From Paludibacteraceae bacterium (GTDB taxonomy: Bacteria; Bacteroidota; Bacteroidia; Bacteroidales; Paludibacteraceae), in NCBI GenBank assembly GCA_017551675.1, contig JAFZLC010000046.1, forward strand, positions 1-37,319: 37,319 nt of DNA, read 5' to 3'. Of the stretch, positions 1 to 37,319 are shown in pieces (the stretch's first letter is position 1; every line of letters begins with the position of its first letter). A program made the translations under genes and the position numbers. The notes below the pieces were generated by a model. The model was not told the DNA's origin and ran no database searches. It worked only from the letters and a program-made list of their open reading frames with translations.

Positions 1-38
1 CTTTGCGTGAAGTCGGATTTGGTTTAATCTTAGAGTAA

Positions 39-302
39 TTGTGTTATCTTGTCAGTTTTCATGTCACTGACAACGGCGAAGCCATCCCACCCTAGAAGCA
101 GATGATACGAGAAACAAGTTATAATATCAGTCTTTCACACATCGTCGACCTTGATTTCCGCTTCTCCGCCAAGGAGACGGATCGGGAGACGGGGCTTTCG
201 TATTTCGGTGCGAGGGGTTTCTACCCGACAGTGTCAGTTAAATTCAAAGATTTTCATGTGGAATACAATCTGAATTGTATCGTTTATATGCCAATTCATT
301 AA
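39..302 (+). pseudogene. Rhs/YD-repeat core remnant
   Basis: The frame reads HVTDNGEA, then a TAG at 93-95, then continues in the same frame to FRFSAKETDRETGLSYFGAR near 160-215. That last stretch fits the Rhs-associated core consensus (F.AKE.D.ETGL.YFGARYY), which marks the end of the conserved barrel before the variable C-terminal toxin tip. After GARGFYP the match is lost and a stop follows at 300-302. A TAA at 36-38 closes the frame upstream. No toxin domain, immunity gene or YD-repeat shell is visible, so this is a decayed fragment. The core match is directly visible; the upstream HVTDNGEA match is weaker. Confidence 0.6.
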
Positions 303-318
303 TCGTTTGCAAAAGAAG

Positions 319-359
319 CGAGCCCCGAGGGTGGTATATACACCTTCGGGGCTCGTTTT
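319..359. terminator. Bidirectional intrinsic terminator
   Basis: A 15-bp stem (319-333 with 341-355, one G-T-type mismatch) closes a 7-nt loop. It is followed by TTTTG on the plus strand and by CTTCTTTT on the minus strand. It lies between the plus-strand Rhs remnant and the end of the minus-strand nuclease gene, as expected for a shared terminator of convergent units. Confidence 0.75.
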
Positions 360-398
360 GTTTATTGCCTATGGTAAGGTTCTGTTTTGGAGATTGAC

Positions 399-1274
399 TT
401 ATCTCTTGCCATTCAGAATATCTTCCACTATCTTTCTGTCAATCTCAAGCATCTCTGCAATTTCCGATGCGGATTTCCCTTTCTCTTTTTTAGCAAGCAC
501 TTGTCTGGTAAGGAGTGCGAGTTCACCTTCAGCCCTTCCTTCAGCCCTTCCTTTTTCGACACCAGATTTGAATGTGCCAGAAAGTAGTGTGTGCTCTGTT
601 GCTATTATATCATAGAAACGGTCGTATGCGGCGAGTTGAGCCTCGGTATATGCTCCATGCTCCACTATTTTGAGGGCTTTCCTTATTTCAGGAGACTCCA
701 TCAGTTCTTGTGGCACCTCCGTGGTGCTTTCGTTCACTTCTGTAAGGAATCGTAGCCACAAGTCCATCATCTTCTTTTCCCGTTTGTTTTGCGGGGCAAA
801 TTTTGTCAGTTCTATGAATATGAGTTCGAAACCCTCAATCACGTTGTTGGGTTTGCCCTTTTCTGCAACCTGAAACTGATGGTAGAACTTTGAACCGTCG
901 AATGCGTTGTCGTTTACAAGATTCAGGGAATAGATTGGAGCAAGTTTGTTGTAGTCAAATCCCTTTGTAGCCTGACTCACATAGGCCTTGGAGGCGTTGA
1001 AAAGCACTCGTTGTTTAAACTCCGATGTCCAATACATCTGCATTTCCACAATAAATTGACGTCCATTGTTGTCTTTGCAACGCACGTCCACTATGGTGTT
1101 CTTTCTTAGAGGCGTATCCGGAAGCATCTCCGGTTGCAGATACTCCACCTCCTTTATTTCCTCACCCTTTTTGAACGGTATCAAAGCATTAAGAAAGCTT
1201 ATCACCAAATCTTTATGTCTTCCAAATACGTTCTTAAAGGTCAAATCAAAACGTGGATCAAGATATTTTCCCAT
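399..1274 (-). CDS. Rpn family PD-(D/E)XK nuclease/putative transposase
   Basis: The product has about 291 residues and belongs to the PDDEXK_2 (Rpn/transposase_31-like) family. The start at 1274 gives MGKYLDPRFDLTFKNVFG, the usual N-terminus of these proteins; an earlier in-frame ATG at 1322 adds 16 atypical residues. The catalytic core is visible as TIVDVRCKD followed by QFIVEMQM, matching the D...(D/E)xK/Q pattern with Q in the last position as is common here. The C-terminus has the family's GRAEGRAEGE linker followed by a charged helix-turn-helix-like tail (SASEIAEMLEIDRKIVEDIL). E. coli relatives nick or cut DNA and promote RecA-independent recombination. It stands alone and faces the Rhs remnant across a terminator. 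Family confident; activity inferred. Confidence 0.88.
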   Translation of the reverse strand: MGKYLDPRFDLTFKNVFGRHKDLVISFLNALIPFKKGEEIKEVEYLQPEMLPDTPLRKNTIVDVRCKDNNGRQFIVEMQMYWTSEFKQRVLFNASKAYVSQATKGFDYNKLAPIYSLNLVNDNAFDGSKFYHQFQVAEKGKPNNVIEGFELIFIELTKFAPQNKREKKMMDLWLRFLTEVNESTTEVPQELMESPEIRKALKIVEHGAYTEAQLAAYDRFYDIIATEHTLLSGTFKSGVEKGRAEGRAEGELALLTRQVLAKKEKGKSASEIAEMLEIDRKIVEDILNGKR

Positions 1275-1460
1275 ATTTTTATACTTTTTGCCAAAAATAA
1301 AAAGATTTTGTTTTAGCAGCAAATTAAACTGACAAAAACAATGATCTGCTTATGTCAACAAGAAAATTCACTGCAAGATATCACCTACATGCAGTATGGT
1401 GAGTTGCTCGTCATCCGTCCTCAGGAATATGTAAGATTTGTATCAGAGTTCACCTATATT

Positions 1461-2327
1461 TTATTCCTCTCCCGTAGCCTCCTGTTTTTGCTCTACCTTG
1501 TCTGTTGCCAAGCGTAGTCCGAACATGCTGGCAGCAAAGTCTGGTTTACTTTTGTTTCTGCAGGAAACACGACAGAAGAGTGCTGGTCCCTCGAAATAAC
1601 CTCCGCGAAGTACACGTTCGGTACCTGTTTCAGGTCCTTGTGGATTGATTAGCTCCTTCTCTGTGTCTGTAGGATAGGGACCATACCAGTCAGAACACCA
1701 TTCCCATACGTTACCACTCATATCGTAAAGACCTAGTTCGTTGTCTTTCCTTTTGCCTGCTACGTGTGGTTGCGCATCTGAATTGTCTTTATACCATGCT
1801 AGGGTGTAGAGGTCGCTTCCGCCACTGTATTTCAGCCCGTTTGCTAATGTTCCTCCTCTTGCGGCATATTCCCATTCAGCTTCTGTCGGAAGTCGGTATT
1901 CCGTACCCAAAAAACTATTCAATCGGGTGATGAATTTTTGTGCATCGTTCCATGATACATTGGTGACGGGCAAATCATCATTCCTAACATCGCTTGGATT
2001 CTTACCCATCACTTCCCTCCATTGACGTTGGGTGACGGTGTATTTGCAGATGGAGAAACTATGTACAAAGACAGGATGTGCAGGCTTCTCTGGTTGAAGA
2101 CATTCATCTTCTTGCTCTGATGTGCAACCCATATCAAAGGATCCACCCTCGATAAATACCATTTTAAAGTTTAATATAGCTTTCTTCCTTGCGATTTGAT
2201 CTTCGCGAAAAGCGGATGTCTGTTGCTGAGAAGGTTGCTTTTGTGCATCCCCTTTTTCTCCCTTCTTGGCGGATATCAGAAGAAGCATAACTCCGATGAT
2301 GGCTATGATTATTGAGAGCTTTTTCAT
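1461..2327 (-). CDS. SUMF1/formylglycine-generating-enzyme-fold envelope protein
   Basis: The product has 288 residues. An N-terminal hydrophobic segment (about residues 3-20) acts as signal or anchor. The FGE-sulfatase domain covers about 50-280, with the family landmarks FIEGGSFDMG, VTQRQWREVMG, PVTNVSWNDAQKF, YRLPTEAEWEYAARGG, GLYDMSGNVWEWCSDWY, RVLRGG and GLRLA. True formylglycine-generating enzymes carry two active-site cysteines just after the RGGS strand. Here that place reads RGGYFEGPALFCRVSC, and my alignment puts no cysteine at either catalytic position, so formylglycine formation is unlikely. Many Bacteroidota proteins of this fold, such as GldK/GldJ, are structural. It starts 11 bp after the PepSY-like frame and is probably co-transcribed with it. 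Confidence 0.85.
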   Translation of the reverse strand: MKKLSIIIAIIGVMLLLISAKKGEKGDAQKQPSQQQTSAFREDQIARKKAILNFKMVFIEGGSFDMGCTSEQEDECLQPEKPAHPVFVHSFSICKYTVTQRQWREVMGKNPSDVRNDDLPVTNVSWNDAQKFITRLNSFLGTEYRLPTEAEWEYAARGGTLANGLKYSGGSDLYTLAWYKDNSDAQPHVAGKRKDNELGLYDMSGNVWEWCSDWYGPYPTDTEKELINPQGPETGTERVLRGGYFEGPALFCRVSCRNKSKPDFAASMFGLRLATDKVEQKQEATGEE

Positions 2328-2338
2328 TGTCGTAACTA

Positions 2339-2656
2339 TTATTCTGCAGATTCTGATGATTGTTCAGATCCTTTGGATTCAATTCTTTGGAAATCACCCG
2401 CTTTGGTAAAGGAGAGTTCTACGTTGTTTGGTTTGTTCAATTTGACACGATAACCATAACTTTTCTTCTCGATTCGACGGATATATTGTTCTGGATAATT
2501 CTTTTCGATGTACTGATTTAACTTCTTAGGAAGAAGATTAAGCACACTTTCTGGTAATCTCTGTGACTTTGAGATCTTGATTTCAAACCAGTTTCCTTTT
2601 CTGTCGAATTCAATCTCAGTGTTCTCTTCCAATCGGATGTTATAGTCTCCATCCAC
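2339..2656 (-). CDS. PepSY-like domain protein, downstream piece of a split frame
   Basis: 105 codons are open from a GTG at 2656, but the reading frame continues upstream without interruption to a TAA at 2690-2692. It contains EIEFDRKGNWFEIKI, LPKKLNQYIEKNYPEQYIRRIEKK and VELSFTKAGDF, typical of the PepSY-like/DUF2874 (BLIP-like) fold seen in Bacteroidota lipoproteins. It has no signal peptide of its own, and its first beta-strand (QDVSIISIVNDV) lies before the GTG. It is therefore better read as the second half of the 2690-3205 protein, detached by a nonsense codon. It may not be made, or may be made only by re-initiation or readthrough. It ends 11 bp before the SUMF1-fold gene. Confidence 0.6.
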   Translation of the reverse strand: MDGDYNIRLEENTEIEFDRKGNWFEIKISKSQRLPESVLNLLPKKLNQYIEKNYPEQYIRRIEKKSYGYRVKLNKPNNVELSFTKAGDFQRIESKGSEQSSESAE

Positions 2657-2689
2657 ATCATTGACAATAGAGATGATGCTGACGTCTTG

Positions 2690-3205
2690 TTAAGGTTTGT
2701 TGACAAATGCTTTCGCTCTGGAAGTCAGTCTCTTACCTGATGGATCATCACTGATAATCTCTCCCTCTTGGGTGAAATTCAATTCTATGTCGTCTGGCTT
2801 ATGGAATGTGATGCGATAGATGAAATCTTTTCTTCCAAGGGATTTCTTCTCAATCTTGTGAATGGTTTTGTCTGAACAGTTCTCATCTATGTATTGATTG
2901 ATACTGCTTGGAAGTGTACCCATTAGAGTGGCGGGTACCTCATTCCATCTTAGATTGACTTGCTCCCATTGTCCTGTGTTGGTGAAATCGATTTCTGTTC
3001 CATCTTCCAACATGACTACATAGTCCATCTGAATCTTTGTCTCTGTAATCTCTTTAATCTCCTTTTGAGGGAAATGGGTGGCGAGAAATTCTTCTGCATC
3101 TTTTGGTAAAGCGCTTTTGTTTCTGCCATTGCCACTTTCACAAGAGAAAAGAGTGGTTATCATTGCTAATGCAGCAAATATGATAAATGATGTGTTTTTC
3201 TTCAT
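2690..3205 (-). CDS. PepSY-like lipoprotein, upstream piece of a split frame
   Basis: 171 residues. The N-terminus is a lipoprotein signal with lipobox LFSC (Cys22), so the product should be anchored in the envelope. Two half-units follow: LPKDAEEFLATHFPQKEIKEI...DGTEIDFTNTGQWEQV, and LPSSINQYIDENCSDKTIHKIEKKS...IELNFTQEGEI. This is one full PepSY-like/DUF2874 domain. A third half-unit begins at LTSRAKAFVNKP and is cut by TAA at 2690-2692. The matching continuation QDVSIISIVNDVDGDYN lies directly downstream in the same frame. The uninterrupted protein would have about 288 residues and two complete domains. The ligand is unknown; the family resembles beta-lactamase-inhibitor-like folds. Confidence 0.75.
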   Translation of the reverse strand: MKKNTSFIIFAALAMITTLFSCESGNGRNKSALPKDAEEFLATHFPQKEIKEITETKIQMDYVVMLEDGTEIDFTNTGQWEQVNLRWNEVPATLMGTLPSSINQYIDENCSDKTIHKIEKKSLGRKDFIYRITFHKPDDIELNFTQEGEIISDDPSGKRLTSRAKAFVNKP

Positions 3206-3229
3206 AATGATGTATTTACGTTAGTCTTT

Positions 3230-3237
3230 CAAAATTA
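3230..3237 (-). promoter_or_regulatory. Putative -7 box of the PepSY-like gene
   Basis: On the minus strand this reads TAATTTTG, matching the Bacteroidota -7 consensus TAnnTTTG. It lies 24 bp before the start codon. No clear -33 TTG is seen at the usual distance. Confidence 0.45.
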
Positions 3238-3322
3238 GGACTTTTTCTGATATCAGAGACATTTTAAAACGTATTTTTCAAGCAAAGTGAAAAATGTTTA
3301 GACAAAAACGTGTGAGTTGGGG

Positions 3323-3688
3323 TTATTTATTGTATTCGATAGCCAACTTTACATTTTTCAATACAGCTTGACTGGTGTAAGTAGCACCACTAACTGCATC
3401 TACATCTGGAAGATGTTCAAAATCGAGATTTCTCAACTGTGGCAATAGAGTCTCCTTTACCTTGTCCAAAAACTCTGGAGTCTCCTCGTTAGCTAAGATT
3501 TCCACATCTATGATGGTATTCCCCTTTATGGTTACGTTCAAAGGTACATTACCATAAAATCCTTTGATCTCAGCTCCGATCTCTGTTGTGTTGACGGTAT
3601 AGCTGCCATCTCCATTTTTAGTGATATTCTTATCTGTGCAGGCAGATGTGATGAGAAGTAGTAAAAAACTAATGAAAAACTTATTCAT
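3323..3688 (-). CDS. FMN-binding domain lipoprotein
   Basis: The start at 3688 gives MNKFFISFLLLLITSACTDK, a lipoprotein signal with Cys17; the longer frame from 3745 would place 19 non-signal residues in front and overlap the -7 box. The product has 121 residues and is a single small FMN_bind domain like those of RnfG, NqrC and NosR. It ends with DAVSGATYTS, which fits the ApbE flavin-transferase motif Dxx(S/T)GA(T/S), so Thr103 is the likely site of covalent FMN attachment. Such proteins carry electrons outside the inner membrane. No apbE, rnf or nqr gene is nearby. Its own promoter separates it from the TonB-HMA pair upstream, so a joint role is only possible. Confidence 0.85.
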   Translation of the reverse strand: MNKFFISFLLLLITSACTDKNITKNGDGSYTVNTTEIGAEIKGFYGNVPLNVTIKGNTIIDVEILANEETPEFLDKVKETLLPQLRNLDFEHLPDVDAVSGATYTSQAVLKNVKLAIEYNK

Positions 3689-3722
3689 ATTGAAAATTTT
3701 AATGTGAAAAATTAAAGTGTCA

Positions 3723-3730
3723 CAAAGATA
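3723..3730 (-). promoter_or_regulatory. Putative -7 box of the FMN-binding gene
   Basis: The minus strand reads TATCTTTG, a perfect TAnnTTTG match, 34 bp before the ATG at 3688. It supports the shorter start of the lipoprotein. Confidence 0.6.
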
Positions 3731-3951
3731 GAAAATTTTCCCCATTGTTCGTTATGTTTATTGGGTTCTGTTGAAATCATCGGACAAATGGAGTTAAAAC
3801 CGATTTTTTTAGTATACCGAACATCATCCAAACGGTTTCCTTGCAAATTCATATAGGTGAATTTACAACCCAGTCCGAATTTTGGGAAATGATAGTGAAT
3901 GCTCTCGATAGTGAAGAGGGGAATTCTGTGGCAGAAATCCTCCAACCCTTT

Positions 3952-4272
3952 TTATTTCGTTGTTGAGGCTTCTTCTTCCTTCTTTTCTACTTTGGTGACG
4001 CTGTAACCGATCTTCTCAAACTCCTTTACGATGTCTGCTTCTTTCGTTTTTGTACTGTCAAATTTTATGGTGACAGTCTGGGTGGAAAGGTCCGTTGTGA
4101 TCTCTTTAATACCGTTTCCTTTGGCAAAACGAACATTGCTTTTAATCTTATTTTCGCATTTTGCGCAGCGCATTTGCGGATTGGTTGCGTAGCATACGCT
4201 GACAGGGGCGCCCTTTGCGAATAGCGTAACACAAAGCATTGCTGTTGCGCACATAACTAAAATTCTTTTCAT
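3952..4272 (-). CDS. Periplasmic heavy-metal-associated (HMA) domain protein
   Basis: 106 residues with a signal peptide (MKRILVMCATAMLCVTLFAKGAP). One HMA domain follows at about residues 28-98, with metal-binding motif MRCAKCENK (Cys36 and Cys39), then IKEITTDLSTQTVTIKFD and IVKEFEKIGYSV. This is the CopZ/Atx1 fold, but exported. It usually binds Cu(I) or another soft or divalent metal. It starts 5 bp after the TonB-dependent receptor stop, so the two are one transcript and the HMA protein probably accepts or buffers metal that passes the outer membrane. The Lys/Glu-rich tail (KKEEEASTTK) is not part of the fold. Confidence 0.9.
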   Translation of the reverse strand: MKRILVMCATAMLCVTLFAKGAPVSVCYATNPQMRCAKCENKIKSNVRFAKGNGIKEITTDLSTQTVTIKFDSTKTKEADIVKEFEKIGYSVTKVEKKEEEASTTK

Positions 4273-4277
4273 ATTTC

Positions 4278-6365
4278 TTACTCTTTTATGGGTTTTTCAA
4301 AATTAATTCGTACTCCAGCATAGACCATCGCTCCATGTGTCGGTCCCCATACCATCGTAGCGTCAAAGTTAGGACTTTCTGGGTGATTGGCATCTACAAT
4401 CGGATTTTTCTGTTTGAAGTTGGTGAGATTTTCTCCTCCTGCATATACGGAGAAATGACGAAACTCTCGTGTGATTTGAAGATTTAATTGCGGGAATGCT
4501 TTGTAATCTGGGTTCCATGACCAACGATTACCCTCTTTGTCTCTGTATTCTGTGTTGAGCGTCTCTTGCTCGTTAAGCAAATAGGGCGTTGGCATTTTTC
4601 CAGGACCATTCACTTGCAGGGTGAGGTCTACTTTCCATAAATCTAATTGATCATTCCATGATGCTGTGAGCAACGCTTTGTAGCGAGAGGTTAGGAATCG
4701 CTCTTGCAATTGTCCTTTTTCTCTTCCCCCATCTTCAGTCTTATGACATCCTACTGATTGCTTTACGTCTTGCCACCTGAATGCGGCAAGAAGAGAGACT
4801 TGCTTGATGGTGCGTGAGACATCGATTTGTGCGGTGTGAGAATAGGATTTTGCTCCATCTGGTAGTGAATAAATCTGAAGGGTTCTTGCTTCCGACATGT
4901 CCAACACCATCTGATGTAGAAAGTTTGTGTAGTAATAATCGATATTGATGGGAAGTTCTTTCTCTCTGATTTTAGGAGAAAAAGAGACCGACCCTCCTAC
5001 ATTCCATGCCTCTTCCTGTTGCGGTGTGTCGATGATAATGGCACGATTGCTGGCTAAAGTTGTTGTGTTCTCTGCCAACACATGAGGAGAACGATACCCC
5101 TTTCCTGCAGATGCTCGAAACGAGAGTTGACTGATGGGGGCATATTTCAGATGTATGCGTGGTGTGACAAATCCTCCATAGAGATTGCTATGGTCATATC
5201 TGATACCTGCCATCGCAGATAACTTCTCTTTTAGTTTGTATGTGTATTGTGCATATACACCAGGGGTTGTCTCCCTTTGAAAATCAATCATGTCGTAGGT
5301 GTATGGGAGTTCAGCGTTCCATCTGTCATGGTTCAAACTGGCTCCAACGGATAGATTGTGAGAGGGGGTTAGGTCTTCCTCAAACAAGAATTGTGCGTAT
5401 GCATTGGATTGTTTGAATTTGTGCTCTTTCTCTCCGAAGTGATATTCTGCATTGTGAATGCTACCAGTGAGGATAAGGGCTACACTTCCGTTCTTCTCTC
5501 TATTGGTAAACAAGGCGTTTTTCCAAAAGAAGTCTGCTCTGTCCGTTTCGAGATTAATGCCATAGGTTGAATCATTGTCATGATTGTGGTGATGTGTGCT
5601 TCCACTTTCACGTTTGTCGTGGATTCCTCGTATGCTTAATTGTGATATGAAACGATTGGTGATCCATCCCCAACGATGTTGTGCATTGATCTGTCGTTGC
5701 TTGGGTGCATCCATAAACTGGTCGTTGTTTTTGTCATGCTCCATCTGTGAACTCTCTATGTGGAGTAATAGATTGGTGCTTAGCTTGTCGTTGACGTGAC
5801 TTGTTCCATATACATCCCCTTCCCATTTCAGATGGGAGTTGAGGTGTAGATTTCCCCAAACACCTTCTAATCCTTGTGGCTTCCAATAGTTGACATTGAT
5901 TTGTCCGGTAATACTCTCGAATCCGTTTTTCACACTAGAGGCTCCTTTGGAGATCTGAATGGACTGAATCCAAAAACCTGGTACGAAATCAAGGGAGAAG
6001 GGAATGACGGCACCTCTGAAGTTGGGCACGTTTTCTGTAAGCATTTGTACATAGATGCCACTTAATCCAAGTAGCTTGATTTGTCGTGTCCCTGTCGCCG
6101 CATCGTTGTAGTTGGCATCGACGGAAGGGTTCGTGGTGAAACTCTCACCAAGATTGCAGCAGGCTGCTCGAAGCAACTCTCCACGATTGATGGTTTCTGT
6201 GTTGGTAATCAGGTAGGTGGATTTCAAATTTCGTTTGGGGGTTGCTGTGACATCTACTGTATTCAACTCAACACTCGTCAGACTGTCAGCGTCTGCTGCA
6301 TGAGTGGAGAGACCAACCGAAGCAATCAACCACTGGATGAATAATACACATGCTACCTTCCTCAT
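4278..6365 (-). CDS. TonB-dependent outer-membrane receptor, probable metal uptake
   Basis: About 695 residues from the start at 6365 (MRKVACVLFIQWLIASVGLSTHA, signal peptide). The longer frame from 6416 would begin upstream of the promoter. A TonB-box-like region (VELNTVDVTATPKRN) leads into the plug (LGESFTTNPSVDANYNDAATG, IKLLGLSGIYVQMLTENVP, IQISKGASSVKNGFESITGQINV) and then a 22-strand-type barrel that ends in aromatic strands (VYAGVRINF). A histidine-rich loop, STHHHNHDND, lies near residue 256 in the barrel. No SusC-type N-terminal extension or SusD partner is present. With the HMA protein 5 bp downstream this looks like a metal-importing pair; copper or zinc are reasonable guesses. 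Confidence 0.9.
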   Translation of the reverse strand: MRKVACVLFIQWLIASVGLSTHAADADSLTSVELNTVDVTATPKRNLKSTYLITNTETINRGELLRAACCNLGESFTTNPSVDANYNDAATGTRQIKLLGLSGIYVQMLTENVPNFRGAVIPFSLDFVPGFWIQSIQISKGASSVKNGFESITGQINVNYWKPQGLEGVWGNLHLNSHLKWEGDVYGTSHVNDKLSTNLLLHIESSQMEHDKNNDQFMDAPKQRQINAQHRWGWITNRFISQLSIRGIHDKRESGSTHHHNHDNDSTYGINLETDRADFFWKNALFTNREKNGSVALILTGSIHNAEYHFGEKEHKFKQSNAYAQFLFEEDLTPSHNLSVGASLNHDRWNAELPYTYDMIDFQRETTPGVYAQYTYKLKEKLSAMAGIRYDHSNLYGGFVTPRIHLKYAPISQLSFRASAGKGYRSPHVLAENTTTLASNRAIIIDTPQQEEAWNVGGSVSFSPKIREKELPINIDYYYTNFLHQMVLDMSEARTLQIYSLPDGAKSYSHTAQIDVSRTIKQVSLLAAFRWQDVKQSVGCHKTEDGGREKGQLQERFLTSRYKALLTASWNDQLDLWKVDLTLQVNGPGKMPTPYLLNEQETLNTEYRDKEGNRWSWNPDYKAFPQLNLQITREFRHFSVYAGGENLTNFKQKNPIVDANHPESPNFDATMVWGPTHGAMVYAGVRINFEKPIKE

Positions 6366-6385
6366 TTTTGTCTTTTTTATTGTCG

Positions 6386-6416
6386 CAAAGATATTGCATT
6401 GGCAACAATTATACAA
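6386..6416 (-). promoter_or_regulatory. Promoter of the TonB receptor-HMA operon
   Basis: The minus strand carries TTG (6416-6414), 20 bp, then TATCTTTG (6393-6386), which is the Bacteroidota -33/-7 pattern. The ATG at 6365 lies 20 bp further on. Confidence 0.6.
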
Positions 6417-6499
6417 TAGCCAAAAATGGGGATTTCCGCCTCAGGACAATGCACTGAGACGGAAATCCGTTATCTTTTTCTTAAAATGTGTACAGTAGA

Positions 6500-9454
6500 T
6501 TAGTCTTCCGTTGTGTTATTGGCTGTGTTCCAATCCATGAATCCATCTTCTAAATTACGAACTGGATAGACCTCCCATGTCTTGTCTTTGTGAACGATGA
6601 TGGCAACGCCAGACATGAAGTTGATCCATGTTTTGTTGCTGACAAAGTCGATGCCCTTGTTGCTCACCCATTCTACAAGTGGAACAGTTAGGTAATCGTG
6701 ACTGGTAAACCAAGAGAATTTTTTACCAACAGTCATTTCACATAATGTATTGATGATCTCTGTTGCTTTTGTTCCTACACTGGAAGCGTTGTTGTCGTAG
6801 TATTTACAAACGTTGCTCATGCCGCTGGTGCTTCCGACAATGTAGCTGCCATCAATCACCGCTACAGGATTGTATACGTCGTTTATACTGGTTAGAGTAT
6901 CTTTTCTTCCCATGGCAATGTAGTAGCTGGTCTCTTTACAACGTGTAACGGATGTGGAAGCGTAGAATGTTCTGTCGCCTGCTATGCCCCCAACATAATG
7001 CTCTCCCACTTGTTTTGCCCATAATTTACCATTTGCTGTTAATCCACCTGTTGAAGAATAATCTTTTCCTCTCTTGGAGTGTCTAACAAGATAGATGATT
7101 CTGTCGGTTGGCTTTACAGATGCATAGATGTCTGGACCATAATTCCAATTTTGAGTAGTGAAATTATAGGTGTTAAAATTCGCCTTTTGATATGTTTTGT
7201 TGCAGTTGGAAATCTCCTCCACTGAGTCCAAATTCAACTGTACGTTTTGCAGTTGTTGTGACAATGTTTGATTAACTGTTGAAATGGAATCCAATCGGGT
7301 GGCTAATGCATTAACCAAAAGACTCAACTCGTTGAGCTGATTTTGTAATGCACCGCTGCAACCTGTGCTCAGAATGTCTGCTATTGAGTCACGTGTAAGG
7401 TATTTCGCATCGTTGTTGAAAGCACTGACGTTAGTTGGAACGGTAGGCAACTGACTTGCAGTAACATAGTTTTTGTCATTCTGCAATTCAGACACTTTGG
7501 TAGGAACATCAACCGTAGGTACATCGTTTAATGTGATGTAGTTCTTATCGTTTTGCAATTCAGATACCTTCGTAGGCACCTCAACGGTAGGAACCTCGCT
7601 TAAAGTGATGTATTGAGCATCGTTGACCAACTCACTTACCTTGGTAGGGTTGGCAGGGACTTGCTCGATAGTGATGTACTTTTTATCGTTGGTAAATGCG
7701 CTAATCTTTGTTGGCAGAGAGTCGCGTGTAATGTATTTAGCATCATTAGTGAATGCACTAACCTTTGTAGGAACAGTAGGCAACTGACTTACTGTTGCAT
7801 AGTTCTTATCGTTCTGCAATTCTGACACTTTTGTAGGAACCGTTACGGTAGGCACCTCGCTTAGTGTGATGTAGTTTTTATCATTTTGTAATTCAGATAC
7901 CTTCGTAGGTACTTCAACAGTAGGTACATCGCTTAAAGTGATGTATTGTGCATCGTTGACCAACTCACTCACCTTGGTAGGGTTGGCAGGGACTTGCTCG
8001 ATAGTGATGTATTTCTTATCGTTGGTAAATGCGCTGATCTTTGTTGGTAGAGAGTCGCGTGTGATGTATTTTGCATCATTAGTGAATGCACTAACCTTTG
8101 TTGGAACGGTAGGCAACTGACTTACTGTTGCATAGTTCTTATCGTTCTGCAATTCAGACACTTTTGTAGGAACCGTCACGGTAGGCACCTCGCTTAGTGT
8201 GATGTAGTTTTTATCATTTTGTAATTCAGATACCTTCGTAGGCACCTCGCTTAAAGTGATGTATTGAGCATCGTTGACCAACTCACTCACCTTGGTAGGG
8301 TTGGCAGGGACTTGCTCGATGGTGATGTATTTCTTATCATTGGTAAATGCGCTAATCTTTGTTGGCAGAGAGTCGCGTGTAATGTATTTTGCATCATTAG
8401 TGAATGCACTAACCTTTGTCGGAACGGTAGGCAACTGACTTACAGTGGCGTAGTTCTTGTCGTTTTGCAATTCAGATACTTTAGTAGGCACTTCAACCGT
8501 AGGTACATCGTTTAAGGTGATGTAGTTAGCATCGTTGGTCAGTTCACTTACCTTAGTAGGTACCTCAACTGTAGGTACTTCACTTAAAGTGATGTATTTT
8601 TTGTCGTTTTCAAAGTCACTAAGTTTGGTAGGGAGAGAGTCGCGTGTGATGTATTTTGCATCGTTGTTGAAAGCACTGACGTTAGTAGGTACGGTAGGCA
8701 ACTGACTCTCCGTAACGTAGTTTTTATCGTTTTGTAGTTCAGACACTTTAGTAGGCACTTCAACCGTAGGTACATCCTTTAAAGTAATGTATTGAGCATC
8801 ATTGGTCAATTCACTCACTTTAGTTGGAACTGTTACAGAAGGTACCTCGTTTAGAGTGATATAGTTTGCATCATTGGTCAACTCGCTAACTTTGGTAGGC
8901 ACTGCTACGGTAGGGAGGTCGTTGATTGTGATGAATTGTTTGTCGTTTTCCAATTCACTTGTTTTGGTTGGAATAGATGGAGCATTCTGAATCTCATCAT
9001 ATTGATAGCTAGGCTTTTCGTCAGACACCCAAGAAGGAAGAGCATTTGGGGATACGCGTTCTGCATATAAAGCGTAAGGCACACTCATTAGTTGAGAGGT
9101 GAGTGAGATCGCATGATCGCTTCCTTGGTTGTATTTCACCTTGCATTGTAGGTAAAAAGGACCGTCCGACCAATCGATGTCGGAGAGTGAGTAACTGCTT
9201 TGCCTTTGGTCGTCACCTATGGCGAAGGTCATCAGACCATTTTCGTTTGTCTTTTCCGTGCGAGACTCGGAGTAAACCACAGCACCGTTCTCAGACCCTT
9301 GTAGAATGGCGATTTCCACATCGACAGAGGTGTTGTTGAGCAGTTGACCTAAATTGTCTCTGATGACAGCTTGATAACTAATTGTTTGAGGTGTTTTTGC
9401 GAATGCGTTTGCAAAGAAAATTGCTGAAAGCAAAATGAAAAAAATCTTTTTCAT
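6500..9454 (-). CDS. Surface fibre-like tandem-repeat protein with C-terminal histidine phosphatase domain
   Basis: 984 residues. The order is: signal peptide (MKKIFFILLSAIFFANAFA); an N-terminal beta domain (about 20-135; ISYQAVIRDNLGQLL...SQLMSVPYALYAE) common in exported Bacteroidota proteins; 24 repeats of the form PTKVSELxNDxxYIT (about 165-690) like those of phage tail fibres; a coiled coil (about 700-745; NQLNELSLLVNALATRLDSI); and a C-terminal domain (about 785-980) of the histidine phosphatase superfamily. The phosphatase motifs are YLVRHSKRG (His near 791), GLTANGKLWAKQVGEHY, FYASTSVTRCKET and FTSHD (second His near 918), so the catalytic set appears complete. No T9SS tail is visible here, but the gene 9 bp upstream encodes one. 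Substrate unknown; a stalked surface phosphatase is inferred. Confidence 0.85.
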   Translation of the reverse strand: MKKIFFILLSAIFFANAFAKTPQTISYQAVIRDNLGQLLNNTSVDVEIAILQGSENGAVVYSESRTEKTNENGLMTFAIGDDQRQSSYSLSDIDWSDGPFYLQCKVKYNQGSDHAISLTSQLMSVPYALYAERVSPNALPSWVSDEKPSYQYDEIQNAPSIPTKTSELENDKQFITINDLPTVAVPTKVSELTNDANYITLNEVPSVTVPTKVSELTNDAQYITLKDVPTVEVPTKVSELQNDKNYVTESQLPTVPTNVSAFNNDAKYITRDSLPTKLSDFENDKKYITLSEVPTVEVPTKVSELTNDANYITLNDVPTVEVPTKVSELQNDKNYATVSQLPTVPTKVSAFTNDAKYITRDSLPTKISAFTNDKKYITIEQVPANPTKVSELVNDAQYITLSEVPTKVSELQNDKNYITLSEVPTVTVPTKVSELQNDKNYATVSQLPTVPTKVSAFTNDAKYITRDSLPTKISAFTNDKKYITIEQVPANPTKVSELVNDAQYITLSDVPTVEVPTKVSELQNDKNYITLSEVPTVTVPTKVSELQNDKNYATVSQLPTVPTKVSAFTNDAKYITRDSLPTKISAFTNDKKYITIEQVPANPTKVSELVNDAQYITLSEVPTVEVPTKVSELQNDKNYITLNDVPTVDVPTKVSELQNDKNYVTASQLPTVPTNVSAFNNDAKYLTRDSIADILSTGCSGALQNQLNELSLLVNALATRLDSISTVNQTLSQQLQNVQLNLDSVEEISNCNKTYQKANFNTYNFTTQNWNYGPDIYASVKPTDRIIYLVRHSKRGKDYSSTGGLTANGKLWAKQVGEHYVGGIAGDRTFYASTSVTRCKETSYYIAMGRKDTLTSINDVYNPVAVIDGSYIVGSTSGMSNVCKYYDNNASSVGTKATEIINTLCEMTVGKKFSWFTSHDYLTVPLVEWVSNKGIDFVSNKTWINFMSGVAIIVHKDKTWEVYPVRNLEDGFMDWNTANNTTED
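7392..8962 (-). repeat. 24-unit tandem repeat with a 333/318-bp higher-order period
   Basis: Units share S(E/A)(L/F)xND(K/A)xY(I/A/V)T with linkers such as PTVEVPTKV. Units 8-12, 13-17 and 18-22 repeat as blocks of five. The same block start lies at 7781, 8114 and 8432, so one block is 333 bp and the next 318 bp; the shorter one lacks a 15-bp TVEVP linker. The copies are nearly identical in DNA, which points to recent unequal exchange or slippage. Confidence 0.9.
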
Positions 9455-9463
9455 ACGTGTATA

Positions 9464-9958
9464 TTATCCTTTAATGATTTTGATAGTGATGAATTTCTTT
9501 TGACGTTTGTCGGTATATATTTTTAACAAATAAGTGCCGATTGGTTGATTACTAAGAGATAACTTAGAGTTGTTCTTTAGTTTCCCTTGATAGATAAGTT
9601 CACCCTCCACATTGGTCATCACGAAGGAGTACCAGTTTTCATCATTTTCGATGAGGACGGAAAACTCGTCGGTGGTAGGGTTGGGGAATGCCTTAATGCT
9701 CATCAGAAGGTTGTTGACCTCCTTTTTGTTGACCTCTTCTTGCTGATAAACGTCAGGTTGTTGCACACCCGCGTTAATTGATGTTTTGTCGGTTGAGGCA
9801 TTCATGTAATCTACCTGTCCGACTGAAAATGAGAGACTTCCTTCGTCCGTTTTTGTGCTTCCTCCACTTGTGACAGTGGCTGACTGAGAGAATCCATCAG
9901 AGAAGGAAAAAAGAAAAATCGAACAAATGAAAATTCCTTTCTTGAATAAAGAATCCAT
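9464..9958 (-). CDS. Small exported protein with T9SS type A sorting domain
   Basis: 164 residues. Signal peptide about 1-25 (ending DGFSQ). A short conserved segment (SATVTSGGS...GSLSFSVGQVDY...INAGVQQPD) is typical of small Bacteroidota T9SS cargo. A C-terminal T9SS type A domain follows from about residue 88: IKAFPNPTTDEFSVLIEN, VEGELIYQGKL, LSNQPIGTYLLKIYT, KKFITIKIIKG. The C-terminal domain should direct it through the type IX machinery to the cell surface. It is the first gene of a two-gene unit, 9 bp before the repeat-phosphatase gene, so the two probably act together, perhaps as anchor and fibre. No TAnnTTTG box was found upstream. Confidence 0.88.
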   Translation of the reverse strand: MDSLFKKGIFICSIFLFSFSDGFSQSATVTSGGSTKTDEGSLSFSVGQVDYMNASTDKTSINAGVQQPDVYQQEEVNKKEVNNLLMSIKAFPNPTTDEFSVLIENDENWYSFVMTNVEGELIYQGKLKNNSKLSLSNQPIGTYLLKIYTDKRQKKFITIKIIKG

Positions 9959-10084
9959 ACTTAATGTTGCCGCTTTGTGTTTGTATTTTGCGTTATAAAT
10001 TCTATTTGACGAGGTTATAAATTTCGTAAAAAATTCTACATCCTAAATCGTCTTTTTCGGGGAGCAAAATTAATAAAAAAAACA

Positions 10085-10092
10085 TATCTTTG
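10085..10092 (+). promoter_or_regulatory. Putative -7 box of the M20-rnhA-gldA operon
   Basis: TATCTTTG, a perfect TAnnTTTG match, 23 bp before the ATG at 10116. Confidence 0.6.
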
Positions 10093-10115
10093 CAAAAATC
10101 TTCAATTGGAAAGTT

Positions 10116-11192
10116 ATGGATGATATTCAGGAAGCGCAGAAAAATGCGATTCGTTTATTAAAAAACTTAATTGAAATACCTTCTTATAGTAGAGAAGAAA
10201 AGTCTGTCGCAGATCATTTACAGACGTACATTGAGTCTATGGGGTATAAGGCCAACCGATTAATGAACAATGTTTGGATTAAGGGGACTGATTTTGAACT
10301 TTCGAGACCTACATTGTTGCTTAACTCTCATCTCGACACGGTACGTCCTACGGCAGGTTGGGAAAGAGACCCTCATAAAGCCAAATTGGAAGGGGATCGC
10401 TTGTATGGTTTGGGTAGTAATGATGCAGGTGCTTCATTGGTATCCCTTTTGCATACGTTTTTCCTATTGTCGAAGAAAAAACAAAACTATAATTTGATAT
10501 TTGCAGCTTCGGCAGAGGAGGAAGTCTCAGGTAAGAATGGTTTGGAATTGTTATTGCCAGAATTGCCACATTTGGATTTCGCGATTGTGGGTGAGCCTAC
10601 AGGAATGCAGATGGCGATTGCCGAGAAGGGCTTGATGGTGGTGGATTGCGTGGCGAAAGGTAAGTCGGGACATGCAGCACGTAACGAGGGTGTGAATGCG
10701 ATATACAAGGCAATGAAGGATATTGAATGGATTCAGAATGCTCAGTTGCCAAAGATTTCACCTTCGTTGGGACCGGTTAAGATGACAGTGACGATGGTTC
10801 ATGCCGGAACACAACACAATGTGATTCCTGATGAGTGCTCATTCGTGATTGATGTGCGTTCCAATGAGTGTTATTCCAATCAGGAGGTATTCTCTATTTT
10901 GGATGTGAATTTGGATTCGGAGATAAAAGCTAGATCATATCGTCTGACTTCATCGGGTGTTTCAGTTGATTTGCCAATCGTACAAAAAGGAATCCAACTG
11001 GGTATGTCCACCTATGGATCACCTACTTTGTCTGACCAGGCATTCATGCATTTCCCAAGTTTGAAATTAGGTCCGGGAGAGTCTTCCAGATCTCACACTG
11101 CCGATGAGTTTGTTGAATTGCAAGAGGTGAGAAATGCCATTCCTACCTATGTCTCTTTGTTGGATGGCATGACCTTCGAGAAATTTGTATGA
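10116..11192 (+). CDS. argE: M20 family deacylase, probable N-acyl-ornithine deacetylase
   Basis: 358 residues, the usual size of the Bacteroidota ArgE group. The zinc-site residues of the M20/ArgE/DapE family are visible: SHLDT (His72, Asp74), GSNDAG (Asp103), AEEE (Glu134-135), VGEPTG (Glu160) and a final His near 327 in SRSHTADEF. The dimerisation lid is inserted at about 170-280. ArgE removes the acyl group from N-acetylornithine in arginine synthesis; Bacteroides uses N-succinylornithine, so desuccinylation is possible. It is a cytosolic enzyme. The gene leads an operon with RNase H (1-nt gap) and GldA (10-nt gap), which are functionally unrelated. The substrate cannot be fixed from sequence; DapE-like activity is the alternative. 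Confidence 0.8.
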   Translation: MDDIQEAQKNAIRLLKNLIEIPSYSREEKSVADHLQTYIESMGYKANRLMNNVWIKGTDFELSRPTLLLNSHLDTVRPTAGWERDPHKAKLEGDRLYGLGSNDAGASLVSLLHTFFLLSKKKQNYNLIFAASAEEEVSGKNGLELLLPELPHLDFAIVGEPTGMQMAIAEKGLMVVDCVAKGKSGHAARNEGVNAIYKAMKDIEWIQNAQLPKISPSLGPVKMTVTMVHAGTQHNVIPDECSFVIDVRSNECYSNQEVFSILDVNLDSEIKARSYRLTSSGVSVDLPIVQKGIQLGMSTYGSPTLSDQAFMHFPSLKLGPGESSRSHTADEFVELQEVRNAIPTYVSLLDGMTFEKFV

Positions 11193-11193
11193 T

Positions 11194-11844
11194 ATGGCTG
11201 AAAAAAAACAAAAGTTTTATGTTGTATGGGTGGGTGCAACGCCTGGCATTTATTTCACATGGGATGAATGTGTGAATCAGGTGCATGGATTCCCCAATGC
11301 AAAATTTAAGGCTTTTGAGAGATATGAGGAGGCGGAAGCTGCATTTGTGCGTGGGTATGAGAATTACATCTCGGCAGGCAAAACGCAGTCGGTGACGGAT
11401 TTGCTCAGTACCTGTGTCAGTAACGTACCTCATCTAAAACCAGAACTGGAGGCGATTGCTGTGGATGCTGCTTGTAGCGGCAATCCAGGAAGAATGGAGT
11501 ATCAAGGTGTCTATGTACGAGGCAAACAACAGTTGTTTCATGTGGGACCAATGGAGAAGGGAACAAACAATGTGGGAGAGTTCCTCGCCATTGTCCATGG
11601 ATTGGCCTTCCTGAAACAAAAAGGTTCTAGTCTGCCCATCTATTCCGATAGCGCCAATGCGATATCATGGGTGAAGCAGAAGAAATGTAAGACGAAGTTG
11701 GAGCCTTGTGAGCAGAACAAAGAAATATTTAATTTGGTGGAACGTGCTGAAAAATGGCTGAATGAAAATGAATACCCCAATCTCATCATTAAGTGGAATA
11801 CTAAAATGTGGGGTGAAATTCCAGCTGATTTTGGCAGAAAATAA
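11194..11844 (+). CDS. rnhA: Ribonuclease HI with N-terminal hybrid-binding domain
   Basis: 216 residues. The start at 11194 (MAEKKQKFYVVWVG) is preferred to the frame's first ATG at 11185, which overlaps the preceding stop. Residues 8-55 form the caulimovirus-type RNase H1 N-terminal domain (FYVVWVGATPGIYFTWDEC...HGFPNAKFKAF), which binds RNA/DNA hybrids. The RNase H fold follows from about 85: AVDAACSGNPG (Asp91), NNVGEFLA (Glu129), YSDSAN (Asp152) and a terminal Asp212 in PADFGRK as the likely fourth carboxylate. It removes RNA from R-loops and primers in the cytoplasm. Confidence 0.9.
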   Translation: MAEKKQKFYVVWVGATPGIYFTWDECVNQVHGFPNAKFKAFERYEEAEAAFVRGYENYISAGKTQSVTDLLSTCVSNVPHLKPELEAIAVDAACSGNPGRMEYQGVYVRGKQQLFHVGPMEKGTNNVGEFLAIVHGLAFLKQKGSSLPIYSDSANAISWVKQKKCKTKLEPCEQNKEIFNLVERAEKWLNENEYPNLIIKWNTKMWGEIPADFGRK

Positions 11845-11854
11845 ATGATAATAT

Positions 11855-12760
11855 ATGTCGATAGTCGTTGAACATCTTTCTAAGAGTTATGGTAAACAGC
11901 TGGTCTTGGATGATATCAGCTTCTCCATTGGCACGGGCGAGGTCGTAGCTTTTTTGGGTAATAATGGTGCTGGAAAATCTACCACCATGAAGATTATCAC
12001 GGGCTACTTGGAACCAGACGCAGGAAAAGTGGAGGTGTGTGGTGTGGATGTTCAAAAGAATCCATTGGAGACTCATCGTCGTATTGGTTATCTCCCAGAA
12101 CATAATCCTATCTATCCTGAAATGTTTGTCAAAGAGTATCTGATGTTCATTGCAGGGGTCTATAAATTAGGGAAGGCATCGGCTTCGCGTGTGGATGAGA
12201 TGATTGAGAAGACTGGTTTGACGCGCGAATATAAGAAGAAGATAGGTATGCTCTCAAAGGGTTACCGTCAGCGTGTGGGATTGGCTCAGGCCTTGATCCC
12301 AAATCCGGATGTGCTGATTCTTGACGAACCTACCACCGGACTGGATCCTAATCAGATTATTGGTGTACGTGATTTGATCAAAGAGGTGGGAAAGGAAAAG
12401 ACTGTCATGTTGTCGACGCACATCATGCAGGAGGTTTCCGCCATCTGCGATCGTGTGATTATCATTAACAAGGGTAAGGTGGCTGTGGATGACAAGGAGA
12501 GTATGGTGGTTACATCCAGCGATGACCATTGTCAACTTGTCTATTTGGAGTTTTTGCAACCAGGTGACCTTTCATTTCTGCATGAGATTCCAGGAGTCCG
12601 TGATGTGACACAAACCTCTGTTAATACTTTCGTCCTCTCATGTGAAGAGGATGTGAGAGAACAAATCTTCCGTGCTGCCGTAGAGCACCATCAAGTTTTA
12701 CTGACCATGCGTTTGCAAGAACGTTCGATGGAGGACGTGTTCAGAACTGTCACAAAGTAG
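11855..12760 (+). CDS. gldA: GldA-type ABC transporter ATP-binding protein
   Basis: 301 residues. Walker A GNNGAGKSTT (35-44), signature SKGYRQRVGLAQ (about 132), Walker B VLILDEPTTGLDP (about 152) and the H-loop STHIMQEV are all present. The sequence closely follows gliding-motility GldA, including GYLPEHNPIYPEM and TGLDPNQIIGVRD. In Flavobacterium GldA pairs with GldF and GldG membrane proteins; no such genes follow here, and the next gene is convergent. In non-gliding Bacteroidales it may drive an unrelated exporter encoded elsewhere. The name reflects sequence type rather than proven motility. Confidence 0.8.
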   Translation: MSIVVEHLSKSYGKQLVLDDISFSIGTGEVVAFLGNNGAGKSTTMKIITGYLEPDAGKVEVCGVDVQKNPLETHRRIGYLPEHNPIYPEMFVKEYLMFIAGVYKLGKASASRVDEMIEKTGLTREYKKKIGMLSKGYRQRVGLAQALIPNPDVLILDEPTTGLDPNQIIGVRDLIKEVGKEKTVMLSTHIMQEVSAICDRVIIINKGKVAVDDKESMVVTSSDDHCQLVYLEFLQPGDLSFLHEIPGVRDVTQTSVNTFVLSCEEDVREQIFRAAVEHHQVLLTMRLQERSMEDVFRTVTK

Positions 12761-12793
12761 AATGTTGTTAATCATAATATAAAAGCGTACAAG

Positions 12794-12840
12794 CAACTAA
12801 GGCCGATATGCGTTTGAAGTAAAGTCAAACGGCATAGTTG
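12794..12840. terminator. Stem-loop between convergent genes
   Basis: CAACTA pairs with TAGTTG at the ends. An inner stem ATG-CGTTTGA / TCAAACGGCAT closes on AGTAAAG, with one bulged base. It sits between gldA and a minus-strand gene. It has no long T-run, so it is a weak intrinsic terminator or an mRNA 3' end structure. Confidence 0.45.
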
Positions 12841-12864
12841 TATCGTGTTGCACCATTCCTCACC

Positions 12865-14010
12865 TCATTCCTCCTTTTTACTTTTATACGTACCATTTAT
12901 AAATTCAATCTCCTTCTTTGTGAAATCAGACATATCAGGTACATAAGTAGAGTCGGGAATATACCACCAAAGTTTTTCAAACACTTTCTTCATATTTTTC
13001 GTCTTAAATATGTATCCACGATGGGCATAAGGAATATTTCGCAGAATTTTTGGCTGTCCTTCCAAATTACCATCAATCGGCTCAAAACGTGGATTTCTGT
13101 CGTATGTATATCCGTAAGGTACGTTTATATGGCAATCTGCGGTCATGAAATCATTGTAAATGTCAAGATTGTAAGCACTTGCCACTGCATAAATATCAAG
13201 TCTCTTCTTTGGGCTATAGTTGTACATTGTCCATTGTGCAACAGCATCACGCATAGAAATTGTAAGACTTTTTTCTGGTTCGCAGTACCATGTATTGTGT
13301 TTGTATTTTCCAACTCCTTTTGTGAAAATAGGATATGTGCCATTTAAGTCTTCACAGTTAACACGAAAATGCTTTGCGGTGTTGGGACATTCAACACGAA
13401 GTGTGAACTTGCCTATCTTCCCACCTTTCCAGTGAGAAGCAGGAGAGAGTTCATACTCTAGATTCCAAAGTGAGAAATTTGAGGGTAGAAGGTCATATGA
13501 ATAGGTGTGATGTATTTTATTCTCGCCTTTGACAAATATGGCAGGGAAAGTATAAAGATATTGCCAGAGATCTTTTCCGTTGTAAATAAAATCACCATAA
13601 TCTTTAACGAGTAACTCTGGTTTGAAGTTTTGTGGTAAATCTTTAACAAATGTTTTCACAGGCAAGGAGTCCCCGTTCATTTCAACTGTAAAATCATGAA
13701 TATACGGACTGCCGTCAAATAGGTCGATGTAATCTATCGCAGGTTCTACATTATAAGGAAAATTAGCAACAAAGGCCACCAACATATCAGTCTTCTCTCC
13801 GTGATTATAGAACGTATAATCAACATCAACATAGGCTTTGTCATCGTCACCCAAGCGAATCGTCAAGATCTCTTCTTTCACTTCAATGTTAACGTCATCC
13901 GCTTCTGCTGGTTCGAGCGAAGAACCATTAACATACACTCCATAATCATTCGCATACGTCATGATTGACGTAAGTAGGGAGATGATTAAAAACAAACACT
14001 TCTCTTTCAT
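12865..14010 (-). CDS. Exported DUF4424-like protein with C-terminal YARHG domain
   Basis: 381 residues from the ATG at 14010 (signal peptide MKEKCLFLIISLLTSIMTYA); another ATG lies 9 bp upstream. Residues about 20-260 resemble DUF4424: NDYGVYVNGSSLEP, then a long beta-rich domain with VDVDYTFYNHGEKTDMLVAF. The last 60 residues fit YARHG: ILRNIPYAHRGYIFKTKNM, FEKLWWYIPD, DFTKKEIEFING. The core motif is AHRG rather than ARHG. YARHG is an extracellular domain of unknown role, often fused to peptidoglycan-binding or kinase receptors. The gene stands alone between two plus-strand units. Function unknown. Confidence 0.7.
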   Translation of the reverse strand: MKEKCLFLIISLLTSIMTYANDYGVYVNGSSLEPAEADDVNIEVKEEILTIRLGDDDKAYVDVDYTFYNHGEKTDMLVAFVANFPYNVEPAIDYIDLFDGSPYIHDFTVEMNGDSLPVKTFVKDLPQNFKPELLVKDYGDFIYNGKDLWQYLYTFPAIFVKGENKIHHTYSYDLLPSNFSLWNLEYELSPASHWKGGKIGKFTLRVECPNTAKHFRVNCEDLNGTYPIFTKGVGKYKHNTWYCEPEKSLTISMRDAVAQWTMYNYSPKKRLDIYAVASAYNLDIYNDFMTADCHINVPYGYTYDRNPRFEPIDGNLEGQPKILRNIPYAHRGYIFKTKNMKKVFEKLWWYIPDSTYVPDMSDFTKKEIEFINGTYKSKKEE

Positions 14011-14032
14011 ATAAAACAAAATAAAACAATGA

Positions 14033-14040
14033 CAAATATA
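14033..14040 (-). promoter_or_regulatory. Putative -7 box of the YARHG-domain gene
   Basis: The minus strand reads TATATTTG, matching TAnnTTTG, 22 bp before the ATG at 14010. Confidence 0.5.
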
Positions 14041-14136
14041 AAAATAAATGGAGATAATGTAAAAATTAATTGTCTTGATTCCTCTTCCTTATTGTTTGTT
14101 GCGATAGGTTCATATTCATATTTCCAATAAAAGGTG

Positions 14137-14144
14137 TAATTTTG
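14137..14144 (+). promoter_or_regulatory. Putative -7 box of ybaK
   Basis: TAATTTTG matches TAnnTTTG and lies 17 bp before the ATG at 14162. Confidence 0.45.
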
Positions 14145-14161
14145 CAGAAAAGAATTAGGAT

Positions 14162-14650
14162 ATGGGACAAAAAATACAAAAGACAAACGCAGCTCGTTTG
14201 TTAGATAGTAAAAAAATACCATACGAGTTGGTTCCGTATGAGGTGGACGAGAATGATTTGAGTGCCATTCATGTGGCGGCTCAGCTGAATGAACCATTGG
14301 AGTTGGTTTTCAAAACATTGGTTTTGAGAGGAGATAAGACGGGCATTTTCGTCTGCGTTATTCCAGGAGCGGAAGAGGTGGATTTGAAAAAAGCCGCTAA
14401 GATATCCGGCAATAAAAACTGTGCTATGACAGGTATGAAGGAACTACTGGGTTTGACAGGCTACATACGTGGTGGTTGTTCTCCTTTGGGTATGAAAAAG
14501 CCTTACCCTACCTTTATTCATGAGACGGCGATGAACTTTGATTTTATCTATATCAGTGCGGGTGTGCGTGGACTTCAGATAAAGATGAATCCACGGCAAT
14601 TGGTTGATTTCTGTGATATTAAAGTAGCGGATTTGATACTTCAGAAGTAG
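14162..14650 (+). CDS. ybaK: Cys-tRNA(Pro)/Cys-tRNA(Cys) deacylase YbaK
   Basis: 162 residues, full length for YbaK/EbsC. The catalytic lysine is Lys51 in VFKTLVLRGD. The substrate-pocket motifs GYIRGGCSPLGMKK and ISAGVRGLQI are intact. The enzyme hydrolyses Cys-tRNA(Pro) made in error by prolyl-tRNA synthetase; it is cytosolic and acts in trans. It is a single gene with its own -7 box, convergent with the acyltransferase gene downstream (27 bp between stops). Confidence 0.93.
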   Translation: MGQKIQKTNAARLLDSKKIPYELVPYEVDENDLSAIHVAAQLNEPLELVFKTLVLRGDKTGIFVCVIPGAEEVDLKKAAKISGNKNCAMTGMKELLGLTGYIRGGCSPLGMKKPYPTFIHETAMNFDFIYISAGVRGLQIKMNPRQLVDFCDIKVADLILQK

Positions 14651-14677
14651 TCGGATCGCAAGACGTTACTCGCTTTA

Positions 14678-15637
14678 TTATAACTCAAGTGAGACTTTCT
14701 TGTTTTGTTGTTCTTCGAGGAAGGAGGCTACGTGACGAAGTTTCTTCTGCTCGAAAATCTCCTCGATGGTAATCATCAGACCCGTTTCAATCACATCGCC
14801 AAACTCATCGTTGATGCAAGAACCGAAGGTGCGCATGGTAGGAGAGAGCGACATGTATGCATTGACGAGTGGTGGTATGTTGTGACCTGATTGTTTGACA
14901 TAACTTTTCAGTATCGTGTAGTCTTCCTTGTAATTAGATCCCGTAAGAATTTCGTCTATGCCACTATATTTCGATTCAATATCATAAGGGTAACGAGGAG
15001 TAACGAGATTCTCCTTGTCAGGGAAGTATTTCTTCATGAAGGCGAATAGACAGCAGAGACACTTCTCGTCGAACGAACGATAAATGGTGGCTTTCCCAAA
15101 GAAATATTTAGTGTTGGGAATGACGAGTGTCAATGCTCCCAATCCATCCCAAAGGTTGTCGAGTGCATAGAGACTCTTCGCTCCCATTTTGGTGGATTGA
15201 TATTCAGGGCGAACAAATGAACGTCCCAATTCTATTGTGTAAGGAAGGAATTCGTGGATGAATTTGTCGGAATAGGTGAACAAGTGAGAAGAGGTAAGGT
15301 GAGGTTGTCCGTCTGCATTGAATGTCACTTCACAACCGTGAAGATAGCGGTACCCACCGATGATCTCGCGAGCGTCTGGATTCCAAACAATAAGTTGGTG
15401 GTAAGGGCGTTCCATCGTGTCGTATTCATCAATGTCGCAACTGACGCCAGCGCCTCCACCCGCATTTCTGAAAGAGATTTCTCTGAGTCGACCAATTTCT
15501 CTCACTGTGTTGGGCGCATTTTTGTTTGTCACGATGTATATCTCATTTCCTCCTTTGTTTGTATTGCGGAGGAACAGATCGCGTGTCAATTCCGCCTCTA
15601 TGAGTTCTGTGCTAATTGGAGCAATAATCTCTTCCAT
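14678..15637 (-). CDS. glsB: N-acyltransferase, probable glycine N-acyltransferase GlsB
   Basis: 319 residues with a GNAT-type Acetyltransf_5 domain (about 30-200): IYIVTNKNAPNTVREIGRLREISFR, then GGYRYLHG and YTIELGRSFVRPEYQ. This is the OlsB/hemolysin-type N-acyltransferase family, which moves a 3-hydroxyacyl chain from ACP to an amino acid. In Bacteroides the adjacent pair GlsB/GlsA makes N-acyl glycine (commendamide) and glycine lipids that matter for stress survival. Here the O-acyltransferase lies directly upstream on the same strand (40 bp). Ornithine or serine as the acceptor cannot be excluded. Confidence 0.7.
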   Translation of the reverse strand: MEEIIAPISTELIEAELTRDLFLRNTNKGGNEIYIVTNKNAPNTVREIGRLREISFRNAGGGAGVSCDIDEYDTMERPYHQLIVWNPDAREIIGGYRYLHGCEVTFNADGQPHLTSSHLFTYSDKFIHEFLPYTIELGRSFVRPEYQSTKMGAKSLYALDNLWDGLGALTLVIPNTKYFFGKATIYRSFDEKCLCCLFAFMKKYFPDKENLVTPRYPYDIESKYSGIDEILTGSNYKEDYTILKSYVKQSGHNIPPLVNAYMSLSPTMRTFGSCINDEFGDVIETGLMITIEEIFEQKKLRHVASFLEEQQNKKVSLEL

Positions 15638-15677
15638 GTTTATGCCTATTTTTGTTTAAGTGGTGAATTTGTAGGAC

Positions 15678-16535
15678 TCACCTATTAGTTAAACTGTAAG
15701 ATATCTTTTTTATTTCCTCAGCCCACTCTTTATCCGTTTTGCTTTCATCTAAATCAGTGTAAGAAATGGGTTTGCCAACCGTGATAGTGAATGTGTTACC
15801 TTTTTGTTTGAACAATTCATTCACCAAATAGAGCATTTCTATATTGGCTTTGATTCCGAATTTGGTCCTGTAGTAGGCTAGGTTGTAAAAGAATTTTGAG
15901 TTGTGACCCTCAAAATGAAGTGGGACAATGTCCCTTTGATACTCTTTTGCTTTTGAGACAAAGGTTTTCTTCCATTCGTTATCTCGGATGCTTCCATCTT
16001 TTTGTTTGCGGGAGCAGACACCGGCAGGGAAGAATAATATTGCTTTGTCCGACTCGCATGCCTGGTTGATGAGGTTGGAGATGTTTTTGCTTTGACCTTT
16101 GCCTTGAAGCTTGTTTACTGGGATAAAACTCTCTTTCAGATTGTCAATATACATCAGTAGGTCGTTGACGGGGACCTTCAATCCCTCGTATCTCTTTCCC
16201 AACAAGGTGAGAAGTGCTATTCCATCCAACCCGCCCAACGGGTGATTGCATGCAAAGATGATTCGTCCGTCAGACGGTAAATTCTCCTCTCCCTTTAGTA
16301 TCATTGGAGTCTTAAAGTAATCTGTCATTATAGCTTCTGCAAATTCAGTGCCATACAGATGACCATAAGTCCGGAAAATGTAGTTGATATCGTCTTCGTG
16401 GAAGATTTTTTTTAGATATGAAATGACAAATTTGGGCAATTTCCTTTTTATGGAAGGGATTTTGCTTTCAAGAACGCTATCAAAGTCTATTTGAACGCAA
16501 TTCGGGTTTGTCGCTTCAGCTCTATTCTTTTCCAT
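15678..16535 (-). CDS. glsA: PlsC-like O-acyltransferase, probable GlsA
   Basis: 285 residues with an LPLAT/PlsC fold. The catalytic motif is NHPLGGLDG (His98, Asp104), a five-residue spacing typical of this hemolysin-like subgroup rather than classic HX4D. The second block is LFFPAGVCSRK and the third DIVPLHFEGHNS. There is no transmembrane helix; it is probably a peripheral membrane enzyme. It would esterify the hydroxyl of the N-acyl glycine made by the neighbouring GNAT protein to give a two-chain glycine lipid. It is the first gene of the pair and has a TAAATTTG box 16 bp upstream. A role as a lysophosphatidate acyltransferase is less likely given the neighbour. Confidence 0.7.
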   Translation of the reverse strand: MEKNRAEATNPNCVQIDFDSVLESKIPSIKRKLPKFVISYLKKIFHEDDINYIFRTYGHLYGTEFAEAIMTDYFKTPMILKGEENLPSDGRIIFACNHPLGGLDGIALLTLLGKRYEGLKVPVNDLLMYIDNLKESFIPVNKLQGKGQSKNISNLINQACESDKAILFFPAGVCSRKQKDGSIRDNEWKKTFVSKAKEYQRDIVPLHFEGHNSKFFYNLAYYRTKFGIKANIEMLYLVNELFKQKGNTFTITVGKPISYTDLDESKTDKEWAEEIKKISYSLTNR

Positions 16536-16551
16536 CTTTATCTTATTAGTG

Positions 16552-16559
16552 CAAATTTA
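16552..16559 (-). promoter_or_regulatory. Putative -7 box of the acyltransferase pair
   Basis: The minus strand reads TAAATTTG (TAnnTTTG) 16 bp before the ATG at 16535. Confidence 0.45.
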
Positions 16560-16664
16560 GTTAAAAATAATTAAAAGAGGAAAAGTTCGCCTAAAATATA
16601 CACGGGTTTTTTCAATTAACTTTTTGTTGCTCGTTGGCGGGGTCGATGTGTAGATGTGCCTTGT

Positions 16665-16697
16665 TTGTTGGTAACTTGTTGATAACTTGTTGGTGGT
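16665..16697 (+). repeat. Three 11-bp tandem repeats upstream of mraZ
   Basis: TTGTTGGTAAC, TTGTTGATAAC and TTGTTGGTGGT follow each other without spacing, one helical turn per unit. They lie 80-115 bp upstream of the mraZ -7 box. A regulatory site is possible but not identified. Confidence 0.5.
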
Positions 16698-16743
16698 GAA
16701 TGGGTGGCGGTTAATAAAAATAAAAAAATAGTTAATAAAAAGT

Positions 16744-16763
16744 AAAGTGGGGGATAGTGGGGG
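16744..16763 (+). promoter_or_regulatory. Putative MraZ operator: two AGTGGGGG boxes
   Basis: AAAGTGGGGG and ATAGTGGGGG are adjacent 10-bp units. MraZ is known to bind direct TGGGN repeats with 10-bp spacing in E. coli and AAAGTG-type repeats in mollicutes; both patterns fit. The boxes lie 15-35 bp upstream of the TATCTTTG element, where a bound protein would block the -33 region. Confidence 0.6.
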
Positions 16764-16778
16764 AATAAAAATTATTTT

Positions 16779-16786
16779 TATCTTTG
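16779..16786 (+). promoter_or_regulatory. -7 box of the dcw operon promoter
   Basis: TATCTTTG, a perfect Bacteroidota -7 box, about 20 bp before the first possible mraZ start. It is the only strong promoter-like element seen for the following cluster. Confidence 0.65.
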
Positions 16787-16805
16787 CGAATGTGAAATTG
16801 TATGA

Positions 16806-17270
16806 ATGTGCATGTATAAGTTTTTGAGTAAAATAGAAGCTAAGGTAGACAACAAGGGACGTTTGTTCGTTCCAGCCGCCTATCGACGCATGCTGGAAGC
16901 AGCTGGCGAGACCTCACTTTGCTTGCGGGTAGACCCGATAGCGAAGTGTGCGAAGCTCTATCCAAACTCAGAATGGGAAAAGATAGATGCACAATTCACT
17001 TCTAAATTGAATATGTGGAATAAGGACGACCAACGTTTGTATCGTCAGTTTGCTTCGAGTGTGGAGCAGGTGGACATTGATGCGAGCGGTCGTGTCCTGA
17101 TACAAAAGAAACATTTGGATGTCATCGGCGTTGAGACAGAGGCTCTTTTTGTGGGTATGGGTAGTTATTTTGAAATATGGAAGGCTGAGAACCTTGAAGA
17201 TGGAATGATGTCTGATGAAGATTTTTCTGCTGCATTACAGGAAAAGATGGGAAGTCTTTTGACTTTCTGA
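16806..17270 (+). CDS. mraZ: Division/cell-wall cluster regulator MraZ
   Basis: 154 residues with two SpoVT/AbrB-like MraZ domains. The first has IEAKVDNKGRLFVPAAYRR, the second VEQVDIDASGRVLIQKKHL; both carry the DxxGR signature that contacts DNA. MraZ forms a ring-like multimer and represses its own operon through repeat boxes, which are visible upstream. Two in-frame starts are possible: 16806 (MCMYKF) and 16812 (MYKF). The second matches family N-termini better. A tiny out-of-frame frame (MNVHV, from 16802) overlaps the start region and ends at 16819. Confidence 0.95.
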   Translation: MCMYKFLSKIEAKVDNKGRLFVPAAYRRMLEAAGETSLCLRVDPIAKCAKLYPNSEWEKIDAQFTSKLNMWNKDDQRLYRQFASSVEQVDIDASGRVLIQKKHLDVIGVETEALFVGMGSYFEIWKAENLEDGMMSDEDFSAALQEKMGSLLTF

Positions 17271-17294
17271 TTCGTTGACCTTAAAAAAATAGAT

Positions 17295-18212
17295 ATGGCG
17301 AATGTTTATCATACTCCAGCATTGTTGGTTCCTTGTATGGAGGGACTACAAATAAAGAAGAATGGCATCTATGTGGATGTTACATTTGGTGGAGGAGGAC
17401 ACTCGCGAGAGATCTTGAACAGATTGGGTGAAAATGGTAGATTGATCGCCTTTGATCAGGATTTGGATGCACTTCAGAATGTGATTCAGGATAAGAGATT
17501 CACATTCGTCAGAAGTAATTTCCGATTCCTCTCCAATTTTCTAAAATATCATGAGGCCGACCAAGTGGATGGCATCTTGGCTGATTTGGGTGTCTCTTTT
17601 CATCATTTCGATGAGGCTGAGAGGGGATTCTCCTTCCGGTTTGATGGAGCACTTGATATGCGAATGAATCAGAAGGCTCAACTGACAGCTGCCGAGGTGC
17701 TCAATACTTATTCGGAAGAAAAATTGGCTGACCTCCTATTTTATTATGGAGAATTGTCCAATGCCAGAAAATTGGCTTCAGTGATTGTGAAAGCAAGAGC
17801 TGACAAGCCTTTCTCTCAGATTGGTGATTTGGTGTCGCTGACAGAACCTTTCTTGGGAAAGGATAAACAGAAAAAGGACTTGGCACGTCTCTTCCAAGCG
17901 ATTCGAATTGAAGTGAATCATGAGATGGATGCTTTGAAGGCAATGTTGCAACAGACATTGACTGTACTTAAGCCGGGTGGCCGATTGGTGGTTCTAACCT
18001 ACCATTCTTTGGAAGATCGTCTGGTGAAGAACTTTATGAAGTCCGGTAATTTTGAAGGAAAGGTGGAGCAAGATTTCTTCGGAAATAGAAAATCTCCTTT
18101 CCGATTGGTTAATAATAAGGTGATAGTCCCCGATGATGCCGAGATTGAGGCAAACCCTCGTTCTCGTAGTGCCAAGCTGAGGATTGCAGAAAAAATAGAA
18201 AACGAGCAGTAA
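17295..18212 (+). CDS. rsmH: 16S rRNA (cytosine(1402)-N4)-methyltransferase
   Basis: 305 residues, full length for RsmH (MraW). The start MANVYHTPALLVPCMEGL is typical. The SAM motif is VDVTFGGGGHSREIL; other landmarks are GRLIAFDQD, ILADLGVSFHHFDEAERGFSFRFDGALDMRMN and the C-terminal block ALKPGGRLVVLTYHSLEDR (here VLKPGG). It methylates C1402 of 16S rRNA in the ribosomal decoding site. It is the second gene of the cluster, 24 bp after mraZ and 7 bp before ftsL, as in most bacteria. Confidence 0.97.
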   Translation: MANVYHTPALLVPCMEGLQIKKNGIYVDVTFGGGGHSREILNRLGENGRLIAFDQDLDALQNVIQDKRFTFVRSNFRFLSNFLKYHEADQVDGILADLGVSFHHFDEAERGFSFRFDGALDMRMNQKAQLTAAEVLNTYSEEKLADLLFYYGELSNARKLASVIVKARADKPFSQIGDLVSLTEPFLGKDKQKKDLARLFQAIRIEVNHEMDALKAMLQQTLTVLKPGGRLVVLTYHSLEDRLVKNFMKSGNFEGKVEQDFFGNRKSPFRLVNNKVIVPDDAEIEANPRSRSAKLRIAEKIENEQ

Positions 18213-18219
18213 ATAAAGA

Positions 18220-18585
18220 ATGAGTTTTTTTAAGAAACCGTTGCAAAATGTGAAGGAATTCACTGATTTCACGAGTGGTTCCATCCGTGATGTTTTCACA
18301 GGAAACATCTTTCGAAAAGATTTCCTGAAACGTCAGGTCCCTTTATGCTTCTTAATTGTCTTCTTTATTTTCTGTCATATTGGTTTAAGGTATAGTTGTG
18401 AGGATAAGATTTTGCAGATTGAGAAGGCGAAAATAGAGCTGGAAGATGTGAAGTTTGATGCGATGACACGATCCTCCGATTTGCTGGGATTGGGTAAACA
18501 ATCGCGAGTCCAACAACTAGTCTGGCGAAAAGACACAACGTTGTTACCTTCCCAAACACCGCCAATAGTTATAAAGAAAAAATGA
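18220..18585 (+). CDS. ftsL: FtsL-like cell division protein
   Basis: 121 residues. A cytoplasmic N-terminus (about 1-45) is followed by one transmembrane helix (VPLCFLIVFFIFCHIGL, about 47-63) and a short periplasmic coiled-coil stretch (EDKILQIEKAKIELEDVKFD). This is the bitopic topology of FtsL, which with FtsQ and FtsB controls FtsWI activity at the septum. Sequence conservation is low across phyla; the call rests on topology and on the position between rsmH and ftsI. The N-terminal extension (FTSGSIRDVFTGNIF) is longer than in E. coli FtsL, and fits the Bacteroidota FtsL-like family. Confidence 0.85.
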   Translation: MSFFKKPLQNVKEFTDFTSGSIRDVFTGNIFRKDFLKRQVPLCFLIVFFIFCHIGLRYSCEDKILQIEKAKIELEDVKFDAMTRSSDLLGLGKQSRVQQLVWRKDTTLLPSQTPPIVIKKK

Positions 18586-18617
18586 CAACAACTTAAAAAT
18601 TATAGTTTGAATTTTTT

Positions 18618-20732
18618 ATGAGTTCCATTAAAAAGGAAATATTGAATCGTTTCACCCTCATCTATGTCATTATGTTGGCATTGATGATTCCCGTCGTCTA
18701 CAAAATGTACGACACGATGGTGACGGAAGGCGATTTCTGGCGAAACCTTGGAACTCAGCAAAGTAAGAAGAAAGAAAAGGAACCTCATCGTGGCAACATC
18801 TTGTCTTGCGATGGGAAATTACTTGTGACAAGTATTCCTTCGTATGTCTTACACATGGATTTTAGAGCTGCTGGAATGACTCCGGCACTCTTCGATTCTT
18901 GTTTACCTATGTTGGCTGATTCGTTGGGTAACTTCTATAACGTCTCTCCTTCTGTGATAAAATCGCATTTAAGGACTGGTTATAACAAGGGCTCTCGCTA
19001 CTATAAGATTAGCAAGCAGAAGATCTCTTACGTGGATCTGAAGCGTGTGAAGACTTTCCCATTGTTTAATTTGGGAAGTAATGTTGGTGGATTGACTCCT
19101 TACGAACAGGTGAGTAGAAAATTCCCATTCGGCTCGACCTCCATGTGTTCTCGTACCATTGGTGGTTTGTATGCTGAGATTGATAAAGGTGGTAAGAGTG
19201 GACTGGAACATCGCTTTGATTCTGTGTTGAGGGGTGTCCCTGGATTGGCTCAAGAACTCTATGTGGGTAGCAAGAAACATGATGTCATTATCGAAGAACC
19301 GATAGAGGGAAAGGATGTGATGACCACCATGGATGTCAACATCATGGATATCACGGATAATGCTTTGCGCAAAACTCTTTCTCGTGTGGAGGCTGAAAAA
19401 GGGTGTGCCGTGGTAATGGAGGTGGCAACGGGTCAGATCAAGGCGATGAGCAATCTGAAACGTGATGCTAGTGGCAATTATATCGAGGGTGAAAACTACG
19501 CAGTGAGTTCACAGACGGAGCCTGGTTCCACTTTCAAAATTGCCTCTTCCATCGTTGCACTGGAAAATGGTATCGATACCTCCAAAATTGTTGATACGGG
19601 TGATGGCGTTTGGCATATCTATGGAAGAGACATGAAGGATTGGAATCATCACAGAGCAGGTCAGAATGGAAAGATTTCTCTGAACCGTGGTATTCAGGTC
19701 TCTTCTAATATAGTGATCGCTAAAATTATAGAGGATAAGTTCAACAAAGAACCGATGAAGTATGTTGAGGCTCTTTATAAGATGGGACTAAATACACCAT
19801 TGTCAATCGAATTGAATGGTGTGGCGGAACCACGAATAAAGAATGTGAACGACCCTACATGGTCTAAGACAACCCTCCCATGGATGGCTCACGGATATGA
19901 GATTAAGATTCCACCCATCAATCTGCTTACCTTTTATAATGGTCTTGCAAACAATGGGAAAATGATTCAGCCCACCTTGCTCAAAGGTATCTATTACAAT
20001 GGAAAGGAGTTGCAACGAAATGATAAGATCAATGTCATCAACGAAAAGTTGTGTAGTCAGGTAACTCTGGACAAAGTGAGACGGATGATGATCGATGTGG
20101 TGGAGAAGGGAACGGCAAAGAATGTACATTCAGACTATTTTCTGATTGCGGGTAAAACGGGAACTGCAGTGCAGAAGGTGGATGGTCAGCGAAAACATCA
20201 GCTGACCTTTTGTGGCTACTTCCCTGCTGATAATCCCAAGTATTCAATGATCGTCGTGGTGTGGTATCCAAATACGCAAAAATATTACCCTTCAGCGGGT
20301 GGTATCTCTGGCGAAGTCTTTAAAAACGTGGCTGAACGTATCTATGCACAGAGTCCTTTGACACGCACGTATCTGACAGACATCACCAGATCCTCGGATG
20401 AACAATTCTATCCAGCATCCAAGGATGGTAATTATAAAGACCTCTCCTATTTGTTGGATAAACTAGGTTTGAAGTACCGTACGGATAAAAAGATGTCATC
20501 GGGTTGGTGTCGCTCGTATTCCTCTAAGACGGGGATTGACCTGGCCAACCAAAATGTACGTGATGGTATTGTTCCGAATGTGGTTGGAATGGGTGCCAAG
20601 GATGCAGTCTTCTTGATGGAGAACCGTGGATTGAAGGTGAAGTTGAATGGTGTCGGAACGGTCAGTTCTCAGTCGATACCTCCTGGAGGAGCTGCTATAA
20701 AAGGTAATTTGGTTGTTCTTAATTTAAAATGA
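18618..20732 (+). CDS. ftsI: Septal peptidoglycan transpeptidase FtsI (PBP3) with PASTA domain
   Basis: 704 residues. One transmembrane anchor (about 12-32), a pedestal/dimerisation domain with [17 protein letters not shown], and a transpeptidase domain with the three active-site motifs: STFK (Ser304), SSN (362-364) and KTGT (from Lys513). A C-terminal PASTA domain (about 650-704; [21 protein letters not shown]) may bind peptidoglycan; it is absent from E. coli FtsI but present in Bacteroidota and Gram-positive homologues. It cross-links septal peptidoglycan together with FtsW. The start follows ftsL by 32 bp, and the stop is 1 nt before murE. Confidence 0.96.
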
Positions 20733-20733
20733 T

Positions 20734-22185
20734 ATGAAGAATTTAAATGATATACTGGCTAGTACGAAAGTGCTAAAATGGGTGGGAGAGCCTTCTGTCG
20801 AGATCTCCGATGTGCAGTTCGATTCACGTAAGGTGACGAACGGCTCTCTTTTTGTGGCTACCCGAGGAACAACGGTGGATGGTCACACGTTTATCACTTC
20901 GTCGGTCGAAAAAGGTGCAAAGGCTATTGTTTGCGAAACATTGCCAGACCAACTATCGGATGCGGTCACCTATGTGCTCGTTGAGAATTCAAGTGCGGCA
21001 CTGGGCCAAATCGCTTCTGCATGGTACGATTATCCATCTTCTTCATTACGCCTTGTGGGTGTGACGGGTACGAATGGTAAAACTACCATTGCCACCCTTT
21101 TATATCAGTTGTTTACTAGGATGGGCTACAAATGCGGACTACTCTCAACGGTTCGTAATTATGTGGTGGATCAGGCTTTCACTGCCACTCATACGACAGC
21201 GGATTCACTGACCATCAACTCACTTTTGTCCCGTATGGTGGAGGCTGGTTGCACATTCGCCTTTATGGAGGTGAGTTCTCACTCCATCGACCAACATCGT
21301 ATCGAAGGATTGGTCTTTGAAGGCGGTATCTTCACCAATCTGACCAGAGATCATTTGGATTATCATAAGACATTTGCCAACTATTTGAATGTCAAAAAAC
21401 GTTTCTTCGACTCCCTCTCAGAAGAGGCTTTCGCCTTAACGAATGAGGATGATAAGAATGGACGAGTGATGTTACAGAATACGAAAGCAAAGAAACTGGG
21501 TTATTCAGTGCGTACACTGACCGACTTTAAGACAACAGTCTTGGCAGATGGTTTTGAAGGCATGAATCTCTTGATGAATGGCGTTGAAGTCTATGTTCCA
21601 TTCATAGGTAAGTTCAATGCATCGAATCTGACGGCAGTCTTCGGTGCAGCAGTCTCCCTCGGTTTCCCGAAGGAGGAGGTGTTGATTCATTTGAGTGCGT
21701 TGCGTCCTGTATGTGGACGTTTCGAGCCTATCGCTGCACCATCAGGTTATAAAGCCATCGTCGATTATGCACATACACCAGATGCATTGAAAAATGTGAT
21801 TGACACGATTAATGAGGTGCGTTGCGGTAATGGACGTTTGATAACAGTTGTGGGTTGTGGCGGTAATCGTGATAAAGGCAAACGCCCTATGATGGCACAG
21901 GAGGCGGTAGCAGGTAGTGATCAGGTGATCATCACTTCAGATAATCCGCGAGATGAGGAGCCACAGGATATCATCAATGATATGTTGGCTGGATTGAAGG
22001 CCGGTGAGATGTCAAAGGTGATTACCATCCCAGATCGTTATCAGGCGATTAAGACGGCTGCATTGTTAGCTCAACCTTCTGATGTTATTCTCATAGCAGG
22101 AAAGGGACATGAGGATTATCAGGAGATAAAAGGAGTGAAACATCATTTCGATGATCATGAGGTGATTCGAGAGGTGATGAAATAA
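20734..22185 (+). CDS. murE: UDP-MurNAc-L-Ala-D-Glu:meso-DAP ligase
   Basis: 483 residues in three Mur-ligase domains. The ATP loop is VTGTNGKTT (110-118), the central motif [18 protein letters not shown]. The substrate motif DNPR (403-406, in [10 protein letters not shown]) marks ligases that add meso-diaminopimelate rather than lysine, so the peptidoglycan should be DAP type. It is a cytoplasmic enzyme that makes the UDP-MurNAc tripeptide. Position right after ftsI (1-nt gap) suggests translational coupling. The next ligase gene, murF, is not in this window. Confidence 0.97.
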
Positions 22186-22213
22186 ATAGATAACTTGTTA
22201 AAATTTATATACG

Positions 22214-23428
22214 ATGTTTTATTATTTGTTCAATTATTTTTCTCAATTGGGAATGCCAGGAGCGGGAGTGTTTAAATACATATCCTTTCGTTCTGCAATG
22301 GCTTTTATCTTTGCATTGTTGATTGCAACATTCATTGGGAAGAAAATCATTCAATATCTGCAAAAGAAACAGATAGGTGAAACTATTAGAGATTTGGACC
22401 TGGCGGGACAAATGGCTAAGAAGGGTACACCAACGATGGGTGGTATCATCATCATTGTCTCCATCCTTGTTCCCGTGTTGCTTTTTGCCAAATTGGACAA
22501 TGTCTACATTATCCTTATGGTTGTTTCAACCCTTTGGTTGGGTATCATGGGATTCTGGGATGATTACATCAAAGTATTTAAGAAGGATAAAGAAGGAATG
22601 AAGGGCAGATATAAAATCATAGGCCAGATTGGTATTGGTTTTATAGTTGCCATGACACTCTATTTGAGTGATGATGTGGTGATTCGTGAGAATACCACTA
22701 CCATCAGACAAGATACGGAGGTGGTTGAATATGTGAACAAATCGGAGAAGTCGACAAAGACCACCATCCCTTTTGTGAAAAACAACAATTTTGATTATTC
22801 GTACATCTTCTCATGGGCAGGTGAAAACGCACAGGTATTGGGTTGGATCTTCTTCATGTTGATGGTGATTATCGTAGTGACAGCCGTTTCCAATGGTGCC
22901 AACCTGACGGATGGTTTGGATGGCTTGTCGACGGGAGTCTCGGCCATCATAGGTATTACGTTGGTGATTTTGGCTTACCTCTCCAGTCACGTGGAGTTTG
23001 CCAGCTATCTTAATATTATGTACATACCAAACTCGGAGGAGTTGGTTATATTCCTATGTGCCTTTGTGGGTGCATTGATTGGCTTCTTGTGGTACAATGC
23101 CTATCCAGCTCAAGTCTTTATGGGCGATACGGGAAGTTTGATGATTGGAGGTGTGATAGCAGTAAGTGCCATTATCATTCATAAGGAGTTGTTGTTACCA
23201 GTCTTGTGCGGTATCTTCTTTGTGGAGAGTCTTTCCGTGATTCTTCAGACCTCTTATTTTAAATATACGAAGAAGAAGTTTGGAGAGGGTAAAAGAATCT
23301 TTTTGATGGCGCCATTGCATCATCATTATCAGAAGAAGAATATCCCAGAGTCTAAGATAGTGGCTCGTTTTTGGATCATCACCATTTTGTTAGCTATGCT
23401 AACTATCATCACATTGAAAATTCGTTAA
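22214..23428 (+). CDS. mraY: Phospho-MurNAc-pentapeptide transferase MraY
   Basis: 404 residues with about ten hydrophobic helices. MraY motifs are visible: [60 protein letters not shown] and [10 protein letters not shown]. It transfers phospho-MurNAc-pentapeptide to undecaprenyl phosphate to make lipid I at the inner membrane. The segment from about 157 to 198 ([21 protein letters not shown] and beyond) is a long hydrophilic loop that makes this protein some 40 residues longer than the roughly 360-residue E. coli enzyme. It is in the usual place between murE and murD. Confidence 0.97.
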
Positions 23429-23451
23429 ACGGTAAAAATATAGAGTGAATC

Positions 23452-24786
23452 ATGAAAAGAATTGTTGTATTAGGTGCAGGAGAAAGTGGCGTAGGTGCTG
23501 CCATATTAGCCAAAACCAAGGGATTTGACGTGTTTGTTTCCGACAAGTCAACGATTAAGGACCCATATAAAAAAGAGCTGGATTCTTATTCGATTCCATG
23601 GGAAGAGGGAATGCATACGGAGGAGAAAATATTATCTGCCAATGAGGTGGTGAAGAGTCCGGGTATCCCTGAAAATGCTCCGATGATAGTTGCACTAAGA
23701 CAACGTTCTATCCCCATTATTTCAGAGATAGAATTCGCTAATCGTTATACTGATGCGAAGATGATATGCATCACGGGTAGTAATGGTAAGACTACCACCA
23801 CCATGTTGATTCATCACCTCTTGAAGGAGGCTGGATTGAATGTGGGTTTGGCTGGTAATATCGGTTTCAGTTTGGCTCGTCAGGTGGCTTTGGAGGACAA
23901 AGACTACTATGTGATTGAATTGAGCAGTTTCCAATTGGATGGAATGTATGAGTTTAAGGCTGATGTGGCTGTCTTGCTGAATATCACACCTGACCATTTG
24001 GACCGTTACGAATACAAATTTCAAAACTATATCAACTCTAAATTCCGTATTGTACAAAACATGAAGGCATCGGATTATTTCATCTATTGGAATGATGACC
24101 CTGTTATTCAAAAGGAATTGGAGACTCGCCATATTGAGGCAAAGAAAATGCCGTTCGCTCTTCATAAGGCGGCTGGCATCGCTGCTTATATCGAGAATGA
24201 ACTGATGAAGATCAATACACAAAACCGTTCTGTAGAGATTCCAGTTTCATCCATCCCATTGAGAGGTACTCATAACATGTACAACTCCATGGCGGCAAGT
24301 ATCACAGCTTGCTTGTGCAACATCTCTGACGATAATCTTCGTTCTTCACTTCAAACCTTTAAGGGTGCAGAGCATCGCTTGGAAGAGGTGGCTAAAGTGG
24401 GTGGCGTGCGTTTCATCAACGACTCGAAAGCAACTAATGTTAATTCTTGCTGGTATGCACTTCAGTGTATGACGGAGCCTGTTGTTTTAATCTTAGGTGG
24501 TAAGGACAAAGGTAATGACTATACAGAGATTGAAGAGTTGGTAAAGAACAAAGTGAAGGCTATTGTCTGCTTGGGTGTTGACAACAGCAAGTTGCACAAG
24601 TTCTTTGATGGTATGGTACCTGCCATCGAGGATGCATCGTCCATGAAGGAGGCTATCGATAAGTGTTATCGTTTGGCATCGAGTGGCGATACAGTCTTGC
24701 TTTCTCCTTGCTGCGCAAGCTTTGATTTGTTTAAGAGTTATGAGGATCGTGGAACTCAGTTTAAAGAGTGCGTGAGACAATTATAA
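23452..24786 (+). CDS. murD: UDP-MurNAc-L-alanine:D-glutamate ligase
   Basis: 444 residues. The N-terminal Rossmann-like domain starts RIVVLGAGESGVGAAILA. The ATP loop is ITGSNGKTTTTM (107-118), followed by VIELSSFQL, NITPDHLDRY and FKGAEHRLEEV, and the C-terminal domain has ILGGKDKGNDY and LLSPCCASFDLF. It adds D-Glu to UDP-MurNAc-L-Ala in the cytoplasm. It acts before MurE, whose gene lies two places upstream. Confidence 0.97.
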   Translation: MKRIVVLGAGESGVGAAILAKTKGFDVFVSDKSTIKDPYKKELDSYSIPWEEGMHTEEKILSANEVVKSPGIPENAPMIVALRQRSIPIISEIEFANRYTDAKMICITGSNGKTTTTMLIHHLLKEAGLNVGLAGNIGFSLARQVALEDKDYYVIELSSFQLDGMYEFKADVAVLLNITPDHLDRYEYKFQNYINSKFRIVQNMKASDYFIYWNDDPVIQKELETRHIEAKKMPFALHKAAGIAAYIENELMKINTQNRSVEIPVSSIPLRGTHNMYNSMAASITACLCNISDDNLRSSLQTFKGAEHRLEEVAKVGGVRFINDSKATNVNSCWYALQCMTEPVVLILGGKDKGNDYTEIEELVKNKVKAIVCLGVDNSKLHKFFDGMVPAIEDASSMKEAIDKCYRLASSGDTVLLSPCCASFDLFKSYEDRGTQFKECVRQL

Positions 24787-24805
24787 ATAATCGTAAAGGA
24801 AAGAC

Positions 24806-26119
24806 ATGCAAAAGTTTCTTTCGACATACATAAAAGGTGATAAGATCATCTGGGGACTTGTCATTACGATGATGTTGATATCCGCCTTCACCATGTACAG
24901 CGCATCTAGTTCGTTGGCACATAAGGCAGCATCTCGTGGTGGCTACTATTACGCTCCAGTGTGGTCGCACGTTTTATTCCTGCTCGGAGGATTGGCTGTC
25001 GTGTTCTTTGTTCATCGTATACCTTTCCGATTTATCATCGGATTATCCAAACCATTCTATTTCATCTCGATCATTCTCTTGATTTTAACGCCTTTGATTG
25101 GTGTTGAGGCGAATGGTGCAAAGCGTTGGCTTCAGATAGGTCCGATTCTATTCCAACCTTCAGAGTTGGCTAAACTCTTTACGATACTCTTCTTGGCAAG
25201 TGCTTTGGCCAAATACCAGAATCAGAAGAATGTCTCCCCTGATGATGGATTGCTAAAATATCTGCTGATCTTGGGTGTCCCTTCGGTCATTATTGCTACC
25301 GAAAACCTCTCCACCTTCATCCTTCTGATGATGATTGGGTTTATGATGATGTTCTATGCCCGATTGTCATTCAAATTAATTCTGAAGATGATTGGTGTGG
25401 GTGCTCTGGCTGTTGCTTTGGGCGTGGGTGCTTTGATGTTGATACCTGAGGAGAGTACACCTGCTGTGACCTCTGTCTCTGCAGAACAGACAGCTGTCTC
25501 GGTGAAACCTCGTGGTGTCTTTCATAGAGCATTGACGTGGAAACATCGTATCATGCGTCACTTTGAAGAGGATCAGCCACATGATGAAAACTACAAACTG
25601 AATGATCAGACCTATCAGGAAGATCGTGCCAAGATAGCAGTGGCTAGTGGTAAATGGTTCGGATTGGGAATAGGTAACAGTATACAAAGAGACTTCCTCC
25701 CATTGGCGTATGCCGATTTCATCTTCTCCTTGATGGTCGAGGAGGTGGGTGTCCTTGCCTTGTTTGTTCTTCTCCTTTACTTGATTTTCCTATATCGAGT
25801 GGGTGTGCTAATCCGACAGTATTGCAACTCAGTGGTGCAGTCGTTGGTGGTGTTGGGACTCTCCTCTATGATCATGGTGCAGACATACATCAATGTATTC
25901 ATTGCCGTGGGACTCTTCCCAGTCTCTGGTCAGCCTCTTCCTCTCTATAGTAGGGGAGGAACCTCTATTTTGATTACATGCTTGTATTTCGGCATCATCT
26001 TATGTGTTAGTAATGAGGCAATGTCGCAATCGGCATTGAAGAAGGAGGAGAAGACAAGTACTCCGAAGAAAAAGGAGACAAAGGAGGAACCTCTCGAATT
26101 GGAGGCGCAAACAGAGTGA
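24806..26119 (+). CDS. ftsW: Septal peptidoglycan polymerase FtsW
   Basis: 437 residues of the SEDS family with about ten membrane helices. Landmarks: the N-terminal AFTMYSASSSLA, ANGAKRWLQIGPILFQPSELAKL (helix-loop that carries the SEDS signature), the long periplasmic loop with NYKLNDQTYQEDRAKIAVASG, and GLFPVSGQPLPLYSRGG near the C-terminus. It polymerises glycan strands from lipid II with FtsI. The extra loop around 215-250 (PEESTPAVTSVSAEQTAVSV) is hydrophilic and poorly conserved. The charged C-terminal tail (about 405-437; KKEEKTSTPKKKETKEEP) is cytoplasmic. Confidence 0.95.
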   Translation: MQKFLSTYIKGDKIIWGLVITMMLISAFTMYSASSSLAHKAASRGGYYYAPVWSHVLFLLGGLAVVFFVHRIPFRFIIGLSKPFYFISIILLILTPLIGVEANGAKRWLQIGPILFQPSELAKLFTILFLASALAKYQNQKNVSPDDGLLKYLLILGVPSVIIATENLSTFILLMMIGFMMMFYARLSFKLILKMIGVGALAVALGVGALMLIPEESTPAVTSVSAEQTAVSVKPRGVFHRALTWKHRIMRHFEEDQPHDENYKLNDQTYQEDRAKIAVASGKWFGLGIGNSIQRDFLPLAYADFIFSLMVEEVGVLALFVLLLYLIFLYRVGVLIRQYCNSVVQSLVVLGLSSMIMVQTYINVFIAVGLFPVSGQPLPLYSRGGTSILITCLYFGIILCVSNEAMSQSALKKEEKTSTPKKKETKEEPLELEAQTE

Positions 26120-26158
26120 TTGATATGATAATGTGTAATAAATATAAAGATTGATAAT

Positions 26159-27262
26159 ATGGCAAAATTAAAATTTATCGTTAGCGGAGGAGGAACAGGA
26201 GGACATATATTCCCTGCTATCTCTATTGCCAATGCTTTGAAAAAGAAAAGACCAGATGCTGAATTTCTTTTTGTGGGCGCAGAAGGACGTATGGAGATGG
26301 AAAGAGTTCCAAATGCGGGATACGAGATTAAAGGTTTGCCAGTGGCAGGCTTTGACAGAAGTAACTTGTTGAAGAATTTCAAGGTACTAGTCAAATTGTT
26401 CAAAAGTCTTAGAATGGCAAAGAAGATTGTCAAAGAATTCTCTCCTAACGTAGTTGTAGGTGTGGGTGGATATGCGAGTGGACCTACCTTGTATGCGGCT
26501 AATTCATTAGGCATTCCTACTTTGCTACAAGAACAGAACTCTTATGCAGGCGTAACCAACAAACTGTTGGCTAAGAAGGCTGCAAAGATCTGTGTGGCTT
26601 ACGATCATATGGACCGATTCTTCCCTGCCGAGTCTATCATATTAACAGGTAACCCTGTCCGTCAGAATGTTTTGGAAGCGGCTCCGAAAGCACAGGAAGC
26701 TTACGACTTCTTCAACTTCACGCCAGAAAAGAAGACCTTGCTGATCATTGGCGGTAGTTTGGGCGCTCGTACAATCAACCAGAGTGTGTTGGCTGGATTG
26801 GAAAAACTGAATGAATCGGGTATTCAAGTCATCTGGCAAACAGGTAAGATCTATATCGAAAACATCCGAAAAGCTGTGGAGGGAAAAGAGTTGCCATTCA
26901 TTCAAATCACAGATTTTGTGAAACGTATGGATTATGCTTATTCCATTGCTGATTTGGTAGTGTCTCGTGCGGGCGCTAGTTCTATCTCAGAACTATGCTT
27001 GTTGGGTAAACCTTCCATATTGGTTCCTTCTCCTAATGTGGCAGAGGATCATCAGACGAAGAATGCACAAGCTTTATCTTCAGTCGGTGCTGCAGTGATG
27101 ATTGCTGATGCTGATGCTCCAGCTAAGATGGTGGACGAAGCACTTGCTTTGATACAAGACACAGATCAACTTGAATCATTGGCTAAAGGAGCTAAATCTT
27201 TAGCTCAATTGGACTCTGCTGATCGTATAGCGGATGAGGTACTTAAATTAGTAAAAGAATGA
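26159..27262 (+). CDS. murG: UDP-GlcNAc:lipid I GlcNAc transferase MurG
   Basis: 367 residues with a GT-B fold. The first glycine loop is SGGGTGGHIFPA (9-20). Others are VVVGVGGYASGP, QEQNSYAGVTNK, LLIIGGSLGARTIN and VSRAGASSISELCLLGKPSILVP, which includes the UDP-GlcNAc site. The enzyme converts lipid I to lipid II at the cytoplasmic face of the membrane. Its stop overlaps the murC start (ATGA), so the two are coupled in translation. Confidence 0.97.
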   Translation: MAKLKFIVSGGGTGGHIFPAISIANALKKKRPDAEFLFVGAEGRMEMERVPNAGYEIKGLPVAGFDRSNLLKNFKVLVKLFKSLRMAKKIVKEFSPNVVVGVGGYASGPTLYAANSLGIPTLLQEQNSYAGVTNKLLAKKAAKICVAYDHMDRFFPAESIILTGNPVRQNVLEAAPKAQEAYDFFNFTPEKKTLLIIGGSLGARTINQSVLAGLEKLNESGIQVIWQTGKIYIENIRKAVEGKELPFIQITDFVKRMDYAYSIADLVVSRAGASSISELCLLGKPSILVPSPNVAEDHQTKNAQALSSVGAAVMIADADAPAKMVDEALALIQDTDQLESLAKGAKSLAQLDSADRIADEVLKLVKE

Positions 27263-28638
27263 TATTAAAAAAGAACATATATTTCTTGGGTATCGGTGGT
27301 ATCGGTATGAGTGCCCTGGCTCGCTATTTTAAGGCGAAAGGGTTTTCAGTGGCTGGCTACGACCGTACTCCCTCTGCTTTGACAAAAGCGTTGGAACAAG
27401 AGGGTATTCTTATTCATTATGAGGATGATGTCAATAAGATCCCTTCAGACTTCCGTACGCCAGATGAGACAGTGGTGGTGTTTACCCCTGCTGTACCTGC
27501 AACGATGTCGGAGATGGTTTGGTTTAAGGAACATCAGTTTATTGTTCAGAAACGTTCTCAGATATTAGGTGAGATCACTCGAATGCAGAAGGGATTGTGT
27601 GTCTCTGGTACGCATGGAAAGACCACTACATCAACCATACTTTCTCATTTGCTTCATCAGTCGTCTGTGGATTGCAACGCCTTCTTAGGTGGTATATCTA
27701 AGAACTATGAGACGAATCTGTTGCTTTCGGATAAGAGTGATTTGGTGGTTATCGAGGCAGATGAGTTTGACCACTCTTTTTTGACGCTGTCTCCTTATAT
27801 GGCTGTTGTCACGGCAGTGGATGCCGACCATTTGGATATCTATGGAACCGTAGAGGCCTATAGAGCAGGTTTTGAGGAGTTCACCTCATTGATTCGTCCT
27901 GATGGAGTCCTGTTGATTAAAGAGGGACTTCCCATCCATCCTCAGTTGCAAAAGGGTGTGAAGCGTTACACCTATTCAGTGGATAAGGGTGATTTCCACG
28001 CTACCAATATTCGTATTGGAAACGGCGAAATCTTTTTCGACTTTGTGACGCCATCAGAGGTGATTAAAGATATTCAATTGGGTGTTCCAGTTTATGTGAA
28101 TATCGAGAATGGTGTGGCAGCTATGGCAATAGCATGGATGAATGGTGTGACAGCAGATGAGTTGCGTGCAGGCATGCTCTCTTATTCGGGTGTGAAACGT
28201 CGTTTTGATTTTCATATCAAATCCGATAAGATAGTTCTTTTGGATGACTATGCACACCATCCAAATGAGTTGAAGTCAAGCATAGAGTCCGTTCGTCGCT
28301 TGTATGAAGGCAGAAAGTTGACGGTTGTTTTTCAACCACATTTGTATACGAGAACGAGAGACTTGGCGGATGATTTCGCATCGGTACTTTCGTTGGCAGA
28401 TGAGTTAATCTTATTGGATATCTATCCAGCCAGAGAGAAGCCTATTCCAGGGGTCACATCACAAATGTTGTTGGATAAGGTATCGGTAACAAATAAGAAA
28501 CTGTTTACAAAAGATGAGTTGGTGGCTTCGGCAGACTATCATGACTATGATGTTATGCTGATGGTGGGAGCTGGCGATCTGGACCTTCTGATTCCAGAGA
28601 TCGAGCACCGCTTGAGAAAGAGACTTCAGGTGATATAA
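27259..28638 (+). CDS. murC: UDP-MurNAc:L-alanine ligase
   Basis: 459 residues. N-terminal YFLGIGGIGMSALARYF binds the UDP part; the ATP loop is VSGTHGKTTTS (115-125); VIEADEFDHSF, VVTAVDADHLDIY and DDYAHHPNEL follow. It catalyses the first amino-acid addition to UDP-MurNAc in the cytoplasm. It overlaps murG by 4 bp. Its place next to murG and before ftsQ is the common arrangement. Confidence 0.97.
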   Translation: MILKKNIYFLGIGGIGMSALARYFKAKGFSVAGYDRTPSALTKALEQEGILIHYEDDVNKIPSDFRTPDETVVVFTPAVPATMSEMVWFKEHQFIVQKRSQILGEITRMQKGLCVSGTHGKTTTSTILSHLLHQSSVDCNAFLGGISKNYETNLLLSDKSDLVVIEADEFDHSFLTLSPYMAVVTAVDADHLDIYGTVEAYRAGFEEFTSLIRPDGVLLIKEGLPIHPQLQKGVKRYTYSVDKGDFHATNIRIGNGEIFFDFVTPSEVIKDIQLGVPVYVNIENGVAAMAIAWMNGVTADELRAGMLSYSGVKRRFDFHIKSDKIVLLDDYAHHPNELKSSIESVRRLYEGRKLTVVFQPHLYTRTRDLADDFASVLSLADELILLDIYPAREKPIPGVTSQMLLDKVSVTNKKLFTKDELVASADYHDYDVMLMVGAGDLDLLIPEIEHRLRKRLQVI

Positions 28639-28663
28639 TTCTTAAATGTCAAATTAGAAGCGT

Positions 28664-29410
28664 ATGGCAACAAAAATTAATTGGAGAAAAGTAGGACATG
28701 TAACAGTCTTTATATTGATTGTTGCTTATTTGTCTGCATCCATTTCAGTTTTTGCTCTCCGTTCAGACGAACGGATATGTAGCTCTTGTCGGGTGACGAT
28801 AGAGGATAGTTTGACATTACGCTTTGTTTCGAAAAAAGAGGTGCTTTCGTTCTTGGAGCAGGATAAGTTGAGTCCGTTGGGTGTACGAGGAGAGATGATA
28901 GACCCTGCTAAGATAGAGAAGTCGTTGGAGAATAAGTCACGTATCAAGAAGGCAGATTGTTACATTACACCTTCAGGTAGGGTGAACATATCGATTTATC
29001 AACGTGAACCGATCCTGCGTGTGATGACTGAGAAATCGAATTATTATGTGGATCGAGACGGTGAGGTAATGCGCATTGCAGAGAACTTTGCAGCATACGT
29101 TCCTGTTGTGACAGGATGTGTGACAGAGAAATTTGCGAAGGGCGAATTGTATGAATTTGCACTCTTCTTGCATGATGATGCATTTTGGAATGCGTTTGTA
29201 GAGCAGATTGATGTGAACGAACGAGAGGAGTTGATTATTGTTCCTCGCGTTGGAAACCAAATAGTCAAGCTTGGCAAGTTGGAAGGTTATCAAAAGAAAC
29301 TGGACAAGTTGTTTCAGGTTTATAAAAACGGATTTAATAAACTGGGCTGGAATTGCTATAAGGAGATTAACCTTATGTATGAAGGACAGGTGGTATGTAC
29401 GAAAAAATGA
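28664..29410 (+). CDS. ftsQ: Cell division protein FtsQ
   Basis: 248 residues: a short cytoplasmic N-terminus, one transmembrane helix (VTVFILIVAYLSASISVFAL, about 13-32) and a periplasmic part with a POTRA-like region (about 45-110) and an FtsQ beta domain (IYQREPILRVMTEKSNYYVDRDGEVM). FtsQ links FtsL/B to other divisome proteins. The sequence diverges from proteobacterial FtsQ, but position between murC and ftsA, topology and the R(E)PxxR...YVDxDG block agree. A pair of cysteines, CSSC (39-42), lies just after the membrane segment. Confidence 0.9.
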   Translation: MATKINWRKVGHVTVFILIVAYLSASISVFALRSDERICSSCRVTIEDSLTLRFVSKKEVLSFLEQDKLSPLGVRGEMIDPAKIEKSLENKSRIKKADCYITPSGRVNISIYQREPILRVMTEKSNYYVDRDGEVMRIAENFAAYVPVVTGCVTEKFAKGELYEFALFLHDDAFWNAFVEQIDVNEREELIIVPRVGNQIVKLGKLEGYQKKLDKLFQVYKNGFNKLGWNCYKEINLMYEGQVVCTKK

Positions 29411-29440
29411 ATTGCAATTCAAATATAAATATTGAGCTTT

Positions 29441-30766
29441 ATGGAGAATATGGATTTTAGTAAATTATCGGTTGCGATCGATTTGGGGAGTTCCAAAGTG
29501 AAGGGCGCCATCGGTTATGTTAATGAGGCAGGTCGGTTCGTCTGCATCACATCCGATACAGAGCAGTCTTCAGGAATTTGCCGAGGCTATGTAAAAAACA
29601 TTAGTGAAGCGGCTGGCCGTGTGAAAAATTTAATGACCAAGCTGAAAAACAGATTGATTAATTGGGCTAAGAAAGAGGATTATTTGCCAGAGGGGTATAG
29701 ACTGACAATAGATAAAGTTTATGTCTCTATTTCTGCAGCTGACACACAAGGCGTTTTCAAAACAATCGTGCGTAATTTGCCGCACGAGGAGGTGACAGAG
29801 GATTTGATCCAAAGCATGTTGGAAGAGAACGAGAAGTCTGCGAAAAAAGCCTATAGTAACAATATGGACTATCTGATGTCCATTCCACAACGTTATATTT
29901 TGGATGGTTTTGAAGAAGAGACTCCTGTGGGATGTGTATGTAATCAGTTGTCTGTTGTGATACAGAATATATTGGTGAAGAAGGATTTGCTTTACAATAT
30001 AAAAACATGCTTTGAGAGAGCAGGTTATCCGAATGTGGAGTTCTGCCTTTCTCCATTGTCCATGGCGAATGTTGTCTTGACTGAACAAGAGAGAATGGAT
30101 GGTTCGGCACTGATTGATTTTGGTGCTATGGATACCTCTGTCTCATTGTTCCAAAACAAAACGCTGAAATATGTATATATTCTACCTAAAGGAAGCAACC
30201 ATATCACAAAAGATCTCCAAGAATTGAAGGTGCCAGAAGATAAAGCTCAAACGATTAAACACAATGTATGTGCGGCACCAGGATTTAAGGAACCATGCTA
30301 TTTCACCATGATGGTATGTGGTGAGGAGCGCTATTTCGAAAGCGAAGTGGTCTCTCGTATAGTAGAGGATCGTTTGAATAAGATACTTTCTCAGGTTGAG
30401 GCGGTGATATCGTATGTGATGTCCCTCCAAGATATCAATCAGATCGTATTGGTCGGTGGAGGCTCAAAACAACAGTTTTTGAAGGAAAAGGTAGAGGCAA
30501 CCTTGGGTATTTCCACTCGATTGGGTTCTGTGATTGATATGGGAGATGATACTAGAATACTTCCTTTCGCAGCTGTGTTGGGTACACTCTATAATGCACA
30601 AGGCGGTTCTGTCGTTTTGGAAGAAATCGAACAAACAGTTACGAAACCAGAGAAGAAACAAACGGTAGGAGGAAAGTCTTTCGCTCAGAAGGTAAAAGCA
30701 ACGGTTGGTTCTTTCATGGATGATCTTTTCAAAGACCCAGGAGCACAGGATAGCGATAAGATGTAA
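29441..30766 (+). CDS. ftsA: Cell division protein FtsA
   Basis: 441 residues in the actin/Hsp70 fold. The longest frame would begin with TTG at 29432; the first ATG at 29441 (MENMDFSKLSVAIDLGSSKVKG) is preferred. Phosphate-1 motif is AIDLGSSKVKG; phosphate-2 ALIDFGAMDTSVSLF; adenosine motif QIVLVGGGSKQQFL. The SHS2 (1C) domain lies at about 85-170. The C-terminal helix VKATVGSFMDDLFKD is amphipathic and should bind the inner membrane. FtsA tethers FtsZ filaments to the membrane and recruits later divisome proteins. Confidence 0.96.
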   Translation: MENMDFSKLSVAIDLGSSKVKGAIGYVNEAGRFVCITSDTEQSSGICRGYVKNISEAAGRVKNLMTKLKNRLINWAKKEDYLPEGYRLTIDKVYVSISAADTQGVFKTIVRNLPHEEVTEDLIQSMLEENEKSAKKAYSNNMDYLMSIPQRYILDGFEEETPVGCVCNQLSVVIQNILVKKDLLYNIKTCFERAGYPNVEFCLSPLSMANVVLTEQERMDGSALIDFGAMDTSVSLFQNKTLKYVYILPKGSNHITKDLQELKVPEDKAQTIKHNVCAAPGFKEPCYFTMMVCGEERYFESEVVSRIVEDRLNKILSQVEAVISYVMSLQDINQIVLVGGGSKQQFLKEKVEATLGISTRLGSVIDMGDDTRILPFAAVLGTLYNAQGGSVVLEEIEQTVTKPEKKQTVGGKSFAQKVKATVGSFMDDLFKDPGAQDSDKM

Positions 30767-30839
30767 TGCCTTACCTCATAAAGCATCGCTTTTTATTTGA
30801 ATTGAAAATAAAATTAACAAGAAATTAAAAATATAGGTT

Positions 30840-32339
30840 ATGGATGACGTAATACACATAGGCATGGGAATCGGAGAGATTACAGCCGAAAAACCAGTGA
30901 TAAAGGTGATTGGCGTTGGTGGAGGTGGTACCAATGCGGCTAATCACATGTATGATTTAGGTATCAATAATGTCGACTTCGTTGTTTGTAATACAGACAA
31001 TCAGTCGTTGCTCAACTCTCCTGTACCTACTAAGATACAGTTGGGTATGGACGGACTTGGTGCTGGTAATGCGCCTGAAAAAGGACGTGAGGCAGCTAGC
31101 TACTCTTTGGAGAGAATCAAGGATTTATTACAAGACTCTACCAAGATGGTGTTCGTAACCGCTGGAATGGGTGGTGGTACGGGAACAGGTGCTGCTCCGC
31201 TTATCGCCAAGACAGCAAAGGATATGGGTATCCTTACGATTGGTATTGTCACAATTCCATTTAAGTTTGAGGGAAAACGTCGTATCAACCAAGCCTTAAA
31301 GGGAGTGGAGGAGATGCGTAAGTGTGTCGATTCCATTTTGGTGATTAGCACGGAACGTATTAGCAAAATATATCCAGACTTCACATTGGAAAAGGCTTTT
31401 GCCTTTGCAGATGATATTTTGGCAACTGCGGCAAAAGGTATTGCAGAGATTATCACATTGCCTGGTTATATTAACGTTGACTTAGAGGATGTGAAGACCG
31501 TCATGACTAATAGTGGATCTGCCGTGATGGGTTCAGCCAAGGCTTCAGGAAAAGATAGAGCATTGTCGGCTATCCAAAACTCATTGGATTCTCCATTGTT
31601 GCTTTCTACCAATTTGAATGGAGCTAAAGATATCTTGTTAAACATTGCGTATGGTGCAAATGGTATCTTGGTGGATGAGTTGATGACAATCACAGATTAT
31701 TTGCAGGATGAGGTTCAATTTGATGAAAACCAAATTATCTGGGGTGCCACTAAAGATCCTAAGTTGCAGGATGACGAGTTGTGTATTACAATCGTGGCAA
31801 CAGGCTTCCCTGAGAGCGAGATCGATGCAGCTATCATTGGTTCTAAAAATGATAATGCAGCAACTTACGGAGGCAAAATCAGAACAATCAGTTTGGATGA
31901 CAGCCATTCTGATGGTAGACCAAATATGAATGGAGGTGGTCAGTGGCAGAATGGTGTGCCACAATCACAACCATACGGAAACCCAGGTCAATCATACGGT
32001 CAGACATACGGCAATCCTGCGCAATCATACGGTAACCCAGATTTAAGACAAGTGGGTGCTCAATCCTATGTGAGTGCGCCTGCAGCTAACAATCCATCCG
32101 ATGGATTGTATTCAAAGTATTATGATTCTCCTGCGACTCAAAAGATGAATAAACCGACTACGGAAACAGTTGAGTCGCTTCCACAACAACCTATCATGTT
32201 TGAGGATGAGGATAACGATGATGGTCCGATCTCAAACTTGAACAGTTCTTCATCTTCCTACGAGTCTTCTCGCTTCTCTTTGACAGACGAGAATGGATTG
32301 AATGATAAGAATGATTTCCTTCATTCAAATGTAGATTAA
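30840..32339 (+). CDS. ftsZ: Cell division GTPase FtsZ
   Basis: 499 residues. The tubulin-type GTPase domain holds GVGGGGTNAANHM (from residue 25), the signature GMGGGTGTGAAP (about 110-121) and the T7 loop NVDLEDVKTVM. The C-terminal subdomain ends near 345. The rest, about 150 residues, is a long flexible linker with QSYG-type repeats (GNPGQSYGQTYGNPAQSYGNP region split over residues 375-400) and poly-Ser/acidic stretches. The extreme C-terminus (NDFLHSNVD) replaces the E. coli-type DIPAFLR peptide. FtsZ forms the Z-ring. The 73-bp gap from ftsA is the widest in the cluster, leaving room for an extra promoter. Confidence 0.97.
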   Translation: MDDVIHIGMGIGEITAEKPVIKVIGVGGGGTNAANHMYDLGINNVDFVVCNTDNQSLLNSPVPTKIQLGMDGLGAGNAPEKGREAASYSLERIKDLLQDSTKMVFVTAGMGGGTGTGAAPLIAKTAKDMGILTIGIVTIPFKFEGKRRINQALKGVEEMRKCVDSILVISTERISKIYPDFTLEKAFAFADDILATAAKGIAEIITLPGYINVDLEDVKTVMTNSGSAVMGSAKASGKDRALSAIQNSLDSPLLLSTNLNGAKDILLNIAYGANGILVDELMTITDYLQDEVQFDENQIIWGATKDPKLQDDELCITIVATGFPESEIDAAIIGSKNDNAATYGGKIRTISLDDSHSDGRPNMNGGGQWQNGVPQSQPYGNPGQSYGQTYGNPAQSYGNPDLRQVGAQSYVSAPAANNPSDGLYSKYYDSPATQKMNKPTTETVESLPQQPIMFEDEDNDDGPISNLNSSSSSYESSRFSLTDENGLNDKNDFLHSNVD

Positions 32340-32387
32340 AGGTGTGTTTTATAACTAGTAGAAAATAACTTATTAATTCGTACAGAT

Positions 32388-32837
32388 ATGGCTTTATTTG
32401 ATCAAGTAAATGACGACATTAAAAAGGCTATGCTAGCAAGAGACAAAGTCTCTTTAGAGGCATTGCGTGGTATAAAAAAAGAGTTTTTAGAGGCAAAAAC
32501 AGCAAAGGGAGCTAACGATCAGCTTTCTGATGAAACAGCTATCAAGATCCTTCAAAAGATGGTGAAACAAAGAAAAGAATCGGCTGCCATCTTCACAGAG
32601 CAGAACCGTCCTGAACTTGCTGAAGGCGAGTTGGCTGAGGCTGCTGTAATTGAGAAATATCTCCCTGCTCAGATGTCTGACGAGGAGTTGACCGCTGCCA
32701 TCAAAGAGATCATTGCTGAGGTGGGTGCTACATCTGCTAAAGAGATGGGTAAAGTGATGGGTGTGGCTTCTAAGAAATTAGCTGGTAAGGCTGAAGGAAA
32801 AGCTATCTCTGATAAGGTGAAGAGCTTATTGGCTTAA
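32388..32837 (+). CDS. GatB/YqeY domain protein
   Basis: 149 residues, the usual size of stand-alone YqeY proteins. It aligns with the family through LFDQVNDDIKKAMLARDKVSLEALRGIKKEF, KMVKQRKESAAIF, AAVIEKYLPAQMSDEEL and GKVMGVASKKLAGKAEGK. The domain is the tRNA-binding tail of GatB; in isolated form its role is unclear, possibly tRNA-linked. It follows ftsZ by 48 bp and probably belongs to the end of the same transcript. Confidence 0.92.
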   Translation: MALFDQVNDDIKKAMLARDKVSLEALRGIKKEFLEAKTAKGANDQLSDETAIKILQKMVKQRKESAAIFTEQNRPELAEGELAEAAVIEKYLPAQMSDEELTAAIKEIIAEVGATSAKEMGKVMGVASKKLAGKAEGKAISDKVKSLLA

Positions 32838-32857
32838 TATAACCCTGTAATTAAATT

Positions 32858-33778
32858 ATGGCAGTAAAAGATTGTATCAAACCAGCCTTCCTGCGTCCGA
32901 AAGACAAGGTGGCTATTGTTTCGCCTGCAGGTGCAGTGGATCCTGCATTGATTGATGGTGCTTGTGCTACGTTGATCTCCTGGGGATTGGTTCCTGTTGT
33001 GGGAGCCTATGCAAAAGGTAAATATGGACGTTATGCTGGTACAGATGAACAACGTTTGTTTGATTTGCAACAAGCGATGGATGATCCTTCTATTGCTGCT
33101 ATCCTTTGCGGACGTGGTGGTTATGGGGCTCTTCGTATAGTTGACAAACTCTGTTTCAAGGGCTTTGCTCAACGTCCTAAATGGTTGATTGGCTTCAGTG
33201 ATATCACAACTCTGCATTCACGTTTTGAGAAAGAAGGATTCGCCTCTATTCATGGTGTCATGGCAAAGGCCTTGGCTCATCAGAATGATAACAAAAAAGC
33301 GGTTTCGACACTGAAAAACATGTTGTTTGGAAAGGAGGTCTCTTACAAAGTTGCCAAAGGAAAGAAATACAACCGAATCGGTGTAGCTTCTGGTGAGTTG
33401 GTGGGAGGAAACCTCTCTCTATTATATGCTTTGACAGGAACTTCGTATGCTATACGTCCGGAGGGTAAAATCTTGTTTATCGAGGACCTGAGTGAACGTC
33501 TATATCATATTGATCGTATGGTTCAGAATTTGCGTTTGGCAGGTGTTTTTGATGGAATAAAGGGTTTGGTGTTAGGACAGTTTGCCGATATCGAACCAGA
33601 TCGTTCTATGAATCAAACGTTGGAAGAGATCTTTTTGGCGGCAGTGGGAGATAGAGATATTCCTATTGCGTTCGGTTTCCCATTCGGTCATGTGACGGAT
33701 AATCGTGCGCTTATGCATGGAGCGCCAGTGGAACTGAAGGTGAGAGAGGAGGGGGCTGAACTCTCGTTTATTGGTTGA
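32858..33778 (+). CDS. ldcA: LD-carboxypeptidase, peptidase family S66
   Basis: 306 residues. The S66 triad can be read: Ser114 in IGFSDITTLH, Glu209 in FIEDLSERLYHIDRM, His278 in FGFPFGHVTDNRALM. GRGGYGALRIVD is the conserved turn before the nucleophile. LdcA cleaves the terminal D-Ala from muropeptide tetrapeptides in the cytoplasm during cell-wall recycling, which fits its place at the end of the cell-wall cluster. MccF-like self-immunity peptidases share the fold, but context favours recycling. No signal peptide. Confidence 0.9.
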   Translation: MAVKDCIKPAFLRPKDKVAIVSPAGAVDPALIDGACATLISWGLVPVVGAYAKGKYGRYAGTDEQRLFDLQQAMDDPSIAAILCGRGGYGALRIVDKLCFKGFAQRPKWLIGFSDITTLHSRFEKEGFASIHGVMAKALAHQNDNKKAVSTLKNMLFGKEVSYKVAKGKKYNRIGVASGELVGGNLSLLYALTGTSYAIRPEGKILFIEDLSERLYHIDRMVQNLRLAGVFDGIKGLVLGQFADIEPDRSMNQTLEEIFLAAVGDRDIPIAFGFPFGHVTDNRALMHGAPVELKVREEGAELSFIG

Positions 33779-33797
33779 TAGTTTTTGTGGCTAAAAT

Positions 33798-33825
33798 ATA
33801 GGTGGGGTGATAAAAACCCACCTAT
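33798..33825. terminator. Stem-loop between convergent ldcA and lipoprotein genes
   Basis: ATAGGTGGG pairs perfectly with CCCACCTAT across a 10-nt loop. It is 20 bp after the ldcA stop and 10 bp before the end of the opposing gene. The T-run is poor on either strand, so efficiency is uncertain. Confidence 0.6.
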
Positions 33826-33835
33826 AAATATTTCA

Positions 33836-34492
33836 TCAAAATTCTATATGCTTTGTTGCTGATATAGTACCTCCTTCGTCAAAGGTTATTGAAATTGTTA
33901 GATTGAAATTGTGGGTGAGAGTCGGTTTGGGCAGATAGAAGCCTATACCACCATACCAAAGACTTTTTTCATTTTTTGAAAAATCTTTAAATGGTTTCTC
34001 TACATATTGACAGTGTTCCATATTTTTAGGGTAATCATTTAATACAAACTCGCCCCATGATTGTATTCCGACAAATAACACATCACTTAAGTCATCACCT
34101 GCATGATGGGCTTCGTCATAATCCTTGTCGGCAATAATTGAAATGTTTTCTATAGGATATGCAATAGCATAGCCCAAATAGTATGTTTTCCCCCACCATG
34201 TAGTGTCATGGTATTTCTTTACAAAATAGTCGTACATTGGATGTTTGTTTTCATTGTCGTTCGGTGCTTCTCCAGACAACACATATTCTCCATCCAAACA
34301 GAATCCCACCAAAATGGAATCCTCTCCGATAAAATTCCATGATAAACCTATAATAGAGTCAGGCATTATGTATTTTTGAATGGCATGATTGGAATACCAT
34401 GTTGCTTCTGGTTCTTCCTGATTCTTACATGATTGTATAATTATAGTTGTGAAGATCAACAACAATACTTTTGATATGGTGAGTTTGCGCAT
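33836..34492 (-). CDS. Hypothetical lipoprotein coupled to a C10-protease remnant
   Basis: 218 residues from the ATG at 34492 (MRKLTISKVLLLIFTTIIIQSCKN), a lipoprotein signal with lipobox QSC (Cys22). Another ATG lies at 34501, but 34492 forms a TAATG overlap with the stop of the upstream C10-protease fragment and gives a cleaner signal. The body has no motif I can name. It is rich in aromatic residues and acidic, with ATWYSNHAIQKYIMPDSIIG, EYVLSGEAPNDNENKHPMYD and ITFDEGGTISATKHIEF at the C-terminus. The coupled position suggests it once served the protease, for example as an inhibitor or anchor. Function unknown. Confidence 0.7.
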   Translation of the reverse strand: MRKLTISKVLLLIFTTIIIQSCKNQEEPEATWYSNHAIQKYIMPDSIIGLSWNFIGEDSILVGFCLDGEYVLSGEAPNDNENKHPMYDYFVKKYHDTTWWGKTYYLGYAIAYPIENISIIADKDYDEAHHAGDDLSDVLFVGIQSWGEFVLNDYPKNMEHCQYVEKPFKDFSKNEKSLWYGGIGFYLPKPTLTHNFNLTISITFDEGGTISATKHIEF

Positions 34493-34665
34493 TATTTCCA
34501 TGCTATGTGAATTTTATGATTATACTTATAATTACTAATGGATGTGCCTTTCTGTGAATCAAACTGGACTGCATCTACGACATTAAAGCAACCTTCGGCA
34601 AAATATCCGTTATTATTCCCGTTCCATCCCCAATTGATATGCAATAAGGAATTTTTATTTTGTTA
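34492..34665 (-). pseudogene. C-terminal stub of a C10 (streptopain-like) cysteine protease
   Basis: On the minus strand a frame from about 34662 to the TAA at 34494-34492 reads NSLLHINWGWNGNNNGYF, then EGCFNVVDAVQFDSQKG and ends KIHIAWK. This matches the end of C10 proteases; streptococcal SpeB has HVNWGWGGVSDGFF at this place, just after the catalytic His. The catalytic Cys and His and the propeptide are missing, and a TAA closes the frame just upstream. The upstream side is a promoter copy with a decayed start codon (see 34687-34694). So this is an internally deleted gene, not a working enzyme. Confidence 0.7.
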
Positions 34666-34686
34666 TATATTCAATTGTTGAATTTA

Positions 34687-34694
34687 CAAAAATA
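34687..34694 (-). promoter_or_regulatory. Orphan promoter with decayed start codon
   Basis: The minus strand reads TATTTTTG. The surrounding block, 34671-34712, closely matches the promoter of the BspA-like gene (about 36559-36600). In the working copy the block leads to ATGACAAAG; here the same place reads ATAACAAAATAA, so the ATG is lost and a stop follows. It may still transcribe the downstream lipoprotein gene with a 5' leader of about 190 nt. Confidence 0.55.
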
Positions 34695-34731
34695 AATTTT
34701 TTTTCAATAAATCATACGTGTGTTTACATGC

Positions 34732-35052
34732 CGTGCCTATGATATACCACCCCTTTGGGGTTGGTGGCGGAACGTTACGGTACATTGCCACGTAATCCGA
34801 TTTTTATTAATCATCAAATCTATTGAATGATGCACCACCCAAATTCCGAAGGAATGTAACGCTATAGGCAGGGGTGTTAACCCCTGCGTAATGGATGACC
34901 GATGATGAATGTTAGCCCCGGCGGGGCGACACTGCAGGAATTATGTGTCACCCCTCTGGGGTTCCATTACCGCACGATCCATTTTCATACACGGGTTAAC
35001 ACCCGTGCCTGTGATATACCACCCCCTTGGGGTTGGCGGCATCGCGTTACGG
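34732..35052. repeat. Pair of 49-bp imperfect direct repeats
   Basis: 34732-34780 and 35004-35052 match over 49 bp with about seven differences. Each begins CGTGCCT(A/G)TGATATACC, contains an ACCCC-NNN-GGGGT hairpin and ends CGTTACGG. They flank a set of other hairpins. The 34493-35171 interval has no complete gene; besides the protease stub and the hairpins I see nothing coding in it. Confidence 0.75.
34749..35033. repeat. Cluster of seven short hairpins, REP-like
   Basis: Five share a form with a 3-nt loop: 34749-34761 ACCCC/GGGGT, 34843-34855 ATTCC/GGAAT, 34915-34927 GCCCC/GGGGC, 34950-34962 ACCCC/GGGGT and 35021-35033 ACCCC/GGGGT. Two have the inverse form around GTTAA: 34868-34887 GCAGGGG/CCCCTGC and 34990-35007 CACGGGT/ACCCGTG. 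They resemble REP/BIME-type intergenic repeats. No transposase of the REP-associated type is present in the window. Confidence 0.75.
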
Positions 35053-35171
35053 ATTGGGAGTTCGTTGTCCCAAAATTGTTTCATTAATGCGCACGACAGA
35101 CTACGGATGCGACATGCCAAGACAGACGCGGCACGCCACCTCCCTACAGCGGTGCCAGAGGCTTTTATTTA

Positions 35172-36554
35172 CTATTCCTCAGTGTGCATCACTCTCCACC
35201 CAATAGGTATTTTGTCCTCTTCAAACAATTCTATAAGGGATTCGGGACAGATGAAGGTGCCAGTCGGAGCAACATTGGAGAGCCAACCATCCGTAAATGA
35301 AGGATTAAAACAATCTAACATAGTTTGATGATACCTATACCAGCTATCGAAGCAAACCTTTATGGAGCAAAGGTTGATACAATCTTTGAACATTCTTGTA
35401 TAACAATATTCGGAGAACTCCGTGGCAGGCAATTCGGGGGCTTCTTTCAGACTGATGCAACTATCGAACATCTCTGTGTAACAATCTGCGTACAACTCCG
35501 TGGCGGGTAGCTCGGGCGCTAGTTCCAAGCTAGTACAACCCTTGAACATTCTTTTATAGCAACGATAAGATATGTTTGTACAATATAGTGAGGGCGCTTT
35601 GACAAGACTGGTGCAACCTGCGAACATCTCTGCACAGCTTTCTCCGAGCATTGATTCGGCGTACAAATCTGGTACCTCTGTCAAGCTCGTGCAATTGGCG
35701 AACATCCGCCAGCAGGACCCTTCTCCAAACCGTGTGACTGGTAGTGCAGGTGCTTGGGTGAGACTAGTGCAGCCTGCGAACATGTGCGAACAACTTCCCC
35801 AGTCCATTTCTTTGGCGTACAGATCTGGTACATCGGTCAGACTTGTGCAGTTCGAGAACATACTACGATAGCAAGCATCTGCCAGTTTGGTGGCGGGTAG
35901 TTTCGGCGCTTGGGTGAGGTTGGTGCAACCTGCGAACATGGCGTAGTAGCATCCACTTTTCATTGAATCGGCAGGTAGTTCAGGTGCCTGAATCAGGTTG
36001 GTGCAACTGGCGAACATTGCCCAATAGCAACCTATAGATAGTTTCGTGGCGGGTAGTTCAGGCGCTTTGGTCAGGTTGGTGCATTTCCAAAACATATCGA
36101 GGTAACACTCCACGTCCAGTTGGGTGGCAGACAATCGGGGCGCCTTGACAAGGCTAGTGCATTCCGCGAATAGTCTATTAAAACACCATTTGCAAGGAAT
36201 AACCTTACTATCCCCTTTGTTGTCTATCAGACTCATCACGCTTCCGCTGGCGGCGATGGAACCAGTCATGGTGAATGAGGTGTATATATATCTACCATGG
36301 GAGAACCCACTGGGATTATTCCCTTTCAACAAAGCCATGTCCCCTTTCTTTGCCAATATAACTACCGTGTTGGTGTCGAGCGTCATCCATCTCTTCCCCT
36401 TGTCCAAAGAGTATTGAACATTAGGGTTGTTGCTCCCTACGTTTATGATACCGAACGCAGAACTATCCGCCTCTGCCGTGAAGGTGAGGTAGTTGGCGGC
36501 ATGCAGGGCGCTGGTGACGCACAAAAAGAGCAAGATGAGGAGTTTCTTTGTCAT
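35172..36554 (-). CDS. BspA-like surface protein with 11 leucine-rich-type repeats
   Basis: 460 residues. Signal peptide MTKKLLILLFLCVTSALHA. An N-terminal beta domain (about 20-125; YLTFTAEADSSAFGIINVGSNN... SGSVMSLID) precedes 11 tandem repeats of about 24 residues with consensus CYxxMFxxCTSLxxAPxLPAT (about 125-395), of the BspA/DUF285 type. The C-terminal cap is NVAPTGTFICPESLIELF, then EDKIPIGWRV. Cysteines are conserved in every repeat. Such proteins are displayed on the surface and bind host or food ligands. No T9SS tail or lipobox is seen. A second gene with the same cap lies just upstream on the same strand. Confidence 0.85.
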   Translation of the reverse strand: MTKKLLILLFLCVTSALHAANYLTFTAEADSSAFGIINVGSNNPNVQYSLDKGKRWMTLDTNTVVILAKKGDMALLKGNNPSGFSHGRYIYTSFTMTGSIAASGSVMSLIDNKGDSKVIPCKWCFNRLFAECTSLVKAPRLSATQLDVECYLDMFWKCTNLTKAPELPATKLSIGCYWAMFASCTNLIQAPELPADSMKSGCYYAMFAGCTNLTQAPKLPATKLADACYRSMFSNCTSLTDVPDLYAKEMDWGSCSHMFAGCTSLTQAPALPVTRFGEGSCWRMFANCTSLTEVPDLYAESMLGESCAEMFAGCTSLVKAPSLYCTNISYRCYKRMFKGCTSLELAPELPATELYADCYTEMFDSCISLKEAPELPATEFSEYCYTRMFKDCINLCSIKVCFDSWYRYHQTMLDCFNPSFTDGWLSNVAPTGTFICPESLIELFEEDKIPIGWRVMHTEE

Positions 36555-36574
36555 GTGTTCAATTGTTGATTGTA

Positions 36575-36582
36575 CAAATATA
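36575..36582 (-). promoter_or_regulatory. -7 box of the BspA-like gene
   Basis: The minus strand reads TATATTTG, 20 bp before the ATG at 36554. The block around it is duplicated at 34671-34712. Confidence 0.6.
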
Positions 36583-36636
36583 AATTTTTTCGATAAAAAT
36601 TAATGGGAAAATCATCCGTTTTGAGACCATCCCATC

Positions 36637-36664
36637 GTAGAGACGCACGGCCGTGCGTCTCTAC
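36637..36664. repeat. 28-bp perfect palindrome
   Basis: GTAGAGACGCACGG is followed directly by its exact reverse complement, with the centre between 36650 and 36651. It has no loop, so it would extrude as a cruciform or act as a dyad site. The same kind of GAGACGCACGG palindrome is, as far as I recall, dispersed in many bacterial genomes. Confidence 0.85.
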
Positions 36665-36718
36665 ACGCGACCTGCACCCTACACGCACACCCTCCTCAAT
36701 CATGAATGTGCGTGCATT

Positions 36719-36753
36719 TAAATCGTAAATCGTAAATTGTCAAATCGTAAATC
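36719..36753 (+). repeat. AAATCGT short tandem repeat
   Basis: AAATCGT occurs three times with one variant (AAATTGTC) between the second and third copy. It is an AT-rich low-complexity tract between two palindrome clusters and has no clear role. Confidence 0.6.
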
Positions 36754-36757
36754 TGTT

Positions 36758-36850
36758 TAGGCCCTTCAGGCCTATAATGCACCGTATCCGATGAATTTCC
36801 TAACCCAGGGCGATGCCCCGGGCTATATCTGTTAAGGCCTTTCAGGCCTA
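36758..36850. repeat. Three intergenic palindromes (TAGGCC and CCCAGGGC families)
   Basis: 36758-36774 is TAGGCC-CTTCA-GGCCTA. 36834-36850 is a second copy, AAGGCC-TTTCA-GGCCTA. Between them 36804-36822 is CCCAGGGC-GAT-GCCCCGGG with one mismatch. They fill the roughly 360-bp gap between the two BspA-like genes, which otherwise holds nothing coding that I can see. Confidence 0.75.
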
Positions 36851-36913
36851 TGCGCCCCCCTCGATGAAAGCATAATTCTTAATTCAAAATTGACTTCGTC
36901 GAACTGACGTTTC

Positions 36914-37319
36914 TTAATTCTCAATCACCTTCCACCTATAGGGTATTTTGTTCTCTCCGAACTCCTTCGGCAACCCTTTCGGGCAGATGAAGGTGCCGGT
37001 TGGGGCGACGCCTTCGAGCCAAAGAGTAGTATCCAATCCTTCATGTGGGAAATGCATTGAAATCATGGCGGAAATCACTTTAGAACGAGGATCATTGGAA
37101 GAAAACAATAATGGGCAGGATCTAGGATCCCACTTGCGGGAGTATAATTGTCTGTATTTTCCCCAATTTGTGAAATTGACTTTAATCTCGGAGAGATTAC
37201 TACATTCCCAAAACATCATTTCGTAACAACCATCCGCCAATTGCGTAGCAGGCAATTCGGGTGCTTTGGTTAGGTTGGTACACTTGCGGAACATACAACT
37301 ATAACAAGCTTCCTGCATC
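36914..37319 (-). CDS. BspA-like repeat protein, 3' end only
   Basis: The frame is open to the right edge of the window, so the N-terminus is missing. The visible 135 codons hold two repeats (CYSCMFRKCTNLTKAPELPAT and CYEMMFWECSNLSEIKV) and then a longer linker and the C-terminal cap VAPTGTFICPKGLPKEF, ENKIPYRWKVIEN. The cap matches that of the downstream 460-residue protein nearly residue for residue (APTGTFICP, KIPxxWxV). This makes the two genes tandem paralogues. The linker between the last repeat and the cap (about 50 residues, TNWGKYRQLYSRKWDPRSCP) is longer than in the full-length copy. Confidence 0.8.
   Translation of the reverse strand, partial: MQEACYSCMFRKCTNLTKAPELPATQLADGCYEMMFWECSNLSEIKVNFTNWGKYRQLYSRKWDPRSCPLLFSSNDPRSKVISAMISMHFPHEGLDTTLWLEGVAPTGTFICPKGLPKEFGENKIPYRWKVIEN

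Follow-up and report, generated by a model that had tools for sequence, protein, structure and literature searches.

A predicted surface fibre with a histidine phosphatase head is encoded beside a small T9SS-sorted protein in a gene pair that recurs across Bacteroidota

We analyzed a window of 37,319 nucleotides that corresponds to contig C46 of a 3.3-Mb Paludibacteraceae assembly. Two adjacent genes on its minus strand, separated by 9 bp, encode a small protein (here called the partner) and, downstream of it, a long fibre-like protein. The two ORFs and the regions of the fibre, in positions of the window, are as follows.

9464..9958, minus strand: partner protein, 164 aa, in which a signal-peptide-like start (by eye) and a mature stretch precede a T9SS type A tail
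6500..9454, minus strand: fibre protein, 984 aa, with a signal-peptide-like start (by eye), N-domain, stalk, coiled coil and head
9035..9397, minus strand: N-domain of the fibre, residues 20-140, a homologue of the MAT N-domain of Bdellovibrio
7385..8962, minus strand: stalk, residues 165-690 (ends approximate), with 24 phage-tail-fibre-like repeats
7145..7384, minus strand: coiled-coil linker, residues 691-770 (approximate), recognized in the sequence by eye
6503..7144, minus strand: histidine phosphatase head, residues 771-984, with RHSKR and TSHD motifs

By Pfam scan, the neighbouring genes encode a TonB receptor, a PepSY protein, an FGE-type protein and an M20 peptidase, followed by the dcw cell-division cluster. 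A recount of the ORFs and repeats bears out the preliminary description of this locus in its coordinates, the 24-unit stalk, both histidine motifs, the 9-bp spacing and the T9SS tail of the small gene.

The mature stretch of the partner is about 65 residues long (GGS...GSLSFSVGQVDY...AGVQQP...) and is followed by a T9SS tail at residues 91-157. This tail scores 39.1 bits against TIGR04183 (cut-off 23; NCBIfam profile search) and likewise 39.1 bits against Pfam PF18962 (cut-off 27). It is the sole T9SS tail found in a scan of the contig at E <=0.01, and the profile search finds none at the C-terminus of the fibre, just as had been described for the two proteins. Relatives behave in the same way: all 19 partners in our alignment (A6) match TIGR04183 at E <=0.001, and 79 of the 84 partners described below match a T9SS tail model that we built in this analysis, while the same model matches 0 of 95 N-domain fibre ORFs at E <=0.1 (19 of these ORFs are cut at their 3' end). 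As evidence for the translocon in the window's own genome we searched for SprA, which is present with a score of 2375.7 bits against TIGR04189 (cut-off 200) and has no match in any of 14 control genomes. In the own genome, 71 T9SS tails are marked as exceeding the cut-off, two of them only when taken together with in-frame neighbours; tails are matched in three of the 14 control genomes and exceed the cut-off in one. In having the tail, and in a genome with SprA and many other tailed proteins, the partner resembles ordinary type A cargo (TIGR04183), but its mature part is tiny and it is encoded together with a tail-less fibre.

The fibre begins, directly after its signal-peptide-like start, with a domain of about 120 aa that matches NF053851 (Bdello_MAT_N; E 1.6e-11) with 44.3 bits, below the curated cut-off of 60. 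All 20 N-domains of a broader alignment (A5) match this profile at E <=0.001, and the structure model of the domain is beta-rich (pLDDT 74); sequence comparison thus supports homology to the N-domain of the Bdellovibrio MAT fibres. The stalk consists of exactly 24 S[EAD][LF]xNDxx[YF] units, with a first one at residue 166, a last one at residue 677 and spacings of 19, 22 or 24 residues. It matches PHROG profiles and, by tblastn, four phage records, among them the tail fiber protein of Synechococcus phage S-B68 (E 7e-23). Profile matches of the coiled-coil linker are weak (E 0.02 and E 0.13) and the region is otherwise assigned by eye; stalk and coiled coil would be expected to trimerize.

The preliminary description knew of no described system with such a layout, a statement that does not hold, since the N-domain and the plan of a fibre with a variable tip match those of Bdellovibrio MAT fibres. 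According to the available portion of the MAT paper (PMC10769870), these proteins also have a homologous, conserved beta-rich domain of about 130 aa directly behind their signal peptide (NF053851), and it is followed by a phage-tail-fibre-like stalk and by C-terminal tips that can be exchanged, S74 and lectin-like tips among them. There are clear differences. The fibre of the window belongs to another phylum and its N-domain falls below the curated cut-off, the Bacteroidota fibres are encoded beside a T9SS-sorted partner, and enzyme tips such as phosphatase and GH16 are absent from the MAT tips named in that portion of the paper. Since its score stays under the curated cut-off and both the trimer and the surface location are predictions here, we would not call the fibre a MAT member proper; going by its sequence, we prefer to describe it as a MAT-like variant of Bacteroidota that is coupled to the T9SS. 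The phrase "mosaic adhesive trimer" was matched in only three papers, which by their titles all concern Bdellovibrio, and no title among the matches listed describes a fibre with a T9SS partner, in searches that left subscription papers mostly outside their scope.

Whether the two genes stay together in other genomes, a survey that had been suggested for this locus, receives a clear answer: they form a conserved pair, and the pair is much more widespread than the family to which the window belongs. All seven ORFs that contain both the N-domain and the head have a relative of the partner upstream. Among the 13 head-bearing genomes of the family, 12 contain matches to both N-domain and partner, the exception (G324) being without an N-domain match; in several other genomes, the contig with the head starts inside the stalk and a 5' half lies with its partner at the end of another contig. 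Using the N-domain alone as a query (A2), we find matches in 78 of 358 family genomes, 59 of which also match a partner module stripped of its tail (A3) at E <=1. Within these 78 genomes, 58 of 64 partner-module matches (E <=2.3e-4) are followed on their own strand by an N-domain that lies no more than 2 kb downstream. The 64 were taken from 89 matches, leaving out 25 weaker rows of which at least three (G221:C63, G003:C70 and G111:C36) sit just upstream of an N-domain, and were compared to all 120 N-domain matches. Viewed from the fibre, every N-domain at E <=1e-40 is paired (21 of 21), as are 58 of 119 at E <=1e-6 when pairing is judged by this narrow module.

An iterated model of the full-length partner extends these counts to 84 of 95 N-domain ORFs, with a median gap of 6 bp and 78 partners within 100 bp. 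Two proteins of about 640 aa with T9SS tails, at distances of 131 and 251 bp, are included in the 84 and may be chance neighbours. The 95 ORFs come from the window, loci L035 and L042 and the stretches fetched from the family; 16 of the 107 N-domain places at E <=1e-17 are left out of them, mostly second copies in sampled genomes or pieces at contig ends, and 13 weaker places were not targeted. The 11 ORFs without a partner include three short ones that consist of an N-domain alone (L136, L140, L141), three that follow another N-domain ORF or a fibre end (L089, L092, L137) and two near a contig end (L091, L115). Also counted here are L133, whose 421-aa neighbour the model missed, and L113 and L123, which have partner-like ORFs near but not directly upstream.

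In a phylum-wide sample searched with the broader alignment (A5, E <=1e-6), the N-domain occurs in 45 of 198 genomes and 30 of 103 genera. The model finds a partner at 23 of the 29 loci other than the window's own, which in general represent one best match per genome; those without are L160, L168, L169, L170, L173 and L175. As the genomes are related, the loci in these counts are not independent events. By eye, L169 has a similar-looking gene; L168 lies near the start of its contig.

The C-terminal head of the fibre has the fold and the residues of a histidine phosphatase, as had been suggested from its two catalytic histidines. In its structure model (pLDDT 91), R40 ends the strand 34-40 and is followed by H41, R87 stands at the start of helix 86-98, and H168 comes after strand 162-167, an arrangement along the secondary structure that fits the family and that, from the topology of the model, should bring the active-site residues into one pocket. 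All 50 structural matches listed for the model are, judging from their titles, what we take to be histidine phosphatases. The head of the window has no match to Pfam His_Phos, whereas nine of 13 heads match His_Phos_1 at E <=1 (best 2.1e-5), so that the assignment draws on these matches of its relatives, on profile matches to PDB entries and on the structure model. The first arginine and histidine, the arginine three places on, the later arginine and the H-D pair are invariant, first in 13 and then in 17 of 17 aligned heads, and the third residue of the RHG motif is a serine in the fibre heads. Values of dN/dS between 0.08 and 0.16 (six pairs among the window, L018, L019 and L020) indicate that the head is under constraint.

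In comparison to RosC, prostatic acid phosphatase, SixA, PhoE, AppA phytase and the MINPP of B. thetaiotaomicron, the head is carried on a fibre, has RHS instead of RHG and is about 11-16% identical. Its relatives at 16 loci are found in MAGs of Paludibacteraceae and other Bacteroidales, mostly from ruminant or horse guts by their titles, and in two Fibrobacter succinogenes MAGs. The Fibrobacter proteins (L045 and L046) belong to the same head subfamily, with 26-28% identity and the same invariant residues, and show RHA and RHG at their first motif. Unlike the protein of the window, they have a lipoprotein-like N-terminus (by eye), a short linker and no fibre, and BLAST finds no partner near them in the fetched stretch. 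The head probably has phosphatase activity. In a herbivore gut, its substrate may reasonably be guessed to be an organic phosphate from plant food, for example phytate or a sugar phosphate. The MINPP-type histidine phosphatase of gut bacteria reportedly acts outside the cell. The available part of the report on this enzyme (PMC3969271) provides a precedent for histidine phosphatases in gut bacteria.

The phosphatase is one of many tips on fibres of this kind. When compared over their last 150 aa, the 71 complete fibres fall into 28 tip clusters (single linkage of BLAST matches at E 1e-5), a count that includes at least one broken fibre, L035, whose N-part and head are two separate ORFs. Pfam recognizes GH16, Lcl_C, S74, Collar, BACON and InlB-like tips among 20 fibres scanned, and GH16 enzyme tips are found on the same type of N-domain. 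Partner and fibre genes in this arrangement, with tips of many kinds, recur across Bacteroidota.

Based on these data, we propose with somewhat better than even confidence that the two genes form a single cassette in a mosaic surface-fibre system of Bacteroidota, with a T9SS-sorted anchor outside the cell and, in this case, an enzyme tip. Type A T9SS cargo usually ends up attached to the cell surface. Both proteins would be exported via Sec, and the partner would then travel as type A cargo, lose its tail outside the cell and leave a remainder of about 65 residues fixed to the surface; delivery and fixing are proposed because this is the known behaviour of such cargo. The fibre would cross the outer membrane by co-export with the partner, which is our preferred guess, and the fixed stretch would hold the N-domain of the fibre, a contact that we infer because the pairing is conserved and the mature partner is short. 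Stalk and coiled coil, probably trimeric, would carry the tip outwards, where the histidine phosphatase would most likely act as a phosphomonoesterase and release phosphate from organic phosphates in the gut of a herbivore. From its sequence, this gut bacterium appears to carry a long surface fibre with a phosphatase tip that a small, surface-sorted neighbour protein probably anchors.

A bolder version of this proposal is possible, although we hold it only tentatively. The T9SS-delivered peptide of about 65 residues may serve throughout the phylum as a dedicated receptor, one that could fill in the beta-sandwich of the N-domain of a tail-less MAT fibre and would bring this fibre onto the outer membrane or across it. 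With tips swapped freely, some of them enzymes, such a platform would let the cell work on its surroundings at arm's length. It would also hint at the type of surface element that is bound by the MAT N-domain of Bdellovibrio, an element that awaits identification according to the part of the MAT paper available (PMC10769870). Apart from this version, a T9SS-sorted partner that accompanies a MAT-homologous domain across a phylum bears on how the fibres of Bacteroidota are held and exported, and many loosely recognizable fibre-like and small T9SS proteins would become candidates for a single display system. Phosphatase and GH16 enzymes are here placed at tips that are described as adhesive in Bdellovibrio in the same portion of that paper.

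The partner could instead act in export. It would dock onto the N-domain of the fibre in the periplasm and draw the fibre across by way of the T9SS translocon; the fibre would then be held by other means or released. That the gene of the tail-less fibre nearly always adjoins that of a tailed partner, and that the mature partner seems too short for a job of its own, fit this idea as well, and the present data do not separate export from anchoring. Type A cargo, however, normally ends fixed to the cell surface, as stated in the accessible part of a T9SS study (PMC9950754), and we consider an adaptor that is not also an anchor unlikely.

A slightly less probable alternative concerns the head, which could lack catalytic activity or serve in binding only, as an adhesin of phosphorylated ligands comparable to the lectin-like MAT tips. 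Several of the tips recognized by Pfam are lectin-like or structural, and the available portion of the MAT paper describes its tips as adhesive, one of them with a buried phosphate (PMC10769870). Against a binding head, residues of the catalytic type are invariant in all 17 heads, including the two lipoprotein-like Fibrobacter proteins without a fibre, and GH16 enzymes occur as tips on the same N-domain.

It is very improbable that the two genes are mere operon neighbours, a T9SS cargo next to an unrelated adhesin that is anchored elsewhere. Chance adjacency can occur in a genome with 71 T9SS tails, but the 58 family pairs were found with a query from which the tail had been removed, and the pairing spans the phylum and N-domains with as little as 28% identity to that of the window. 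A prophage tail-fibre remnant, which the phage-like stalk might suggest, is hardly credible given that none of 17 proteins scanned (of 32 window ORFs of at least 150 aa) is a phage structural protein, that the surroundings are ordinary chromosomal ones with the dcw cluster and the TonB receptor, and that the locus combines a signal-peptide-like start, a MAT-type N-domain and a T9SS partner with purifying selection.

The gene that follows the fibre gene in the window, on the same strand, encodes a TonB-dependent receptor, and its position after the fibre gene is retained in two relatives of the window locus (L019 and L020). In L027, whose phosphatase head is just 41% identical, PepSY and FGE-type genes likewise lie downstream of the fibre. 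Where the close relative L019 has an undivided ORF for the PepSY-like gene, the window has two, one of 105 aa and the other of 171 aa, so the window copy may be interrupted.

Genes around the fibre locus:
4278-6416, minus strand: TonB-dependent receptor with a His-rich stretch
2342-3205, minus strand: PepSY-like gene, two ORFs
L019 1822-2685: PepSY-like gene, single 288-aa ORF
399-1322, minus strand: PD-(D/E)XK family transposase-like gene, close to the window edge

Elsewhere in the window, a 460-aa ORF (35172-36554, minus strand) has no Pfam match at E 0.001.

Upstream of the fibre, L131-L135 carry a gene of ~400-420 aa with a partner-like N-terminus plus a long additional part; in L133, this gene was not picked up by the iterated partner profile. 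An N-domain-only ORF (164-174 aa) lies upstream of the partner and a GH16 fibre in L136, L140, and L141. The GH16 tip is a Pfam match in L140 and L141, and the L136 fibre has a C-terminus similar to theirs.

The head, or a remote relative of it, also occurs outside fibres:
L045 7566-8657 and L046 7566-8654: Fibrobacter succinogenes MAGs; the N-terminus carrying the head is lipoprotein-like and includes a Ser/Pro-rich linker
L030 7310-8236: remote head relative, an ORF without fibre or stalk

The Fibrobacter proteins bear the same head as the window fibre in another phylum, without the fibre. The genome containing L030 (G320) also encodes a head-bearing fibre.
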